Of a stretch of 64,000 nt of DNA, positions 1 through 64,000 are shown piece after piece; position 1 is the stretch's first letter, and every line of letters begins with the position of its first letter. The notes beneath the pieces are model-generated. The model saw nothing but the letters and a program-made list of their open reading frames with translations, was not told the DNA's origin and did not search any database. Origin of the DNA: Methylobacterium sp. DB0501 (GTDB taxonomy: Bacteria; Pseudomonadota; Alphaproteobacteria; Rhizobiales; Beijerinckiaceae). Where the stretch lies: the NCBI RefSeq assembly GCF_011043735.1, contig NZ_JAAKGV010000005.1, positions 186,001-250,000 on the forward strand, read 5' to 3'. The translations under genes and the position numbers were made by a program.

Positions 1-392
1 CTCGGTACCTTGAGCACCCAGAGGGAATTCGGCTCGACATGGGCGAACTCGTAGGGGAGGTGGCTGCGCTCGATCAGGAAGGCGCCCGGCCGGCAGCGCA
101 CGTCCTTGCCGTCCTGGCGAAAGCTGACCTCCGCCCGCTCCGGCACGGTGATGAGGAAGCTCTCGTCGTGGGCCTGGAGCAGGTGGCGGGCGTGGCGGCG
201 ATAGACGAGGCCGTCCGAGACGTTGCGGGAGATCGCGAGGTCGCCGAGGCTCCAGACCTCGAGGGCGCCGGAGAAGGCCGGGCCGGGGCGAAAACCGAGT
301 TCGAGCGGGAAGTAGGCCCGGCTGACCGCCTCGCTCCAGGCGCGCTTGCGCTCCGCCGGCTCGGCGTGCGCGGTCGAGAACGCGGTTCGCAT
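1..392 (-). CDS. AraC-family regulator, N-terminal part (runs off window start)
   Basis: Reading the minus strand from an ATG at 392 gives about 130 residues with no stop before the window edge, so the gene is partial. The start follows a good GGAGG about 5 bases upstream. The text (AFSTAHAEPAERKRAWSEAV early on, then YRRHARHLLQAHDES and RCRPGAFLIERSHLPYEF) looks like the cupin-like AraC_binding_2 sensory domain found in front of AraC-type helix-turn-helix domains. The DNA-binding half would lie outside the window, so the call rests on the sensory domain only. It is co-oriented with the pxp operon but separated from pxpC by about 215 bases with a hairpin, so it is probably a separate unit. 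Confidence 0.6.
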   Translation of the reverse strand, partial: MRTAFSTAHAEPAERKRAWSEAVSRAYFPLELGFRPGPAFSGALEVWSLGDLAISRNVSDGLVYRRHARHLLQAHDESFLITVPERAEVSFRQDGKDVRCRPGAFLIERSHLPYEFAHVEPNSLWVLKVP

Positions 393-561
393 CACCCGAT
401 CCTCCTGCTACTGACACGGTCCGGCGCGTCGCCCCGGGCCGGCTTGCCGGCTCAAGCCAGCACAGTAGACGGCGTTCCGGCGCCCCGCTCTTGCACCTGA
501 GTGCGCGAAGACTTGCTCCTCAGCGCGGTGATCTTCACGCGAACGTGCACAACGGCAAAGC

Positions 562-582
562 CCCGGAGACCGGGTCTCCGGG
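562..582 (-). terminator. Hairpin after the pxp operon
   Basis: A perfect 9-bp stem (CCCGGAGAC / GTCTCCGGG) with a 3-base loop lies 27 bases beyond the stop of pxpC. The minus-strand side is followed by only a short T run (CTTTG), so it is a plausible but not textbook intrinsic terminator. The rest of 393-608 shows no gene. Confidence 0.5.
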
Positions 583-608
583 TTGCTTGACGCGTCTCGA
601 CCGCCCGC

Positions 609-1589
609 TCACGCGAGAGCGTCCCGGATCCGGGCGAGCCGCCCGGCATTCTCGGTCCGCGCCGCGAGCGCCCCCGCCATGTCGGTGCGGGCGAAGCGCA
701 CCGGCTGGTGCGGCTGGAGCTGCCCGATCAGGTCCATGTCCGCTGCAATCACCGTGCCGATCATGAAGTAGCCGCCGCCCGACACCGCGTCGCGGTGCAG
801 GACGATCGGCTCGGTGCCGCCCGGCACCTGGATCGAGCCGTAGGGATAGCAGCTGTCGACGATGTTCGACGGGTCGGAGCCGGCGCCGAAGGGCGGCTCG
901 CGAGGCACGAAGTCGAGGGCGTGCCCGCCGCGGAAGCGGTAGCCGATCCGGTCGGCTTCGGGCGCCACCTTCCAGGTATCCGCCAGGAAACGCTCGGTCG
1001 CGTCCCTGGTGATCCGGTGGTCGTAGAGACCGGGCAGCATCCGCAGCACCGGCTCGGCCGTGCGGCGCAAGGCCGCCGGAAGGCTGCGCCCCTCCCCTGC
1101 CGGGCGTCCGGCCCCGATTCCGAGGCGGTCGCCGGCCTTCAGCGCCCGTCCCTCGTGGCCGCCGAGCGCGCCCAGGGCGTAGGTCGCCCGGGAGCCGAGA
1201 ACCGCCGGCACGTCGATGCCGCCCGAGACGGCGATGTAGGCGCGGGCCCCGGCCTTGAGGAAACCGAAGGACAGGACCTGCCCGGCCCGGACCGGCAGGG
1301 CGGTCCAGCCCGGCTGCTCGACCCCGTCGAGCTTCGGCGGCATCTCGGCACCCGTGACCGCCACGATGGCGTCGGCGGTGAAGCGGATCTCCGGTCCGAG
1401 GAAGACCGCCTCGAGCCCGGCCGCGTCCTCGTCGTTGCCGACGAGGAGGTTGGCGGCGATCAGGGATTCCCGGTCCATCGCCCCGGAGAGCGGGATGCCG
1501 AGATGGTAGTAGCCGGGCCGGCCGAGGTCCTGCACCGTGGTCGACAGGCCGGGCTTGACGATCTCGATCATGGATGCGGCCTCAGCCAT
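609..1589 (-). CDS. pxpC: 5-oxoprolinase subunit C (KipA/AHS2 family)
   Basis: This 326-residue protein has the AHS2 (KipA, carboxyltransferase-domain subunit 2) signature: VKPGLSTTVQDLGRPGYYHLGIPLSGAMD at the N terminus (split by me as VKPGLSTTVQDLGR then PGYYHLG), AVTGAEMPP and YIAVSGGIDVPAVLGSRATY centrally. The family is one half of a two-subunit cap-and-core fold that in urea carboxylase is the carboxyltransferase domain and in PxpABC contributes to ATP-dependent opening of 5-oxoproline to glutamate. Its ATG overlaps the end of pxpB by 8 bases, so the two are translationally coupled. A second in-frame ATG six codons in (at 1571) is an alternative start. Confidence 0.9.
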   Translation of the reverse strand: MAEAASMIEIVKPGLSTTVQDLGRPGYYHLGIPLSGAMDRESLIAANLLVGNDEDAAGLEAVFLGPEIRFTADAIVAVTGAEMPPKLDGVEQPGWTALPVRAGQVLSFGFLKAGARAYIAVSGGIDVPAVLGSRATYALGALGGHEGRALKAGDRLGIGAGRPAGEGRSLPAALRRTAEPVLRMLPGLYDHRITRDATERFLADTWKVAPEADRIGYRFRGGHALDFVPREPPFGAGSDPSNIVDSCYPYGSIQVPGGTEPIVLHRDAVSGGGYFMIGTVIAADMDLIGQLQPHQPVRFARTDMAGALAARTENAGRLARIRDALA

Positions 1590-2445
1590 GGAGCACCCCC
1601 AGGAGCGCGGCGTTGGTGCCGGTGGGATCGGCCTGGAAGGCGGCGAGCGAGAAATCGACCTCCCGGATCAGCGGGCTGAACCGCCCGGCCTCGACCTCCT
1701 CCACCGCGGCGTCGTACTCGTCCCGCCCGACGGGCCGGAACTTCACGATATCGCCCGGCCGGAACAGGATCATGAAGTCGCGCAGGTAGCTGATCTTCTG
1801 CGTCGGATCGTAGATCGGCATCGGGGTGATGCCGAACATCTGGTAGCCGCCGGCGCCCCGGACCGAATAGATCGCCCCGAAGCAGCCGCCATGGCCGACG
1901 GTGAGCTTCGGGGTGTCGGTGCGTGGACGCAGGTACTTCGGCGCCTGGATCTGCTTGTCGCGCTCGACCATCTGGTACAGGAACGGCAGGCCCGCGACGA
2001 AGCCGACCATCGAGACGAACCACGGCGAGCCCGCATGCGCCGCGACCAGGGACGGCACGTCCGGATAGCCGTTGATCCGCGCGGTGTATTCGAGATCGGT
2101 GGCGCCCGGATCCTGGTGGCGCTCGCGGAAGCGCATCAGGGTCTCGCGGGTCCAGGGATCGTCGTAGAAGACCGGCATCTCGAGGATCCGGGTCTTCAGT
2201 TCGGCCCCGCCGGAGCCGGCGCCCTCGAGGCTCTTCAGCTCGCGGAGCAGGTCGTCGGGGGCGATGACGTCCGGATCGAACTTGATCTGGAACGAGGCGT
2301 TGGCCGGGCAGATCTCGGTGACGCCGCGGATGCGGCTTTCGCGCACCGCATTGGTGATCGAGAGGCTGCGGGAGAAGGCTTCGAGGGACATCGCCTCGTC
2401 GACCTCGACGAAGACGTGCTCGTCGCCACCGAACGTGTAGCGCAT
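1582..2445 (-). CDS. pxpB: 5-oxoprolinase subunit B (KipI/AHS1 family)
   Basis: A 287-residue AHS1-family protein. Typical features are EVDEAMSLEAFSRSLSITNAV near the N terminus, SFQIKFDPD and the C-terminal block with GFVAGLPFLYQM, VGHGGCFGAIYSVRGAGGYQMFG and ILFRPGDIVKF. AHS1 and AHS2 proteins act as a heterodimer; in PxpABC they work with PxpA on 5-oxoproline, and in urea carboxylase the fused pair is the biotin-dependent carboxyltransferase. It lies 18 bases downstream of the biotin carboxylase gene and overlaps pxpC. It is longer at the N terminus than the roughly 220-residue KipI of Bacillus, which matches the proteobacterial group that travels with biotin genes. Confidence 0.9.
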   Translation of the reverse strand: MRYTFGGDEHVFVEVDEAMSLEAFSRSLSITNAVRESRIRGVTEICPANASFQIKFDPDVIAPDDLLRELKSLEGAGSGGAELKTRILEMPVFYDDPWTRETLMRFRERHQDPGATDLEYTARINGYPDVPSLVAAHAGSPWFVSMVGFVAGLPFLYQMVERDKQIQAPKYLRPRTDTPKLTVGHGGCFGAIYSVRGAGGYQMFGITPMPIYDPTQKISYLRDFMILFRPGDIVKFRPVGRDEYDAAVEEVEAGRFSPLIREVDFSLAAFQADPTGTNAALLGVLHG

Positions 2446-2463
2446 GGTCGCGAGGCTTCCTTC

Positions 2464-3825
2464 TCAGGGAGTGAGCGGATTGGATTCGAGCCAGGCTTCG
2501 AGCCATCTCGTGTGAACGTCGCCCACCCGTACGGCCGGATCGGCGACGAGCGCCCGGTGCAGGGCGGCGGTGGTCGGCAGGCCTTCCACGGCGAGTTCGC
2601 CGAGCGCCCGGCCGAGGCGGGCGAGCGCCGCCTCCCGGGTCTCGTCGTGGACGACGAGCTTGGCCAGCAGCGAATCGTAGAAGGGCGGGACCGCGTAGCC
2701 GGGATAGAGCATCGTGTCGACGCGCACGCCGGGCCCGCCGGGAAGGCTCAAGCCCGTGATCGTGCCGGGCGCCGGCTGGAAGCCGCGGGCCGAATCCTCG
2801 GCGTTGATCCTCACCTCGATCGCATGGCCCCGCGGCCGCACGTCGGCTTGCGACAGGCGCAGGGACTCGCCCCCGGCGATCCGGATCATCTCGCGCACGA
2901 GATCGATGCCGGTGATCATCTCGGTGACAGGGTGCTCGACTTGTATGCGCGTGTTCATCTCGATGAAGAAGAACGCGCCGGTCGCGGCATCGTACAGGTA
3001 TTCGAGGGTGCCGGCGCCCCGATAGCCGACGGCCTTCGCCAGCCAGACCGCGGAGGTGCAGAGCGCCTCGCGCGCCTCCGGCGACAGGCAGGCGGCGGGC
3101 GCCTCCTCCCACACCTTCTGGCGCCGGCGCTGGAGCGAGCATTCGCGCTCATGGAGATGAATCGCATCCCGCCCGTCGCCCAGCACCTGCACCTCGACGT
3201 GGCGGGCCTTGGCGACGAAGCGCTCGAGGTAGAGGCCGCCGTCGCCGAAGGCGGCCTTGGCCTCGGCGGTCGCCTGCGGGATCAGGGCCGCGAGGTCGTC
3301 CGGATCCCGCGCCACCCGGATGCCGCGCCCGCCGCCGCCGGCCGCCGCCTTGATCATTACGGGAAAGCCGATCGCGTCCGCGGCGGCGCGGGCCGCCTCC
3401 AGCCCCTCGACCCGGCCCTCGCTGCCCGGCACGGTCGGCACGCCGGCGGCGGCGGCGATCGATCGGGCGGTCGCCTTGTCGCCCATCCGGCGGATCGTCT
3501 CGGGCGCCGGGCCGACGAAGACGAGGCCCGCCTCCTCGACCATCTGGGCGAAGTCGGCATTCTCCGACAGGAAGCCGTAGCCCGGATGGACCGCGTCGCA
3601 GCCGCTCTCGATCGCGGCGCGCAGCACCGCCTCCTTGTTCAGGTAGGACTTGCCCGCATGCGCCGGGCCGATCTCCGCGACGGCGTCGGCGAGGCGGGCG
3701 GGGAGCATCTCCCGGTCGGCGGCGCTCACCGCCTGGACGGTGGCGATGCCGAGCTCGCGGGCGGCGCGGACGATGCGCAGGGCGATCTCGCCCCGGTTGG
3801 CAACGAAGATCCGGCGGATCGCCAT
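2464..3825 (-). CDS. Biotin carboxylase subunit (AccC family)
   Basis: A 453-residue biotin carboxylase. The start is MAIRRIFVANRGEIALR at 3825; the open frame continues far upstream but that part is read-through. Seen: the ATP-grasp glycine-rich loop with K159 and GGGGRG at 163-168, HERECSLQRRRQKVWEEAPA around 226-245, and EMNTRIQVEHPV at 289-300. The enzyme uses ATP and bicarbonate to carboxylate biotin on a carrier protein. Its start is 5 bases beyond the carrier-gene stop. The generic annotation would be acetyl-CoA carboxylase accC, but the operon with pxpA/B/C suggests it is a dedicated subunit of a 5-oxoproline or related carboxylase rather than the fatty-acid enzyme; that last point is inference. 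Confidence 0.88.
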   Translation of the reverse strand: MAIRRIFVANRGEIALRIVRAARELGIATVQAVSAADREMLPARLADAVAEIGPAHAGKSYLNKEAVLRAAIESGCDAVHPGYGFLSENADFAQMVEEAGLVFVGPAPETIRRMGDKATARSIAAAAGVPTVPGSEGRVEGLEAARAAADAIGFPVMIKAAAGGGGRGIRVARDPDDLAALIPQATAEAKAAFGDGGLYLERFVAKARHVEVQVLGDGRDAIHLHERECSLQRRRQKVWEEAPAACLSPEAREALCTSAVWLAKAVGYRGAGTLEYLYDAATGAFFFIEMNTRIQVEHPVTEMITGIDLVREMIRIAGGESLRLSQADVRPRGHAIEVRINAEDSARGFQPAPGTITGLSLPGGPGVRVDTMLYPGYAVPPFYDSLLAKLVVHDETREAALARLGRALGELAVEGLPTTAALHRALVADPAVRVGDVHTRWLEAWLESNPLTP

Positions 3826-3830
3826 GGCGC

Positions 3831-4073
3831 TCACGCCTCGAGGTCGTAGAGCGGCTGGCCGGCCATCACTGCGTCCTCGTTCTCGATGTGGAAGGCCTTC
3901 AAGGTCCCGGCCTCCTCGGCGGTGACCGGCGTGAAGGTCTTCATCACCTCGATCAGCCCGATCGTGTCGCCGACCGCGACCGCGTCGCCCTCCGCCTTGA
4001 ACGGCGGGTCGCCCGGATTGGCCGCGCGGTAGAAGGTACCCGGGATCGGGGCCTGGATGGTCTTGAGCGCCAT
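3831..4073 (-). CDS. Biotin carboxyl carrier protein, minimal biotinyl domain
   Basis: An 80-residue protein that is little more than a lipoyl/biotinyl domain. The biotinylation site is K45 in EVMKT (a variant of the usual AMKM/VMKM). It should accept biotin from BirA and shuttle carboxyl groups between the neighbouring biotin carboxylase and a carboxyltransferase. It lacks the long Ala/Pro-rich N-terminal region of housekeeping AccB. Located 21 bases after pxpA and 5 bases before the biotin carboxylase, in one operon. Confidence 0.88.
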   Translation of the reverse strand: MALKTIQAPIPGTFYRAANPGDPPFKAEGDAVAVGDTIGLIEVMKTFTPVTAEEAGTLKAFHIENEDAVMAGQPLYDLEA

Positions 4074-4094
4074 GGATGGTCCTGTGGGGGTTGG

Positions 4095-4829
4095 TCAGGC
4101 CGCGTGCTCCAGCCCTTCCCGGCGGAGGGCCTGGCGCAGGGTGCGGGCGAGGTCGGCCGCCCCCGGCGTGTCGGAATGGATGCAGATGCTCTCGCAGCCG
4201 ACCGGGACGTCCCGCCCGCCCACCGTCGCCACCACGCCCTCGCGAAGGGCGCGCAGGCAGCGGGCGGTGCCGGCCTCCGCCTCGACCGGCGGGTGTTCGC
4301 GGGTGATGATCAGGCTGCCGTCGTCGGCGTAGTCGAGATCGGCGTAGAACTCCGCCACCATCGCGTGGCCGCGCGCCGGATAGACGCTCTCGTGCAGCGT
4401 GCCGCGCATGCCGAGGATCGGCACCCGGAAGATGTCGGCGGCGTCGCAGATAGCCTCGGCGATGTCGGGCTGGCGCGCCGCCATGCCGTAGAGCGAGCCG
4501 TGCGGCTTGATGTGGTTGAGGACCAGCCCCTCCGCATCGAGGAAGCCTTTCAGCGCACCGATCTGGTAGATCAGGCAGTTCGTCAGTTCCTCGCGGCCGA
4601 TCTTCATCTCGCGCCGGCCGAAGCCCTGGAGATCGGGCAGGGACGGGTGGGCGCCGACCGCGACCCCGTGGGCCTTGGCCAGCCGTACCGTCGCCCGCAT
4701 GTGATTGAAGTCGGAGCCGTGGAAGCCGCAGGCGACGTTGGCGATGTGGATGTGGGGCATCAGCGCGGCGTCGTCGCCGAGGCGCCAGATGCCGAAGCCC
4801 TCGCCCATGTCGCAGTTGATCGAGACCAT
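4095..4829 (-). CDS. pxpA: 5-oxoprolinase subunit A (LamB/YcsF family)
   Basis: A 244-residue LamB/YcsF protein: VSINCDMGEGFG at the start, NVACGFHGSDF, GAHPSLPDLQGFGRREM, and HIKPHGSLYG in the middle. PxpA is the third component of the ATP-dependent 5-oxoprolinase. I chose the ATG at 4829 because GGAGG lies 6 bases upstream and the family starts at this point; an upstream extension to 4967 overlaps the divergent LysR start and has no family character. It is the first gene of the operon pxpA-BCCP-BC-pxpB-pxpC. The promoter should lie in the 121-base gap to the LysR gene. Confidence 0.9.
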   Translation of the reverse strand: MVSINCDMGEGFGIWRLGDDAALMPHIHIANVACGFHGSDFNHMRATVRLAKAHGVAVGAHPSLPDLQGFGRREMKIGREELTNCLIYQIGALKGFLDAEGLVLNHIKPHGSLYGMAARQPDIAEAICDAADIFRVPILGMRGTLHESVYPARGHAMVAEFYADLDYADDGSLIITREHPPVEAEAGTARCLRALREGVVATVGGRDVPVGCESICIHSDTPGAADLARTLRQALRREGLEHAA

Positions 4830-4950
4830 CGGGTTGCCTCCGGCTGGATCGCGGCCCGGAGAGTTGCAAGCGCCCGCTCCATTGTAAAATCGGGAATCTG
4901 CGTGCCGGGTTTCGAAAAATCCGATACCTCCTCCCGGTCGGGGGCCGGGC

Positions 4951-5856
4951 ATGTCGATCTCTCTCAAGCAGATCCGCTACTTCATCGCAGCCGCGGAATC
5001 CGGCCGCATCTCGCAGGCGGCGGTGGAGCTGAACGTGTCGCAATCCGCCGTGACGGCGGCCGTGCAGCAGCTCGAGGGAACCCTTGGCGTGCGCTTGTTC
5101 GAGCGGCATGCGGCCGGCGTCGCCCTGACGCGAGAGGGCAACCGCTTCCTGCTCCACGGGCGCAACATCATGGCGGCGGTGGCCGAGGCGGTGCGCGAGC
5201 CGCGGGCGGCGGGCGCCGCCGTCACCGGCACGGTCCGGGTCGGGGTGACCTACACGGTGGCGGGCTACTTCCTGCCGCGCCACCACGCCCGCTTCGCCTC
5301 GAGCTTCCCGGGCGTGACGCTGACCCTGTTCGAGGCGCCGCGCGACGTCATCGAGCGGGCGCTCATCGACGGCGCGCTCGACATCGCGGTCATGCTTGTC
5401 TCGAACCTCCAAGCGCGCGACGCCCTCGCCTCCGAGACCCTGATCCGCTCGCGGCGCCGGCTCTGGCTGCCCGCCGAGCACCCGCTCCTGCGCCAGGGTC
5501 GGGTGGGCCTGAGCGACGTCGCCCGCCACCCCTACATCATGCTCACGGTCGACGAGGCCGGCCACACCTCGGGCCGTTACTGGGCCCTGACCCCGTTCCG
5601 CCCCGAGGTGATCTTCAAGACGTCGTCCGTCGAATCGGTGCGCAGCATGGTGGCGGCCGGGATGGGGGTCACGATCCTCTCCGACCTCGTCTATCGGCCC
5701 TGGTCCCTGGAGGGCCAGCGCCTGGAGCGGCGCCAGGTCGAGGACGACATCCCGACCATGGATGTCGGCCTCGCCTGGCGGGCCGACACGGACCTCTCCC
5801 CCGCCGCCCGGACGTTTCGCGAGTTCGTGAACCTCGCCTGCGCGGGCCAGGGCTGA
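4951..5856 (+). CDS. LysR-family transcriptional regulator
   Basis: 301 residues with an N-terminal winged helix-turn-helix (ISLKQIRYFIAAAESGRISQ, then AAVELNVSQSAVTAAVQQLE, residues 3-60) followed by a two-lobed effector domain starting with GTVRVGVTYTVAGYFLP. Divergent from the pxp operon, so most likely its regulator, sensing 5-oxoproline, glutamate-related or another substrate of that enzyme set; the effector is not readable from sequence. The intergenic DNA contains AAATCGG and AAATCCGAT elements in opposite sense about 25 bases apart, a weak candidate site. Confidence 0.85.
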   Translation: MSISLKQIRYFIAAAESGRISQAAVELNVSQSAVTAAVQQLEGTLGVRLFERHAAGVALTREGNRFLLHGRNIMAAVAEAVREPRAAGAAVTGTVRVGVTYTVAGYFLPRHHARFASSFPGVTLTLFEAPRDVIERALIDGALDIAVMLVSNLQARDALASETLIRSRRRLWLPAEHPLLRQGRVGLSDVARHPYIMLTVDEAGHTSGRYWALTPFRPEVIFKTSSVESVRSMVAAGMGVTILSDLVYRPWSLEGQRLERRQVEDDIPTMDVGLAWRADTDLSPAARTFREFVNLACAGQG

Positions 5857-5913
5857 GCCGCCCGGCACCGTCCGTCGAGCGGAGCATCTTCGACCAAAGG
5901 TCGTTGGAAACGA

Positions 5914-5965
5914 CTTCTGGTTGCGTTCTCGAGGTTTCGCCGGGCACAAGGTCCCGGATTTCTGG
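5914..5965 (-). repeat. Dispersed repeat copy A (KSGTL/ERNQ element)
   Basis: Read on the minus strand, about 46 bases here match 59624-59670 on the plus strand at roughly 78% identity. Both contain TCCGGGACCTTG and CCGGCGAAA, and both would encode KSGTL-x-PAK-x-x-ERNQ in the same frame. The surrounding stretch 5857-6177 has no gene I can support; it also holds TCCGATCGATTGCT at 6071-6084, which recurs exactly at 18732-18745. These look like pieces of dispersed intergenic repeats. Confidence 0.5.
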
Positions 5966-6177
5966 AGCTTGGCGTCGAAAATTCGTGATGGGTCGACGGC
6001 CCCGTCGCTCTCGGGCTTGCCCAAGATCGACGTCGATGCGTCGGCCTCGTGGAGTGTCCATATTACGAAATCCGATCGATTGCTTCGCGATGCAGATTCC
6101 GCTTTCGCTCGGGCCCCACGCGGACGTCCTCACCCGCGCTGCCGACAAGGTGCGGTTCGCCGATCCGCCCTCCATCA

Positions 6178-6659
6178 GAGATCCGGCTGACTCACCTGCT
6201 GACCCACCGCGGCTCCTGCTTCACGGCTGATGCTTTCGAAGTGGCTTGCCGGCGCTACGAGATCGAGCACCGCAAGACCAGACCCTGCACCCCGAAAACC
6301 AACGGCATGGTCGAGCGCTCCAAGGGTTGGGTGCAGCGCGAGGTGCTCGGTATTGCGATCACTGCCACCAGGATTTGGAGTTCCTGCTGGCGGGCTTCCG
6401 CGTGATCTGCAATGCTCGCGGATACCGTGTCCTGGAAGGTCTCTCGCCCGTGTTGGTCCTGCTCCAACATCCGGAGGATAAACCGGGCCTGGCTCGCGCA
6501 GCAGCCAGGAAGACCGATCCCGCCACTCCGTATCCGACGCTCGAGGTCGTTGCCGACGCCAAAGAGGTCTCGCAACCAGACATGGAGCCTGGAGATTTTT
6601 CTCAAACGGCCAGTGGTCATGCTGTGATAGTAGCCTGGAAAACCAAACGGCTGCAATGA
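6178..6659 (+). pseudogene. IS481-type transposase, 3' remnant with frameshift
   Basis: From 6181 one frame reads LTHRGSCFTADAFEVACRRY, then EIEHRKTRPCTPKTNGMVER, the C-terminal half of an IS481/IS3-like rve integrase core. At about 6358-6368 the similarity moves to the next frame: HQDLEFLLAGFRVICNARGY and LEVVADAKEVSQPD. There is no N-terminal half or start. The usual catalytic Asp of the T-D-x-G-S motif reads His (THRGS). This is a dead IS relic at the left edge of the AT-rich island. Confidence 0.8.
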
Positions 6660-6749
6660 ATACATTCTTTAGCGGCGATATGTTATGTGCTAGGAAATCC
6701 ACCTAGCTGATTCCGCGTCTAATGTAAATATTCCTATCAAGGACAATTT

Positions 6750-8339
6750 ATGATAAAATCGATGACACCAATGTTTTTTTATCTCATCAGGGATATCGTC
6801 GAAAATGATGCCTCGCTTTCGTCTAAGTATTATTTAAGAAAAGATTTGCACGATCAATACGGTTTTTCTAGCGCAAATTCATATTTTCAGTTTATTATGG
6901 AATTTATCATTGCACGGCAGGCTAATATGCCGCGCCCACCGGTTATACCTGACAAGTTTTTTGCTCACATTTCAAGAAAAAACTCTTCAGAAGAAATAAA
7001 TTTTCTTGATCTCGTAGCAGACAATATTTATAAAACTTACAATGGGGCCGATCGGCAAGCAAGATCGAACATATCTATTTCTCATTTGATGAATCTTCGG
7101 TCGATCCAATCCTCCCGTTGGCTGAATAAACATGATACCAGTCAATCGCAAGCCTTTGCTCGGTATATCCAAAATCTGAGCACCGAAAAATTCAAAAATC
7201 AAATTTCCGACGGCAATTTTTGTAGCGTTTGCATCGCCGGATTTCACAGATCTGTATTAGGTCTCGGTGAGGATGCTAGACGACTTGCAGATGTATTATT
7301 AGCGTTGAATTACAGAGTTGAGTTAATTGATTTTTCTAGCAATCTTTTTCCCGTTTCCGACGAGGCGGATATATATGAGGCTTTTCGAGTTAACCGCCCG
7401 ACGGCTCCAATCATAATATTTTGCATGCCTCTCGCCGAGATTGCTCGATTATGGGCGTTTACCTACCCAAATATTTCCGCCGGACGCTACGTAATTGCTT
7501 ACTCTCCATGGGAATTATCAGAACTGCCATTAGGAAGCCATTTTATCCTCAAGCATTGCGATGAGGTGTGGTGCTCAACTCAATATCAGTATGATATGTA
7601 CGCAGCGATTTGCAAAGAAAAAGCCTATTTGGTTCCACTTTACGTCAGATCTGCAGATCCTCAATGTTCAGACTTTATAAAAAATTTATTATCTGATAAG
7701 TTCAATTTTTTATTTGCTTTCGACTTTAACTCACGTATTGAGCGAAAAAATCCGCTTGGGCTTGTATGGGCATTTCGATGCGCATTTCCGCAAAATAATC
7801 GTGATGTCCAACTAGTTCTAAAAACAATCAACGCGACCAGCAATCTACGAGCCCTGGAGGATTTAAATCATGCAATCGGAAACGACGATCGAATTATTAT
7901 AATAGATCGTGATTTAACATCTTTTGAAATGGCCTATTTAATCAGAGAATCGGATGTTTTTGTATCCTTGCATCGCGCTGAAGGTTTCGGTCGATTGCTG
8001 GCGGAAGCAATGCTTTTGCGCACTCTTGTAATTTGCACAGACTACTCTGGATCAAAGGATTACGCAGTGCCCGACACAGCTGTCTTAACCCGATACTGGC
8101 TAAAATCTGTAGAGCCACATGAATACCCTTCTGCCATTGGTGAATGGGCAGAGCCTGATTTACATCACGCAGCATTTCTGATGAATAAGACATACAGCAA
8201 TCCAAAAATCCATGCAGACAAAATAGACGCTGCCCATCGCTTAGTATTTGATAAATTTGGCATTAAAACTGTGGCCAATATAGTTAAGCATCGACTAGAT
8301 ACTATTTATGATCAAAAGAATTATACGAAAGATAAATAA
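6750..8339 (+). CDS. GT-B glycosyltransferase (group 1 type), AT-rich
   Basis: 529 residues. The start ATG follows AAGGAC at good spacing. The C-terminal half is a GT-B nucleotide-sugar domain: FLFAFDFNSRIERKNPLGL around 319-337, DVFVSLHRAEGFGRLLAEAM around 402-421 with the E-x7-E pair at E411 and E419. The central part has GFHRSVLGLGEDARRLADVL, typical of the acceptor-side Rossmann domain. The first 160 residues are not recognisable. It probably adds a sugar to a surface polysaccharide or to protein. Base composition is far more AT-rich than all flanking operons, and it is bracketed by IS relics, so horizontal acquisition is likely. No wzx/wzy or sugar-nucleotide genes are nearby. Confidence 0.82.
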   Translation: MIKSMTPMFFYLIRDIVENDASLSSKYYLRKDLHDQYGFSSANSYFQFIMEFIIARQANMPRPPVIPDKFFAHISRKNSSEEINFLDLVADNIYKTYNGADRQARSNISISHLMNLRSIQSSRWLNKHDTSQSQAFARYIQNLSTEKFKNQISDGNFCSVCIAGFHRSVLGLGEDARRLADVLLALNYRVELIDFSSNLFPVSDEADIYEAFRVNRPTAPIIIFCMPLAEIARLWAFTYPNISAGRYVIAYSPWELSELPLGSHFILKHCDEVWCSTQYQYDMYAAICKEKAYLVPLYVRSADPQCSDFIKNLLSDKFNFLFAFDFNSRIERKNPLGLVWAFRCAFPQNNRDVQLVLKTINATSNLRALEDLNHAIGNDDRIIIIDRDLTSFEMAYLIRESDVFVSLHRAEGFGRLLAEAMLLRTLVICTDYSGSKDYAVPDTAVLTRYWLKSVEPHEYPSAIGEWAEPDLHHAAFLMNKTYSNPKIHADKIDAAHRLVFDKFGIKTVANIVKHRLDTIYDQKNYTKDK

Positions 8340-8496
8340 TGTGATATTACAGAATGTTATTATCTTTGTTATTTGTGGTACATTCATATACTTATTTTTG
8401 AATCAATTAGATCTTGACATGAGCAGGATCGATCAAATGTAATCTGTCGATGTATTAAATCCGAATGTTAATTTGGGTGCTGTGGGTAAGGGAGAG

Positions 8497-8600
8497 ACCG
8501 AGAGCCACCGGCTGCGCCAATGGATCGCTTTTGCTTTGAACAAGCCGTTGATCGTCTCCGCCGGGGCGGTGCGGGGGCGTCCCACATTCGCAGGCAGAGC
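8497..8600 (-). pseudogene. IS3-family transposase fragment
   Basis: The minus strand reads PAETINGLFKAKAIHWRSRW, matching the well-conserved catalytic-Glu region of IS3-group OrfB (AETINxLFKAEVIHRRGPW). Only about 30 codons remain and it abuts the IS256 end at 8607. The same region of the same family appears at 12.2 kb. Around it, 8340-8496 is AT-rich with no gene. Confidence 0.6.
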
Positions 8601-8606
8601 ACGATC

Positions 8607-9765
8607 GTGTCCCAGAGCGTGGTGTATCTGAGGCTGGTCCACCACTATGACCGGCTGGGCCGGACTGGTCAGACTGCGAGGTTTGGCAGGCTGACGAGAG
8701 GATCATCGCCGATCGGGGCGATGCTTTCCAGGGTCATGGTGCGACAACGTTGCACGGCCCATTCATCGTTATGCTCCAGCAGGATCGCGTCAACCAGCCT
8801 GCGGATCTAGGGCTCGTTGGGGAAGATGCCGACGACCTCGGTGCGGCGCTTGATCTCGCCGTTGAGGCGCTCCAACGGGTTGGTCGAGTGCAGCTTGGCA
8901 CGATGGGCGGTTGGGAGGCTCATGTAGGCCAGGACGTCGGCCTCGGCCGCGTCCATCAGGGCAGCCAGCTTCGGCACCTTGGGCCAGAGTTGATCGGCCA
9001 CCTGCCGCCAACTGCTGGCGAGCGGCCTCAGCGTTCTCCTGCGCGAAGGCGGTAGCGATGAAGGCGGAGACGTCGCGCAGGGCCGAGTGGCCGGCATGGG
9101 CCAGGACGTTGCGCATGAAGTGGACCCGGCACCGCTGCCAGGACGCGGTCATCACCTTGGCGACGGACGCCTTGATGCCCTCGTGCGCGTCCGAGATCAC
9201 CAGCTTGACCCCACGCAGGCCGCGCCGGGCCAGCTTGCGCAGGAACTCCGTCCAGAAGGTTTCGGCTTCGGACGAGCCGATGTCGAGGCCCAGCACTTCG
9301 CGCCGCCCATCCGTGTTGACGCCGACCGCCACGATCACCGCGGTCAGCGCCTTCTCGGTCATCCGGCGCGGCTCGAGGAAGCTCGGGAAGTAGCTGCCCA
9401 TTCTCAGCTTCGGGATATGCGGCTCGACCGTCCCGGCCCGCGTCTGCCAGTCCCGGTCACGGTACCCGTTGCGCTGGGCCAGCCGCTCCGGATCCATCTC
9501 GCCGTCGGCCGCGCCGGTCAGGCCGGCCACTTCCAGTTCCATCAGACGCTCATCTCGCGCAGCACGTCCGCGTCCGCGCTTTTCTCAGCCAGCGCTCGCA
9601 GGCTCGTCATGGCATCGATCATCGGGAGTCTCCCGAGTTCGGGGTTGGTGCTCACAACCCGATCCTAACCCGTCACCGCCGATGGCCACGCCCGCGGGAG
9701 AACCCGTCTGCTACAGCGCTGTGGAGGCCGAGCAGGCAGGCCCTCCCGCTTTCGCTCAGCGACAC
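8607..9765 (-). mobile_element. Decayed IS256-family insertion sequence
   Basis: The transposase relic is bounded by near-matching terminal sequences: GTGTCCCAGAGCG at 8607-8619 and, inverted, GTGTCGCTGAGCG at 9765-9753 (11 of 13 identical). The enclosed length of about 1.16 kb is short for the family, consistent with an internal deletion. I do not see a convincing 8-bp target duplication, so the boundaries are tentative. The stretch 9623-9985 beyond the transposase start contains the left end of this element and then AT-rich DNA without a supported gene. Confidence 0.55.
8668..9622 (-). pseudogene. IS256-family transposase, multiply disrupted
   Basis: Recognisable mutator/IS256 text: NGYRDRDWQTRAGTVEPHIP, then GRREVLGLDIGSSEAETFW, LRGVKLVISDAHEGIK and WQRCRVHFMRNVLAHAG. 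Lesions: a frame break near 9548 after REM, a junction KALTAVI-VAVGVN where intact relatives have roughly 60-70 extra residues including the first catalytic Asp region, a frameshift near 9000 into a frame reading HRAKLHSTNPLERLNGEIKR, and a TAG at about 8808 inside the conserved NEA-IRRLV junction. The family comparison is from memory. The protein cannot be functional. Confidence 0.88.
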
Positions 9766-9985
9766 CACTCCAAGGAACACGGTCTTAAAGTGCCAAATTG
9801 GTGTTGGGACGCCTATGGTGCAGGGGCGGCCAAAGAAACTCCCTAACGAAATTAAATGCAATTTTTTGTTACTAAGGCTCATATTTCTTAAATCGCGGAA
9901 AACATACATTGTGCGTCACTGCTTGATTCACTGTTATTTGCATTTACTGCATAGATGATCGCATCGTTATATATAATTTATATTC

Positions 9986-11383
9986 CTAGTAAATATGAAT
10001 TGCTTTGACTTTATTTTTTATTGGTATAAAGTAATCGACGTAGATTTCTTTACCAAAATGCAATATATCCCAGTCCGAGGCATTTACTTTTTCTTTTATG
10101 CTCGTCCAAATCGAGCCATCAGCACAAAGACCTGCCGTCTCGCTCGTTGTAAAATAGTAATCCGGCTCAGGAAGATTAATTTTTTTGATGATATTTTCCA
10201 TCAAAATTTTATCGTATGCACATTCGGCCACTAGTATGATTTTCCTATGATTTGATGCAATCTTGTATATTTCTTTAAATCTAGGATCTTCATTGAAAAT
10301 ATCGATAATATACTTAGACTCTCTATTCAGTATATTTTTTTCCTTTAAATTTAGCTGCACCGATATTATGTCCACGATTTCCTGTAAATCGGCATTGCCT
10401 GCATGTCTGCGATCGAATCGTGATTGCAGCTCCAGCAATCTCCTAAGAGAAACATAATCGTTTTTTGATATGTTGTCGCCATTTTTTGTTAGATCTCTTA
10501 ACACGTTTTGCAGTGCGAGATATTCTATGTTTTGCCTTCCTGATGCACAAAGAGAAAATATGTCAAACGATATAAACTTCGAATTCGAAATATTTTTAGC
10601 AATATTTTCAACCGAGATATTTGGATCGGACATATAATTTTTATTTTCGATTGGTCTATACAAATCAAGATCTGTTGCGTATTCGTATTGGCTGTAACCA
10701 TTCTCTAAAGTGACAACACTTACAAGACGTTCGATGGCATGTTGCATAGTGCCATCTAGTTGCATTTCCTCTTGGGGAAACATATCGTAGCCCCATGGAT
10801 GTTTAAGCAATTGATCGATGGCAATAGGCCTGACCCAGAACATTCCTCCGACCGGATAACGGATGGGGCCATTTGCGATCTTTATATTATATTGGCCTGC
10901 CCAACTTTGGGCGATGCCGTGATTTCCGAGCCAATGCTCGCTCCAAAATGGCAGCGGCGTATATTTTTTAGGGTATGCAAGTCCGCATTTTTTGTTTTCG
11001 TCAAACAGGCGAATAGTTTTTTCCCATATATCTGAATTGCCAATAGTATTTTTTATTAGGTATTCACCCCATCCTCGCAAAAAATCTCCCCTATCCAGAG
11101 ACTTCTTCGTGTGGACGTGACACAGCAAATCATATTTACGCAATTCTTCTCTTAATTCTACCAAAAATTGACCGAAATTTCTACCTTTATTCTGACCAAT
11201 TATTATATTGCATGTATTGGGCATAGATATTTCATCTAATTTTTTCTTCAAATCTTCTGCAATAGAGACATCTCCTATTGTAATAAATATATCGAAATCT
11301 TTTTGTAGATTTGATAACAAGTTGATGATTTCAATTGATAAATCAAGATAGTAACAATGAACAACCACAGCAATTTTCATCAT
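9986..11383 (-). CDS. RgpF-type (rhamnan synthesis F) protein with HAD-like C-terminal tail
   Basis: About 465 residues from the ATG pair at 11383/11380, which follows GGAG; the open frame runs 19 codons further but has no ribosome site there. The N-terminal half matches the rhamnan synthesis F family: KIAVVVHCYYLDLSIEI, NKGRNFGQFL, LLCHVHTKKS near residue 90, WGEYLIKNTIG, and YPVGGMFWVRP. Residues 381-465 follow the layout of HAD phosphatase tails in surface-glycan proteins (KIILVAECAYD, YYFTTSE, ADGSIW, LHFGKEIYVDYF, KAIHIY), but the nucleophile DxD and the GDN motif are not present. It likely acts in cell-surface glycan assembly. The gene is AT-rich and sits in the island with the other glycosyltransferase. 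Confidence 0.75.
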   Translation of the reverse strand: MMKIAVVVHCYYLDLSIEIINLLSNLQKDFDIFITIGDVSIAEDLKKKLDEISMPNTCNIIIGQNKGRNFGQFLVELREELRKYDLLCHVHTKKSLDRGDFLRGWGEYLIKNTIGNSDIWEKTIRLFDENKKCGLAYPKKYTPLPFWSEHWLGNHGIAQSWAGQYNIKIANGPIRYPVGGMFWVRPIAIDQLLKHPWGYDMFPQEEMQLDGTMQHAIERLVSVVTLENGYSQYEYATDLDLYRPIENKNYMSDPNISVENIAKNISNSKFISFDIFSLCASGRQNIEYLALQNVLRDLTKNGDNISKNDYVSLRRLLELQSRFDRRHAGNADLQEIVDIISVQLNLKEKNILNRESKYIIDIFNEDPRFKEIYKIASNHRKIILVAECAYDKILMENIIKKINLPEPDYYFTTSETAGLCADGSIWTSIKEKVNASDWDILHFGKEIYVDYFIPIKNKVKAIHIY

Positions 11384-12069
11384 TATCTCCGCGGTGAGAG
11401 AGGATAACATGTGGGTTATGCTGAAAAAATCTTGAGACAATTTACATAATATAATCCTTTATCTTAAACTAATTGTTGCTCACTAGTCCGAGTCATCTAA
11501 AATTGTCATTGAAATAAATGCAAGGTGCGTCACACGCATCGCATTGAAGGCCAATAAAAAATACCACATACTATTAATAAACAATCCAAATATTGAAAAT
11601 TGCATAACGTTGTCATCTCAAGTCTTTGGTTTAATAATTTTGAACTCTCTATGTGCCCATATAGATGCATATTAAGGGTTTTTCTGGTGTGATGCTTGTG
11701 GACGACGCCTCAAAATTTCAAACATGTCTTCATAATTTTTTGCTTCGTGAAGCTGGCGTTTGACAGGATTGTGTGCATCGGCCTGGACCGCTCATCCGAA
11801 AGCGAATTGCATGGACTCTTCATTAACTACCCCAGAGTGCCAATGAAGCGCAACGGTGCGGGGCATGTGTACCACGGCAATCGGGTGAAGGGATGATATG
11901 ACGAGGGCGCCGAGTTCTGAATCGGTCGTCACCCGTGTAGAGGCTTGTGGGGGCGGGCAACGGGCGCGGTCAGTGAGCGGAAGCGGCAGTGATCAAGGCG
12001 ACAGTGTTCCTTGATCACGCCGCGGACCTGTGAACCACTTCGGGTTTGTCGGAGGCTGGTTGGCTTGGG
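11384..12069. other. AT-rich intergenic stretch, no supported gene
   Basis: About 690 bases between the RgpF-type gene and the IS3 relic. The left part is AT-rich like the island and the composition rises to the genomic GC level near 11.9 kb, marking the island border. A 66-codon plus-strand frame at 11696 has no recognisable similarity or ribosome site. A run of T (TTTTTC near 11680) and short direct elements such as GTGCGTCAC (11525 and 9910) are visible but not interpretable. Confidence 0.4.
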
Positions 12070-12370
12070 TCATGCGACCGGGGCCTGGTCGCCAAGGTCG
12101 GCATGATAGCGCGCTTCGGCTTCGGCGGGAGGGACGTGGCCGATCGGGGAGGATAGGCGGCGGTGATTGTACCAGTCGATCCACTCCAGGATGGCGTATA
12201 GTCGACCGCCTCGACGGAACGCTGCGGCCCTCGTCGGTGGATGACCTCCGCCTTGAACAGGCGGTTAATCGTCTCCGCCAGGGCGCTATCGTAGCTGCCG
12301 ACCGACGGCTCGTTGCCCGCTCCAGCCAGGCGCTCAGTGTGAGCGTAGAGCCAAGTATTGCTTGTGTCAG
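12070..12370 (-). pseudogene. IS3-family OrfB 3' remnant, frameshifted
   Basis: The minus strand reads HTERLAGAGNEPSVGSYDSA then LAETINRLFKAEVIHRRGPQ, and after a one-base slip near 12200 LEWIDWYNHRRLSSPIGHVP with PAEAEARYHADLGDQAPVA and a stop at 12070. This is the C-terminal part of an IS3-group transposase including the catalytic Glu in LAETIN. The motif SVGSYDSALAET appears to lack about four residues compared with intact relatives (from memory). It closes the right side of the AT-rich island. Confidence 0.82.
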
Positions 12371-12498
12371 TCGACGGGCATGGGTGATGTACGGTGCTTG
12401 GCCGCGATCGATGCACTGACACGTTCTTTACGAAAACCGCTTATGCGAAGGAAAACGGCTCGTGTCGTTCGGTGCCCGGCCGAGTCGCCTCCGCTCGC

Positions 12499-13512
12499 TC
12501 ACCCCGGCAGCCGATATCCCGGAACCTCCCCGATCCGCTCCGCCACCATCGCCTGCACCCGGTCGAGCCCCTCCTCCGGCAGCGATGCGCTGGCGGCGAG
12601 GCAGTAGACTTCCCAGCCGACCGAGATGAAGCCGAGGCCGAACCGCTCCGCCGCCGCACGCGCGCCCAGGCCCGCATCGGCGGCGCCGGAAGCGATCACC
12701 GCCGCCACCGCCTGGTGGGTGAATTCTTCCAGGCCGTAGCCGACGATCTCGTCGGGCGACGTCCCGGTCTCGGCCAGAAGCCGGTCGAACCAGGCCCGGG
12801 TGCCCGACCCCTTCTGCCGGTTGACGAAGCGGGCCTTCGTGACGCGCAGGTCCTCGGGGGTCGAGAGCCGGAGCGGGTTGCCGGAGGCGACGAGCAGCCC
12901 CTGCTCGCGCTCGAACAGCGGCAGAACCCGGAAGGCCGGGTCGGCGACGAGGTCGGAGAAGGGCGGCCCGGCCGCTGCCGGCCCGATCGCCCCGCAATGA
13001 AAGCCGGCGGCATCGGCGCGGCCGTCCAGGAGCCGGACCACCGCGTCGCGGCTGCCCATCACCGCGAGGTCGGCCCCGTCCCAGGCGCCGAGCACGTCCA
13101 TCAGCAGGGGGTCGTGGCTTGCCGCCAGGGTGAGGCGACGGGGGGCGGCGAGCAGGACGGCGAGGCGGGCCTGCATCGCCCGGGCCTCGCGGGCGAGCGG
13201 CAGGGCCAGGCTCTCGGCCGCGCCCGCCAGGGCGTCGTGCAGGGCGGCCCCGGTCTCGGTGAGCGTCGTGCCGTGGCCGCGGGTCTTGCGCACGAGCTGG
13301 TGGCCGACATCGGCTTCGAGCGCCCGGACGCGCTCCCAGGCGGCGCGGTAGGACAGGCCGATCTCGGTGGCCGCCCCCTGCACCGAGCGGGTCTGGGCGA
13401 TGGCCCCCAGCAGCGCGAGGGCGTCGGCGACGGCGATGCGCGCCCGCCCGATCCGCAGCGAGCCGCCGAGCCCGAGTTCGACCTCGGGAAGCTCATTGGG
13501 GGGTGCCGTCAT
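12499..13512 (-). CDS. ModE-N-type HTH regulator with periplasmic-binding-like domain
   Basis: 337 residues from the ATG at 13512 (AGG just upstream); a 32-residue upstream extension is Arg-rich and unlikely. Residues 10-110 are a LysR/ModE-like winged helix: LGGSLRIGRARIAVADALAL, QGAATEIGLSYRAAWERVRA, LVRKTRGHGTTLTETGAAL. The remainder resembles the PBP_like (helix-turn-helix-associated substrate-binding) domain with HCGAIGP, FVNRQKGSGTRAWFDRLL, HQAVAAVIASGAADAGLG. Such proteins are thought to sense molybdate, tungstate or a small organic ligand. No TOBE domain is present and no modABC genes adjoin it, so the ligand is unknown. Confidence 0.8.
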   Translation of the reverse strand: MTAPPNELPEVELGLGGSLRIGRARIAVADALALLGAIAQTRSVQGAATEIGLSYRAAWERVRALEADVGHQLVRKTRGHGTTLTETGAALHDALAGAAESLALPLAREARAMQARLAVLLAAPRRLTLAASHDPLLMDVLGAWDGADLAVMGSRDAVVRLLDGRADAAGFHCGAIGPAAAGPPFSDLVADPAFRVLPLFEREQGLLVASGNPLRLSTPEDLRVTKARFVNRQKGSGTRAWFDRLLAETGTSPDEIVGYGLEEFTHQAVAAVIASGAADAGLGARAAAERFGLGFISVGWEVYCLAASASLPEEGLDRVQAMVAERIGEVPGYRLPG

Positions 13513-13831
13513 CCTGAGCCCACCGTCACGCCCTCGCCGCAACCGTCCCCTGGCCGACCGGGCTCGTCCCCCGTCCCGCACGGCGCACCGGCGCGTACGG
13601 CTTAGCATGAAATCGGGAATGGCCCGCTCGAGCCTCGTCCGCGATGCTCGAGCGGGCGGGAAGCCGCGTTACGCGGTTCGCCGGGCCTCACGCCGGACAG
13701 GCCGCAGGGCGCCGCGACGGGCTCGGGGATGACACGGCCGTCCGGCTGGCGGCCGGAAATCCGGGCGGAACCGCTTTCCCGGGTTCGCCGTTGCTGGCCG
13801 TCATTGCCTGCGGGCAGACATGGAGACCCCC

Positions 13832-14077
13832 ATGCGCACGATCGTTGCCCTCTGCTTCGCCGCCACCGCCCTGGCCGGAATAGCCGCTCCGGCCAAGGCC
13901 GAGGAGACCACCGTCATCCGCCGCGACAGCGCCCCGGGCGTCTCCGTCGAGCGGCGCGAGGGTGTCGTCGAGCGCCGCGAGATCACCACCGGGAGCGTCG
14001 ATTGCGGCTCGAAGACCGTCCACAAGGAGGACGGCTTCGGCAACTCCAAGACGGTTCACAAGGAAGGCTGCAACTGA
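13832..14077 (+). CDS. Small secreted protein, unknown function
   Basis: 81 residues. The start at 13832 (MRTIVALCF) is preferred because GGAGA lies 8 bases upstream; an ATG at 13820 would put the ribosome site inside the gene. A Sec signal peptide is clear (hydrophobic stretch then APAKA before EETTV). The mature part is small and charged with a repeated KTVHKE (KTVHKEDGFGNSKTVHKEGC) and two cysteines (in VDCGS and at the C-terminal GCN). Function not recognised; the size and pattern are like Hyphomicrobiales periplasmic stress-type proteins. Confidence 0.65.
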   Translation: MRTIVALCFAATALAGIAAPAKAEETTVIRRDSAPGVSVERREGVVERREITTGSVDCGSKTVHKEDGFGNSKTVHKEGCN

Positions 14078-14148
14078 GGCGTCCGCGACGCCTTCGACCT
14101 GAACCCGTGCCGACTGAATCCTAGCCCCAACCCCCGGGAGACGAGATC

Positions 14149-14565
14149 ATGACCAGCAAGCTTCTGCTCGTACTGGCGACCGCCGGCATGGTCGCCCTGC
14201 CGATGGCCGCCCAGGCCCAGGGCACCCTGCGCGACGCCGCCGAGGGCGCGGAGGCCGGGGCGGACGCGGCCGGGCCGGTCGGCGCCGTCGTCGGCGGCGC
14301 GGTCGGCGCGGCCACCGGCACGGTCGGAGGCATCCTCGGCATCGACGACCGCCCGCGCTTTCGCTCCTATGTCCGCGAGCGCGGGGTGAACTCCTACCGC
14401 TGGGGCGGCCCGGTGCAAGTCGGCACCGTCCTGCCGGACGACGGGGTCACCTATTACGACGTGCCCACCGAGTATCGGGTGCGGCCCGGATACCGCTACA
14501 CGATCGTGAACGAGCAGCCGGTGCTGGTCGACCGCGGTCGCCGCATCGTCGAGGTCATCGACTGA
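14149..14565 (+). CDS. DUF1236-domain exported protein
   Basis: 138 residues with a Sec signal peptide (LLLVLATAGMVALPMAAQAQ) then a Gly/Ala-rich segment (GAVVGGAVGAATGTVGGILG) resembling a glycine-zipper and a C-terminal DUF1236 region (VQVGTVLPDDGVTYYDVP, YRYTIVNEQPVLVD, RRIVEVI). This domain is common in Bradyrhizobium/Methylobacterium exported proteins, of unknown function. It is in tandem with the preceding small secreted protein (71-base gap) and ends before a strong terminator. Confidence 0.8.
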   Translation: MTSKLLLVLATAGMVALPMAAQAQGTLRDAAEGAEAGADAAGPVGAVVGGAVGAATGTVGGILGIDDRPRFRSYVRERGVNSYRWGGPVQVGTVLPDDGVTYYDVPTEYRVRPGYRYTIVNEQPVLVDRGRRIVEVID

Positions 14566-14603
14566 CGCGACGCCCCCCGGCCCGACCGGCGGCCGAGCCG
14601 ACG

Positions 14604-14637
14604 AAGCCCGCCCGGCGGCACCGCCGAGGCGGGCTTT
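14604..14637 (+). terminator. Intrinsic terminator after the DUF1236 gene
   Basis: AAGCCCGCC and GGCGGGCTT form a perfect 9-bp outer stem, continued by GGCGG/CCGCC inside, followed by TT and a C-rich tail. It lies 38 bases after the stop. Confidence 0.75.
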
Positions 14638-14681
14638 CCCTGCCCGCCGGCACCCAGGTCCGCGAAATTTTCGACGAACCC

Positions 14682-14696
14682 TAGACGACCGGTCTA
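14682..14696. promoter_or_regulatory. TetR operator copy 1, TAGAC-N5-GTCTA
   Basis: Inverted repeat TAGAC-GACCG-GTCTA 20 bases before the TetR start codon. The 14 bases AGACGACCGGTCTA are repeated exactly at 15360-15373, after this regulator gene and before the next transcription unit. The pattern is like NemR-type operators (TAGAC...GTCTA). It suggests autoregulation. Confidence 0.75.
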
Positions 14697-14716
14697 ATCA
14701 GGTCTATATCGGCGTC

Positions 14717-15319
14717 ATGGCACAGGCGAACGGCACCACCGACACCCGGCAGGGCATCCTCGACACCGCCCACGCGATCGTGGGCGCAAAGGGATTCTCG
14801 GGCGTCGGCCTCAACGAGATCCTGGCCGCAGCCGGTGTCCCGAAGGGATCCTTCTACCACTATTTCGGCTCGAAGGAGGCCTTCGGCGAGGCCCTGCTGG
14901 CCGACTACTTCGAGGGGTACCTAGCCGACATCGATGCCACCCTGGCGGCGCCTGGCCTCAGCCATGCCGAGCGCCTGATGAACTACTGGCGCAAGTGGCA
15001 GACGACGCAGGGCAGCATCGAGGAGCGGCGCAAGTGCCTCGCGGTGAAGCTCGCGGCGGAAGTCTCCGACCTGTCCGAGCCCATGCGCCGCGCGCTCAAG
15101 CGCGGCACGGCCGGGATCATCGACCGGGTGACGGAGGCCATCGAGGCGAGCCTGGCCGAGGGGTCGCTGAAGGTCGAGCGCGAGCCGCGTGCGACCGCCG
15201 AGATGCTCTATCACGTGTGGCTCGGCGCGAGCCTCATGGCGAAGATCGACCGGTCCGACGTGCCGTTCGAGGCCGCGATGGCCACGACACGGCACGTCCT
15301 CAACCCACAACCGGCCTGA
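14717..15319 (+). CDS. TetR/AcrR-family regulator (NemR/AcuR-like)
   Basis: 200 residues. The N-terminal HTH is typical: TRQGILDTAHAIVGAKGFSG, VGLNEILAAAGVPKGSFYHYF with the recognition helix around 34-52, then GSKEAFGEALL. The C-terminal half (YWRKWQTTQGSIEERRKCLA, VKLAAEVSDLSEPMR) resembles the NemR/AcuR group that responds to electrophiles such as N-ethylmaleimide, quinones or acrylate; C47-type sensing cysteines of NemR are only partly kept (a Cys is present in RRKCLAVK). With the same operator before the DJ-1 gene, an aldehyde or electrophile response is the likely role. Confidence 0.85.
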   Translation: MAQANGTTDTRQGILDTAHAIVGAKGFSGVGLNEILAAAGVPKGSFYHYFGSKEAFGEALLADYFEGYLADIDATLAAPGLSHAERLMNYWRKWQTTQGSIEERRKCLAVKLAAEVSDLSEPMRRALKRGTAGIIDRVTEAIEASLAEGSLKVEREPRATAEMLYHVWLGASLMAKIDRSDVPFEAAMATTRHVLNPQPA

Positions 15320-15359
15320 CCGCGAGGGTGGCAGGCCCACCATGGTGCGCCGCCTTTCA

Positions 15360-15373
15360 AGACGACCGGTCTA
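15360..15373. promoter_or_regulatory. TetR operator copy 2
   Basis: AGACGACCGGTCTA, an exact 14-base copy of the box at 14682-14696, 30 bases upstream of the small exported ORF at 15404 that leads into the DJ-1 gene. It suggests that this unit is repressed by the preceding TetR protein. Confidence 0.72.
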
Positions 15374-15403
15374 CTGAAAAACGCATCGGCAAGGAGCAGG
15401 ACC

Positions 15404-15652
15404 ATGACCATCCAACCCGCGCACGGCATCATGCCCTATCTCCTGCTCGCCGAGCTTGGAGCCACCCTGTTCGGCGGCTCCGCCGCTTCGGCGGAGGAGC
15501 GCATCACCCTGGAGATCATCGGCGCCGTCCGCATGGCCGGTTCCGCGGACAGTCGGCGGGCCGAGGCATCGCCCCGGCGAACCGGATCGATGCCGGCCCG
15601 CGACACGGCGGCCGAGCGCGCCGATGCCGAACCGGCAGCCCGCCGGCACTGA
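15404..15652 (+). CDS. Small hypothetical protein, possible signal peptide
   Basis: 82 residues. It has a strong ribosome site (AAGGAG, 7 bases before ATG) and begins with a hydrophobic stretch ending LFGGSAASAEE that resembles a signal peptide. The remainder (Arg/Ala-rich, RRAEASPRRTGSMPARDTAA) has low complexity and no recognised domain. It could be a truncated exported protein. Position between the second TetR box and the DJ-1 gene suggests co-transcription. Confidence 0.45.
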   Translation: MTIQPAHGIMPYLLLAELGATLFGGSAASAEERITLEIIGAVRMAGSADSRRAEASPRRTGSMPARDTAAERADAEPAARRH

Positions 15653-15740
15653 CCGGCCCGCGAAGCGCGGCGCGCATCTCCTCGCGCCTCGCCCTCTCAC
15701 CTTTCCCTCTCACCTCGCCCTCTGAGCACGGAGAACGACG

Positions 15741-16424
15741 ATGAAGATCCTGATGGTGCTGACCTCCCACGACCGGCTCGGCGACACCGGCCGGAAGACC
15801 GGATTCTGGCTGGAGGAACTCGCCGCGCCCTACTACGCGTTCAAGGACGCGGGTGCCGAGATCGTCCTGGCGTCCCCCGCGGGCGGCCGGCCGCCCCTCG
15901 ATCCCAAGAGCGGCGAGCCGGGATCCCAGACCGACCTGACCCGGCGCTTCGAGGCCGACGCCGAGGCCGATGCGGCCCTGGCGAACACGGTCCGGCTCGA
16001 TGGGATCACCCATGACGGCTTCGACGCCGTGTTCTATCCCGGCGGTCACGGCCCCCTGTGGGACCTTGCCGAGGACCCCGCCTCGATCCGGCTGATCGAG
16101 ACGACGCTTCGGGCCGGCAAGCCCGTGACCCTGGTCTGCCACGCCCCCGGCGTGCTGCGTCACGCAAAGACGCCCGACGGTAAGCCCCTCGTCGAGGGAA
16201 AGGACGTCACCGGCTTCACCAACACGGAGGAGGAGGCCGTGGGCCTCACCGAAATCGTCCCGTTCCTCGTCGAGGATGAGCTCAAGCGGAACGGCGGCAG
16301 GTTCGCCAGGGGCGGCGATTGGGCGCCGTACGTGGTCGCCGACGGCCTGCTGATCACCGGCCAGAACCCGGCCTCGTCCGGACCCGCGGCCGAGCGGCTT
16401 CTCGGCCTTCTCGCGAGCGCCTGA
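15741..16424 (+). CDS. DJ-1/PfpI-family protein (glyoxalase III / Hsp31-like)
   Basis: 227 residues with the type 1 glutamine amidotransferase-like fold. Visible motifs: TGFWLEELAAPYYAF with the conserved acidic E25/E26, DAVFYPGGHGPLWDL around 95-109, and the nucleophile elbow TLVCHAPGVL with C133 followed by H134. This is the Hsp31/YajL-type glyoxalase III or deglycase layout that removes methylglyoxal or its adducts. The ribosome site is GGAGAA. Operator copy 2 upstream and the NemR-like TetR make a reactive-aldehyde response likely. A role as protein chaperone instead cannot be excluded. Confidence 0.88.
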   Translation: MKILMVLTSHDRLGDTGRKTGFWLEELAAPYYAFKDAGAEIVLASPAGGRPPLDPKSGEPGSQTDLTRRFEADAEADAALANTVRLDGITHDGFDAVFYPGGHGPLWDLAEDPASIRLIETTLRAGKPVTLVCHAPGVLRHAKTPDGKPLVEGKDVTGFTNTEEEAVGLTEIVPFLVEDELKRNGGRFARGGDWAPYVVADGLLITGQNPASSGPAAERLLGLLASA

Positions 16425-16455
16425 CGCCCGCGGCACGGCACATCGGAGAGAATGC

Positions 16456-16488
16456 GAGGCGCGTTCGGCTGCCGGCCGGGCGCGCCTC
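16456..16488. terminator. Hairpin between convergent DJ-1 and TetR genes
   Basis: GAGGCGCG (16456-16463) and CGCGCCTC (16481-16488) form a perfect 8-bp stem around a 17-base loop in the 69-base gap between two convergent genes. There is no T run on either side, so it is a candidate bidirectional terminator only. Confidence 0.4.
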
Positions 16489-16493
16489 CCGGT

Positions 16494-17069
16494 TCATCCC
16501 GGCAGCAGACCCGCGGCGCGGTAGCTCTCGATCAAGCTGTCGAACTGCGAGACGTCCGAGCGGCTCCTCGCGTAGAGCTGGGCGCCGGACACCGCCGCGA
16601 AGACGGCCCGGGCCCGCGCTTCGCCGTCCGTGGGCTCCACCACCCCCGCCATGACGAGCACCTTGGCGAGCCAGGCGACGTTGACGTCGGCGAAGGCCCG
16701 CGCCTCGCGCTGCACGATCTCCGGCAGGTCGGCGTACTCGGCCGACATGAAGCTGCACAGGCAGAGCCTGTTCCCGTCCTCGAGCGACCGGCGGAAGGTG
16801 CCGGGGTAGAGCCTCAGGCAGCGGAGCGGGTCCGAGGTCTCGGCCAGCATCGCATCGAGCTCGGCCGCGGTATCCTCCCAGTAGCGTCGCGCCACCGCCG
16901 CGCCGAGATCGGCCTTGCTGGCGAAGTGGTGGTAGATGCTCGCCGCCTTGATTCCCACCTCGGCGGCGAGGTCGCGGTAGCTCAGGCCGCCGTAGCCGTG
17001 CGCCTGCGCGGTCTTCCTGGCGGCGGCCAGGATCGTCTCCTTCGCGCTCGAACTCACCCCTGCCTCCAA
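16494..17069 (-). CDS. TetR-family regulator, divergent from amidase
   Basis: 191 residues with the standard N-terminal HTH (AKETILAAARKTAQAHGYGG, LSYRDLAAEVGIKAASIYHHF, ASKADLGAAVA) and an all-helical ligand domain of the type with CLCSFMSAEYADLPEIVQRE. It has a CLC motif in the ligand domain. The start is set by the ATG 13 bases from a perfect 18-bp palindrome. It is divergent from the amidase, whose promoter region holds further inverted repeats, so it probably represses the amidase and itself. Ligand unknown. Confidence 0.85.
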   Translation of the reverse strand: MEAGVSSSAKETILAAARKTAQAHGYGGLSYRDLAAEVGIKAASIYHHFASKADLGAAVARRYWEDTAAELDAMLAETSDPLRCLRLYPGTFRRSLEDGNRLCLCSFMSAEYADLPEIVQREARAFADVNVAWLAKVLVMAGVVEPTDGEARARAVFAAVSGAQLYARSRSDVSQFDSLIESYRAAGLLPG

Positions 17070-17081
17070 GCCTGCAAAAAA

Positions 17082-17099
17082 AACTAACGATCGTTAGTT
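17082..17099. promoter_or_regulatory. Perfect 18-bp palindrome, TetR operator
   Basis: AACTAACGATCGTTAGTT is a perfect palindrome in the 96-base gap between the TetR and amidase starts, just upstream of the amidase -35 hexamer and 12 bases upstream of the TetR start codon. Confidence 0.8.
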
Positions 17100-17104
17100 A
17101 GGGA

Positions 17105-17156
17105 TTGACGCCGCAAAAATCCACGCCTAAATTTCACCTACCTAACGACAGGTAGG
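17105..17156 (+). promoter_or_regulatory. Amidase promoter with second operator
   Basis: TTGACG at 17105-17110 and TAAATT at 17128-17133 are spaced by 17 bases, a good sigma70 pair. Immediately after is CCTACCT-AACGAC-AGGTAGG (17137-17156), a 7-bp-arm inverted repeat sharing the CTAACGA core with the palindrome at 17082. Binding there would block the promoter. Confidence 0.65.
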
Positions 17157-17165
17157 GAAACGATC

Positions 17166-18569
17166 ATGACCCAGGACATCATCTTCTCGGACGCCACCGG
17201 CCTCGCCGAGCTGATCCGCACCAAGCAGCTCTCGCCCGTCGAGGTCGTGCGGGCCCATCTCGACCGCATCGACGCCGTGGATCCGAAGGTCAACGCCATC
17301 GTCACGGTCGTGGAAGGCGCGCTCGCCGCTGCGAGGGACGCCGAGGCGGCGGTCATGGCGGGCGGTGAACTCGGGCCCCTGCACGGCGTGCCCTTCACGG
17401 TGAAGGACTCGATCGACACCGCCGGGGTTCTCACACAGCGCGGGTCGCCCATCTTCGAGGGCCGCAAGCCCGAAGCCGACGCCACCAGCGTCGCCCGCCT
17501 GAAGCGGGCCGGCGGCATCCTGCTCGCCAAGACGAACCTCCCGGAATTCTCCTACTGGATCGAGAGCGACAACCTGCTCTCCGGCCGCTCGAACAACCCG
17601 TGGGACCTCGACCGGACGCCCGGCGGTTCGAGCGGCGGCGAATCGGCGGCCATCGCGGCGGGCATGTCGCCGCTGGGCCTGGGCACGGACCTCGCCATCT
17701 CGGTGCGCGGCCCGGCGGCCCAGACCGGCATCGTCTCGCTGAAGGCCACCCACGGGCGCGTGCCGATGACCGGCATCTGGCCGCGCGCGCCGCGCCGCTT
17801 CTGGCATGTCGGTCCGATGGCGCGCTCGATCCGCGACCTCTCGCTCGCCTTCTCGCAGCTCGCCGGTCCCGACGGCGAGGACGCCTTCGCGACGAGCGCC
17901 GTCCCGTTCGACGCCGGCGCCGCGCCGGACCGCCAGCTCCGCGTCGGATGGATGGTCGGGCCGGGCTTCGGGCCCATCGACACCGAGGTGGCGGCGACCG
18001 TGAGGGCGGCGGCCGACGCCCTCGCGGGCGAGGGCCACCACGTGGAGGAAGTGCGCATCCCGGCGCTCGCGCGCGACTTCGCCCTCGACGTGTTCAACAA
18101 GCTCCACGTCATGGAGATGAAGCCGGCGTTCCGGGAGGCGACCGCCGGCCGCCGCGCCGACGAGATCTACACGATGGCCCGGACGATGCTGTCCCTGCCG
18201 GAGACGTCGATCGAGGATTACGTCGCGGCCGAGCAGGCGGCGGAGCGGCTCCGGGACGGCTATGCCGCCTACTTCCGGCACTACGACGTCCTCCTGACCC
18301 CCGTGCTGCCGGTCCCGGCGCACAAGCACGGCATCCGGGAACTCGTCGTCAACGGGGAGACCGTCGACCTGACCTACCTCCAGGGTGCGACGGTGCCGCT
18401 GAACGTGACCGGCCTGCCTGGGGTGTCGATGCGGTTCGGCACGAGCCGCGAAGGTCTGCCGATCAACGTGCAGCTGGTGGGAAGCTGGCAGGCGGAGACC
18501 ACGATCCTGCACGCCGCCTCGGTGCTGGAGGGCGTGAGCCCGGTCCGCGGCCTGCGCCCAAGCCTGTAG
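17166..18569 (+). CDS. Amidase-signature family hydrolase
   Basis: 467 residues of the amidase signature family. The Ser-cisSer-Lys triad can be placed: K80 in PFTVKDSID, S155 in TPGGSSGGES, and nucleophile S179 in GTDLAISVRGPAA, with the usual 24-residue spacing. The nucleophile context AISVRGPA replaces the common GGSIRxPA. Family members hydrolyse amides such as acetamide, indoleacetamide or nitrile-derived amides; substrate is not readable. It is cytoplasmic (no signal peptide). It is monocistronic and divergent from the TetR gene. Confidence 0.88.
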   Translation: MTQDIIFSDATGLAELIRTKQLSPVEVVRAHLDRIDAVDPKVNAIVTVVEGALAAARDAEAAVMAGGELGPLHGVPFTVKDSIDTAGVLTQRGSPIFEGRKPEADATSVARLKRAGGILLAKTNLPEFSYWIESDNLLSGRSNNPWDLDRTPGGSSGGESAAIAAGMSPLGLGTDLAISVRGPAAQTGIVSLKATHGRVPMTGIWPRAPRRFWHVGPMARSIRDLSLAFSQLAGPDGEDAFATSAVPFDAGAAPDRQLRVGWMVGPGFGPIDTEVAATVRAAADALAGEGHHVEEVRIPALARDFALDVFNKLHVMEMKPAFREATAGRRADEIYTMARTMLSLPETSIEDYVAAEQAAERLRDGYAAYFRHYDVLLTPVLPVPAHKHGIRELVVNGETVDLTYLQGATVPLNVTGLPGVSMRFGTSREGLPINVQLVGSWQAETTILHAASVLEGVSPVRGLRPSL

Positions 18570-18820
18570 CCGGTGGATGGGGCCACGGCGATCCCGTCGC
18601 TCGAACACATCGTGCCCCGGCCGGGCCGCACCCCGCCGTGCCGGAGGCCGCCTGTTCGGATGCCCGCGAACGGTCGCCGCGGGGCGGTGTTCGCGCCGCG
18701 TGGATCCGGGGGCGAGCCCGCTCATACGACTTCCGATCGATTGCTCGGCGATCGCTGCGCAATCGCGTTCGCAACGCGGGAGTCGGCTTCGCTCAAGCGT
18801 GGGGAGCCTCCGGCTCCACC

Positions 18821-18876
18821 GCGCGGTCTGATACGATTTCCAGAGGTCATCTTCCGGAAGTCGTATCAGACCGCGC
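18821..18876 (-). terminator. Long inverted repeat at the end of the first liv operon
   Basis: GCGCGGTCTGATACGA (18821-18836) and TCGTATCAGACCGCGC (18861-18876) are perfect inverted 16-mers; TTTCC/GGAAG extends the stem to 21 bp with one mismatch around a 14-base loop. The right arm overlaps the livF stop codon. It probably terminates the minus-strand operon. The rest of 18570-18820 has no gene; TCCGATCGATTGCT at 18732 is shared with 6071. Confidence 0.65.
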
Positions 18877-19621
18877 AATAGCGCGCCTGGATCTCCGGAT
18901 CGTCCCGCAGCTCGGCCGCGGGGGCGTGGTAGACGACCGCGCCGCCATCGACGATGTAGACCCGGTCCGAGACGTCGAGGGCGAGCTCGACGTTCTGCTC
19001 GACGAGCAGGATGGTGGTGCCCGCCCGCTTCATCGCCACGAACTGCTCGAACATCTCCTCGACCAGGATCGGCATGATGCCCTCGGAGGGTTCGTCGAGG
19101 AGCACCATCACCGGCTCGGCCATCAGCGCGCGGGCGATGGCGAGCATCTGCTGCTCGCCGCCCGACATCGTGATCGCCTCCTGCTTCAGCCGCTGCTTGA
19201 GGCGCGGAAAGGTCTCGGCGATGACCTCGATGCGCCGCGCCTCGTCGCGGCGCGAGGCCCGCCCGCCCCTGCCCGGCCCACCCCTGGCTGCCAGGATGCC
19301 GAGGCGCAGGTTCTCCTCCACCGTCAGCCCGGGCACGATGCGCCGCTCCTCCGGCACGTAGGCGAGGCCGCGATGGAAGCGCTCGTGGGCCGGCCGGTCG
19401 AGGATGTCCTGTCCGGCGAAGGTCACGCGGCCCTCGCGCTTCGGCACCAGGCCCATGATCGATTTCAGCGTCGTCGTCTTGCCGGCGCCGTTGCGGCCGA
19501 CCAGCGTCACGATCTCGCCGGCCCGGACCTGGAGCGAGACGCCCTGCAGGATGTGCGAGTGGCCGTACCACGCCCTCAGGTTCTCGACCGCCAGCAGCGG
19601 CGCGGGAGCGGCGGTCGTCAT
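18866..19621 (-). CDS. livF: Branched-chain-type ABC transporter ATPase (LivF-like)
   Basis: 251 residues. Walker A GRNGAGKTTT near 42-51, ABC signature MSGGEQQMLAIARAL, Walker B VMVLLDEPSEGI, and the LivF-type ILLVEQNVELAL H-loop region. The ATG at 19621 overlaps the livG stop as ATGA. A Gly/Arg-rich insert (LAARGGPGRGGRASRRDEAR) after the Q-loop is an oddity. It energises the importer together with LivG; last gene of the operon. Confidence 0.9.
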   Translation of the reverse strand: MTTAAPAPLLAVENLRAWYGHSHILQGVSLQVRAGEIVTLVGRNGAGKTTTLKSIMGLVPKREGRVTFAGQDILDRPAHERFHRGLAYVPEERRIVPGLTVEENLRLGILAARGGPGRGGRASRRDEARRIEVIAETFPRLKQRLKQEAITMSGGEQQMLAIARALMAEPVMVLLDEPSEGIMPILVEEMFEQFVAMKRAGTTILLVEQNVELALDVSDRVYIVDGGAVVYHAPAAELRDDPEIQARYCAV

Positions 19622-20385
19622 GCGGTCTTGCCCAGGTAGACGCGGCGCACCTCGGGATGGGCGCGGATGTCGTCGGGGCCGCCCTCGGCGAGGAGCTGGC
19701 CCTGGTGGAGGACGACGAGGCGGCGGCACAGGCCCATGACGAGCTTCATCTTGTGCTCGACGAGGATGAGCGTGCGGGTCTCGGCGAGGCGCTGCACGAG
19801 GTCCATCATCTCGCGGGTCTCCTCGGGGCTCATGCCGGCGGTCGGCTCGTCGAGGAGGAGGAGCGCCGGCTCGGCGGCGAGCGCCACCGCGATCTCGAGC
19901 GCCCGCTGCTCGCCATGGGCCAGCTCGCGGGCGAGCCGGTCCATCCGGGCCCCGAGCCCGACCTCGCCGAGCAAAATCTCGGCCCGCTCGGCAAGCTCAG
20001 GATAGGCCGAGCGGTCGCGGAAGAACCCGAAGCGGACCCGGCGCGCCTGGGCGGCCACCCGCACGTTCTCGCGCACGGTGAGGTGCGGGAAGACGTTGGT
20101 GATCTGGAACGACTTGGCGATGCCCATCCGGGCGAAATGGTGCGGGGCCGCCCCGGTGATGTCGCGCCCGCGAAACAGCACCCGGCCCTCGCTCGGCCGG
20201 AAGGCGCCCGAGATCAGGTTGAAGAAGGTCGACTTGCCCGCGCCGTTCGGCCCGATGATCGCCGTGATGCCGCCTTCCGGGAACGCGACGCTGACGCCCG
20301 ACAGGGCCCGGAAATGCCCGAACCGCTTGCCCAGCCCTTCCGTGGCGAGGATCGGCGGGGCGGTGGGGGCTGCCGCGCTCACCAT
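19618..20385 (-). CDS. livG: Branched-chain-type ABC transporter ATPase (LivG-like)
   Basis: 255 residues. Walker A GPNGAGKSTF, signature LAHGEQRALEIAVALA (the LivG variant of LSGGQ), Walker B LLLLDEPTAGMSPEE, H-loop ILVEHKM. The start at 20385 (MVSAAAPTAPP) overlaps the livM stop by 7 bases. The typical LivG insertion KSFQITNVFPHLTVRENV is present. It works with LivF under the LivH/LivM permease pair. Confidence 0.9.
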   Translation of the reverse strand: MVSAAAPTAPPILATEGLGKRFGHFRALSGVSVAFPEGGITAIIGPNGAGKSTFFNLISGAFRPSEGRVLFRGRDITGAAPHHFARMGIAKSFQITNVFPHLTVRENVRVAAQARRVRFGFFRDRSAYPELAERAEILLGEVGLGARMDRLARELAHGEQRALEIAVALAAEPALLLLDEPTAGMSPEETREMMDLVQRLAETRTLILVEHKMKLVMGLCRRLVVLHQGQLLAEGGPDDIRAHPEVRRVYLGKTA

Positions 20386-21407
20386 CCGGCCCTCCTCAGG
20401 CGCGCCAGCACCTCGCCCCAGATGCCGAGCGGCAGGAACAGCACGAAGGCGATGAAGATCGCGCCGACGAAGAGCTGCCAGTGGCTGGTCAGGGTGGAGA
20501 GCCCGTCCTGGAGCAGCGAGAAGGTGGCGGCCCCGATGAACGGCCCGAAGAACGTGCCCATGCCGCCGAGCAGCGCCATCATCACCGCCTGGCCCGAGGT
20601 CGCGTAGTGCATCGTCTCGATCGGCACGATCGAGAGGTGGATCGCCTGAAGTGCGCCGGCGAGCCCGCAGAGCGCGCCGGAGATCACGAAAGCGACGAGC
20701 TTCATGCGGCGCACGTCGTAGCCGCAGGCCTGGGCCCGGCCCTCGTTCTCGCGGATCGCCTTGAGGGCGGCGCCGAAGGGAGAGGACAGGAGGCGCGAGA
20801 ACAGCCAGACGGCCCCCCCGACCACCGCGAGGACCGCGTAGTACTTCACCACCGGGTCGAGGAGATCGAGGAGGAATCCCGGCAGGGTCAGGACCGGCAC
20901 GTTGATGCCGCGCAGGCCGTTCTCGCCGCCGGTGAAGGCCTCCGCCCGGTAGAAGGCGTAGTAGACGCACATCGACAGGGCCAGCGTCGTCATGGCGAAG
21001 TAGATGCCGCGGGTGCGGATCGCCAGGACGCCCATCGCGGCGGCGATGAACGTGGCGAGCAGCGTGCCGGCGACGAGCGCCAGCACCGGGTGCAGCCCGT
21101 AATGGACGATGGCGATGCCGCACCCGTAGGCCCCGCCGCCGAGGAACGCCGCGTGGCCGAAGGACAGGAGCCCGGTATAGCCGAACAGCAGGTTGAACCC
21201 CAGGGCGTAGAGCCCGAGCACCAGGATGTTCACGGCGAGCGCCTGGTAGGGCGCGACCCACGGGAAGACGACCAGGAAGGCGAGGGTCAGGGCGACGCGG
21301 TGGCGCGAGGCGAGCGCCAGCCAGCGCCCGGTGCGGCCCGAGCCCGGCCGGGGTGCGGCGAGCGGCGTGCCCTGCGCCAGGGCGTGTCCGGGGACGGGCG
21401 CGCTCAT
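20379..21407 (-). CDS. livM: Branched-chain-type ABC permease (LivM-like)
   Basis: 342 residues with about nine or ten hydrophobic segments and the family landmarks NLLFGYTGLLSFGHAAFLGG and AIRENEGRAQACGYDVRRMK (EAA-like cytoplasmic loop). The start at 21407 overlaps the livH stop (ATGA). A short hydrophilic N terminus precedes the first segment. Confidence 0.9.
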   Translation of the reverse strand: MSAPVPGHALAQGTPLAAPRPGSGRTGRWLALASRHRVALTLAFLVVFPWVAPYQALAVNILVLGLYALGFNLLFGYTGLLSFGHAAFLGGGAYGCGIAIVHYGLHPVLALVAGTLLATFIAAAMGVLAIRTRGIYFAMTTLALSMCVYYAFYRAEAFTGGENGLRGINVPVLTLPGFLLDLLDPVVKYYAVLAVVGGAVWLFSRLLSSPFGAALKAIRENEGRAQACGYDVRRMKLVAFVISGALCGLAGALQAIHLSIVPIETMHYATSGQAVMMALLGGMGTFFGPFIGAATFSLLQDGLSTLTSHWQLFVGAIFIAFVLFLPLGIWGEVLARLRRAGW

Positions 21408-22303
21408 CCGAGCGCTCCCGCCCGGCCGAGGAGTCCGCGGGGCCGCACGAGCAGCACCAGGGCCATCAGGGCGAAGATCGCCATCTTGGTCATGTCGGGC
21501 GCCACCAGCGAGGTCATCGCCACGACGATTCCGACGAGGAGCCCGGCGAGCACGGCGCCGGCCAGCGACCCCATGCCGCCGACCACCGTCACCACGAAGG
21601 CCTCGGCGAGGACCGGGATGCCCATCTCCGGCGTCACGCCCTGGAGCGGCGCGGCGAGGATGCCGGCGAGGCCCGCGAGCGCGCAGCCGAGGCCGAACAC
21701 TGCGAGCCAGACCTTCGAGATCTCGATGCCGAGCACCTGCACGATCTGCGGATCGCGGGCGCCGGCCCGGATGACGAGGCCGAACGAGGTGCGCTCGATG
21801 AACAGCCACAGCGCGCCGACGACCGTCAGCGAGAAGGCGATCAGGAACAGCCGGTAGAGCGGGAAGTAGCCGATGCCGAGATCGACCGCGCCGCGCAAGT
21901 CGGGCGGCGCCCCGAAAGGCAGCCCGGTGAGCCCGAAGGCGATGCGCACGCTCTCGACCATGCAGTAGGACAGGCCGAAGGTGAGGAGCAGGGGATCGTC
22001 GATGCCCCGCCCGTAGAGCGGGCGGACGAGCACCCGCTCGACGGCGAGGCCGAGGAGCCCCATCGCCAGCGGGGCGGCGACCAGGCTCAGCCAGAAGCTG
22101 CCGGTATAGCCGTAGAGGAACACCCCGACATAGGCGCCGACCATGAAGAAGGCGCCGTGGGCGAAGTTGACGACGTTCATCAGCCCGAAGATCAGCGACA
22201 GGCCGATGCCGACGAGGACGTAGATCGCCCCGAGCGCGATGCCGGTCACGAGCTGCAGCGCGAGGAGGTCGAGGGGGAAGCCGCCGAGGCTGAGGTCGGT
22301 CAC
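21404..22303 (-). CDS. livH: Branched-chain-type ABC permease (LivH-like)
   Basis: 299 residues, multi-spanning, with FGLMNVVNFAHGAFFMVGAY near the N terminus and RAGARDPQIVQVLGIEISKV in the cytoplasmic loop; VVTVVGGMGSLAGAVLAGLL is typical of LivH. It begins 37 bases after the binding-protein gene. Confidence 0.9.
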   Translation of the reverse strand: MTDLSLGGFPLDLLALQLVTGIALGAIYVLVGIGLSLIFGLMNVVNFAHGAFFMVGAYVGVFLYGYTGSFWLSLVAAPLAMGLLGLAVERVLVRPLYGRGIDDPLLLTFGLSYCMVESVRIAFGLTGLPFGAPPDLRGAVDLGIGYFPLYRLFLIAFSLTVVGALWLFIERTSFGLVIRAGARDPQIVQVLGIEISKVWLAVFGLGCALAGLAGILAAPLQGVTPEMGIPVLAEAFVVTVVGGMGSLAGAVLAGLLVGIVVAMTSLVAPDMTKMAIFALMALVLLVRPRGLLGRAGALG

Positions 22304-22340
22304 GACGGCGCCCTCCCGGCGGCGGAAGCGGGAACCCGTC

Positions 22341-23576
22341 TCATGCCTTGTGGCCGAGTTCGTCGCAGCCGCGCAGGAAGCGCTCGTCGGGCCCCTCGGT
22401 GCCGAGGATCGTGAAGACGTCGTCGGGGGTCTTCATGCCCTTCGACTTCGATTCGACGATCAGCACGGACTGGACCAGCTGGTGGTCGCATTTCCGGAAG
22501 CTCTGCGGCCCCTTGTAGAAATCGGCCTTGAGCCCTTCCATCGCGGCGACGACCCTGTCGGTCTCGACCGATCCGGCTGCCTTCACGCCCTCCAGCACCG
22601 AGCGGACGCCGGCATAGCCGAGCGCGCCGTAATCGGAGGGTACGGCGCCGTTATAGGCGGCGCGGAACTTGTCGTTGAATGCCTTGGCACTCGGCACGGT
22701 GTCCTCCAGGCGCCAGTAATACGAGGTCCCGCCGATCACGCCGTCGAAGGCCTCGCCGCCGGCCTTGCGCGAGGTGAAGAGGAGGACCGGCGCCACGAGC
22801 TTGGTGTTGCGCTTCAGGCCGAACTCGGTCGCCTGCTGGATCGACACCACCTGATCGCGGCCGAAGTTGCACAGGCAGAGCACGTCGGGCTTGAGCGCGG
22901 CGATCCGGGGTAGGAAGGCCGAGTAGTCCGAGGCGCCGATCGGGTGGCGGATATCGGCCACGACCTCGATGCCCGAGGCCTCGCCGGCGCGCTTGAAGCC
23001 GCGCATCATCTCGTGGCCGTAGGCGTAGTCGGCGCTCAGGAAAGCGACCCGCTTGCCGCTCTTCGGGAAGACGTAGCGGCCGACCGCGCCCGCCGTCATG
23101 TGCGGGTTCAACGCCTCGTGGAAGGTGAAGCGGCCGAAATCCTTGGCCTCGTTGATCGCGTCCGACTGGCTGATCGAGTTGTAGATGACCCCGCGCTCGC
23201 GGGCGACGTTGTTGATCGAGAGCGTCACCGCCGCCGAGAGGCCGCCGACGAGGAAGTTGACCTTGTCCTTCTCGATCAGCTCGAGGGTCCGGCTGGCGGC
23301 CTCGCCGGGATTGATCTTGTCGTCGCGCACCAGCAGCTCGGCCTGGCGGCCCTGGAAGCCGCCGGCCTCGTTGAACTCCCTGACGGCGAGCTGGGCGGCG
23401 CGGACCTGGTCGTTCGCCTCGGCCCCGAAGGCGCCGGTCAGCGGCACCGGGAAGCCGATCTTGATCGGGCCCCCCTGCGCGGCGGCGGAGCGCACGAGGG
23501 CCGGGGCGGCGAGCGCCAGTGCGGATGCGGCGGCGCTGCCCTGAAGCAGCCGGCGCCTGTCGAAGCCCGTCGTCAT
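22341..23576 (-). CDS. ABC substrate-binding protein, Tat-type signal
   Basis: 411 residues of the Leu/Ile/Val-binding-protein (Peripla_BP_6) family. The N terminus has DRRRLLQGSAAASALALAAP then ALVRSAAAQ, a Tat-like signal. The mature part contains KIGFPVPLTGAFGAEANDQV, AQLAVREFNEAGGFQG and LVGGLSAAVTLSINNVARE. It lies in one operon between the molybdenum hydroxylase and livHMGF, so its ligand is presumably the substrate of that enzyme (possibly an N-heterocycle, purine or aromatic acid), not necessarily an amino acid. That is inference from context. Confidence 0.9.
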   Translation of the reverse strand: MTTGFDRRRLLQGSAAASALALAAPALVRSAAAQGGPIKIGFPVPLTGAFGAEANDQVRAAQLAVREFNEAGGFQGRQAELLVRDDKINPGEAASRTLELIEKDKVNFLVGGLSAAVTLSINNVARERGVIYNSISQSDAINEAKDFGRFTFHEALNPHMTAGAVGRYVFPKSGKRVAFLSADYAYGHEMMRGFKRAGEASGIEVVADIRHPIGASDYSAFLPRIAALKPDVLCLCNFGRDQVVSIQQATEFGLKRNTKLVAPVLLFTSRKAGGEAFDGVIGGTSYYWRLEDTVPSAKAFNDKFRAAYNGAVPSDYGALGYAGVRSVLEGVKAAGSVETDRVVAAMEGLKADFYKGPQSFRKCDHQLVQSVLIVESKSKGMKTPDDVFTILGTEGPDERFLRGCDELGHKA

Positions 23577-23654
23577 CCTGTCGTCCCTCCGCGGAAGTGG
23601 CGTCGTCCTCGCCGGGACCGGTCTCGTTGGGGCGGACCGGTTCCCGGGTGTCGT

Positions 23655-26039
23655 TCAGATCAGGCCCAGGGCCTCCAGCACCACCTCGGGCGTCACCGGC
23701 TGGCGCGCGACCCGGGCCCCGAAGGGCCGGAGCGCGTCGTTGATGGCGTTGACCACCGCCGCTGGCGCGCCGGCGGTGCCGGCCTCGCCCGCGCCCTTGG
23801 CGCCGATCTCCGAGGAGGCCGTCGCCGAGACGACGTGGGCGACCGCGATGTCGGGCATCTCGCAGGCCATCGGCACGAGGTAATCGGCCATCGAGCCGTT
23901 CTGGAGCTGGCCGTCCGCGTCGTAGAGGCAGTGCTCGAACAGCGCCCCGCCGATCCCCTGGACGATGCCGCCGCGGATCTGCTCGTCGACGAGGAGCGGG
24001 TTGAGCACGGTGCCGCAATCCTCGACGCACCAATGCTTGAGGAGCCGCACGAACCCGGTCTGCATGTCGACCTCGACGTAGGAGGCCTGGACGCCGTTGG
24101 TGAAGGCGAAGGGGTAGTCCTTCGGCACGTAGTGCCGGGTCGCGACGAATTCCGGCTGCACGCCCGGCGGCAGGGTGTCGGGCCGGAAGTAGACGATGCG
24201 GCCGAGCTCCGCGAGGGTCATGCGCTCGGCCCCCGTCGCGGCATCGACCACGGCGCCGTCGCGGACGTCGAGGCTTCCCGGGTCGGCCTGCAGGATCGCG
24301 CCCGCCACCGACACGACGTTCCCGCGCAGGGCCTTGCCGGCCTGCCAGGCGGCCTCGCCGCCGATGCCGGCCCCGCGCGAGGCCCAGGTGCCGCCGCCAT
24401 AGGGGGTCGTCTGGGTGTCGCCGGAGACGACCCGCACCTTGTCCATCGGCACGCCCGTGGCGGTGGCGACGATCTGGGCGATGATGCCCTCGGTGCCCTG
24501 GCCCTGCTCGGTCACGCTCACCGCGGCGACCACGCCGCCCTGCGGGTCGAGCCGGAGGGTGCAGCCGTCCTGCGAGGAGATGCGCGCCCCCCCGACCCCG
24601 TAGAAGGCCGCCGACGGGTTGGTGATCTCGATGAAGGCGGCGAGCCCGATGCCGCGGTGGATGCCCTGCCGGCGCAAGGCCGCCTGCTCGGCCCGCAGGT
24701 GCTCGTAGCCCATCATCGCCTTCAGCTTGGCGAGGGCCGCCTGGTGCGACAGCTTCTCGAGCCTGATGCCCGACACCCCGGCGCACGGATAGGCGTCGTC
24801 CGGGATGACGTTGCGCTCGCGAACGCTGAGCGGATCGAGCCCGAGCCGGGCGGCGCCGAGATCGACCAGCCCCTCGGCCACCATGGTGGCGATCGGGTGG
24901 CCCACCGCCCGGTACTGGCAGGTCGGCGCCTTGTTCTGGAGCACCACCCGGGCCCGGGCGCGGTAATGTCGGTGGCGGTAGGGACCGCCGGTCAGGTTGA
25001 CGACCTGGTTGGCCTCGACCGCGCTGGTGCGCGGATAGACCGAATAGGGCCCGATGCCCGTCAGGTCGTCCATGTCGATCGCCAGGATGTCGCCCTCGGC
25101 GGAGAAGGCCATGCGGGCGGTGACCCGGTGGTCGCGGGCGTGGATGTCGCTCTGGAAGCTCTCGAGCCGGTCGGCGACGAACTTGACCGGGCGCTTGAGC
25201 ATCAGCGCCAGCGCGCAGGTCGCCATCTCGTCGGGATAGATGTGGACCTTGATCCCGAACGAGCCGCCGACATCCCGGCAGATCACCCGCACCGCCCCCT
25301 CGGGTAAGGAGAGGTGCTTGCACAGGATGTCCTGCATCATGTGCGGCGCCTGGAACGAGTGGTGGACGGTGAGCATCCCGTCCGCCGGGGCCCAGTCGGC
25401 CAGGATCGCCCGGGGCTCCAGGCACACGCCGGTATGGCGGCCGAAGTGAAACGTCTCCTCGACGACGACCTCCGCGTCGCGGAACGTCGCATCGACCTCG
25501 CCGACGTCGAGGACGCGCTCGAAGGCGAGGTTGTCGCCGAGTTCGGGGTGGATCGCCGGCGTCCCGGGATCGAGGGCCGTTTCCATCTCGACCACGGCGG
25601 GGAGCGGCTCGAACTCGACCTCGACCAGGGCCAGCGCATCCTCGGCCTCGGCGCGGCTGTGGGCGACGACCGCGCAGAGCGGCTCCCCGACCCAGGTCGC
25701 CCGGTCGATCGCCAGGGCGTGCTGGGGCGCCGAGCGCAGGCCCTTGAAGTGGCCGAGCACCCCGATCCAGGGGGTGCAGACCTGCGCCAGCTCCGCCCCG
25801 GTCACGACCGCGATCACCCCCGGCATCGCCCGGGCGGCCTGCGTGCCGACCGACAGGATGCGGGCATGGGCATGCGGGCTGCGCAGGAAGGCGACGTGGG
25901 CGAGGCGGGCCATCGCCACGTCGTCGACGTAGACGCCGCGGCCCTCCAGCAGGCGCCGGGCGTTCGGCCGCGGGACCGAGCGGCCGATATAGCTGTTCGG
26001 CCGGTCGAGGAAGGTGAGGCCGGTCGCGTCGGTGCTCAT
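23655..26039 (-). CDS. Molybdenum hydroxylase large subunit (CoxL/XDH family)
   Basis: 794 residues of the xanthine dehydrogenase/CO dehydrogenase molybdopterin-cytosine-dinucleotide subunit. Seen: GRGVYVDDVAMARLAHVAFL, RSPHAHARI, GGSFGIKVHIYPDE, GGGTWASRGAGIGGEAAW, and the catalytic-Glu motif KGAGEAGTAGAPAA with E752. At the position of the CO-dehydrogenase loop (AYxCSFR in form I, AYRGAGR in form II) it reads CQYRAVGHPIA, so it is not a form I CO dehydrogenase. It should hydroxylate a heterocycle or aldehyde with water. Overlaps coxS by 4 bases; its substrate is unknown. Confidence 0.88.
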   Translation of the reverse strand: MSTDATGLTFLDRPNSYIGRSVPRPNARRLLEGRGVYVDDVAMARLAHVAFLRSPHAHARILSVGTQAARAMPGVIAVVTGAELAQVCTPWIGVLGHFKGLRSAPQHALAIDRATWVGEPLCAVVAHSRAEAEDALALVEVEFEPLPAVVEMETALDPGTPAIHPELGDNLAFERVLDVGEVDATFRDAEVVVEETFHFGRHTGVCLEPRAILADWAPADGMLTVHHSFQAPHMMQDILCKHLSLPEGAVRVICRDVGGSFGIKVHIYPDEMATCALALMLKRPVKFVADRLESFQSDIHARDHRVTARMAFSAEGDILAIDMDDLTGIGPYSVYPRTSAVEANQVVNLTGGPYRHRHYRARARVVLQNKAPTCQYRAVGHPIATMVAEGLVDLGAARLGLDPLSVRERNVIPDDAYPCAGVSGIRLEKLSHQAALAKLKAMMGYEHLRAEQAALRRQGIHRGIGLAAFIEITNPSAAFYGVGGARISSQDGCTLRLDPQGGVVAAVSVTEQGQGTEGIIAQIVATATGVPMDKVRVVSGDTQTTPYGGGTWASRGAGIGGEAAWQAGKALRGNVVSVAGAILQADPGSLDVRDGAVVDAATGAERMTLAELGRIVYFRPDTLPPGVQPEFVATRHYVPKDYPFAFTNGVQASYVEVDMQTGFVRLLKHWCVEDCGTVLNPLLVDEQIRGGIVQGIGGALFEHCLYDADGQLQNGSMADYLVPMACEMPDIAVAHVVSATASSEIGAKGAGEAGTAGAPAAVVNAINDALRPFGARVARQPVTPEVVLEALGLI

Positions 26040-26551
26040 TCAACGGCCTCCCGGCGGGCATCGCGGCGGGCCTCCGCCGTCGTCGCGATGGCGTCCACGA
26101 TGGCGTGGTAGCCGGTGCAGCGGCAGTAATTGCCGGAGATCGCCGCGCGGATCTCCTCGCGCGAGGATGCGGCGGCCTCGTCGGCCAGAAGCTCGGCGGC
26201 GGTCACCAGCATCCCGGGCGTGCAGTAGCCGCATTGCAGGGCGTTGCGGGCATGGAAGGCGTCCTGCAGGTCGCGGATGAGCCCGCTCTCGGTCAGTCCC
26301 TCGACGGTCTCGATCACGGCGCCGTCGGCCTGGACACCGAGCATCAGGCAGGCGCGCACCGCCCGCCCGTCGACCAGGATCGTGCATGCGCCGCAGACGC
26401 CGTGCTCGCAGCCGAGATGCACTCCGGTCAGGCCGAAGGTGCCCCGCAGGAGGTCGCCGAGATGCATCCTCGCCGGCACCCGGGCGCGCACGGCCTCGCC
26501 GTTGAGGGTGAAGGCGACCGCGTGCTCGCGGTCCGGGTTCTCAGACGCCAT
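26036..26551 (-). CDS. [2Fe-2S] small subunit (CoxS family)
   Basis: 171 residues. All eight cluster ligands are visible: C48, C53, C56 and C68 (plant-type ferredoxin cluster, CEHGVCGAC) and C107, C110, C143 and C145 (QCGYCTPGM and YCRCTG). It passes electrons from the molybdenum site to the FAD subunit. Located between coxM and coxL, overlapping both. Confidence 0.93.
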   Translation of the reverse strand: MASENPDREHAVAFTLNGEAVRARVPARMHLGDLLRGTFGLTGVHLGCEHGVCGACTILVDGRAVRACLMLGVQADGAVIETVEGLTESGLIRDLQDAFHARNALQCGYCTPGMLVTAAELLADEAAASSREEIRAAISGNYCRCTGYHAIVDAIATTAEARRDARREAVE

Positions 26552-27413
26552 TGCGGCCTCCCTCCGTCACGGTATCCCCGCGCAGCCGGCCGGCCACGCG
26601 GCCGAGGAGGACGCGGGCGAGGTGCAGCCGCGTCGCGGCCCTGGTGGCGGGATCGTCCGGCGGGTCGAGCTCGCCGGCGAGCGCGGCCTGCGCCCCCGCG
26701 ATGTCGCCGGCCTCGACCGCCGCGGCGGCGTCCCGCGCCAGGACCGGCCGGTCGGCGACGCCGAAGAAGGCGAGGCGCAGGTCGGCGAGACCTCCGCCGG
26801 CCCGCCGCCCGGTCGCGGCGAGCCCGACGAGGGCGTAGTCGCCGTGGCGCCGCGCCAGTTCGTCGAAGCCCCAGACCGCGTCCTGGCCCGGCACCGGCAC
26901 CTCGATCGCGGTGACGATCTCGCCGGGCCGCAACGCCGTCGCGTAGAGGCCGAGGAAGAAGTCCCCGGCCGCGATGCGCCGCTCGCCCTCGCGCCCGAGG
27001 ACCACGATGGTGGCGCCGGCAGCAAGGCAGCAGGCGGGCCATTCGGTGGCGGGGTCGGCCAGCGCCACCGAGCCGCCGATCGTGCCGCGGTTGCGGATCG
27101 CCGGATGGGCGATGTGGGGCAGGGCCGCGGCGAAGAGCGGCAGGCGCTCGCGCACGATCGCCGCGGTGCCGACGTCCCGGTGGCGCGTCATGGCGCCGAT
27201 CCGCACGATGCTGCCCTCCTCCGAGACGCCGGCGAGACCGGGAATCGCGTTCAGGTCGACGAGCAGGCGGGGCGCGGCGAGCCGCATGTTCAGCGCCGTG
27301 ACGAGGCTCTGGCCGCCCGCGAGGGGGGCCGCCTCCTCGCCGTGCTCGGCGAGCAGCGCCAGGGCCGCGTCGAGCGAGGCGGGGCGGGCATAGGCGAAGT
27401 CGGGCGCCTTCAC
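26541..27413 (-). CDS. FAD-binding medium subunit (CoxM family)
   Basis: 290 residues from a GTG at 27413 (VKAPDFAYARP), chosen because GGAGGAGG lies 8 bases upstream and the family begins here; an upstream extension runs into the regulatory region. Flavin-binding motifs are PLAGGQSLV (AGGQS 32-36) and TIGGSVALADPA (TIGGS 111-115). First gene of the operon coxM-coxS-coxL-SBP-livHMGF. It transfers electrons to the final acceptor. No maturation genes (coxD/E/F/G) are present nearby. Confidence 0.9.
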   Translation of the reverse strand: MKAPDFAYARPASLDAALALLAEHGEEAAPLAGGQSLVTALNMRLAAPRLLVDLNAIPGLAGVSEEGSIVRIGAMTRHRDVGTAAIVRERLPLFAAALPHIAHPAIRNRGTIGGSVALADPATEWPACCLAAGATIVVLGREGERRIAAGDFFLGLYATALRPGEIVTAIEVPVPGQDAVWGFDELARRHGDYALVGLAATGRRAGGGLADLRLAFFGVADRPVLARDAAAAVEAGDIAGAQAALAGELDPPDDPATRAATRLHLARVLLGRVAGRLRGDTVTEGGRNGV

Positions 27414-27506
27414 GCGCGGGTCCTCCTCCGGACGGGCTTGCCCACGGAGGACTTGCCCAAGGTGGGCTTGCTCATGACCGCCCCGATGGGACAGGCTGGA
27501 AGCCAT

Positions 27507-27526
27507 TATTGATCGTTCGCTCAATA
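27507..27526. promoter_or_regulatory. TetR operator candidate, TATTGA-N8-TCAATA
   Basis: Inverted repeat TATTGA-TCGTTCGC-TCAATA lies between the coxM and TetR starts, 16 bases upstream of the regulator ATG. A TTG at 27509 inside this site is therefore not the likely start. Confidence 0.65.
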
Positions 27527-27541
27527 GAAGGCCAAACCGCG

Positions 27542-28255
27542 ATGGCGTCAAGCAGGCCCGAGGGCCGCAAGGCGGGGGACGGGACGGGCGGCACCCCGAC
27601 CGGGCGGCGGCTGACGGCGGAGAGCCGCGAGCGCCAGATCGTCGAGGGGGCGATCGCCTACTTCGCCGAGGTCGGCCTCGACGGGCATACCCGCGAGCTC
27701 GCCCGCCGCCTCGGCATCACCCAGCCGCTCCTGTTCCGTTACTTCCCCACCAAGGCGGCGCTGATCGAGCGCATCTACCAGGAGGTCTATCTCCGGCGCT
27801 GGAAGCCCGACTGGGAGGAGACGGTGCGCGACACCGCCCTGCCCTGCCTGGAGCGGTTCCGGCGCTTCGAGATCGATTACCAGCGCACGATCGACGACTA
27901 TGCCTGGCTGCGGATCTTCGTCTCGGCCGGGCTCAAGGGCTTCGACCTCCCGAGCCGCTATCTCGGCATGGTGCGCGAGCGCATCTTCGCGCCGCTCCTG
28001 GCCGACATGCGGGCGGAATCGCACCTGCCGGACCCGCAGGCCCAGCCCCTCGCAGCGGAGGAGTTCGAGCTGCTCTTCGGCATCCACGGCGCCCTGGTCT
28101 ATGTGGGCCTGCGCTCGCGGGTCTACGGGATGGACGGCACCGCCGACCGCGACGCCGTGCGCGCCGCGATGCTGGACGCCGCCCTGCCGGGCCTGCTCGC
28201 GACCCATCGCCGGGTGGTGACCCGGGCGAGACCGTCGGAGCCGGGCGGCGGGTGA
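27542..28255 (+). CDS. TetR-family regulator, divergent from molybdenum hydroxylase operon
   Basis: 237 residues. I use the ATG at 27542 (MASSRPEGRKA, GAAGG 9 bases upstream) rather than the upstream TTG, which falls within the operator palindrome. HTH: RQIVEGAIAYFAEVGLDGHT, RELARRLGITQPLLFRYFPT, KAALIERIY. The C-terminal domain is helical and unassigned. Likely represses the divergent coxMSL-liv operon until its substrate appears. Confidence 0.85.
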   Translation: MASSRPEGRKAGDGTGGTPTGRRLTAESRERQIVEGAIAYFAEVGLDGHTRELARRLGITQPLLFRYFPTKAALIERIYQEVYLRRWKPDWEETVRDTALPCLERFRRFEIDYQRTIDDYAWLRIFVSAGLKGFDLPSRYLGMVRERIFAPLLADMRAESHLPDPQAQPLAAEEFELLFGIHGALVYVGLRSRVYGMDGTADRDAVRAAMLDAALPGLLATHRRVVTRARPSEPGGG

Positions 28256-28410
28256 ACGGGCGGTGCCCGGCCCGAGGCCGGCGAACGGGCCGGCCGGAAT
28301 GAATCCGGCCCTCCCCGGGTTCCGGCCCGCCCGGACCCGCCGCCACAGCGGATTCCGACCCGCCGCGCCTTTACAGAGGCTCTCACATCATCGAAGATCA
28401 ATGAAAGAGT

Positions 28411-28427
28411 ATTTCACAGAATGAAAT
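28411..28427. promoter_or_regulatory. IclR-type box upstream of the acyl-CoA ligase operon
   Basis: ATTTCA-CAGAA-TGAAAT, flanked by T and A for 7-bp arms. The same ATTTCA-N5-TGAAAT arrangement occurs at 34586-34602 beside the IclR gene. The site is 132 bases upstream of the ligase start. The surrounding gap 28256-28559 contains no gene; GC-rich inverted sequence near 28280-28330 could end the TetR transcript. Confidence 0.6.
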
Positions 28428-28559
28428 AGACATGAAGGAAACGCCTGCACGCGTGCGCCGCCCCGGCGACGGGCGGACCTGCACGGCCTGCCGGCCCCCG
28501 AGGCTGCGGCAGGGCTGGCGCCGCCCCGGCTCCGCTCCGCCCCGACCGGCCGCCCTCCG

Positions 28560-30722
28560 ATGACGCGGCCCGAGAGCGCGCGGCGCGCGCCCTATTCGCG
28601 GGCGGAGATGAGGCGGCTCGTGGCGCCGGAGAGCGTTGCCGTCGTCGGCGTGTCCGAGCGGCCGAACGCCTTCGGCAGCCGCACGGTCGCCAACCTGCGG
28701 ACCTTCGACGGCCGCCTCTACCCGATCAACGCCCGGCATGCCGAGATCGCCGGCCGGCCGTGCTACCCGGACCTCGCGGCCCTGCCCGAGATCCCGGATT
28801 GCGTCGTGATCGCGACCCCGCGCGAGGCGGTCGAGCCGGTCGTGCGCGACTGCGCGGCGCGGGGCGTCGGCGCCGTCCTGGTGCTCGCGGCCGGGTTCGC
28901 GGAGACCGGCAAGCCGGAGCACGCCGCGCTCCAGCAGCGCCTCGTGGAGATCGCGCGGGGCGCGGACATGCGCCTCGTCGGGCCGAACACGATCGGCCTC
29001 GTCAACTACGCGCGAGGGGCCGGCCTCACCTTCTCGGCCATGCCCGAGCGCCGGCCGCTCCGGCCGCACGCGATCGGGATCGTGAGCCAGTCGGGCTCCC
29101 TCGGCTTCTCCCTGGCGCAGGGGATCGAGCGCGGCGTCTCGGTCAGCCACGTCCTCACCGCCGGCAATTCCTGCGACGTCGACGTCGCCGACCACGTCGC
29201 CTACCTGGCGCAGGATCCGCAGTGCCGGGCGATCGCCTGCCTGTTCGAGGGCATGGCCGATCCGGGCCGGATGCTCCGGGCCGCGGCGCTTGCCTGGGAG
29301 GCCGACAAGCCGCTCGTCCTCTACAAGATCGCCACCGGCCAGGAGGGCGCCCGGGCGGCTCTCTCGCATACGGGCTCGCTCGCCGGATCCGACGCGGCCT
29401 ATGCCGCCGGCCTCGCCCGCGCCGGCGTGATCCAGGTCGACACGCTCGAGGCGCTGGTCGAAGCGGCGGCCTTCTTCGCCAAGGCCGGCGCCCCGCGGGC
29501 GAAGGGCGTCGCCGTGATCGCGACCTCCGGCGGCGCGACCATCATCGCCGCCGACAAGGCGGAGGCGCACGGCGTCTGCCTGCCGCAGCCCGGCCCCGAG
29601 GCGGCCGCCGTGCTCGCGGCGCAGGTGCCGGAATACGGCTCGACCCGCAACCCGTGCGACGTGACCGCCCAGGTCATCGGCTCGGCCGACAGCCTCGCGG
29701 CCTGCGCCGGGGCGCTGCTGGCCGATCCGCTCTACGGCATCATGGTGACCTCGCACGCCTACGCCTACGAGTCGGCCACGGCCCGGCTGCCGGTGTTCAG
29801 CCGGGCCGCGGCGGCTCACGCCAAGATCGTCTGCAACGTCTGGGCGCCGGAATGGCTCGGGGGCCCGGGTGCGCGCGAGACCGAGAGCGATCCGCATCTC
29901 GCGCTGTTCCATTCGATGGACCGCTGCTTTGCCGCGATCAAGGCCTGGCACCGGCGGGCCGCCCTGCGGCAGGCCGGCCGAAGCGACGAGGGCCGGATCT
30001 CGGACCCGGCCGCCCGGGACCGGCTGGCGGCGCTCATCGGGCAGACGGCCGGGTCCACGCTGACCGAGCGGGAGGCGAAGGGCGTGATCGCCCTCTACGG
30101 CATCCCGGTCGTCGAGGACCGATTGGTCGGGTCCGCGGCGGAGGCCCGCGCGGCGGCGGAGGCGATCGGATTCCCCGTGGTGCTCAAGGGCGAGAGCCCG
30201 GACATCCTGCACAAGACCGAGGCGGGGCTGGTCAAGCTCGGCCTCGGGAGCGCGGCCGAGGTCGAGCGCGCCCATGCGGAGATCCTGGCGGCGGTCGAGG
30301 CCCACGCGCCCCGGGCGGATTTCCGGGGCGTCGTCGTCCAGCCGATGATCCCGCGAGGCGTCGAGGTCATGGTCGGCGCCCGGCACGACCCGCAATTCGG
30401 CCCGCTCGTCGTCGTCGGGCTCGGCGGCATCCTGGTGGAAATCCTGCGCGACACCGCGCTCTCCCTCGCACCGGTCGGCCGCGCGGAGGCCGAGGCGATG
30501 GTGCGCGGCCTGAAGGGGGCGGCCCTGCTCGACGGCTTTCGCGGTGCGCCGGCGGTGGATGTCGGGCGGCTCGCCGAGATCGTGTCCCGCTTCTCCGAAC
30601 TCGCGGCGGATGCGGGCGGGGCCATCGCCGAGATGGAGATCAACCCGCTCATCTGCGCCGGCGACCGGATCGTCGCCGCCGATGCGCTGATCGTGAAGGG
30701 GAGCCTGCCCCGACATGGCTGA
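28560..30722 (+). CDS. ADP-forming acyl-CoA synthetase (acetate-CoA ligase family)
   Basis: 720 residues combining alpha and beta parts of the NDP-forming acyl-CoA ligase superfamily. Residues 15-135 are a CoA-binding Rossmann fold (PESVAVVGVSERPNAFGSR), followed by the ligase-CoA region with the phospho-His loop ALSHTGSLAG at H270, and a C-terminal ATP-grasp domain from about 490 (IGFPVVLKGESPDILHKTEA, VVVGLGGILVEIL, EMEINPLI). It would activate a carboxylic acid to its CoA ester. It starts an operon with the kinase-like, crotonase and lactonase genes. Substrate not predictable. Confidence 0.88.
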   Translation: MTRPESARRAPYSRAEMRRLVAPESVAVVGVSERPNAFGSRTVANLRTFDGRLYPINARHAEIAGRPCYPDLAALPEIPDCVVIATPREAVEPVVRDCAARGVGAVLVLAAGFAETGKPEHAALQQRLVEIARGADMRLVGPNTIGLVNYARGAGLTFSAMPERRPLRPHAIGIVSQSGSLGFSLAQGIERGVSVSHVLTAGNSCDVDVADHVAYLAQDPQCRAIACLFEGMADPGRMLRAAALAWEADKPLVLYKIATGQEGARAALSHTGSLAGSDAAYAAGLARAGVIQVDTLEALVEAAAFFAKAGAPRAKGVAVIATSGGATIIAADKAEAHGVCLPQPGPEAAAVLAAQVPEYGSTRNPCDVTAQVIGSADSLAACAGALLADPLYGIMVTSHAYAYESATARLPVFSRAAAAHAKIVCNVWAPEWLGGPGARETESDPHLALFHSMDRCFAAIKAWHRRAALRQAGRSDEGRISDPAARDRLAALIGQTAGSTLTEREAKGVIALYGIPVVEDRLVGSAAEARAAAEAIGFPVVLKGESPDILHKTEAGLVKLGLGSAAEVERAHAEILAAVEAHAPRADFRGVVVQPMIPRGVEVMVGARHDPQFGPLVVVGLGGILVEILRDTALSLAPVGRAEAEAMVRGLKGAALLDGFRGAPAVDVGRLAEIVSRFSELAADAGGAIAEMEINPLICAGDRIVAADALIVKGSLPRHG

Positions 30723-31770
30723 GGCGCCCGCGACCGGCGGACCGGCCCTGGTCCCGGTGCTGCCGAACCACCGTTTCGACGAGGCGGCGTTGAGGCGCTA
30801 CCTCGCCCCGCTGCTGCCGGGCGTGGCGGACGGGCTCACGGTGCGCCAGTTCCAGGGCGGGCAGTCCAACCCGACCTTCCACCTCGCCACGCCCGTCGCG
30901 GCCTACGTGCTGCGCAAGAAGCCCGGCGGGGCGCTCCTGCCCTCCGCCCATGCGGTGGACCGCGAGTACCGGGTGCTCGGCGCGCTGAGCCGCACCGACG
31001 TGCCGGTCCCCCGGGTCCGGCTCTATTGCGACGATTCGAGCGTCGTCGGCACCCCGTTCTACGTGATGGACTACCTCGAAGGCCGGGTCTTCGCCGAGCG
31101 CGACATGCCGGGCGTCGATCCCGACCACCGCCGGGCGGCCTTCCTCGACGCGGCGCGGGTGCTCGGGCGCCTGCACCGCCTCGACCCCGCCGGCGTGGGT
31201 CTCGGCGATTACGGCCGCCCCGGCCATTATGTCGGGCGCCAGGTCGCGCGCTGGACGAAGCAGTACCGGGCCGCCGCCCTCGCGCCGGAGCCGGCGATGG
31301 ACCGGCTGATCGCCTGGCTCGAGGCCCACGCCGACATCCCCGACGAGACCGCCATCGTCCACGGCGATTACCGCCTCGGCAACCTGATGCTGCACCCGGC
31401 GGAGCCGCGGGTGATCGCGGTCCTCGACTGGGAGCTCTCGACGCTGGGCCATCCGCTCGCCGACCTCGCCTATTGCCTGCTGCCCTGGCGCACGACGCCC
31501 GCCGAGCAGGGGCTCGTCGGGCGCGACGTGGCCGGTCTCCCGGCCGAGGCGGAGTTCGTCGCCGCCTACGCCGCGGCGGCCGGGCGCCCGGTGCCGGCCG
31601 ATCTCGACGTCTTCGTGGTGTTCTCGCTGTTTCGCTGGGCGGCGATCGTCGCCGGCGTCTATCGCCGCGCCCTCGACGGCAACGCCTCCGACGCCCGGGC
31701 CGTCGACGTCGCGGGCGAGAAATTCCGCCGGCTCGCCCGCCGCGGGGAGGAGATCGCCCATGGCCGCTGA
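30715..31770 (+). CDS. APH-family phosphotransferase (ACAD10/11 N-domain-like)
   Basis: 351 residues of the aminoglycoside phosphotransferase/choline-kinase fold. FQGGQSNPTFHL is the nucleotide loop, YVLRKKPGG carries the ATP Lys, VHGDYRLGNLML gives the catalytic H216-x-D218 loop and VLDWELSTLGHPLADLAY the metal DxD-like motif. This group is typically next to acyl-CoA dehydrogenases in catabolic operons, where ACAD10/11-like proteins phosphorylate 4-hydroxyacyl-CoAs to help remove the hydroxyl. It overlaps the preceding ligase by 8 bases and the next crotonase by 11. A 4-hydroxyacyl-CoA substrate is inference. Confidence 0.85.
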   Translation: MAEAPATGGPALVPVLPNHRFDEAALRRYLAPLLPGVADGLTVRQFQGGQSNPTFHLATPVAAYVLRKKPGGALLPSAHAVDREYRVLGALSRTDVPVPRVRLYCDDSSVVGTPFYVMDYLEGRVFAERDMPGVDPDHRRAAFLDAARVLGRLHRLDPAGVGLGDYGRPGHYVGRQVARWTKQYRAAALAPEPAMDRLIAWLEAHADIPDETAIVHGDYRLGNLMLHPAEPRVIAVLDWELSTLGHPLADLAYCLLPWRTTPAEQGLVGRDVAGLPAEAEFVAAYAAAAGRPVPADLDVFVVFSLFRWAAIVAGVYRRALDGNASDARAVDVAGEKFRRLARRGEEIAHGR

Positions 31771-32638
31771 CACGAGCCCCGAAATCCTGTCCGACCTCGA
31801 CGACGGAATCCTGACGATCACCCTCAACCGGCCGGACAAGCTGAACGCCTTCACGGCGACCATGCGGGAAGGCATGGTCGCCTGCCTCGACCGGGCCGAC
31901 CGGGACGACGCCGTGCGGGCCGTGATCGTGACCGGACACGGCCGCGGATTCTGCGCCGGCGCCGACATGTCGGCCGGCGCCTCCCGCTTCGACGTCGCCG
32001 GCCGGGCCGAGGCGGCCGCCGACGAGGAGGCCCTGCGCGATTCGGGCGGGCGGCTGGCGTTGCGCCTGTTCGAGAGCACGAAGCCCGTCATCGCGGCGGT
32101 GAACGGGGCGGCGGTCGGGGTCGGCGCCACGATGCTGCTGCCGATGGATATCCGTCTCGCCGCGACGAGCGCGCGCTTCGCCTTCCCGTTCACCCGGCGC
32201 GGGCTCGTGCCGGAGGCGTGCTCGTCGTGGTTCCTGCCCCGCGCGGTGGGCATGCAGCGGGCGATGGAATGGGTCGCGACCGGTCGGCTGATCCCGGCCG
32301 AGGAGGCGCTGGCGAGCGGCCTCGTGCGCAGCCTGCACGCCCCCGAGGACCTCCTGCCGGCCGCCCGTGCGCTGGCGCGCGAGATCGCGGAGGCCGCCGC
32401 GCCGGTCTCGGTCGCGCTCGCCCGGCAGATGCTGTGGCGGATGCTCGGGGCCGACCACCCGATGGAGGCGCACCGGATCGAGAGCCGGCTGCTGGCCGAG
32501 CGCGGCCGCAGCCCCGACGTCAAGGAGGGCGTGACCTCGTTCTTCGAGAAGCGGGCGCCGGCCTTCTCGGGACGGGTCTCGGCCGACATGCCCGAAGCCT
32601 ATCCGTGGTGGCGCGAGCGTCCCTACCGCGAGGGTTGA
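31760..32638 (+). CDS. Enoyl-CoA hydratase/isomerase family protein
   Basis: 292 residues of the crotonase fold: TLNRPDKLNAF, RGFCAGADMSAGASRFD (oxyanion-hole loop), AAVGVGATMLLPMDIRLAAT, and RRGLVPEACSSWFLPRAVG with a candidate catalytic Glu in VPEA. ATG overlaps the APH gene by 11 bases. The extra C-terminal tail (FFEKRAPAFSGRVSADMPE) is usual for this group. Reaction could be hydration, isomerisation or ring opening. Confidence 0.88.
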   Translation: MAADTSPEILSDLDDGILTITLNRPDKLNAFTATMREGMVACLDRADRDDAVRAVIVTGHGRGFCAGADMSAGASRFDVAGRAEAAADEEALRDSGGRLALRLFESTKPVIAAVNGAAVGVGATMLLPMDIRLAATSARFAFPFTRRGLVPEACSSWFLPRAVGMQRAMEWVATGRLIPAEEALASGLVRSLHAPEDLLPAARALAREIAEAAAPVSVALARQMLWRMLGADHPMEAHRIESRLLAERGRSPDVKEGVTSFFEKRAPAFSGRVSADMPEAYPWWRERPYREG

Positions 32639-32675
32639 ACGGACCGCGCGGCCAAGACCGATGGGAGGAACCGAG

Positions 32676-33596
32676 ATGACCGACATCACCGTGCTGGCGA
32701 CGGGCCTGCGCTTCCCCGAGGGGCCGGTCGTCCTGGCGGACGGGACCATCGCCCTCGTCGAGATCGCCCGCGGGACGGTCTCGCGGGTCGCCCTCGACGG
32801 GACGGTCTCGGTCATCGCCGAACCGGGCGGCGGGCCGAACGGCCTCGCGCTCGGGCCGGACGGGATGCTCTACGTCTGCAACAACGGGGGCTTCGCCTGG
32901 CACGAGGAGCCGGGGATGATCCGGCCCGTCGGCACCCCGGACGACTATTCCGGCGGCCGGATCGAGCGGGTCGATCCGCGCACCGGCGCCTGCACGGTGC
33001 TCTACGACCGATGCGGCGACACGCGGCTGAAAGGGCCCAACGACATCGTCTTCGACCGCGCGGGCGGCTTCTACTTCACCGATCTCGGCAAGGCGCGCCA
33101 CCGCGACCGCGACCAGGGCAGCGTCTACTACGCCAAGGCCGACGGCTCGTTCATCACCGAGGTGGTGCACCCGATCCTGACCCCGAACGGCATCGGGCTC
33201 TCGCCGGACGAGACGGTCCTCTACGTCGCCGAGACCGAGGGCGGGCGGCTCTGGGGGTTCGACCTCGCCGAGCCGGGCCGGATCCGGCGCCGCCCCTTCC
33301 CGTCGCCGCATGGCGGCCGCTTCCTGTTCAACCAGGCGGGCTACGAGCGCTACGACAGCCTCGCGGTCGAGGCCTCCGGCAACATCTGCGTGGCGACCCT
33401 GATGACCGGGGCGATCACCGTGATCTCGCCGGAGGGGGATCTGGTGGAGAGTATTTCGATGCCGGACGTCTACACCACCAACCTCTGTTTCGGTGGGCCG
33501 GATTTACGGAAAGCCTACGTGACGCTGTCGGGCACCGGGCAACTGGTGCGGGTGCCGTGGCGGCGGCCGGGCTTGAGGCTCAACTTCGCGCCGTGA
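32676..33596 (+). CDS. SMP-30/gluconolactonase family hydrolase
   Basis: 306 residues from the ATG at 32676, preceded by GGAGGAA; an ATG at 32661 would include the ribosome site. Six-bladed beta-propeller text with the calcium-site residues (RFPEGPVVLADG, GGPNGLALGPDGMLYVCNNG, LKGPNDIVFDRAGGFYFTD, LTPNGIGLSPDETVLYVAET). It likely hydrolyses a lactone in the same pathway. Last gene of the ligase operon, followed by a hairpin shared with the convergent IclR gene. Confidence 0.85.
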   Translation: MTDITVLATGLRFPEGPVVLADGTIALVEIARGTVSRVALDGTVSVIAEPGGGPNGLALGPDGMLYVCNNGGFAWHEEPGMIRPVGTPDDYSGGRIERVDPRTGACTVLYDRCGDTRLKGPNDIVFDRAGGFYFTDLGKARHRDRDQGSVYYAKADGSFITEVVHPILTPNGIGLSPDETVLYVAETEGGRLWGFDLAEPGRIRRRPFPSPHGGRFLFNQAGYERYDSLAVEASGNICVATLMTGAITVISPEGDLVESISMPDVYTTNLCFGGPDLRKAYVTLSGTGQLVRVPWRRPGLRLNFAP

Positions 33597-33632
33597 GCTG
33601 CACGGCCCTTTGGAGAATCCGCAGGATTTCAC

Positions 33633-33687
33633 ACCCTCGGCGTCAGCCCGGGTTCCGCTTTCGCAGCCCCGGGATGACCCTGAGGGT
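33633..33687. terminator. Imperfect hairpin between convergent SMP-30 and IclR genes
   Basis: About 20 bases from 33633 (ACCCTCGGCGTCAG, then CCCGGG) pair with CCCGGGATGACCCTGAGGGT (33668-33687) with about 17 of 20 matches around a 15-base loop. A candidate bidirectional terminator or dispersed palindromic repeat. Confidence 0.5.
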
Positions 33688-33713
33688 TTGACCTCGGTCG
33701 GGAGAACCGAGCA

Positions 33714-34502
33714 TCACCCGCCCCGCATCGCCGTGAGCGCATCCGCGATCTCGGCCGCCGCCGCCCGCAGCGGCGCGACGAAGCGGGCGACCACCTCGGC
33801 CTCGGTGAGCGAGTTGCGCAGGTACATCAGGTTGAGGCTTCCGACCGCGACCCCGCCGATCAGCACCGGCACGCCGATCGCCGAGGCGACGCCGTTATAG
33901 GAGGTGCGCGAGTAATCCTCGTTCATGCCGGCATAGCCGTTGTCCCGCACGCGCGCGAGCCGCCGCTCGAGCGAAGCGGGATCGCCGATGACGGCGTTCC
34001 ACGGATCGTCCGAGCCGGCGAGCGCCGCCAGCGCCCGGGCGCGGGTCTCCGGGTCGCAGAAGGCCAGGAACGCCAGGCCCAGCGAGGTGCCGAGCAGCGG
34101 CGCCCGGTAGCCGGGCCGGCGGTTGAAGTGCAGCACGCCCTCGCTGCGGCTGGTGCGCGCCACCACCATCGCGTCGCCGTCGAAGACCGAGACATCGGAG
34201 GGCCATTGCAGGGCCGCGTGCAGCCGCGCCAGGATCGGGGCGGCGGCGAATGCCATCTCCTCGTGCTTCCGGTAGCCGCTGCTGAGTTCGAGCGTGCGCC
34301 CGGTGACGACGTAGACCGGCCGTGCGGGATGGCGTGCCACCAGCCCGGCATGGATCAGCGTCTCCAGCATCCTGACGATGGTCGGGCGGTTGAGCCCGGT
34401 CTCGCGAAAGAGGTCGCCGACGCCCGCCTCCTTGAGGCGGTTGAGCGCGGCCAGGACCTCCAGCACCCGCAGGGCCGCCGTGACGGGCTCGAAGGACGGC
34501 AT
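33714..34502 (-). CDS. IclR-family transcriptional regulator
   Basis: 262 residues from the ATG at 34502 (MPSFEPVTAALRVLEVLAAL); a 16-residue upstream extension is Arg-rich and ignored. N-terminal winged HTH (LKEAGVGDLFRETGLNRPTI, VRMLETLIHAGLV) and a C-terminal GAF-like IclR effector domain (DVSVFDGDAMVVAR, GTSLGLAFLAF, ASAIGVPVLIGGVAVGSLNL). Divergent from the CaiB CoA-transferase. The ATTTCA-N5-TGAAAT box in the gap and in front of the ligase operon is the likely binding site, so it may sense a pathway intermediate and control both units. Confidence 0.87.
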   Translation of the reverse strand: MPSFEPVTAALRVLEVLAALNRLKEAGVGDLFRETGLNRPTIVRMLETLIHAGLVARHPARPVYVVTGRTLELSSGYRKHEEMAFAAAPILARLHAALQWPSDVSVFDGDAMVVARTSRSEGVLHFNRRPGYRAPLLGTSLGLAFLAFCDPETRARALAALAGSDDPWNAVIGDPASLERRLARVRDNGYAGMNEDYSRTSYNGVASAIGVPVLIGGVAVGSLNLMYLRNSLTEAEVVARFVAPLRAAAAEIADALTAMRGG

Positions 34503-34575
34503 CAGGACATCTCGCGATCGATGCGGCGGGACACGACGGCGCCGTTGCATCCGCCACCGATCCGTCTACACTGTT

Positions 34576-34607
34576 TTGAACGATCATTTCAACTAATGAA
34601 ATATAAC
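34576..34607 (+). promoter_or_regulatory. CaiB promoter region with IclR-type box
   Basis: TTGAAC (34576-34581) and TATAAC or AATATA (34600-34607) are promoter-like with 18-20 base spacing. Between them sits ATTTCA-ACTAA-TGAAAT (34586-34602), the same arrangement as at 28411-28427. TTGAA-N7-TTCAA overlaps it. Confidence 0.6.
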
Positions 34608-34627
34608 AGATCGTCAGCGGGAGGAGC

Positions 34628-35917
34628 GTGGCATTGGCGGGCGCGGAGCAGGCAGGTGCGGCGGCCGGACCGGCGCCGAAGGCGCAGGAGCCGAAGGGCC
34701 CGCTGCACGGGCTGACGGTCCTCGACCTCTCCCGCGTGCTCGCAGGACCCTGGGCGTCGCAGGTTCTCGGCGATCTCGGCGCCGAGATCTGGAAGATCGA
34801 GCGGCCGGAGACCGGCGACGACACCCGCCTCTGGGGACCGCCCTTCATGCAGGGGCCGGACGGTCCGTCCGACGCCGCCTATTATCTCTGCGCCAACCGC
34901 AACAAGCGCAGCGTCGCGATCGATTTCGGCACGCCGGAGGGCGCGGCGCTCGTGCGTCGCCTGGCCGAGCGGGCCGACATCCTGGTCGAGAACTTCAAGA
35001 CCGGGGCGCTCGCCCGCTACGGCCTCGACTATGCGTCGCTCTCGGCCGCCAATCCGGGCCTGATCTACTGCTCGGTGACCGGCTTCGGTCAGACCGGGCC
35101 CTACGCCTCGCGGGGGGGCTACGACTTCCTGATCCAGGGCATGAGCGGCCTGATGAGCGTCACCGGCCGGCCGGACGACGAGCCGGGCGCCGGCCCGATC
35201 AAGGTCGGGCTGCCGGTGAGCGACCTGTTCACCGGCCTCTACGCCGCGACCTCGATCCTCGCCGCCCTCCACCACCGCACCGCCACCAGCGAGGGCCAGC
35301 ACATCGACTGCGCCCTCCTCGACAGCCAGGTCGCGGTGCTGGTCAACCAGGGCATGAACCACATCGTCGGCGGGCAGATTCCCGGCCGGCTCGGCAATTC
35401 GCACCCGAACGTGGTGCCCTACCGCGAGTTCCAGACGGCGGACGGCCACGTGCTGGTCGCCTGCGGCAATGACGGACAGTTCCGCAGCCTGTGCGGGCTC
35501 CTGAACCTCCCCGAACTCGCCGCCGACCCGCGCTTCTCCGACAATGTCGGGCGCCTGCGCGACCGCAAGGAGCTGGAGGCGACGTTGGGCGCCGCGATCC
35601 GGCAATGGACCTCCGCCGACTTCTTCGCCGCCATGGAGGCGGGGGGCGTGCCGGGCGGGCCGATCAACCGCATCGACCAGATCCTCGCCGACCCGCAGGT
35701 CGCGGCCCGCGGCCTGCTCAAGCGGATGGAGCGCAGCGACGGCACGCCGGTCACGGTGATCGGCTATCCGGGCCGGCTGTCGCGCACGCCCGCCACCTAC
35801 CGCATCGCCCCCCAGACGCTGGGCGAGGCCACCGCCGAGGTGCTGGCTTCGCTTGGAGTGGACGAGGCGGAGCGGGCGAGCTTGCGGGAGAAGGGGGTGA
35901 TCCGTGACGGACGCTGA
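34628..35917 (+). CDS. CaiB/BaiF family (class III) CoA-transferase
   Basis: 429 residues. A GTG start at 34628 sits 2 bases after GGAGGA; a TTG six bases later has better spacing, so the start is uncertain by two codons. LTVLDLSRVLAGPWASQVLG and VENFKTGALARYGLDY are family hallmarks; the catalytic Asp is D166 in GGYDFLIQG. It would swap CoA from a donor (often succinyl-CoA or another acyl-CoA) to the pathway acid. First gene divergent from IclR and convergent with the reductase downstream. Confidence 0.9.
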   Translation: MALAGAEQAGAAAGPAPKAQEPKGPLHGLTVLDLSRVLAGPWASQVLGDLGAEIWKIERPETGDDTRLWGPPFMQGPDGPSDAAYYLCANRNKRSVAIDFGTPEGAALVRRLAERADILVENFKTGALARYGLDYASLSAANPGLIYCSVTGFGQTGPYASRGGYDFLIQGMSGLMSVTGRPDDEPGAGPIKVGLPVSDLFTGLYAATSILAALHHRTATSEGQHIDCALLDSQVAVLVNQGMNHIVGGQIPGRLGNSHPNVVPYREFQTADGHVLVACGNDGQFRSLCGLLNLPELAADPRFSDNVGRLRDRKELEATLGAAIRQWTSADFFAAMEAGGVPGGPINRIDQILADPQVAARGLLKRMERSDGTPVTVIGYPGRLSRTPATYRIAPQTLGEATAEVLASLGVDEAERASLREKGVIRDGR

Positions 35918-35951
35918 TCCCCTCCCCCGCCGCGAGCCCCCACCGGTGCGC

Positions 35952-37028
35952 TCAGGCCGGCAGCACCCGCCGCTCCTGCAGATCCGCCAGCCACCAGGCC
36001 AGGGACGCCTCGGTGTCGATGCACTCGCTGAACCCCGCCTGCCGGATCTTGATCGTGCTGAGCAGCGACGCGGTCGAGTGGGTGCGCGAGAAGGCGAAAT
36101 CGGCGAATTGCCAGGAGGCGCCGACCAGCCGGTCGAGGGACAGGGGCCTCAGGCCGTGGCGGGCGACGATTGCCTGCCAGGTGGCGGCCCGGCCCGGCAT
36201 GATGCGCGACAGCGGCATCGGATGCGGCAACCCGACCTCCATGCGGAAGGCCCGGGCGATCACCGGCCACAGGTTCTCCCAGGTGAGGACGTCGCCGTTG
36301 GTGACGTTGAAGGTCTGGTTCGCGGCAGCCTCGCTGCGCCCCGCCCAGGCGATGGCGCGGGCGAGCAGGCGGGCATCCGTCGCCTCGGTGACGCGGGTGC
36401 CGGTGCCCGGATAGACGAGCGGCAGGCCGAGTTCCCGGCTGATCGCCGCGTAGGCGCCCGCCGCCGCGATCATGTTCATGGCGCTGCCCTCCGCGAAGCC
36501 GAACACCACCTGCGGCCGAAAGATCGTCCAGTTCCAGGCTTGTCCGGCCTGTCGCTCCGCCAGAAAGTCCTCCTGCGCCCAGTAGAAGTTCGGGTGGATG
36601 TGGCGGGGCGCGCTCTCGCGGGCCGGGACCGGGATCTGGCCGAGATGGACCCCGTAGGCCTTGGCGCCCTGGAGCAGGGCGACGTGGCAAAGCCCCGGAT
36701 TCTGCGGCTCCACCGCGTCGAGGAGGTTGGCCAGCATCGCCCGGTTGGTGGCGATCTGGTCGTCGTCGAGCCAGCCGCCGGTCAGGTCCGGCTTCTCGTA
36801 GAGCGCCGCGTAGACGACGTGCGTGAGGCTGCGGACCTCCGACAGCCGCGCCCGGGTTTGCGCGGCGTCCTGGAGATCGACCGCCAGATGCGCCGCGCCC
36901 GTCGCCGGCTCGGGCGGGCGACGCGACAGGGCGATCACCTCCCAGCCCGCGCCCAAGTAATGATCGATCACCGCCCGTCCGACCAGCCCGCCGGCACCGG
37001 CTACCAGCACAGTTCCTTTTCGGTTCAT
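35952..37028 (-). CDS. PRISE-type SDR (iridoid synthase / progesterone 5-beta-reductase family)
   Basis: 358 residues. The ATG at 37028 follows GGAGGG. Rossmann glycine loop GAGGLVGRAV at 10-20. It has the diagnostic catalytic blocks of PRISE enzymes, LLQGAKAYGVHLGQIPV (Lys) and HPNFYWAQEDFL (Tyr), rather than the classical YxxxK. Members reduce enones with NAD(P)H, e.g. progesterone or 8-oxogeranial; bacterial members are mostly uncharacterised. It is convergent to the CoA-transferase and divergent from the second Liv importer. A role reducing an unsaturated ketone or enoate of the same pathway is inference. Confidence 0.82.
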   Translation of the reverse strand: MNRKGTVLVAGAGGLVGRAVIDHYLGAGWEVIALSRRPPEPATGAAHLAVDLQDAAQTRARLSEVRSLTHVVYAALYEKPDLTGGWLDDDQIATNRAMLANLLDAVEPQNPGLCHVALLQGAKAYGVHLGQIPVPARESAPRHIHPNFYWAQEDFLAERQAGQAWNWTIFRPQVVFGFAEGSAMNMIAAAGAYAAISRELGLPLVYPGTGTRVTEATDARLLARAIAWAGRSEAAANQTFNVTNGDVLTWENLWPVIARAFRMEVGLPHPMPLSRIMPGRAATWQAIVARHGLRPLSLDRLVGASWQFADFAFSRTHSTASLLSTIKIRQAGFSECIDTEASLAWWLADLQERRVLPA

Positions 37029-37102
37029 CGCGCCCTCCGCGTTGCGAATGCCACGATATACAGATAGACGACACATAAAGACAATGCTATGACTAGCAAA
37101 AC

Positions 37103-37131
37103 GAGCAAATAATGCCAAAATAGATTTGCTC
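37103..37131. promoter_or_regulatory. Inverted repeat upstream of the second Liv operon
   Basis: GAGCAAAT (37103-37110) and ATTTGCTC (37124-37131) form 8-bp arms with a 13-base spacer, 20 bases before the binding-protein start, in the divergent gap with the PRISE gene. An operator for an unidentified regulator is plausible. Confidence 0.5.
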
Positions 37132-37150
37132 AAATGTGGGAGGAGCGGAC

Positions 37151-38290
37151 GTGCCATCGAGACGCAGCGTTCTGGCCGGGCTCGCCGCGGCCCCGCTCGT
37201 GCCGGCCCTCGCGCGGGCGGCGGAGCCGATCAAGGTCGGGCTCATCATCCCGCTCAGCGGCGGTGCCGGCCGGCAGGGGCAGGACGTCACCCACGCGGTG
37301 CAGGGCATGGCGGCGCTCATCAACGAGGGCGGCGGCGTGCTCGGCCGGCCGGTCGAGATCCTGGTGCGCGACGACGAGAGCACCCCGGCGATCGGCGTCG
37401 CCAAGGCGAACGAGCTGGCGGCGGCCGGCGTCGCGGTGGTGCTGGAGGGCTGGAACAGCCCGGTGACGCTCGCGATGCAGTCGGTCCTGGCGCGGGCCGG
37501 CATCCTCGACATCACGATGATCTCGAAGGCCGACGCGATCCTGGCCAGCGCCTCGAACCCCCTGGCGATCCGCCTCAACAGCGCCAACGTGCAGGACGCG
37601 GCCATCATCGCCCGGTATCTCGGCAGTAAAACGAAGACGGCGCGCATCGTCTTCGTCACCGAGAACGACGCCTACGGCAACGGCGCCCAGCAGGGCATCG
37701 AGGCGGAGTTCAAGAAGGCTAACCTCGACTACACCATCGCCCAGACGCTGAAGTTTCCGTTCCCGCAGACCGACTTCCGGGTCGAGGTCACCAGCATCCG
37801 GGACGCGAAACCCGATTACGTCATCAGCATCAACGCCAACGAGGGCGCCGGGCTGCCGGCCTTCCTGCAGCAATACGCGCAAGGGCAGGTCGGCGCGCCG
37901 GTGATCTGCACCGTCGGCACCGTCGGCCCGAGCGTGATCGAGACCACCGGCAAGGCGGCGAACGGGCTGCACAGCGCCGACATCTACTTTCCGCAGACCG
38001 AGCCCTTCGCCAGCAACCCCGAGAACAAGCGCTTCGTCGCGCAGATGCAGAAGCAGTTCAAGACCGAGCCCGACAAGTTCATGGCGCTCGGCGCCGCCTC
38101 GCTCCAGGTCTGGGCCAAGGCGGTGGAGAAGGCCGGCAGCCTCGACCGCAAGGCGGTCGCGGGCGCGATCCGCGGCCAGGAGATCCCCGGCACGATCTTC
38201 GGCACCGTCCGCTTCGAGCCCAACGGCCAGATGCAGCACCGGCACTTCGTGTTCACGGTCAAGGATGGCAAGATTGTCGTCGAGAGCTGA
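37151..38290 (+). CDS. Branched-chain-type ABC substrate-binding protein
   Basis: 379 residues from a GTG at 37151 (VPSRRSVLAGLAAAP) with GGAGGA 7 bases upstream. Signal sequence of the Tat-like type with SRRSVLAG. The mature region shows IKVGLIIPLSGGAGRQGQDV, VVLEGWNSPVTLAMQSV and VTENDAYGNGAQQGIEAEF (Peripla_BP_6). First gene of a five-gene importer operon, upstream of MaoC, crotonase and acyl-CoA dehydrogenase genes, so it likely binds an organic acid used by that pathway. Confidence 0.9.
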   Translation: MPSRRSVLAGLAAAPLVPALARAAEPIKVGLIIPLSGGAGRQGQDVTHAVQGMAALINEGGGVLGRPVEILVRDDESTPAIGVAKANELAAAGVAVVLEGWNSPVTLAMQSVLARAGILDITMISKADAILASASNPLAIRLNSANVQDAAIIARYLGSKTKTARIVFVTENDAYGNGAQQGIEAEFKKANLDYTIAQTLKFPFPQTDFRVEVTSIRDAKPDYVISINANEGAGLPAFLQQYAQGQVGAPVICTVGTVGPSVIETTGKAANGLHSADIYFPQTEPFASNPENKRFVAQMQKQFKTEPDKFMALGAASLQVWAKAVEKAGSLDRKAVAGAIRGQEIPGTIFGTVRFEPNGQMQHRHFVFTVKDGKIVVES

Positions 38291-39056
38291 GCCTCCGCCG
38301 GTCCTCGAAGTCCGCGACCTGTCGGTCCGCTTCGGCGGGTTCCAGGCGTTGACGGAGATGTCGTGGTCCGTCGCCGCCGGGCGGATCCTCGGCATCATCG
38401 GGCCGAACGGGGCGGGCAAGAGCACCTGCTTCATGGCCGCCACCAACATGGTGTCGCATGGCGGCACCATCCGGCTCGACGGGGCGGACGTGACGGGCAG
38501 GCCGGCTCACGCCCTGGCGCGGTCGGGCCTGCGCCGCACCTTCCAGCAGAACGCGTTCTTCGGCGGCATGACGGTCGCGGAGAACATGGCGGCGGCCCTG
38601 ATGGAGAGCCGCCCGAGCCCGCTCGCGCAATCGGTGTTCGTGCCCTGGATCGAGGCGCGCCGCCGGCGCGCGATCGACGCGGAGGCGCGGGCCCACCTCC
38701 TCGCCTACCACGTGCCCGAGAGCGCCCACGGGCGGCTGCCGGGCGAACTCTCCTACGGCACGCAGCGCATGCTCTCGATCGCGCTCGCCGCCGCCCCCGG
38801 TGCCCGCGTCGTTCTCCTCGACGAGCCGGCGGCGGGGTTGGGCGGCCCCGACATGATCGCGCTGCGCAACGTACTCGAACGCATGCGCGACTCAGGCCTC
38901 GCCGTGGTCTTGATCGAGCATCACATGGACCTCGTGATGGCCGTCGCCGACGAGGTCGTGGTCCTCGAACTCGGCCGGATGATCGCCGCGGGCCGGCCCG
39001 CCGCCATCCAGGCCGATCCGCGCGTGCTGGAAGCCTATCTCGGGAGGGCGGCGTGA
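38265..39056 (+). CDS. livG: Branched-chain-type ABC ATPase (LivG-like)
   Basis: 263 residues; the ATG lies 26 bases inside the binding-protein gene. Walker A GPNGAGKSTC, signature LSYGTQRMLSIALA (variant), Walker B VVLLDEPAAGL, H-loop VLIEHHMDLVM. The C of GKSTC and the deviating signature are unusual but compatible with LivG-type function. Confidence 0.88.
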   Translation: MARLSSRAEPPPVLEVRDLSVRFGGFQALTEMSWSVAAGRILGIIGPNGAGKSTCFMAATNMVSHGGTIRLDGADVTGRPAHALARSGLRRTFQQNAFFGGMTVAENMAAALMESRPSPLAQSVFVPWIEARRRRAIDAEARAHLLAYHVPESAHGRLPGELSYGTQRMLSIALAAAPGARVVLLDEPAAGLGGPDMIALRNVLERMRDSGLAVVLIEHHMDLVMAVADEVVVLELGRMIAAGRPAAIQADPRVLEAYLGRAA

Positions 39057-39784
39057 GCGCGCGGCTCGAGATCGCCGGCTTGCACGTCGCCTACGGCCAG
39101 GCCGAGGCGGTCGCGGTCGAGCGTCTCGTCGTCGAGCCCGGCACCCTCGCCGGGGTGATCGGCGCCAACGGCGCCGGCAAGTCGACGCTCATCAATGCGG
39201 TCGCCAACTGGTCGCGGGCCGAGCCGCGGATCACCGGCTCGGTCCGGCTCGACGGGGAGGAACTGACCGGCCTCTCGGCCGAGGAGCACGTGCGCCGCGG
39301 CGTCCAGCTCGTGCCGGAGGGGCGCGGCGTGTTCCTGGGCCTCTCCGTCGAGGAGAACCTGAAGGCGGTGGCCCGGCCGGGCGGCCATCATGGCGGCCGC
39401 TCCTGCGCGGTCGACGACGTCTACGCCCTCTTCCCGCGCCTGCGCGAGCGCCGGGCGAACCTCGCCGGTTCGCTCTCGGGCGGCGAGCGCCAGATGCTGG
39501 CGGTCGGCCGGGCCCTGCGCATGGCCCCGAAACTCCTCCTCCTCGACGAGCCCTCGATCGGGCTCGCCCCGCGGCTCGTCTCGGCGCTGCTCGCCACCAT
39601 CCGCGAACTGGTCGAGGGCGGGCTGACGGTGCTCCTCGTCGAGCAGAACGTCCACGCGGCGGCCGAGGTCACCGACGTGCTGCACCTCCTGGAGCGCGGC
39701 CGCGTGGTCGCCGCCGGCCCGGTGGCCGAGATGCGGAACGACCCGCGCATCGTCGAGGCCTATCTCGGAGCGAGTCACGGATGA
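39053..39784 (+). CDS. livF: Branched-chain-type ABC ATPase (LivF-like)
   Basis: 243 residues from a GTG at 39053 that overlaps the livG stop (GTGA). Walker A GANGAGKSTL, signature LSGGERQMLAVGRAL, Walker B LLLLDEPSIGL, and LLVEQNVHAAA. A short insert PGGHHGGRS follows the Q-loop. Confidence 0.9.
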   Translation: MSARLEIAGLHVAYGQAEAVAVERLVVEPGTLAGVIGANGAGKSTLINAVANWSRAEPRITGSVRLDGEELTGLSAEEHVRRGVQLVPEGRGVFLGLSVEENLKAVARPGGHHGGRSCAVDDVYALFPRLRERRANLAGSLSGGERQMLAVGRALRMAPKLLLLDEPSIGLAPRLVSALLATIRELVEGGLTVLLVEQNVHAAAEVTDVLHLLERGRVVAAGPVAEMRNDPRIVEAYLGASHG

Positions 39785-40650
39785 ACGTCGCCCAGCAACT
39801 CGTCAACGGCGTCATCATCGGCCACGCCTACGCGCTCGTCGCGGTCGGCTGGACGCTGCTCCTCGGCGCCGCGCGGCTCGTGAATTTCGGCCACGGCCAG
39901 ATGTACATGATCGGCGCCTTCGTGGCCTGGTGGGTCATGGCGGCGACCGGCCTGCCCTACCCGGCCGCGGTCGTGGCGGCGGTTCTCCTCGGCGCCGTCC
40001 TCGGCGCGGTGATGCAGCGCCTGTTCCTCCGGCTCACGCTCTCGCAGGACCTCGTCAGCCTGATGATCGTGACGCTGGGCTTCGGCCAGGCGCTCGAGGG
40101 TGCGGCCGGCCTCGCCTTCGGGCCGAAGCCCCAGACCCTGGCGAGCCCGTTCCAGGCGATGAGCGTCCATCTCGGACCGGTCTGGTTCACCGTGCAGGAC
40201 GCGATCCTGGTGGTTGCGACGATCCTGGTCTTCGCCGGCCTCTCCCTGGCGCTCCACCGCTCCTGGCTCGGCGCCGCGGTCCGGATGGTGGCCGAGGACC
40301 CGCGGCTGACGGCTTTGGGGGGCCTGCGGGTCTCGCGCATCTACATGGGCATCTTCGCCTTCGAGGGCGCGGCGGTCGCCTTCGCGGCGGCGCTCGTCGC
40401 GCCGCGCACGCCGATCCTGACCTCGATGGGCTTCGACCAGGTGGTGATGACCTTCGTGGTCGTGGTGCTCGGCGGCATCGGCAGCGTGCTCGGCAGCTAC
40501 GTCGCCGGGCTCGGCATCGGCCTGTTCACCGCCTTGTTCGGCGCCCTCGTCTCGCCGGCCTACACCACGGCGGCGGTCTTCGCGCTCCTCATCGCCGCGA
40601 TGGTGCTGCGGCCCGGCGCGCTCGCGGCCTCGGGGAGCTTTGCCCGATGA
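39781..40650 (+). CDS. livH: Branched-chain-type ABC permease (LivH-like)
   Basis: 289 residues, multi-spanning, start overlapping livF (ATGA). Landmarks: NGVIIGHAYALVAVGWTLLL, AARLVNFGHGQMYMIGAFVA, VVVVLGGIGSVLGSYVAGLG. Interacts with LivM and the two ATPases. Confidence 0.9.
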   Translation: MNVAQQLVNGVIIGHAYALVAVGWTLLLGAARLVNFGHGQMYMIGAFVAWWVMAATGLPYPAAVVAAVLLGAVLGAVMQRLFLRLTLSQDLVSLMIVTLGFGQALEGAAGLAFGPKPQTLASPFQAMSVHLGPVWFTVQDAILVVATILVFAGLSLALHRSWLGAAVRMVAEDPRLTALGGLRVSRIYMGIFAFEGAAVAFAAALVAPRTPILTSMGFDQVVMTFVVVVLGGIGSVLGSYVAGLGIGLFTALFGALVSPAYTTAAVFALLIAAMVLRPGALAASGSFAR

Positions 40651-41651
40651 CCCATCCCCTCGCCCGCCTCGTCCTCGCGGCCCTGCTCGCCGCCGCAGGA
40701 TTCCTCCTCCCGGTGCTGCTCGGGGGCTCGACGCTCGTCTACGATACCCTCGTGGCGATCGCGATCTTTGCCGCGATGTCCTACGGCCTCGACGTGATCC
40801 TGTCGGATCTCGGCGAGATCAGCCTCGTCCACACCGCCTTCTTCGCCACCGGCGCCTATGCGGCGGCGATCCTGACCGTCACCTACGGGTTCGGCGCCTG
40901 GACGGCGCTCGCCGGCGCGGTGCTGGCGGCCCTCGCCCTCGCCCTGGTGCTCGGGGCGATCACCCTGCGCACGCGGGAATTCGCCTTCTCGCTCGTCACC
41001 TACGCGGCGGCGGTGGTGTGCATGAACGTGGCGTCGAACTGGGACTTCCTCGGCGGCTCGGACGGCATCGTCGGCATCCCGCCCCTCGACCTGTCGGTCG
41101 GCCCGGTCGAGCTGACGGCCGGGCGCAGCCCCGAATTCTGGCCCTTCGCCTACGCGCTGCTGCTCGTCACCCTCTACGTCGTCCACCGCTTCCGGCGCTC
41201 GCGCCTCGGCCAGGCGGCGCTGATGGTGCACATGAACCCGCGGCTCGCCACGATGTGCGGCCTCGACGGCAACCGCATCCGTCTTCAGGTCTTCTTGCTC
41301 TCGGCGGTGATCAGCGCCGCGGCCGGCTGGCTCTACGCGTTCCAGCGCGCCTATGTCGGCACCGACCTGTTCGACACCTACTTCCTCGTCCTGATGCTGA
41401 CCGGGGTGATCCTCGCCGGTCGACGCATCCTGCTCGGGCCACTCCTCGGCACGGCCCTGCTCCTGTTCCAGAAGAGCTTCGCCTCGCTCGGCGCCTACGG
41501 CGACAAGCTGGTGCTCGGAGTGGTCCTCGTCGCCGTGCTCTGCCTGTGCCCGCGGGGCCTGGCGAGCCTGTGGCCGCGGCGGCGCTCGGCGCCGGCGGCG
41601 ACCGGCACCGCGACGGGCGAGATCGGAGCCGCGAGCACCCGCCACGCCTGA
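40647..41651 (+). CDS. livM: Branched-chain-type ABC permease (LivM-like)
   Basis: 334 residues from the ATG at 40647, overlapping the livH stop. Multi-spanning with SYGLDVILSDLGEISLVHTA, FFATGAYAAAIL and a cytoplasmic loop VHMNPRLATMCGLDGNRIRL. The hydrophilic C-terminal tail (PRRRSAPAATGTATGEIGAA) is an extension. Last gene of the transporter; the MaoC gene starts 21 bases later. Confidence 0.9.
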   Translation: MTHPLARLVLAALLAAAGFLLPVLLGGSTLVYDTLVAIAIFAAMSYGLDVILSDLGEISLVHTAFFATGAYAAAILTVTYGFGAWTALAGAVLAALALALVLGAITLRTREFAFSLVTYAAAVVCMNVASNWDFLGGSDGIVGIPPLDLSVGPVELTAGRSPEFWPFAYALLLVTLYVVHRFRRSRLGQAALMVHMNPRLATMCGLDGNRIRLQVFLLSAVISAAAGWLYAFQRAYVGTDLFDTYFLVLMLTGVILAGRRILLGPLLGTALLLFQKSFASLGAYGDKLVLGVVLVAVLCLCPRGLASLWPRRRSAPAATGTATGEIGAASTRHA

Positions 41652-41672
41652 CATCCCGACGGACGCTCCACC

Positions 41673-42545
41673 ATGCCCTTCACCTACGATTCGCTGATGA
41701 ACCACCGCATCCCCGAGATGCGCCAGCGCCTCACGCCGCGCGACAGCGTGCTCTACGGGCTCTCGGTCGGGTTCGGTCAGGACCCGCTCGACATCCGCCA
41801 GCTCGACTTCGTCGACGCTCACCGGTCGCTCAAGGCGGTGCCGACGATGCCGGTGGTGCTCGCCCATCCGGGCTTCTGGATGGCCGATCCGGCGACCGGC
41901 ATCGATGCGGTCCGGGTCGTCCACGGCGAGCAGCGCATCGCCCTGCACCGGCCGCTCCCGGTCGAGGGCGAGGTGGTCGGCACCACCCGCATCACCGGGC
42001 TCGTCGACAAGGGTGAGGGACGGGGCGCCCTCGTCTACTCGGAGAAGGAGGTGCGGGACGGATCCGGCACGCTGCTCGCGACGACGCGGAGCACCACGTT
42101 CCTGCGCGGCGACGGCGGCTTCGGCGGGCCCTCCGGTCCGGTGGCGGAACCGCACCGCCTGCCCGAGACCCCGCCCGACCACGTGGTCGCAATGCCGACC
42201 CGGCCCGAGCAGGCACTCTATTACCGCCTCAACGGCGACGACAACCCGCTCCACGCCGATCCGGCCGTGGCGGCGCGGGCCGGGTTCCCGCGCCCGATCC
42301 TGCACGGGCTCTGCACGCTCGGCACCGTCGGCCACGCCCTCCTGCGGGTGCTCGGGGATTACGAGCCCGGCCGCTTCCGGGAACTGGGCTTACGCTTCTC
42401 CGCGCCGGTCTATCCGGGCGAGACGATCCGGGTGGAGATCTGGCGGGACGGCTCGTTCCGGGCGCTGGTGCCGGAGCGCGACGTGGTGGTCGTCAATCAC
42501 GGGCGCGCGGTGTTCGCGGCGCCCGAGGACGGAGTGGCGCGATGA
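41673..42545 (+). CDS. MaoC-family hydratase (hydratase 2 type)
   Basis: 290 residues with tandem hot-dog folds like the hydratase domain of peroxisomal multifunctional enzyme 2. The C-terminal half carries YYRLNGDDNPLHADPAVAA (Asp and His of the hydratase 2 motif) and GFPRPILHGLCTLG. It hydrates trans-2-enoyl-CoA to (R)-3-hydroxyacyl-CoA. Its stop overlaps the next crotonase by 4 bases (ATGA). Confidence 0.9.
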   Translation: MPFTYDSLMNHRIPEMRQRLTPRDSVLYGLSVGFGQDPLDIRQLDFVDAHRSLKAVPTMPVVLAHPGFWMADPATGIDAVRVVHGEQRIALHRPLPVEGEVVGTTRITGLVDKGEGRGALVYSEKEVRDGSGTLLATTRSTTFLRGDGGFGGPSGPVAEPHRLPETPPDHVVAMPTRPEQALYYRLNGDDNPLHADPAVAARAGFPRPILHGLCTLGTVGHALLRVLGDYEPGRFRELGLRFSAPVYPGETIRVEIWRDGSFRALVPERDVVVVNHGRAVFAAPEDGVAR

Positions 42546-43327
42546 GCGGGACGAACCCTTCCGACGAGGCCGTGCTGCTGGAGCGCCGCGACGGCGCGGT
42601 CGCGGTCCTGACGCTCAACGAGCCGGGGAAGCGCAACGCGCTGACCCCGGCGATCCGGGTGGCGCTGGCCGAGGCGATCGAGCGCATCGAGCGCGACACC
42701 GCGATCCGGGCGGTGGTCGTCACCGGCGGGACGCAGGTCTTCAGCGCCGGCGGCGACCTGACGGCGATGCAGGCCGACGGGCTCGCCGGCGGGCGCGACC
42801 GGTTCCGGCTGCTCCACGCCATCGTCCGGGCGATCGTGAAGTCGGGCAAGCCCTACATCGCCGCCGTCGAGGGCTGGGCCGCCGGTGCCGGCTTCAGCGT
42901 CGCCCTCCTGTGCGACACGATCGTGGCGGCCGAGGGCGCGCGCTTCGTCGCCTCGTTCCCGAAGGTCGGGCTCGTGGCCGATGCCGGCCTGCTCCACACC
43001 CTGCCGGCCCGGGTCGGCCACGGCCGCGCCCGCCAGATCCTGCTCCGGGCCAGCCCCGTCGGCGCCCGGGACGGCCTCGCTATCGGCCTCGTGGACGAGG
43101 TCGTACCGGATGGGAGCGCCCTCGACCGGGCGCTCGCGCTCGCCCGCGCCTATGACGGGCTGGCGCCGCTCTCGACCGCGCTGACCAAGGAGTGGCTGGC
43201 GCGCGGAATCGACGAGGTCCTCGACTGGGAGCGCAGCGCCCAGGCCGCCCTGTTCCAGACCGCCGACCACCACGAGGGCAAGACCGCCTTCCTCGAGAAG
43301 CGCCGGCCCGCCTTCCAGGGACGCTGA
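42542..43327 (+). CDS. Enoyl-CoA hydratase/isomerase family protein
   Basis: 261 residues. Crotonase-fold landmarks: LTLNEPGKRNALTPAIR, QVFSAGGDLTAMQ, VEGWAAGAGFSVALLCDTIV and FVASFPKVGLVADAGLLHTL. The segment normally carrying the two catalytic glutamates reads SFPKVGLVADAG, so both positions look changed; the protein may be an isomerase or ring-opening member rather than a classical hydratase. Two-base gap to the next gene. Confidence 0.85.
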   Translation: MSGTNPSDEAVLLERRDGAVAVLTLNEPGKRNALTPAIRVALAEAIERIERDTAIRAVVVTGGTQVFSAGGDLTAMQADGLAGGRDRFRLLHAIVRAIVKSGKPYIAAVEGWAAGAGFSVALLCDTIVAAEGARFVASFPKVGLVADAGLLHTLPARVGHGRARQILLRASPVGARDGLAIGLVDEVVPDGSALDRALALARAYDGLAPLSTALTKEWLARGIDEVLDWERSAQAALFQTADHHEGKTAFLEKRRPAFQGR

Positions 43328-43328
43328 C

Positions 43329-44417
43329 ATGACAAACTCCCAAGCCGACGCCCGATCGGACCCCCAGGCGGACGATGCCGGCGCGATGCTGCGCGAGACC
43401 GCCGACCGCCTGCTCGCCGATCGCCTGACCCCGCAGATCCGCGCTCGAGGAGCCGCGGGCGAGTGGCCCGGGGACCTGTGGGCGGCCCTCGACGAGCTCG
43501 GCCTGCCGGCCGCGATCCTGCCGGAGGCGGCCGGCGGGTTCGGGGTGCCGGTCGCCGACGCCCTGTCGCTCCTGACGGTTGCTGGCCGCCACGCCCTGCC
43601 GCTGCCGCTCGCCGACACGATGCTGGCCGGCCTCGCTCTGGCCCGTGCCGGCATCGCGATTCCGCCCGGGCCGCTCGCCGTGGCGCAGGGGTCGGAGGTC
43701 CGGCTCGATGCCGCCGGCCGCGCGACCGGGCAGGCCTGGGGCGTTTCGTTCGGCCGCCACGCCCGGGCGGTCGTCGTCCTTGCCGACGGCCCCGATGGGC
43801 CGGTCCTCGTCGCGCTGCCGCGGGACGCGCTCGCGATCGAGCCCGGCTTAGACATCGCCGGCGATCCGTGCGACGCCGTGCGCGTCGAGGCCGTGCCGGC
43901 GCCGAGCGCCCCGGCGCCGTTCGGTGCGGCCGAGTTGCGGGCGGCGGGCGCCGCCACCCGCGCCCTGATGATGGCGGGCGCGCTCGACGCCGTCAGCGCC
44001 ATGACGGTGGGCTATGCCAACGAGCGCCGGCAGTTCGGCCGCGCCATCGGCCAGTTCCAGGCGGTGCAGCAGAGCCTCGCCGTGCTCGCCGGCCAGGCGG
44101 CCTCGGCGGCGGTGGCCGCCGGCCTCGCGGCGGAGGCGGTGGCGGCATGGGCGGGGGCATCGGGGCCGGGCCTGCTGCCGGCGGTTGCCGCCGCCAAGGT
44201 CCGCACGGGCGAGGCGGCGGGCCAGGGCACGGCCATCGCCCACCAGGTCCACGGTGCGATCGGGTTCACGCAGGAGCACCGGCTCCACCGCTATACGGGC
44301 CGGCTCCGGGCCTGGCGCGACGCGTTCGGACGCGAGGCCGAGTGGGCGCAGGTGCTCGGCCGCCACCTGATCGCCGCCGGCCCGGACGGGCTGTGGCCGG
44401 CGATCACGGCCGCCTGA
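43329..44417 (+). CDS. Acyl-CoA dehydrogenase family protein (beta-like)
   Basis: 362 residues. N-terminal helical domain starts MLRETADRLLADRLTPQIRA; C-terminal part has VGYANERRQFGRAIGQFQAV and HQVHGAIGFTQEHRLHRYTG. It is Ala/Gly-rich and the central beta domain is short. I do not see the catalytic Glu of the medium-chain enzymes near the usual place. Directly followed (11 bases) by a second ACAD of a different type, so the two may form a heteromer as in mycobacterial steroid FadE pairs; that is inference. Confidence 0.82.
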   Translation: MTNSQADARSDPQADDAGAMLRETADRLLADRLTPQIRARGAAGEWPGDLWAALDELGLPAAILPEAAGGFGVPVADALSLLTVAGRHALPLPLADTMLAGLALARAGIAIPPGPLAVAQGSEVRLDAAGRATGQAWGVSFGRHARAVVVLADGPDGPVLVALPRDALAIEPGLDIAGDPCDAVRVEAVPAPSAPAPFGAAELRAAGAATRALMMAGALDAVSAMTVGYANERRQFGRAIGQFQAVQQSLAVLAGQAASAAVAAGLAAEAVAAWAGASGPGLLPAVAAAKVRTGEAAGQGTAIAHQVHGAIGFTQEHRLHRYTGRLRAWRDAFGREAEWAQVLGRHLIAAGPDGLWPAITAA

Positions 44418-44428
44418 GGGTTCTGTCG

Positions 44429-45595
44429 ATGTCCCAATTCACCATGTCTCAATTCGCCTTCCCGCCGCCGCCGCCCTCCCCCGCGGCGGACGCCTTCCGG
44501 GCCGAGATCCGGGACTTCCTGGCGGCCGAGGTCGAGCACCGCCCGGCACTCGACCGGGCTCAGAGCTGGAACGGCCTCGACCCCGCCTTCTCGCGCAAGC
44601 TCGGGGCACGGGGCTGGCTCGGGCTCACCTGGCCGAAACGGTATGGCGGGCAGGAGCGCTCGGGCCTCGAACGCTACGTGCTTCTGGAAGAGCTGCTCGC
44701 GGCCGGCGCGCCGGTCGGGGCGCACTGGATCGCCGAGCGCCAGAGCGGCCCGAGCCTGCTGCGCTACGGCACCGAGGCGCAGAAGGCCGCGATCCTGCCG
44801 CGGATCGCCGCCGGCGAGTGCTTCTTCTGCATCGGCATGAGCGAGCCCGATTCCGGCTCCGATCTCGCCTCGGTCCGCACCAGGGCGGAGCGCGAGGGGG
44901 ACGGCTGGCGGGTCAACGGCACCAAGCTGTGGACCACCAACGCCACCCACTGCCACCTCATGATCCTGTTCTGCCGCACCGGCCCGCTCGACCGCGAGCA
45001 CCGCCACGCCGGCACGAGCCAGTTCCTGGTCGACCTCACGCTGCCGGGCATCACCATCCGGCCGGTGCGCAACCTCGTCGGCGAGCATCATTTCAACGAG
45101 GTGGTATTCGAGGACGTCCGCTTGCCCGGGGACGCGCTCCTCGGGCGCGAGGGCGAGGGCTGGGCCCAGGTCACCGGCGAGCTCGCCTACGAGCGCAGCG
45201 GGCCGGAGCGTTTCCTGTCGTCGTTCCGGCTCCTCGTCGAGCTGGTGCGGGTGCTCCGGCCGGCGGCCGATGCGCGGGCCGAGATCGCGCTCGGACGCCT
45301 CGGGGCCGAGATCATCACGCTCCGGCGCATGTCGCGCTCGGTCGCGGGCCTGCTCCAGGCCGGGGCCGACCCGGCGCTCGAGGCCGCGATGGTCAAGGAT
45401 CTCGGCGCGCTGGTCGAGCAGGCGATCCCCGAGATCGCCCGCGACCTCGTCGCCGACGGGCCGCCGACGCCGCAGGCCCGGGCCTTCGCGGAGGTGCTCG
45501 CCTATACGACGCTGCACGCGCCGTCCTTCTCGCTGCGCGGCGGCACCCGCGAGATCCTGCGCGGCATCATCGCCCGCGGCCTCGGGCTCAGATGA
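44429..45595 (+). CDS. Acyl-CoA dehydrogenase family protein (alpha-like)
   Basis: 388 residues. Landmarks: RGWLGLTWPKRYGGQERSGL, FFCIGMSEPDSGSDLASVRT (FAD/substrate loop), WRVNGTKLWTTNATHCHLMI, and SFSLRGGTREILRGIIARGL at the C terminus. FAD-dependent alpha,beta-dehydrogenation of an acyl-CoA. The ATG at 44429 lies 11 bases after the first ACAD. A proline run follows the second in-frame Met. Confidence 0.87.
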   Translation: MSQFTMSQFAFPPPPPSPAADAFRAEIRDFLAAEVEHRPALDRAQSWNGLDPAFSRKLGARGWLGLTWPKRYGGQERSGLERYVLLEELLAAGAPVGAHWIAERQSGPSLLRYGTEAQKAAILPRIAAGECFFCIGMSEPDSGSDLASVRTRAEREGDGWRVNGTKLWTTNATHCHLMILFCRTGPLDREHRHAGTSQFLVDLTLPGITIRPVRNLVGEHHFNEVVFEDVRLPGDALLGREGEGWAQVTGELAYERSGPERFLSSFRLLVELVRVLRPAADARAEIALGRLGAEIITLRRMSRSVAGLLQAGADPALEAAMVKDLGALVEQAIPEIARDLVADGPPTPQARAFAEVLAYTTLHAPSFSLRGGTREILRGIIARGLGLR

Positions 45596-45608
45596 CCGGA
45601 GAACAACC

Positions 45609-46397
45609 ATGACCGACGCGGTGCTCTACGAGCAGAATGGCGGCATCGTCACCCTGACGCTCAACCGGCCGGAGACGCGCAACCCGATCTCCGAGCGCGA
45701 CGTGGTCGACGGCCTCGTCGCGTCCCTCGGCCGGATCGGCGCCGATCCGACGGTCCGGGTCGCGATCCTGACGGGAGCCGGCAGCGCCTTCTCGTCGGGC
45801 GGCGACCTGCGGGCGATGCAGACCGCCCTGGAGGAGCGCGCCCGGGATCCGAGCGCCACGATCGCCTACTACATGCAGGGAATCCAGCGGATCCCGCTCG
45901 CGTTCGAGGCCCTCGACGTGCCGGTGATCGCCGCCGTCAACGGCCCGGCGATCGGCGCGGGCACGGACCTCGCCTGCATGTGCGACCTGCGCATCGCCGC
46001 CGACACGGCGCGCTTCGCCGAGAGCTTCGTCAAGATCGGCATCATCCCGGGCGACGGCGGCGCCTGGCTCCTGCCGCGGATCGTCGGCTGGTCGAAGGCC
46101 TGCGAGATGGCGCTGACCGGCGATGCGATCTCGGCCGCGGAGGCGCTGGCCTGCGGGCTGGTCTCGCAGGTGGTGCCGGCGGGCGAATTGGCGGCGGCGA
46201 GCCGGCGGCTCGCCGAGCGCATCGCCGTCAACCCGCCCCAGGCGGTGCGGGCGACGAAGCGCCTCCTGCGCGAGGGCCGCTTCTCCAGCCTGCCGACGCT
46301 GCTCCAGCTCTCCGCCACGGCCCAGGCGATCGCCCACACGACGGAGGAGCACCGGGAGGCGCTGGCCCGGGCCCTGGCGCGGCCGTCGAAGGGGTAG
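45609..46397 (+). CDS. Enoyl-CoA hydratase/isomerase family protein
   Basis: 262 residues. TLTLNRPETRNPISERDVVD, SAFSSGGDLRAMQTALEERA, NGPAIGAGTDLACMCDLRIA and ESFVKIGIIPGDGGAWLLPR are typical crotonase blocks; the last has Asp where hydratases often have Glu (IIPGDGG). Final gene of the cluster (13 bases after the ACAD). After it, 46398-46614 holds no gene. Confidence 0.87.
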   Translation: MTDAVLYEQNGGIVTLTLNRPETRNPISERDVVDGLVASLGRIGADPTVRVAILTGAGSAFSSGGDLRAMQTALEERARDPSATIAYYMQGIQRIPLAFEALDVPVIAAVNGPAIGAGTDLACMCDLRIAADTARFAESFVKIGIIPGDGGAWLLPRIVGWSKACEMALTGDAISAAEALACGLVSQVVPAGELAAASRRLAERIAVNPPQAVRATKRLLREGRFSSLPTLLQLSATAQAIAHTTEEHREALARALARPSKG

Positions 46398-46614
46398 GAA
46401 CCAACCTCGAACGGTGCCGTGCGAAGGGCGGCAGGGGGTGAGCGGCAGGCGTCGCCGGATCCGGGCCGTGCAGTCCCCGGCGATGTCCCCGCCGCTTCAT
46501 CCCCCGCATTCTGAAGTTCTTGTGGGAGTTGCATTTTTACAGCAGGCAGGTCGGCCGGCATCGTCTCTAAGCAGGGAGTCCGAACCACTTCACGCCTGAG
46601 GCCGTCGCGCGATC

Positions 46615-47610
46615 ATGACCGGAAGCATCCAGCCCATCCGACGCAAGTCGGCCGCGGCGGTCGCCCTGCTTGCCCTTTCGGGTCCGGCGCCGGTTCAGGC
46701 GCAGCCGGGCGGCACGCCCGGGACGCACCGGGATGGCACGCGTGAGGGCGGCCAGGACAAGGCGGAGAAGTCCGGCAAGGGGAACGGCGAGAAGGATGTC
46801 GATACCGAGCACCTGTTCGGCTTCACGGAAGGCGCCGATGCCGGCGAGAAGGGGGAGCAGGAGGCGGTGGTCGATACCGTCACGCGCATCGGCAAGCGCA
46901 GAGACGGCCCCGGCTCATCGACGTTCCGCGTGCTCGACACCCGGTTCGCCTACCAGTTCAATCCCATCGACAAGCTGAGCGTCGAGCTCAGCGCCTTCGG
47001 CATGCTGCGGCGGCAGCGCAACATCCTGGATCTGGACGACAAGTCCTACGGCACCTTCGACGGCGTCTCCATGGAGGTGAAGTACCAGTTCCTCAAAGGC
47101 TCGAAGGAGCAGCCGCTTGGGCTCGCCCTGGAGGTTCGCCCCCGTTTCACGCGCATCCTGCCGGTGGAGGGCAACGGCGCCGACATCTTCGACATCGAGA
47201 GCCTGCTCCAGCTCGACGTTCAGGTGGTCCCGGACAAGCTCTGGTACGGCAGCAACATCAGCTTCGAGCCCGCCGCCGGTCGCCAGCGGGGTGGCGGTCC
47301 CGGCTACCGCTCCTCGACATTCCTGTGGTCGAACGCGCTCGTGGGGCGGGTCGGGGAGAACACCTATTTCGGTCCGGAAGTCCGCTACCTGCGCGGCTAC
47401 GACGGAACCTTCCTGAACAAGCTGGAGAGCGTCGCGCTCACCGTAGGCCCCGCGCTGCATCACAGGTTCACCGAGAAGATCTGGCTGACCGCCGCCTATG
47501 CGGGGCAGGTCTGGGGCCGCGACGCCGATCCGTCCCTGATCGGCCGCGCCCTCGGGCTGAACCAGTTCGAGCGGCACAACGTCCGGGTCAAGTTCGGCAT
47601 GGAGTTCTGA
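46615..47610 (+). CDS. Exported beta-barrel-like protein, unknown function
   Basis: 331 residues with a signal peptide (AVALLALSGPAPVQAQ), a charged linker (GGQDKAEKSGKGNGEKDVDT) and a body of alternating strands (FRVLDTRFAYQFNPIDKLSV, LALEVRPRFTRILPV, TYFGPEVRYLRGYDGTFLNK, HHRFTEKIWLTAAYAGQVWG) ending in VRVKFGMEF. The C-terminal Phe and strand pattern are typical of outer-membrane beta-barrels. No specific family recognised. It is alone between the catabolic cluster and the phosphatase. Confidence 0.72.
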   Translation: MTGSIQPIRRKSAAAVALLALSGPAPVQAQPGGTPGTHRDGTREGGQDKAEKSGKGNGEKDVDTEHLFGFTEGADAGEKGEQEAVVDTVTRIGKRRDGPGSSTFRVLDTRFAYQFNPIDKLSVELSAFGMLRRQRNILDLDDKSYGTFDGVSMEVKYQFLKGSKEQPLGLALEVRPRFTRILPVEGNGADIFDIESLLQLDVQVVPDKLWYGSNISFEPAAGRQRGGGPGYRSSTFLWSNALVGRVGENTYFGPEVRYLRGYDGTFLNKLESVALTVGPALHHRFTEKIWLTAAYAGQVWGRDADPSLIGRALGLNQFERHNVRVKFGMEF

Positions 47611-47786
47611 CCGACGGTCGCACTCATCGTTCGGCGCCCGCCCAAGTCACGAGGCCGTCGGGCGGAATCTTCGGATGGCCTGTCGCGCGCCTAAGGTCGA
47701 CACCCAATCAGTTCGACCGTGCAAAGGGCCTTTGAGGGTGGTTTCCCGCCTGTCGGCTTGGACGCCTAGGAAGAGTGGATCTCGGA

Positions 47787-48365
47787 ATGAGAGTTTTGTT
47801 CTTGACCCATCCCGAGGTCACGATCGACCCGGCCGTGCCGGTGACCGACTGGGGGCTTTCGGCACGAGGTCGTGAGCGCATGGCGGCCTTCTGCGCACGA
47901 CCCGAGGCAACGAGCATCGGCCGTATCTTCGTCAGCGATGAGCGCAAGGCGCGAGACGGAGCCGATATGCTGCACGCGCGACGTGGGTGTCCTGTCACGA
48001 CCAATTCGCGCCTCGGCGAGAACGACCGCTCGGCCACCGGCTACGTTGCGCCGCCTCGCTTCTGGGAGATTGTGGATCGATTCTTCGCCGAGCCGGAGAC
48101 GAGCGTTTTAGGTTGGGAGCGAGCGGTGGACGCGCAGGAGCGTATCAAGGCAGCGGTGCGGGACTGTATCGCCACCCATGGCGACGGTGCCGGTGACCTG
48201 TGCATCGTTTCGCATGGAGGGGTCGGCACGCTGCTTCTGTGTGACCTGCTGGGCGAGCCCATCTCACGGGACCATGGTCAGCCGATAGCAGGGGGCGGCT
48301 GTTTCTTCGCATTCGACGGCGCGACATGGATGCTGGAGCATGGTTGGCGCGACATCGTGCCATGA
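47787..48365 (+). CDS. Histidine-phosphatase superfamily relative
   Basis: 192 residues from ATG 47787; a GTG four codons earlier is possible. The family layout is present (LTHPEVTIDPAVPVTDWGLS, FVSDERKARDGADML, DLCIVSHGGVGTLLLCDLLG), but the first motif reads LTHPEV where the enzymes have RHGE, so the Arg is missing. The second catalytic His (VSHGGV) remains. Function uncertain: altered phosphatase or non-catalytic protein. Confidence 0.75.
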   Translation: MRVLFLTHPEVTIDPAVPVTDWGLSARGRERMAAFCARPEATSIGRIFVSDERKARDGADMLHARRGCPVTTNSRLGENDRSATGYVAPPRFWEIVDRFFAEPETSVLGWERAVDAQERIKAAVRDCIATHGDGAGDLCIVSHGGVGTLLLCDLLGEPISRDHGQPIAGGGCFFAFDGATWMLEHGWRDIVP

Positions 48366-48515
48366 TCACGTGGCCACAATGGAGAGTGCCAGGGTTCTCA
48401 TTGCATGTCTCGAACGCCGCCGTTCGCACGGTCAAGCTGACCGGGTTTTGACCCTCGATCATTTTCCGACGAGGCAGATACTGGTTCGTCGTAGAAACGC
48501 GGCAAAATCGAAGAT

Positions 48516-48558
48516 CTAGAGCAGCGCTCGATTGCATCGCGATCGGGCGCTGCTCTAG
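48516..48558. repeat. 12-bp inverted repeat element
   Basis: CTAGAGCAGCGC (48516-48527) and GCGCTGCTCTAG (48547-48558) are perfect 12-bp arms around a 19-base loop with ATTGCATCGCGATC. It resembles the intergenic palindromes of Methylobacterium genomes (from memory). The stretch 48366-48722 has no supported gene. Confidence 0.55.
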
Positions 48559-48722
48559 CCAATTCGATCGTCGCCCCGACGGGCATCATCCGAATGCGTC
48601 GCGAACGGACGATGCCCGAGTTTTGGATCGCGCCGCATCCCCGGTAACGTCACGATATTCCAAGCAGATCTTGCACAGGCGGCTGCCGGTTTTGCAATAA
48701 AAATCTGCGGTTACAAGAACCC

Positions 48723-48762
48723 AAGCGGATGAAGCGTCGGCCTGCCGATGCTTCATCCGCTT
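48723..48762 (-). terminator. Terminator-like hairpin at the MFS gene end
   Basis: AAGCGGATGAAGC (48723-48735) pairs perfectly with GCTTCATCCGCTT (48750-48762), and GTCGG/CCGAT extends the stem to about 18 bp with a 4-base loop. The arm overlaps the MFS stop codon. Confidence 0.65.
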
Positions 48763-50116
48763 AGGCCGAGAGCGCCTCGCCCCGCGTCTCGGGCGTGGCC
48801 AGCATCGTGGCGACGCCGACGAGGCTCGTCGCGATGACGTACCAGGCGGGCGCGAGGGGATCGCCGGTGACGCCGATCAGCCAGGTGACGACGAGCTGCG
48901 TCGTGCCGCCGAACACGGTGACGACGAAGGCGTAGGCCACCGACAGGCCGGCGCTGCGCACGCTGCGCGGCAGAAGTTCGGGGATCGCCACCAGGCTCGC
49001 CGCGCCGCTCATCGCGCCGAGCGTCGCGATCAGGGCCGAGACGCCGAGCAGGGTGGCGGGGCCGGGATGCTGCGTCATCACCAAGAAGGCCGGGTAGGCG
49101 GAAAACAGCAGCAGGACCCGCGGCACGATCATCACCAGCCGCCGGCCGTAGGCGTCGGCGAGGCGCCCGGCCAGCAGCGAGAAGACGAGGACGCACACCC
49201 CGACCACCGCCGTCGCGGCGATCGACAGGCTCGCCGGCAGCTTCAGCGTGGTGATCGCGTAGGTGGTCATGTAGTTGCCGACATAGGTCGAGACCGTGCC
49301 GCAGAGCAGGATCGGCACCATCAGCGCCAGCGTGCCGCCGTGGTCGCGCAGCAGCCGGGAGAGCACCGCGCCGGTGGTGGCCTCCGCCTGACCGGCGCAC
49401 TCGCCGGCGGTCTCCGGCATGGCGCGGCGGATGTAGAACCCGACCGGGATGATGAGGAGGCCGATGAGGAACGGGACGCGCCAGCCCCAGTCCTGCATCT
49501 GTTCAGGAGTCAGCGCCAGGGACAGGGCGAGGCCGATGGTGCCGGCTGCGAGGGTCGCGATGCCCTGGCTCGCCAGCTGCCAGCTGGCATAGAGGCCGCG
49601 CTTGACGGGTGGCGCGCTCTCGATGAGGTAGGCCGTCGAGGGGCCGACCTCGCCGCCGAGCGCGAATCCCTGGATCAGGCGCCCGATCACGATCAGGATC
49701 GGGGCGGCGATGCCGATCGTGGCAAAGCCGGGCGTCAGCGCCAGCATCAGCATGCCGACCGCCATCAGGCCGATGGTGAGCATCATGGCGGGCTTGCGCC
49801 CGGCGCGGTCGGCATAGGCGCCGATGAACACGCCGCCGATCGGCCGGGTGACGAAGCCGACCCCGAAGGTCGCCACCGAGGCGAGCAGGCTGAGCCAGGC
49901 GTCGCCGGCCGGGAAGAAGGTGCGGCCGATCGTGACGGCGAAGAAGGCGTAGGTGGTGAAGTCGTAGAATTCGAGGGTGTTGCCGACCACCGCGGCGGCG
50001 ACGCCGCGCCGGCGCGCGGCGTCGTCCGGGGCGGGGAGCGCGGCATGCCGCAGGCCGGCATCGGGCAGCGGCGCGGGTCCGGCCGTGGTCACGGCCGTCT
50101 CGATGGCTGTATTCAT
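48761..50116 (-). CDS. MFS transporter, metabolite:H+ symporter (MHS) type
   Basis: 451 residues with about 12 hydrophobic segments. MHS-family landmarks: AAVVGNTLEFYDFTTYAFFA, VTRPIGGVFIGAYADRAGRK and RLIQGFALGGEVGPSTAYLI (the conserved loop 4-5 motif). Such carriers import dicarboxylates, betaines, shikimate or amino-acid-like compounds with protons. It is downstream of the riboswitch-controlled D-amino-acid dehydrogenase (143-base gap with a strong hairpin), so it may be weakly co-expressed or have its own promoter. Confidence 0.88.
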   Translation of the reverse strand: MNTAIETAVTTAGPAPLPDAGLRHAALPAPDDAARRRGVAAAVVGNTLEFYDFTTYAFFAVTIGRTFFPAGDAWLSLLASVATFGVGFVTRPIGGVFIGAYADRAGRKPAMMLTIGLMAVGMLMLALTPGFATIGIAAPILIVIGRLIQGFALGGEVGPSTAYLIESAPPVKRGLYASWQLASQGIATLAAGTIGLALSLALTPEQMQDWGWRVPFLIGLLIIPVGFYIRRAMPETAGECAGQAEATTGAVLSRLLRDHGGTLALMVPILLCGTVSTYVGNYMTTYAITTLKLPASLSIAATAVVGVCVLVFSLLAGRLADAYGRRLVMIVPRVLLLFSAYPAFLVMTQHPGPATLLGVSALIATLGAMSGAASLVAIPELLPRSVRSAGLSVAYAFVVTVFGGTTQLVVTWLIGVTGDPLAPAWYVIATSLVGVATMLATPETRGEALSA

Positions 50117-50187
50117 GGCGTTCCTCCGGCCGCGTCGCGGCTCTATATTTTGTAAATCAGGTCTTTATTTCCCGATGTTGTCTCGAT

Positions 50188-50220
50188 CCGCGGCACGGCC
50201 CGCGATGGGCCGTGCCGCGG
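50188..50220 (-). terminator. Strong hairpin between the dehydrogenase and MFS genes
   Basis: CCGCGGCACGGCCC (50188-50201) and GGGCCGTGCCGCGG (50207-50220) are a perfect 14-bp stem with a 5-base loop, 40 bases after the dehydrogenase stop. There is no T run, so it may attenuate rather than end transcription. Confidence 0.6.
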
Positions 50221-50259
50221 CCGTCTCGCGACGGAGCGGCCCGCGCCGGGCGCGCGGGA

Positions 50260-51531
50260 TCAGGCGGCGAGCCGGCGCCCCTCGACCGGGAGGCCGCCCT
50301 CGACCGCGTCGGCGGCGATCTGCGCCGTCGCGGCCGACAGGGTCCAGCCGAGATGCCCGTGCCCGGTATTGTAGAAGATGCCCCGCTGCCGGCCCGGCCC
50401 CACCCGCGGCAGCATGCCGGGCATCATCGGCCGCAGGCCGCTCCAGGCCACCACCCGGTCGGTCGCCACGCGCGGGAACTGCTCCCGCGTCCAGCGCACC
50501 AGGGGCTCGATCCGGTCGTGCCGGATGTCGCGGTTGAACCCGTTGAACTCGGCGGTGCCGGCGACGCGGAACCGGTCCGGCCCGAGGCGGCTCGTCACGA
50601 TCTTCGTCGCGTCGTCCAGGATGCTGACCTGCGGCGCCGCCTCCTGGCTCTCGGGCGTGTGCAGCTGCACGGTGATCGAGTAGCCCTTCACGGGATAGAT
50701 GTTCAGGCGGTCGCCGAGCGCGGCGGCGAGATCGCGGCTGGCGCAGCCGGCGCAAATCACCACCCCGTCGACGTCGAGCAGCTCCGGCCGGGGGATCGCC
50801 GCGGCGCCGTCGTCGCGCGCCGCCGGCCGCCAGCGGAGGCGCCAGCCCCCGCCCGCCGGCTCGATCGCCTCGATCGCGGCGTCGTAGCGGAACCGCACGC
50901 CGCGCCGGGCGCAGGCCTCGGCGAGGCCGCGGGTGAACTTGTGGATGTCGCCGGTCGAATCCGAGGGCGTGAAGAAGCCGCCGTGATACGAGCCCTGCAG
51001 GGTCGGCTCGATCCGCCGGATCTCCTCGGGCGTGACCGCATCGCGGGCGAGCCCGCCCTTGCGCAGCAGGGCGTTGACCGCGAGCGCCTTCTCGAACCCG
51101 GGCCGGTCCCGGTAGAAGTGCAGGATGCCGCGCTGCTCCAGGTTGAAGTCGATGTTCTCCCGCTCGGCCATGGCGAACATCTGCTCGCGGGCGGCGAGCG
51201 CCAGGCGCACCGTCTCGACCGTGTTGGCCTCGTAATGCCGGATCTGGCCGATGAACTCGGCCATCCAGGAATACTTGTGCCAGCTCGGCTTCGGGTTGAC
51301 GAGCAGCGGCGCGTCGCGCCGCATCATCCACTTGAGGCCCTGGAGGATGGTCGCCGTCTTGTTCCAGACCTCGGCGTTGCTGACCGAGAGCTGGCCGCCA
51401 TTGGCGAACGAGGTCTCCATGCCGGCGTAGCGGTGGCGGTCGAGGACCGTCACGTCGTAGCCGCGCTGCATGAGCGCATAGGCGGTGGTCACGCCGGTGA
51501 TGCCGGCGCCGATGACGGCAATGTGGGACAT
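50260..51531 (-). CDS. dadA: D-amino-acid dehydrogenase (FAD, DadA family)
   Basis: 423 residues of the DAO/DadA fold. N-terminal FAD loop IAVIGAGITGVTTAYAL (residues 4-20), DRHRYAGMETSFANGGQLSV typical of DadA, and the C-terminal block FYNTGHGHLGWTLSAATAQ. It deaminates D-amino acids (typically D-Ala) to ketoacids, feeding electrons to quinone. The leader is a tandem glycine riboswitch ending 57 bases before the start, so expression should respond to glycine. Possibly it also takes glycine or sarcosine-like substrates; that is inference. Confidence 0.9.
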   Translation of the reverse strand: MSHIAVIGAGITGVTTAYALMQRGYDVTVLDRHRYAGMETSFANGGQLSVSNAEVWNKTATILQGLKWMMRRDAPLLVNPKPSWHKYSWMAEFIGQIRHYEANTVETVRLALAAREQMFAMAERENIDFNLEQRGILHFYRDRPGFEKALAVNALLRKGGLARDAVTPEEIRRIEPTLQGSYHGGFFTPSDSTGDIHKFTRGLAEACARRGVRFRYDAAIEAIEPAGGGWRLRWRPAARDDGAAAIPRPELLDVDGVVICAGCASRDLAAALGDRLNIYPVKGYSITVQLHTPESQEAAPQVSILDDATKIVTSRLGPDRFRVAGTAEFNGFNRDIRHDRIEPLVRWTREQFPRVATDRVVAWSGLRPMMPGMLPRVGPGRQRGIFYNTGHGHLGWTLSAATAQIAADAVEGGLPVEGRRLAA

Positions 51532-51564
51532 GGATCAGGCTTTCCGTGAACGAGGGCGACCGAA

Positions 51565-51581
51565 GGCGGGGTGACCCCGCC
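51565..51581 (-). promoter_or_regulatory. Hairpin between riboswitch and dadA start
   Basis: GGCGGGG-TGA-CCCCGCC, a perfect 7-bp stem between the second aptamer and the start codon. It is a candidate expression platform (terminator-like or ribosome-access hairpin), though no long T run follows on the minus strand. Confidence 0.45.
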
Positions 51582-51587
51582 CATGCG

Positions 51588-51780
51588 CCCCCTCTGTCAC
51601 GGTACCTGAGAGCGTCATCCGCCCGCTGGCGCAGGCAGACATCCCCTTCGGTGGACGGCCTGTTTCAGCCGCCTCTCTCCAGAGCGTCCTGACGATACGG
51701 TCCGTTTGCCTGAGAGTTTCCGGGGCGGTTGCTCCGTCGGCGTCGGGGTAGCGCGAAGCCCCCCGATCTCTCCCGCATCG
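51588..51780 (-). promoter_or_regulatory. Tandem glycine riboswitch upstream of dadA
   Basis: The minus strand carries two glycine aptamers. The first (about 51780-51695) has GCGGGAGAG, then CGCCGACGGAGCAA and CTCTCAGGCAAACGGACCG, the canonical end of the motif. The second (about 51690-51588) has CTCTGGAGAGAGGCGGCTGA, CACCGAAGGGG and CTCTCAGGTACCGTGACAGA. The two are joined by a short linker (TATCGTCAGGA). Glycine binding normally turns the downstream gene on. The following gene is dadA, not the usual gcvTHP or glyA. Confidence 0.93.
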
Positions 51781-52353
51781 TCGTCGTGGACGTCGATACC
51801 CGTATCCGCACCGACCGCATCCGTCAAGCTTCGTTTGAAGAAAGATCCGATTCAGGGATGGATCAATGAAGAACAATACAGACTCCCGACCGGCGAGATC
51901 AGCTTATCGATCAACGCAAGCTGAAAATCCCGTGCCTTGGGGCAGGACGGGCACATCATCGACCGGACGACGACGGCAATGGCCACCACCGGGACAGGCC
52001 TGTCCGGCAATCCGGCGTGCAATGCCGTCCGGGTGCAGTCTGGATGGCCGGCCCGCCGCCGTCCAAGACCGATCGGGAACGATACCATTCCTGCGAGGAA
52101 TGAATCCGCCAGGAGTCACGCCTGCGCGGCGCTTCCCGCTCCCCGGCTGCGCAAATATCGGGCAGGCCGGCGGAGGCTCGGCCCCGCGGACGCATCGTCG
52201 CTCCCGTGCGATCGCCCCGGATCCCCTGCCGCAACGGTTGCCAGGCGGTCCCGCGCAGCCGAACCCGGAATCCATCGGCGGGAACGCGCCGGAATGAGGC
52301 GGAAAGCGGTGCGGATTGCCTGATTTTTTCTCAGGCCGGGACCTGCCCAACGA
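51781..52353. other. Intergenic stretch, no supported gene
   Basis: About 570 bases between the riboswitch promoter side and the amino-acid transporter promoter. Several frames of 70-150 codons exist on both strands but have no ribosome site and no recognisable protein text. The dadA promoter should lie in the left part of it. Confidence 0.5.
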
Positions 52354-52393
52354 TTGACATCCGATCCGGAATGGCGACGATATGTCTAATCAT
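52354..52393 (+). promoter_or_regulatory. Promoter with HutC-like site for the amino-acid transporter
   Basis: TTGACA (52354-52359) is 16 bases before GACGAT (52376-52381). Overlapping it, ATGTCTAATCAT (52382-52393) resembles the HutC/GntR site pattern NyGTMTAKACNy. A GntR/HutC-type gene closes the same operon, so autorepression is likely. Confidence 0.4.
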
Positions 52394-52472
52394 AATCCCG
52401 ATCGGCGACCGTCAGCCGCCCCGTTTACTCCGTCCTGCCTTGATCCGCCGGCTTATCTCTTGGGAGACCTGC

Positions 52473-53303
52473 ATGAACAAGCGTTTCTTCGTACAGATCA
52501 CCCTCGGGCTCGGCCTGGCGATGACCCTGCCGGGGATGGCGCACGCTCAGGACGCCCTGGCGCGCGTCAAGGCGGCGGGTACCCTGAAGGTCGGGACCGA
52601 GACGGCGTTCGCGCCGTTCGATTTCATCGACGCCGCCGGTGAGCATGCCGGCTTCAACGTCGATACCTTCGCGGAAGTCGGCAAGGAACTCGGCGTCAAG
52701 ATCCAGTGGGTCGAGCTGCCCTGGGACGGCGTGCTGCCGGCGCTCGAGGCCGGGCAGTTCAACATGGTGGCGGGGCCCGCCACCATCACCAAGGCGCGGA
52801 TGGAGCGCTACCGGTTCCTGTCGCCGGTCGCCGAGGCGACCGTCGCCGTCCTGCGGCGCGCGAAGGACGACACGATCAAGGCGCCCCAGGACATCGCCGG
52901 CAAGACCGTCGGCGCCGGCAAGGCGACGGCGCAGCTCGCCCAGCTGAAGACCTACAGCGCGACGCTGCCCAAGCCGGTCGAGACGCGCGAATATCCCGGC
53001 TTCAACGAGGCCTATGCCGATCTGGCGGCGGGGCGCATCGCCGCCGTGGCGAACTCGCTGCCGAACATCGCCTACGTCGCCTCGAAGCAGCCGAACGTCT
53101 TCGCGGTCGTCAAGCCGCCCTTCGGCCAGAAGAGCTATTTCGGCTATATCGGCACCAAGAAGCCGGACGATCAGCCGCTGCTCGACGCCGTGCAGGCGGC
53201 GCTGGTGAAGATCAAGGCCGACGGCCGCATGAAGAAGCTGCAGGAGAAGTGGTTCGGCACCGCCTTCGACACGCCGGACGTGGCGCCGGAGCCGAGCTTC
53301 TGA
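52473..53303 (+). CDS. Polar amino-acid ABC substrate-binding protein
   Basis: 276 residues from the ATG at 52473 (GGGAGA upstream). Signal peptide ends in MAHA before QDALARV. SBP_bac_3 text: AGTLKVGTETAFAPFDFIDA, GFNVDTFAEVGKELGVKIQW, LPALEAGQFNMVAGPATITK, EAYADLAAGRIAAVANSLPN, KKLQEKWFGTAF. Binds polar amino acids or similar compounds such as His, Cys or Glu. First gene of a five-gene operon. Confidence 0.9.
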   Translation: MNKRFFVQITLGLGLAMTLPGMAHAQDALARVKAAGTLKVGTETAFAPFDFIDAAGEHAGFNVDTFAEVGKELGVKIQWVELPWDGVLPALEAGQFNMVAGPATITKARMERYRFLSPVAEATVAVLRRAKDDTIKAPQDIAGKTVGAGKATAQLAQLKTYSATLPKPVETREYPGFNEAYADLAAGRIAAVANSLPNIAYVASKQPNVFAVVKPPFGQKSYFGYIGTKKPDDQPLLDAVQAALVKIKADGRMKKLQEKWFGTAFDTPDVAPEPSF

Positions 53304-53327
53304 CGCGGCCGCGACCGTGAGAGCGCG

Positions 53328-53972
53328 ATGACCGTCCGGCTGTTCGAACTGATGCTGAAGGCGGCCGGGTACACGGTCGTCATCAGCGTCGCGTCGATCG
53401 CGATCGGCCTCCTGATCGGCATCCTGGTCTGCGCGGCCAAGCTCTCGCCGCGGCCGTGGCTGCGCTGGCCGGCGAGCCTGTTCGTGAGCTTCTTCCGCGG
53501 CGTGCCGCTCCTCGTCCAGCTCCTGCTGATCTACAACCTGCTGCCGGCGATCGGCATCGCGGTGCCGAGCGTCGTGGCGGCGCTGATCGGCCTGTCGCTC
53601 TGCACCGCCGCCTACCAGGCCGAGAACCTGCGCGGCGGCTTCCTCAGCGTGCCGCGCGGCCTGCTCGAGGCTGCCGACATGGCGGGCCTGTCGCCCTGGC
53701 AGCATTTCCGCCGCATCCGCGCCCCGATCGCCCTGCGTCTCACCGTCCCGGCTCTCGTCAACGAGGCGATCCTGATCCTGAAGGCGTCGTCGCTGATCTC
53801 GGTGGTCGGGGTCATCGAGCTGACGCGCACGGCACAGAACCTCGCCGCCTCGACCTACGAGCCGCTGCTCTTCTACTCGGTCGCCGGCGGCCTGTACCTG
53901 GCGATCAACTGGGTCGTGGCGGCCGGCGGCAGCCTGGCCGAGCGCGCGCTACGCCGGGGGCGGCTCGCATGA
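53328..53972 (+). CDS. Polar amino-acid ABC permease, HisM type
   Basis: 214 residues with five or so spans. The EAA loop is EAADMAGLSPWQHFRRIRAP. Also YTVVISVASIAIGLLIGILV and SFFRGVPLLVQLLLIYNLLP (typical RGtP motif of HisM/GlnP). It starts 24 bases after the binding protein and overlaps the second permease. Confidence 0.9.
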   Translation: MTVRLFELMLKAAGYTVVISVASIAIGLLIGILVCAAKLSPRPWLRWPASLFVSFFRGVPLLVQLLLIYNLLPAIGIAVPSVVAALIGLSLCTAAYQAENLRGGFLSVPRGLLEAADMAGLSPWQHFRRIRAPIALRLTVPALVNEAILILKASSLISVVGVIELTRTAQNLAASTYEPLLFYSVAGGLYLAINWVVAAGGSLAERALRRGRLA

Positions 53973-54631
53973 GCTTCGACGGATCGGTCATCCTCGCGGC
54001 GCTGCCGGCGATCCTGTCCGGGCTCAAGGTCACGCTCGGCATCTGGGTGGCGGCGACCGCCCTGGGCATCGCGCTCGGCTTCGTCGTCGCGGCGTTCCGG
54101 CATTTCGGGCCGCGGCCGCTCGGCCTCGCCTTGCGGCTCGCCGTCGAGGTGCTGCGGGGCACGCCCTTCCTGATCCAGATCTTCCTGCTCTATTTCGGCG
54201 GTCCCTTCATCGGGCTCAGCCTCGATCCGGTGCCGGCCGGTCTCCTGGGCCTGAGCCTCTACGCCGCGGCCTACTTCTCCGAGATCTTCCGGGCGGGCTT
54301 TCTCGCCGTGCCGCGGGGCCATGTCGAGGCGGCGCAATGCGTGGGCTTGAGCCAGGCCCAGATCGTCCGGCGCATCCTCATCCCCGAGATGACCATGCTG
54401 GTCCTGCCGCAATGCGTGAACATGGCGGTGATCCTGGTCAAGGAGACGGCCGTCCTGTCGATCATCGCGGTGCCCGAGGCGACGGCGGTCATCAGCGCGC
54501 TGGGCTCGCAGCAATACGCCTTCGTGGAATCGCTCTTCCTGCTCGCCGTCATCTACTGGGGCTTGGTCGAGGCCTGCGGCCGGGCCGGCCGGGCGCTCGA
54601 AACCCGGCTCTCGAAGTTCAGGTTCGCATGA
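53969..54631 (+). CDS. Polar amino-acid ABC permease, second subunit
   Basis: 220 residues from ATG 53969 (overlap of 4 with the first permease). The EAA loop is EAAQCVGLSQAQIVRRILIP and VEVLRGTPFLIQIFLLYFGG is the RGTP segment. Pairs with the preceding permease and with the ATPase. Confidence 0.9.
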   Translation: MSFDGSVILAALPAILSGLKVTLGIWVAATALGIALGFVVAAFRHFGPRPLGLALRLAVEVLRGTPFLIQIFLLYFGGPFIGLSLDPVPAGLLGLSLYAAAYFSEIFRAGFLAVPRGHVEAAQCVGLSQAQIVRRILIPEMTMLVLPQCVNMAVILVKETAVLSIIAVPEATAVISALGSQQYAFVESLFLLAVIYWGLVEACGRAGRALETRLSKFRFA

Positions 54632-55434
54632 CGCTCCCCGCCCCCGCCATCGCCATCCGCCGCCTGTCGAAGAGCTACGGCCGAACCGAGGTCCTGCACG
54701 GCATCGACCTCGAGATCGCCCGCGGCGCGACCACCTGCCTGATCGGCCCGTCGGGATCGGGCAAGTCGACCCTGCTGCGCTGCATCGCGTTCCTGGAGGA
54801 GGCGACGAGCGGCACCATCCTGATCGACGGCCAGCCGCTCGGCTTCGAGGAGCAGGCGGCCGGACGGCGCGTCCGCCTCCCGCCGCAGCGCATCCGCAAG
54901 GTGCGGTCGGGCATCGGCATGGTGTTCCAGCAGTTCAACCTGTGGCCGCACATGACGGCGCTCGGCAACGTCACCGAGGCGCTGGTCACCGTGAAGGGCC
55001 TGTCGCGCCAGGAGGCCGATGCCCGCGGCATGGCGCAGCTGCGCCGCGTCGGGCTCGAGGCGCGGGCCCGGCACTACCCGTCCGAATTGTCCGGCGGCCA
55101 GCAGCAGCGCGTCGCGATCGCCCGCGCTCTCGCGCTCGAGCCGGAGATCCTGCTGTTCGACGAGCCGACCGCCTCGCTCGATCCCGAGCTGACCGGCGAG
55201 GTGCTGAACGTGATGCGCGATCTCGGCGGCGAGGGCATGACGATGGTGGTCGTCACGCACGAGATCGGATTCGCCGCGACCGTCGGCCAGCGCATCGTCT
55301 TCCTGGATCACGGGCGCGTCCTCCTGAACGGCACGCCGGCCGAGCTGTTCGCCGCGCCGCGCCATCCGCGCCTGACCCAGTTCCTCGAAACCTACCTCGA
55401 CCGCGGGGCGGCCATGTTGCTGAAGCCCGCGTGA
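54628..55434 (+). CDS. Polar amino-acid ABC transporter ATPase
   Basis: 268 residues. Walker A GPSGSGKSTLLR, signature LSGGQQQRVAIARALA, Walker B EILLFDEPTASLDPEL, H-loop VVVTHEIGFA. The region GMVFQQFNLWPHMTALGNV is typical of GlnQ/HisP. It overlaps the permease and the regulator genes. Confidence 0.92.
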   Translation: MTLPAPAIAIRRLSKSYGRTEVLHGIDLEIARGATTCLIGPSGSGKSTLLRCIAFLEEATSGTILIDGQPLGFEEQAAGRRVRLPPQRIRKVRSGIGMVFQQFNLWPHMTALGNVTEALVTVKGLSRQEADARGMAQLRRVGLEARARHYPSELSGGQQQRVAIARALALEPEILLFDEPTASLDPELTGEVLNVMRDLGGEGMTMVVVTHEIGFAATVGQRIVFLDHGRVLLNGTPAELFAAPRHPRLTQFLETYLDRGAAMLLKPA

Positions 55435-56207
55435 GCGCCCCCGCCCAACCCGGTTCCCCTCCGGCCGGCCTCCGCAAGGGGGCGACCCGGCACGACCACA
55501 TTGTCGAGGACATCCGGTCGTTCATCGTCGACGGGCGCTGGCCGCCGGGTTTCCAGCTCCCGGTCGAGACCGACCTCGCCGAGCGCTACGGCGTGTCGCG
55601 CATGACCATGAACAAGGCGCTCGGCCAGCTGGCGCGCGAGGGCTTCCTCGTCCGGCGCAAGAAGAGCGGCACGCAGGTCGCGCAGCCGCGCGCCGAATCC
55701 GCCGTGGTGGCGATCGCCGACATCCGCGACGAGGTGCGCCGCTCGGGCCGGGCCCACCGCTTCCACCTGCTCGCGCGCCGCGCCCGGCCGGGCCGGGAGG
55801 AGGACGCGCTGCTCCTCGGCGACGCGCCCGGGAGCAGGGAGGTGCTGTGGCTGCAGGGCTTGCACCTGGCGGACGACCACCCGTTCTGCTTCGAGACCCG
55901 CCTCATCAATCCCGACGCCGCCGAGGGCGCGAAGGAGCAGGATTTCGCCGACCTCGCGCCCGGCGCCTGGCTGCTCGGGGCCGTGCCCTGGAGCGTGGCG
56001 AGCCACCGCGTCCGGGCGGTGAACGCGACCGCGGCCGAGGCCAAGCTGCTCGAGCTCGAGGTCGGCGAGGCCTGCCTGGAAATCGTCCGGCGCACCCAGG
56101 CCGCCGGGGACTGGGTCACCGGCGTCCGGCTGCTCTATCCCGGCAGCGAGCACCAGCTCGTGGCGAATTTCGGCCCGGATGCCGGCGGCGGACCCTCCCG
56201 GGGGTGA
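55431..56207 (+). CDS. HutC/GntR-family regulator (UTRA domain)
   Basis: 258 residues from a GTG at 55431 that overlaps the ATPase stop (GTGA). GntR winged HTH around 20-85 (HIVEDIRSFIVDGRWPPGFQ, LPVETDLAERYGVSRMTMNK, ALGQLAREGFLVRRKKSGTQ) and a UTRA ligand domain to about 245. HutC-type proteins sense urocanate or related ligands; no hut genes are nearby, so its target is probably this transporter and the adjacent aminotransferase. It is the last gene of the operon. Confidence 0.88.
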   Translation: MSAPAQPGSPPAGLRKGATRHDHIVEDIRSFIVDGRWPPGFQLPVETDLAERYGVSRMTMNKALGQLAREGFLVRRKKSGTQVAQPRAESAVVAIADIRDEVRRSGRAHRFHLLARRARPGREEDALLLGDAPGSREVLWLQGLHLADDHPFCFETRLINPDAAEGAKEQDFADLAPGAWLLGAVPWSVASHRVRAVNATAAEAKLLELEVGEACLEIVRRTQAAGDWVTGVRLLYPGSEHQLVANFGPDAGGGPSRG

Positions 56208-56394
56208 AACCCGCCCGTCCGGCTCCCTTGGCCCGGCGCGCGGCGCCGAGTCGTCGGCCGCGCCGACCGGCTGCGGCCGCCCCGCGACCAGGCCCTCGGC
56301 GGCATCCGAGCCGGCGGCAAGAGTCGGCCACGGCCGTCCCGAAGCCCGGCATCGCCGCCCACTTCCTGGTTCGCTGACGGGTTCTCGCCGGCCT

Positions 56395-56490
56395 TTCCCC
56401 CGCCCCGGACGACTGGAACGAAGCGGAAGGCGGTCCGGGATCCAGCATACAGAAGCCGCTTCGCGGCACGTCTCCCCTGGATCCCGGCGC
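56395..56490. repeat. Dispersed intergenic repeat copy B1
   Basis: Contains CCGGACGACTGGAACG and inverted arms CCGGGATCCA (56435-56444) / TGGATCCCGG (56478-56487). CGGCACGTCTC and AGCCGCTTCGCGG recur, inverted, at 63248-63441. The whole gap 56208-56530 holds no gene. Confidence 0.6.
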
Positions 56491-56530
56491 CCTTTGGCGG
56501 CCCCGGGATGAGGACGGGTGAAAAATCCGC

Positions 56531-57913
56531 TCAGCCGAAGACCCGGCTCAGCGCAGCGTCGATCGCCTCGACGATCCGGTCGATGTCGTCCGGGGTCGCG
56601 ATCAGCGCCGGGCTCAGGCAGAGGGTGTTGTTGAACCCGTCGAGCGAGCGGTTGGTGGCGCCGATGATGACGCCGTTCGCCATGCAGTCGGCGACCACGG
56701 CCTGGACGCGGCGCTCGTCCATCGGCTCCTTCGTCGACCGGTCGGCGACGAGTTCCGCGCCGCAGAACAGGCCCTTGCCGCGCACGTCGCCGATGACGGC
56801 GTGGCGCCCGGCGAGGTCGTGGAGTCCCGCCATCAGCCGCTCGCCCATCGCCGCCGTGTTCTCGAGCAGGGCCTCGTCCTCGATGATCCGCATGTTCTCG
56901 AGCGCCGCGGCCGGGCCGGCGACGCAGCCGCCGAAGGTCGAGATGTCGCGAAAATAGGACATCGGGTCGGACGGATCGTCCTTGAACAGCGAGAACACCG
57001 CCTCCGTCGTCGTCGTACAGGCGATCGCCGCGTAGCCCGAGGCCACGCCCTTCGCCATGGTGACGAAATCGGGCTGCACGCCGTAATTCTGGTAGCCGAA
57101 CCACGCGCCGGTGCGGCCCATGCCGCAGACCACCTCATCGATGTGGATCAGGATTCCATGCCGGCGGCAGATGTCCTGCACCTTCTCCCAGTAGCCCGCG
57201 GGCGGGGGAATGACGCCGCCGCCGGCGGTGACGGGTTCGAGGCAGATCGCCCCGATGCTGTCGGGCCCCTCGCGCAGGATCACCGCCTCGATCGCGTCGG
57301 CGGCCCTCTCGCCGTAATTCTCCACCTGTCCCCACTGGCTGCGATATTCGAGGCAGTGGGGCACCGCCACGAAGCCGTCGGGGAACGGGCCGTAATGGGC
57401 GCGCCGCTGGTCCTGGCCGGCCGCCGCCAGCGCCCCGATCGTGGTGCCGTGATAGTCGCGCTCGCGGTAGAGGATCTTCCACTTGCGTCCGCCATGGTGC
57501 CGGTGCGCGATCTGGCGCACCATCTTGAACACCTTCTCGTTCGCCTCCGACCCCGAGTTGGAATAGTAGACCCGGGTCATGCCCGGCATCTTGGCGATCA
57601 GCCGCTCGGAGAACAGGGCCGCCGGGATCGAGCCGGCCGAGCCCGCGAAGTAATTGAGCTTGACCAGCTGGTCGCGCACCGCGTCGGCGATGCTGGTGCG
57701 GCCGTAGCCGACATTGACGGTCCAGACGCCGCCGGAGACCGCATCGAGGTAGTCGCGGCCGGTCGCGTCCCAGACGCGCATCCCCTTCCCCTCGACCATC
57801 ACCCGCGGATCGGCGGTCTCGTAGCCTTTGTGCTGCGAGAGGTGATGCCAGACATGGGCCCGGTCGGCCTCGATGACGTGGCGCAGGTCGTTGGTGCGGT
57901 GCATGTCGTTCAT
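56531..57913 (-). CDS. Class III aminotransferase, taurine-pyruvate type
   Basis: 460 residues from the ATG at 57913 (MNDMHRTND). The PLP Lys is K288 in FVTMAKGVASGYAAI. Other class III motifs: YYSNSGSEANEKVFKMVRQI, RDYHGTTIGALAAAG, ILIHIDEVVCGMGRTGAWFG. The latter and the long N terminus (HVWHHLSQHKGYE) recall taurine-pyruvate and omega-amino-acid aminotransferases. Substrate is inferred only. It may use the amino acid imported by the adjacent ABC system. Confidence 0.85.
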   Translation of the reverse strand: MNDMHRTNDLRHVIEADRAHVWHHLSQHKGYETADPRVMVEGKGMRVWDATGRDYLDAVSGGVWTVNVGYGRTSIADAVRDQLVKLNYFAGSAGSIPAALFSERLIAKMPGMTRVYYSNSGSEANEKVFKMVRQIAHRHHGGRKWKILYRERDYHGTTIGALAAAGQDQRRAHYGPFPDGFVAVPHCLEYRSQWGQVENYGERAADAIEAVILREGPDSIGAICLEPVTAGGGVIPPPAGYWEKVQDICRRHGILIHIDEVVCGMGRTGAWFGYQNYGVQPDFVTMAKGVASGYAAIACTTTTEAVFSLFKDDPSDPMSYFRDISTFGGCVAGPAAALENMRIIEDEALLENTAAMGERLMAGLHDLAGRHAVIGDVRGKGLFCGAELVADRSTKEPMDERRVQAVVADCMANGVIIGATNRSLDGFNNTLCLSPALIATPDDIDRIVEAIDAALSRVFG

Positions 57914-58165
57914 CGGGCGCCTCTGGCAACGGGCAGGACCGTCGCATTGTATCTGGTCGGGGCGCCGGGCGCTGCCCTCGCCGCGCACCGGACGGGCGCG
58001 GCGCGAGCGTCCGCGGGCTCGCGGCCGCCAGCGACCGTCAGAGGGCCGCCGGCTCGCACACCGCCCGCAGGATGGTGAGCGAGATGGAGGCCGGCTCGCT
58101 CGGCGCATGGATCCAACCGGCGACGGGGTCGCAGGCGCCGGATTCCCGAGGCCCGAGCCCGGCCG

Positions 58166-59383
58166 TCACGGGCGCGGTCCGGCCACCACGCCGTCGTCGT
58201 GCAAACGGGCGACCTCGGTGTCGCTGTAGCCGATCTCGGCCAGGATCTCGTCGGTGTTCTCCCCCAGGCTCGGCGCCCGCACCGGCGGCACGCGCGCCGC
58301 GTCCGAGAAGGCGACGGGGCTGCCGGGCGTCAGGTAGGCGCCGATTCCCGGGTGCTCCAGGTTCGAGAACATCGGATTGTCGGTCGAGCAATCGGGATCC
58401 TCCTCGACGACCTGGCGGAAGGAGCGGTAGCGGGACCAGGTGACGCTCCGGGCCTGGAAATCCCCGGCGAACTCATCGAGCCGCCGGCTCGCGAAGAAGG
58501 GGGCCAGAACCGCCGTGATGTCGTGGCGGTGGAGGTACCGTTCGCCCTCGCGCTGCAGGTCGGCGCCGAGCCGGGCGGCGAGCGCATCCATCTCCGCCTT
58601 GGTGCCGGTCGCCGCCTGCAGGGTGTCCCATTGCCGCTGCGTCAGGGCCACCACCATCACCCGCTCGCCGTCCCGGCAGGTGAAGTCCTGGGCGTAGGCG
58701 CCGTAGAGCGCATTGCCGACCTTGGGACGGTCGACGCCGTTGACCGTCACCTCGCCGATGATGCCGAGATTGCCCAGCATGGCGAGCGCCATGTCCTTGA
58801 GCGCCAGCTCGACCACCTGGCCGCGGCCGGTAAGGCGGCGGTGGCGTTCGGCCGCCAGGATGCCGAGGGCGGCCTGCTGGCCGGTGATGCAGTCCCAGGC
58901 CGGCAGCACGTGCCCGACCGGCTCGGACGAGCCCTCCGCCCCGGTGGCGCCGGGAAAGCCCACCGCGGGGTTGACCGTGTAGTCCACCTGCGGCCCGCCG
59001 TGGCGGTCGCCGGTGACCGACATCATGATGAGGTCCTCGCGGTGCTTGCGGAGCGCGTCGTAATCCATCCAGCCGCGTACGCGCAGGTTGGTGAGGAAGA
59101 TGCCGTTGCCCTCGCCGGGCTGGCAGATGAGGCGGGTCACCACCTCCTGGCCGCGGGGCGTGGCCACGTCGACCGCGAGGCTGCGCTTCCCCTTGTTCAA
59201 CCCGGCCCAGAACAGGCTGCGGCCCTGGTCGGTCACCGGCCAGCGCGCATGGTCGAGCCCGCCGCGGATGCGGTCGAATCGGATCACGTCCGCGCCCATC
59301 TGCGCGAGCGTCATGCCGGCCAGGGGGGCGGCCACGAAGGCCGAGCCCTCGACGATGCGCAAACCCGCCAAGATCTTGACCAT
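58166..59383 (-). CDS. CaiB/BaiF-family protein (CoA-transferase or racemase)
   Basis: 405 residues from the ATG at 59383 with GGGGAGG upstream. Family text: LAGLRIVEGSAFVAAPLAGM, TLAQMGADVIRFDRIRGGLD, MSVTGDRHGGPQVDYTVNPA with the likely catalytic D134, and AVGFPGATGAEGSSEPVGHV. The QVDYTVN form is not the oxalate-type YDxxxQ motif, so substrate class is uncertain (racemase/intramolecular members share this). The 252-base gap to the aminotransferase holds no gene. Confidence 0.86.
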   Translation of the reverse strand: MVKILAGLRIVEGSAFVAAPLAGMTLAQMGADVIRFDRIRGGLDHARWPVTDQGRSLFWAGLNKGKRSLAVDVATPRGQEVVTRLICQPGEGNGIFLTNLRVRGWMDYDALRKHREDLIMMSVTGDRHGGPQVDYTVNPAVGFPGATGAEGSSEPVGHVLPAWDCITGQQAALGILAAERHRRLTGRGQVVELALKDMALAMLGNLGIIGEVTVNGVDRPKVGNALYGAYAQDFTCRDGERVMVVALTQRQWDTLQAATGTKAEMDALAARLGADLQREGERYLHRHDITAVLAPFFASRRLDEFAGDFQARSVTWSRYRSFRQVVEEDPDCSTDNPMFSNLEHPGIGAYLTPGSPVAFSDAARVPPVRAPSLGENTDEILAEIGYSDTEVARLHDDGVVAGPRP

Positions 59384-59480
59384 GCCCGCCTCCCCGCGCC
59401 TCGCCGCCCCGGGCGATGCCATTCGCCCTAGCTTCGGCCGGCCCGAGCTTACGGACGGAGATGCTGCGGTAAAGACCGGA

Positions 59481-59623
59481 GGAGTGCCGGCGCGTTCATC
59501 GGCACGTGGCACCGGGATCGTCCCACCGGCCGGTTCACCGTCGACGAGGGCTTCGCCCGGTCCGCCGGGAGGGGGATTCCGCAGGCGCAGATCGTCGCCA
59601 CCGTCCATTCGATGCTGCGCCCG
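59481..59623 (+). pseudogene. PAS-domain relic upstream of the sensor kinase
   Basis: One plus-strand frame without start reads SAGAFIGTWHRDRPTGRFTV, then DEGFARSAGRGIPQAQIVAT and VHSMLRPEV. It looks like the start of a PAS domain as found in Methylobacterium sensor kinases (GTW-x-x-D-x-x-TGR-x-T-x-D-x-x-FAR). It is cut off by the repeat at 59624-59670. No ribosome site or intact gene; 59384-60013 otherwise has no gene. Confidence 0.35.
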
Positions 59624-59670
59624 GAAGTCCGGGACCTTGCGTCCGGCGAAAATTCAAGAACGAAATCAAG
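59624..59670 (+). repeat. Dispersed repeat copy of 5914-5965
   Basis: About 78% identical to the reverse complement of 5917-5965, with matching TCCGGGACCTTG, CCGGCGAAA and AGAACG blocks. Confidence 0.5.
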
Positions 59671-60013
59671 GGCAAATCCCGAATAGCCGGCGACCGTCAC
59701 CATCGGCCGGCCCTCGGAAACAGGCGCCGCAAGACCCGGTTTTCCGCGACGATCGCTTTGACAGCCGCGTCTGCCTATGAGACCGCTGAGGCAAGCGGAG
59801 CCGGCACGCGCTCGACTCCTTCCCCAACGGCCGGTCCCGATCCGCCCGAGGCCTCCCGAGTGATCACCGAAAAGTCAAAGAGGTGGCGCTCATGGTTCCT
59901 TGGCCGTTCGCGGATCCTTGGCCGTTCGTGCGACGGGCGGGACCGGCTCGGCCGGGGGGCGCCCGGTCGACCGGGGGCGCCGCAAGCAGCCGGTGAGGCA
60001 GGGACAGGACGTC

Positions 60014-63000
60014 ATGCACGGCAGATCTGACGCCAACCTCTACGTCCCGGCCTTCCTCGCCGACGACGGCACGATGGGCGCGCTCATCCGCGAGCACGCG
60101 TGGGGCGCCTCGCCGCTCGGCGATCCCGCGACCTGGCCGCCCGCGCTGACGACGCTCGTCGGCGTGATGCTCGGCTCGCACCAGCCGACGTTCCTGATCT
60201 GGGGGCCCGAGCGGACGCTCCTCTACAACGATCTCTACGCCGGACTCCTCGGCGACCGGCATCCGGCGGCCCTCGGGCGCGACTATCTCGAGGTCTGGTC
60301 CGAGCTGAGGGCCGAGCTCGGCCCCCTCGTCGAGCAGGCCGCGTCCGGCAGCCCGGTCCATACCGACGACGCCGTGCACGTCCTGAGCCGGGGGAGCGGG
60401 CAAGAGACGAAGCACCAAGGGACAAAGCACCAAGGGGCGGGCCGGGCGGAGACGCGGTTCTCGCTCTTCTACGCGCCGGTCCGCGATGCGGCCGGGCGCG
60501 TCGAGGGCCTCTCGGGCGCCTGCATCGAGACCCCGGGCGAGGCGCTCTTCGCGCGCGGCCGGCGCGAGGCGGAAGCGCTGCTGCACGACAACGAGGAGCG
60601 GCAATCCTTCCTGCTGGACCTCAGCGACGCGCTGCGGCCGCTGACCTCGCCGGCGGACATCGCCGAGGTCGCCGCCCGGCGGCTCGGGGAGCGGGTCCAT
60701 GCGAGCCGCGTCTTCTACGCCGAGATCGGCGGCAGCCTGATGACGGTCGAGCGCGACTACGCCCGGGGCGTCGAGTCGATCGTGGGCAGGCACTCGCTCG
60801 CGGCGTTCGGCCCGGACCTGCTGGCCGCCTACCGCGACGGCGCGGTCGTCGCGGTCGAGAACGTGGCGGCGGATCCGCGGTTCAGCGACGAGGCGCGAAC
60901 CGGCCTGGCCTCGCGGCAGGTCGCCGCCTTCGTCGACATCATCCTGTTCCGCGAGGAGCAGTGGGTCGGCCTGCTCGCCGTGCAGAGCGCGACCGCGCGC
61001 GCCTGGACCCGGGCCGAGGAGAACCTGATCCGGGAGGTGGGCGAGCGGGTCAAGGCGGCGATCGAGCGGGGCCGTGCCGAGACGGCGCTGAGCGAGAGCG
61101 AGGAGCATCTGGCGGCGATCTTCGCCGGCGCCTCGATCGGCCTGTCGGAGGTGAGCGCCGACGGCCGCTTCCTGCGGGTGAACACCGAATTGTGCCGCAT
61201 CCTCGGACGATCCGCGGACGACCTGCTGCAGCTCGACCTCGCCGCCGTCACCGACCCCGACGATCACCGGCCGAGCCTGGCGGCGGTCGCGGAGGCGATC
61301 GGGACCGGACGCAGCGTCTCGCTCGACAAGCGCTACCGGCGTGCCGACGGCACGGCGATCTGGGCCCATAGCAGCATCAAGCGCCTCGACGACGCCGACG
61401 GCCAGCTCAAGAACCTGCTGGTCGTGACGGCGGACCTGAGCCAGCGCAAGGAGGCCGAGCAGCGCCTGGCCGAGAGCGAGCGCCGCCTGCAGGAACTCAA
61501 CGAGACCCTGGAGCAGCAGGTCTTCGAGCGCACGGCGGAGCGCAACCTGTTCGCCACCATCATCGAGCGCACCGACATCATGGTGATGGCGGCCGACCTC
61601 GACTACACCATCCTGGCCATCAACAAGGCGAATGCCGACGAGTTCGAGCGCATCTACGGTGTGCGGCCCGCGGTCGGCGACAACATGCTCGCCCTGCTCG
61701 CCGACCAGCCCGAGCACCAGGCCCAGGTGCGGGCCGGCTGGGGCCGGGGCCTCGCCGGCGAGGAGGTCACCCTGGTGGAGGAGTACGGCGACGCGAACCG
61801 CGCCCGCCCGTGCTACGAGATCAGCTTCCGCACCTTGCGCAACGCGGAGGGCGAGCGCACCGGCTGCTACCAGTTCGTGATGGACGTGACCGAGCGGCTG
61901 CGCGGCCAGGCCGAGCTGGCCCAGGCGCAAGACGCCCTGCGCCAGTCGCAGAAGCTCGAGGCGGTCGGCCAGCTCACCGGCGGGGTGGCGCACGACTTCA
62001 ACAACCTGCTCACCATCATCCGCTCCTCGGTCGACTTCCTGCGCCGGCCCGACCTGCCGGAGGTGCGCAAGCGCCGCTACCTCGACGCGGTGTCGGAGAC
62101 CGTCGAGCGCGCCGCCAAGCTCACCGGCCAGCTGCTGGCCTTCGCCCGTCGCCAGGCCCTCAAGCCGGAGGTCTTCGACGTGGGCCAGAAGGTGCGGGGC
62201 ATCGCCGACATGCTCGACACCCTGACCGGCGCGCGGGTGCGCGTCGTCACCGAGGTCCCGGCCTGGCCCTGCCTCATCCGGGCGGATCTGAGCCAGTTCG
62301 AGACCGCGCTCGTCAACATGGCGGTCAATGCCCGCGACGCCATGGACGGCGAGGGCACGCTGACCCTGCGCGTGTCCTGCGGCGCGGCGCTGCCCCCGAT
62401 CCGTGGCCATGCCGGTTCCCAGAACCGCTTCGCGGCCGTGGCGCTGATCGATACCGGCACGGGCATTCCGGCGGAGCAGGTCGGCCGGATCTTCGAACCG
62501 TTCTTCACCACCAAGGAGGTCGGCAAGGGCACGGGCCTCGGACTGTCCCAGGTCTTCGGCTTCGCCAAGCAATCGGGCGGCGACGTCGACGTGCGCAGCA
62601 CCCCCGGGCAGGGCACCACCTTCACGCTCTACCTGCCGGAGATGGTCGCCGACGAGCAGGCGATCGCCGAGCGGCCGCAGGACGATGGCCTCGCGCCGCT
62701 CGGGACCGGCCAGCGGATCCTGGTGGTCGAGGACAATGTCGGCGTCGGCCAGTTCGCGACGCAGATCCTGGAGGATCTCGGCTATCGCCCGGTCTGGGCC
62801 GCCAATGCCGAGGAGGCGCTGGCGGAGCTCGGCCGCGACGGGAACCGGTTCGACCTGGTGTTCTCCGACGTGGTGATGCCGGGCATGGGCGGCGTCGCCC
62901 TCGCCCGCGAGTTGCACAAGCGCGCGCCGCACCTGCCCGTGGTGCTGACATCGGGCTACAGCCACGTGCTCGCCCAGTCGGACGCGCACGGATTCGAGCT

Positions 63001-63136
63001 CCTGCACAAGCCCTACTCGGCCGAGCAGCTCGGCCGCATCCTGCATCAGGCGCTGGGTTCACGCCCGGCCTGCGGGACGGTCCGCAGCGTCTCGCGTCCC
63101 GTCCCGACGGAACTCGGCCTCCAGGTCGCGGGGTAA
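60014..63136 (+). CDS. Hybrid sensor histidine kinase/response regulator
   Basis: 1,040 residues from ATG 60014. Domains in order: a PAS-like N domain (about 15-165, with PTFLIWGPERTLLYNDLYAG), a GAF domain (about 200-355), PAS (about 365-480), another PAS (about 515-630), HisKA with H660 in TGGVAHDFNNLLTII, HATPase_c with MAVNARDAMDGEGTL and GTGLGLSQVFGF, and a REC domain (about 900-1020) with phospho-acceptor D952 in VFSDVVMPGMGG. No transmembrane span, so cytoplasmic sensing. A repeat insert (KHQGTKHQGAG) in the first domain is odd. No partner response regulator is nearby. Confidence 0.92.
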   Translation: MHGRSDANLYVPAFLADDGTMGALIREHAWGASPLGDPATWPPALTTLVGVMLGSHQPTFLIWGPERTLLYNDLYAGLLGDRHPAALGRDYLEVWSELRAELGPLVEQAASGSPVHTDDAVHVLSRGSGQETKHQGTKHQGAGRAETRFSLFYAPVRDAAGRVEGLSGACIETPGEALFARGRREAEALLHDNEERQSFLLDLSDALRPLTSPADIAEVAARRLGERVHASRVFYAEIGGSLMTVERDYARGVESIVGRHSLAAFGPDLLAAYRDGAVVAVENVAADPRFSDEARTGLASRQVAAFVDIILFREEQWVGLLAVQSATARAWTRAEENLIREVGERVKAAIERGRAETALSESEEHLAAIFAGASIGLSEVSADGRFLRVNTELCRILGRSADDLLQLDLAAVTDPDDHRPSLAAVAEAIGTGRSVSLDKRYRRADGTAIWAHSSIKRLDDADGQLKNLLVVTADLSQRKEAEQRLAESERRLQELNETLEQQVFERTAERNLFATIIERTDIMVMAADLDYTILAINKANADEFERIYGVRPAVGDNMLALLADQPEHQAQVRAGWGRGLAGEEVTLVEEYGDANRARPCYEISFRTLRNAEGERTGCYQFVMDVTERLRGQAELAQAQDALRQSQKLEAVGQLTGGVAHDFNNLLTIIRSSVDFLRRPDLPEVRKRRYLDAVSETVERAAKLTGQLLAFARRQALKPEVFDVGQKVRGIADMLDTLTGARVRVVTEVPAWPCLIRADLSQFETALVNMAVNARDAMDGEGTLTLRVSCGAALPPIRGHAGSQNRFAAVALIDTGTGIPAEQVGRIFEPFFTTKEVGKGTGLGLSQVFGFAKQSGGDVDVRSTPGQGTTFTLYLPEMVADEQAIAERPQDDGLAPLGTGQRILVVEDNVGVGQFATQILEDLGYRPVWAANAEEALAELGRDGNRFDLVFSDVVMPGMGGVALARELHKRAPHLPVVLTSGYSHVLAQSDAHGFELLHKPYSAEQLGRILHQALGSRPACGTVRSVSRPVPTELGLQVAG

Positions 63137-63247
63137 CGACCCGGATCGCGGCCGGCTGTGGCGCTTCGCTCACCAAAGCACGGCCCGACCGCGTTGCAGC
63201 ACGATACACGACGCTGGCGGATGGGCCTGCCGGCGGCGAGCGGCTTG

Positions 63248-63441
63248 TCGTAAGCCACCCCCTTTCCCGAACGACTGAAGCGCCAGCGGAAGAAGGTCCG
63301 GGATCGAGGAGAGACGTGCCGCAAAGCGGCTCTGAATGCTGCACCGTGGCAGACAGGCGGCCGCTTCGCGACGTCTTGTGCCGGATCCCGGATCTCCTTT
63401 CACGTCGTTCCAGTCGTCCGGGACAGGGAAGTGGCTTACGA
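63248..63441. repeat. 194-bp imperfect inverted repeat
   Basis: Outer arms TCGTAAGCCAC (63248-63258) and GTGGCTTACGA (63431-63441) are perfect; inside them TTTCCCGAACGACTG-type and GGTCCGGGATC-type sequence recurs inverted as GATCCCGGATC and CGTTCCAGTCGTCCGGG. It carries two inverted copies of the unit also present at 56395-56490. The gap 63137-63606 holds no gene. Confidence 0.65.
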
Positions 63442-63606
63442 GAACCCTCGTGCCTCCCAGTTTCACAGATGCCGGTTTTATGCATCGTGGCGTTGCAACC
63501 CGAAGACGCTTCAGCTCATTGATCGCCCCGCCTGTCCCGCGATGAACCGGCATCGGCCTCGGTGAACAACGCTCGAGAACTGTCCGATGCCGGCACGACG
63601 CGGTGC

Positions 63607-64000
63607 TCAGCCGCGGATGCTCGCCAGGGCGTGATAGGCCTTCTTGTAGCGCTCGTAGATCGGCCGGTACTGTGCGTGGGCCGCCGGATCCGGCTCGATG
63701 CGGCGCTCCACCGCCACCATCGCGGCGGCGGCCTCCCGGATCGAGGCGTAGTGGCCGGCCGCCACCGCCGCCAGGATGGCGCTGCCCAGAGCCGGCGCCT
63801 CCGCCACCCGGGTCACGGTCAGGGCCCGGCCGCAGACGTCGGCGTGGATCTGCATCCAGAGGTCCGAGCGGGTCGCGCCGCCGCAGATGACGATCTCGTC
63901 GGGCCGGTAGCCGCCGTCCCACATCGTCTCGAAGATCAGCTCGGTGCCGAAGGCGACGCCCTCCATCGCGGCGCGGAACAGGTGGGCGCGGCCGTGCGCC
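63607..64000 (-). CDS. FGGY-family sugar kinase, C-terminal part (runs off window)
   Basis: About 130 residues from the window edge to the stop at 63607. The minus strand reads HLFRAAMEGVAFGTELIFET, then IVICGGATRSDLWMQIHADV with CGRALTVTRVAEAPALGSAI, the FGGY C-terminal ATPase lobe (GGATRS is the nucleotide-binding turn). It phosphorylates a sugar or polyol; which one cannot be read from the tail. The N-terminal part and start are outside the window. Confidence 0.85.
   Translation of the reverse strand, partial: AHGRAHLFRAAMEGVAFGTELIFETMWDGGYRPDEIVICGGATRSDLWMQIHADVCGRALTVTRVAEAPALGSAILAAVAAGHYASIREAAAAMVAVERRIEPDPAAHAQYRPIYERYKKAYHALASIRG

Follow-up and report, generated by a model that had tools for sequence, protein, structure and literature searches.

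Described targets of glycine riboswitches include gcv operons, transporters, serine genes and malate synthase (PMC3766115, PMC6944388, PMC12452182, PMC2211319). In the main texts of PMC3766115, PMC12452182, PMC2211319 and PMC2258182 the term 'D-amino' is absent, and in PMC6944388 it appears in one reference title; no statement of a link between a glycine riboswitch and a D-amino acid dehydrogenase was met in the literature searched, although the supplements (12 glycine-metabolism orthologues in PMC3766115) may contain one. Passages retrieved for glycine riboswitch together with 'dada' concerned Dadabacteria and dadantii, not dadA, and those retrieved with glycine oxidase concerned thiO under TPP switches. 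One of the closest known relatives of the locus studied here is the tandem glycine riboswitch of gcvT operons, with which it has in common the aptamer family, the tandem order, the gene-proximal leader and the expected glycine-ON logic; it differs in that it precedes a DadA-like FAD enzyme. A second relative, also alphaproteobacterial and also with a target outside the cleavage system, is the switch of the malate synthase gene glcB in Pelagibacter-like metagenome fragments (PMC2211319). That target, which is not the one found here, makes sense if glycine is converted to glyoxylate; the text of PMC2211319 describing it names no enzyme for this step.

We analysed a stretch of 64,000 nucleotides from Methylobacterium sp. 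DB0501 (hereafter the window), in which a reading made from sequence alone had placed a tandem glycine riboswitch on the minus strand, at 51532-51780 and about 57 bases before dadA. An Rfam scan of window positions 48000-56000 bore this out, with two RF00504 covariance-model matches on the minus strand above the gathering score of 32. Aptamer 1 (51688-51785, model positions 1-94) scored 65.3 bits (E 3.2e-12, and 7.3e-13 in a whole-genome search). Aptamer 2 (51592-51684, its P1 formed by 51684-51680 with 51596-51592) scored 38.7 bits (E 3.4e-05), or 46.1 bits with the wider boundaries of the whole-genome search. The region had been read correctly, but aptamer 1 starts 5 nt further 5'; by the Rfam boundaries the two aptamers are 3 nt apart, and the dadA ATG (51531) lies 60 nt past the end of aptamer 2, on the same strand, so that the pair occupies a leader position. 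No further RF00504 match at E ≤ 0.001 was found among the 150 scored of 781 first-look candidates in the 7.58 Mb host assembly. By its sequence, the window RNA is an ordinary member of the glycine riboswitch class.

The dadA gene (50260-51531, minus strand) encodes a 423-residue protein with the DAO fold (PF01266, 241 bits); it falls into the PRK12409 group of FAD-dependent amino-acid dehydrogenases, and we propose it to be a glycine dehydrogenase/oxidase. The protein exceeds the cut-off of the NF009074/PRK12409 model (711.4 bits over residues 1-415, cut-off 494) and stays below those of the classical DadA model NF001933/PRK00711 (337.3 bits, cut-off 383) and of the ThiO glycine oxidase model TIGR02352 (126.6 bits, cut-off 250.8). 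The curated name of NF009074, D-amino acid dehydrogenase, counts against the glycine reading. In a hand-picked set of 35 loci, the window protein is 32-36% identical to 14 classical DadA proteins and 59-75% identical to 21 PRK12409 proteins. Both groups have the DAO fold, G390-H391-G392 and R367; residues fixed in PRK12409 and different in classical DadA include S51, N52, H138, T188, H393 and L398, which are only candidate determinants of substrate specificity. The host genome carries a separate classical DadA gene (G000:C3:174974-176233). For the E. coli enzyme, the glycine KM is given as above 500 mM in PMC9436414, which sets classical DadA apart from the activity proposed for PRK12409; the kcat/KM for glycine quoted there is 0.275 per M per s.

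Among solved structures the only relatives found by sequence at E 1e-10 were the glycine oxidases 7cyx and 4ysh. A fold search with the AlphaFold model (mean pLDDT 80.9; residues 37-41, 43-53 and 73-79 poor) likewise put these two ThiO-type structures on top, with sarcosine oxidases next. The likeness of the predicted fold to glycine oxidase carries little weight, because no classical DadA structure is among the 50 fold matches listed. The nearest named relatives listed come from Methylobacterium (73-75% identity) and an uncultured Amaricoccus metagenome-assembled genome (MAG; 73%), a list from which near records of the host itself are possibly omitted. Among named genomes, the PRK12409 family also turned up in Bradyrhizobium, Mesorhizobium, Shinella, Paraburkholderia, Caballeronia, Achromobacter, Alcaligenes and Halomonas.

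DadA had been regarded as an atypical target for a glycine riboswitch. For the PRK12409 subfamily the riboswitch is the rule; classical DadA is a different gene. In the host-family sample, PRK12409 genes occur in 29 of 149 genomes, and all 29 loci, the window included, have an upstream RF00504 match over the gathering score (20 of 20 and 9 of 9). A class-wide sample had the gene in 9 of 385 genomes, with an aptamer at all six new loci scoring above 600 bits to NF009074, our definition of a strong locus. A phylum-wide sample of 398 genomes gave 27 with the gene at E 1e-100, of which 25 exceeded the cut-off, and 20 of its 21 new strong loci had an aptamer; none of these 21 loci supplied any of the 25 upstream aptamers behind our aptamer model R1. 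The three samples together give 55 of 56 strong loci with an upstream aptamer. Named loci gave 79 of 80 (the best 80 of 594 confirmed relatives), though they may share species with the 56-locus sample, and some named genomes contribute two loci. As a control we used classical DadA, matched in 53 of 200 genomes: at none of 30 loci (the best 30 of 72 matches) did the upstream DNA, about 1.5 kb long for 29 of them and 198 nt for L192, give an aptamer match with an E-value of 1 or below. The presence of the sensor at nearly all close relatives examined suggests that the enzyme probably uses glycine and not D-amino acids.

Two loci were exceptions. L170 has no glycine aptamer in the 3.9 kb upstream of its dadA relative, the start of which is overlapped by an amino-acid permease gene (L170:125-2718). 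In L070, from an uncultured Amaricoccus MAG, there is no aptamer in the sequence covered, from a contig that begins 236 nt before a PurU-like gene with a formyl-transferase domain; this gene precedes the dadA relative with a gap of 191 nt (L070:236-2568), an order hinting at a C1/glycine operon. Aptamers were also absent from the weaker matches L068 (491 bits, or 496 with neighbours, just over the cut-off) and L069 (465 bits, below it), and from L171 and L173 at about 340 bits; L173 is also one of the 72 classical DadA matches, outside the best 30. A third match at this level to NF009074, from a genome of a different family, has a tandem glycine switch (L172:1250-1444) before a PRK00711-like DadA gene (match 1501-2712). 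The product of this gene has the PRK12409-type residues G45, S51, I136, H138 and T188 (window numbering), and its switch is perhaps a separate recruitment.

We compared the distribution of the enzyme with that of the glycine cleavage system in the 149 genomes of the host family. The gcvP gene is absent from 16 of the 29 genomes with PRK12409 dadA and from 15 of the 120 without it (Fisher 3.6e-6), or from 14 of 27 and 10 of 105 of the genomes at least 90% complete (4.7e-6); the association ignores phylogeny, and two of the 16 genomes are only 82 and 85% complete. These 16 genomes are spread over seven genera, a count that makes several losses likely. The carriers with a gcvT match over the cut-off were the same 13 as those with gcvP, and there was a weaker gcvT-like match at E 1e-40 in 22 of the 29. 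The retention of gcv genes in these 13 carriers, the host among them, counts against the explanation that we favour below. Under the stricter filters used for this search, a glycine riboswitch was present in 129 of 134 family genomes with gcvP or dadA and missing in 14 of 15 with neither. The sole family genome with a riboswitch but without gcvP (E 1e-60) and PRK12409 has it at G092:C113:13373-13469. Five genomes of the host genus were sampled besides the host and G108. Four of them (G008, G083, G130 and G147) combine aptamers and gcvP with the absence of a PRK12409 gene, while G049 lacks all three; in G008 the aptamer pair lies upstream of gcvT (L175:926-1123), and in the host and G108 upstream of dadA. 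No glycine riboswitch was found at the host gcv operon (gcvT at G000:C3:90462-91553, L174). What is new here is the near-obligate coupling of the riboswitch to one FAD enzyme family and the exchange between this family and the cleavage system.

Malate synthase G, which consumes glyoxylate, occurs in 15 of the 16 carriers lacking gcvP and in 5 of the 13 that have it, an association that likewise ignores phylogeny. Glyoxylate carboligase, considered as a general glyoxylate sink, was set aside since it occurs in only 1 of the 29 genomes. The genome associations fit a route from glycine through glyoxylate to malate.

We then examined how glycine might control dadA. The 3' end of aptamer 2, CUCAGGUACCGUGACAGAGG (51591-51610, minus strand), is predicted from the minimum-free-energy fold and from duplex calculation to act as an anti-Shine-Dalgarno strand. 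A Shine-Dalgarno (SD)-like GGAAAG (51540-51545) lies 8 nt before the ATG, and a 7-bp hairpin in the expression platform (51581-51575 with 51571-51565) forms in either predicted fold. In the OFF fold as predicted, CCGUGA (51602-51597) pairs with UCACGG (51549-51544) and UCAGGU (51609-51604) with GCCUGA (51540-51535), so that the paired segments flank and include GGAAAG. Enforcing both aptamers breaks this helix and leaves a weak local hairpin; opening 51549-51529 then takes 6.5 kcal/mol, down from 15.5 in the free fold, and opening GGAAAG takes 3.2, down from 7.6. The predicted release of the SD is only partial, as the two G of GGAAAG remain in the weak hairpin. The free fold (-137.4 kcal/mol) is also 18 kcal/mol more stable than the enforced one (-119.3), a gap exceeding what equilibrium ligand binding can supply, so that the model has to invoke folding during transcription, or tertiary contacts outside the scope of the program.

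The pairing recurs in other leaders. We tested the 20-nt segment starting at the second CUCAGG core against the SD region in 68 non-redundant leaders. Leaders pair with their own SD region at a mean of -13.7 kcal/mol, compared with -11.7 when the regions are swapped (reached in 0 of 10,000 permutations); z was -7.6 for 65 leaders and -7.3 for 28 strictly non-redundant ones. Five control segments, four of them coding and one immediately upstream of the core, gave z between -1.0 and +0.7, and the coding controls of the 28-leader set -1.3 and +1.1. The duplex of the window, at -24.7 kcal/mol, was not equalled with the SD region of any of the 67 other leaders. Exact complements of at least 6 nt occur in 20 of the 68 leaders, against a mean of 8.7 and a maximum of 15 in 200 swaps. 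The leaders include compensatory sets: CCGUGAC/GUCACGG, CCGAGAC/GUCUCGG, CCGGGAC/GUCCCGG and UCCAGAAC/GUUCUGGA. Two points count against the model: only 49 of the 68 leaders pair with their own SD region better than the cross mean, and the free fold of the window leader has the 18 kcal/mol advantage, so that the timing of folding must matter. The leader-specific complementarity and the compensatory sets make a translational glycine-ON switch the best reading of the modelled folds and the most likely mechanism. The sequence-only reading had glycine sensed to induce dadA; the predicted switch supports this direction, within the limits of the partial SD release. A possible leader-linker helix (P0, kink-turn), 5 bp of CGUCC/GGACG in the window, also beat permutation in 47 leaders (0 of 10,000), but we dropped it as evidence because the tested segments overlap P1.

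Taken together, these results make it probable that a translational ON riboswitch controls a glycine-oxidising PRK12409 enzyme for glycine removal. When glycine is absent, 51609-51597 in the 3' half of aptamer 2 would pair with the ribosome-binding region (51549-51535) and hide it; with glycine bound, aptamer 2 would keep this strand in its own core and P1, leaving the ribosome-binding site easier to open. The induced enzyme would convert glycine to glyoxylate and ammonia, passing electrons to quinone or oxygen, and so may fill the role of the cleavage system, with excess glycine removed and used. Glycine binding, induction, the ON direction in the cell, and the substrate and product are what we infer here; on the role in glycine removal the genomic evidence is indirect but consistent. 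On the best reading of the comparisons, dadA would be a glycine-induced FAD glycine dehydrogenase or oxidase misnamed as a D-amino-acid enzyme.

Control might instead be transcriptional, by intrinsic or Rho-dependent termination in the leader without hiding of the ribosome-binding site. The GC-rich 7-bp hairpin at 51581-51565 could serve such a mechanism, and for the Gluconobacter oxydans gcvT glycine leader PMC5756330 reports coverage 60-fold above that of the genes behind it. However, the hairpin lacks a T run after it and forms in both predicted folds, and the complementarity falls on the SD region, with coding and neighbouring segments giving no signal. We therefore consider termination an unlikely substitute for translational control, though a block of translation can permit Rho action and both mechanisms may coexist. 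That the riboswitch is a chance match or a decayed element without present function is scarcely credible: the low score of aptamer 2 (38.7 bits) would suit decay, but the ligand-core positions of aptamer 1 are conserved across 25 loci, aptamers are retained throughout both locus samples (55 of 56 and 79 of 80), and the window's SD duplex ranks second strongest among the 68.

As to the substrate, glycine replaces D-alanine in cell-wall precursors, and glycine toxicity mediated by peptidoglycan is established. Glycine could therefore signal peptidoglycan stress to a broad D-amino-acid dehydrogenase that rebalances D-alanine, an idea in keeping with this toxicity, with the curated family name and with the G390-H391-G392 and R367 shared with classical DadA. 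Yet oxidation of D-alanine would be expected to aggravate glycine toxicity, a classical DadA gene that lacks the riboswitch is already present in the host, the missing gcv genes of many carriers point to glycine use, and no widely recurrent neighbour family appeared when the neighbours at 31 of the 80 named loci were clustered; we find this improbable. Sarcosine or another N-methylated glycine might be the substrate, with glycine sensed as the product, as sarcosine and dimethylglycine enzymes follow the glycine oxidases among the best fold matches and one relative (L070) stands behind the PurU-like gene. An ON switch driven by its product would, however, amount to positive feedback, the association with gcv absence fits glycine consumption, and sarcosine use would presumably add glycine in cells without a cleavage system, so this too appears very unlikely. 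The sequence-only reading had suggested that the enzyme may act on glycine or sarcosine; riboswitch coupling and gcv absence make glycine the most likely substrate, and for sarcosine there is no support other than the fold similarity and the L070 neighbour.

For the glycine-dehydrogenase reading as a whole, we slightly favour extending it to the entire PRK12409 family of Pseudomonadota, which would then have repeatedly replaced the cleavage system and taken over or acquired its riboswitch. If so, the family would provide an independent glycine breakdown, from glycine to glyoxylate and, via malate synthase G, to malate. The curated PRK12409 annotation 'D-amino acid dehydrogenase' would then name the wrong substrate, the disposal of glycine in bacteria without a glycine cleavage system would be explained, and glycine switches on malate synthase would gain a rationale.

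Downstream of dadA, the 14-bp hairpin reported before is present on the minus strand (50188-50220), with perfect arms (50220-50207 and 50201-50188), a 5-nt loop and no T run, between dadA and an MHS gene. This gene (48761-50116, minus strand) encodes an MHS-type MFS carrier (metabolite/H+ symporter; PF00083, PF07690) with sub-cut-off matches to TcuC (366.5 bits, cut-off 445) and 2A0106 (333 bits, cut-off 443). The carrier does lie downstream of the hairpin, but we rejected it as a conserved partner of dadA, since tblastn found it at only five other loci; it is absent from the 10 kb of the sister genome (L176). Among the 80 named loci, 31 picked for diversity showed no widespread operon partner of dadA: the largest neighbour cluster had 5 proteins, contributed by three Methylobacterium loci, and two others had 3 each, from different genera, a result weakened by crude longest-ORF calls in GC-rich DNA, several in the wrong frame.

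Divergent from dadA, at 52320-58108, the window encodes an ABC uptake system of the family-3 binding-protein type, comprising the binding protein, two permeases and an ATPase, together with a GntR/UTRA regulator and, on the other strand, a class-III aminotransferase. A near-perfect inverted repeat, terminator-like with few T, abuts the MHS stop codon (48761-48724), and a sub-threshold match to Rfam BASRCI27 (25.4 of 59.8 bits) lies on the plus strand at 48652-48804.
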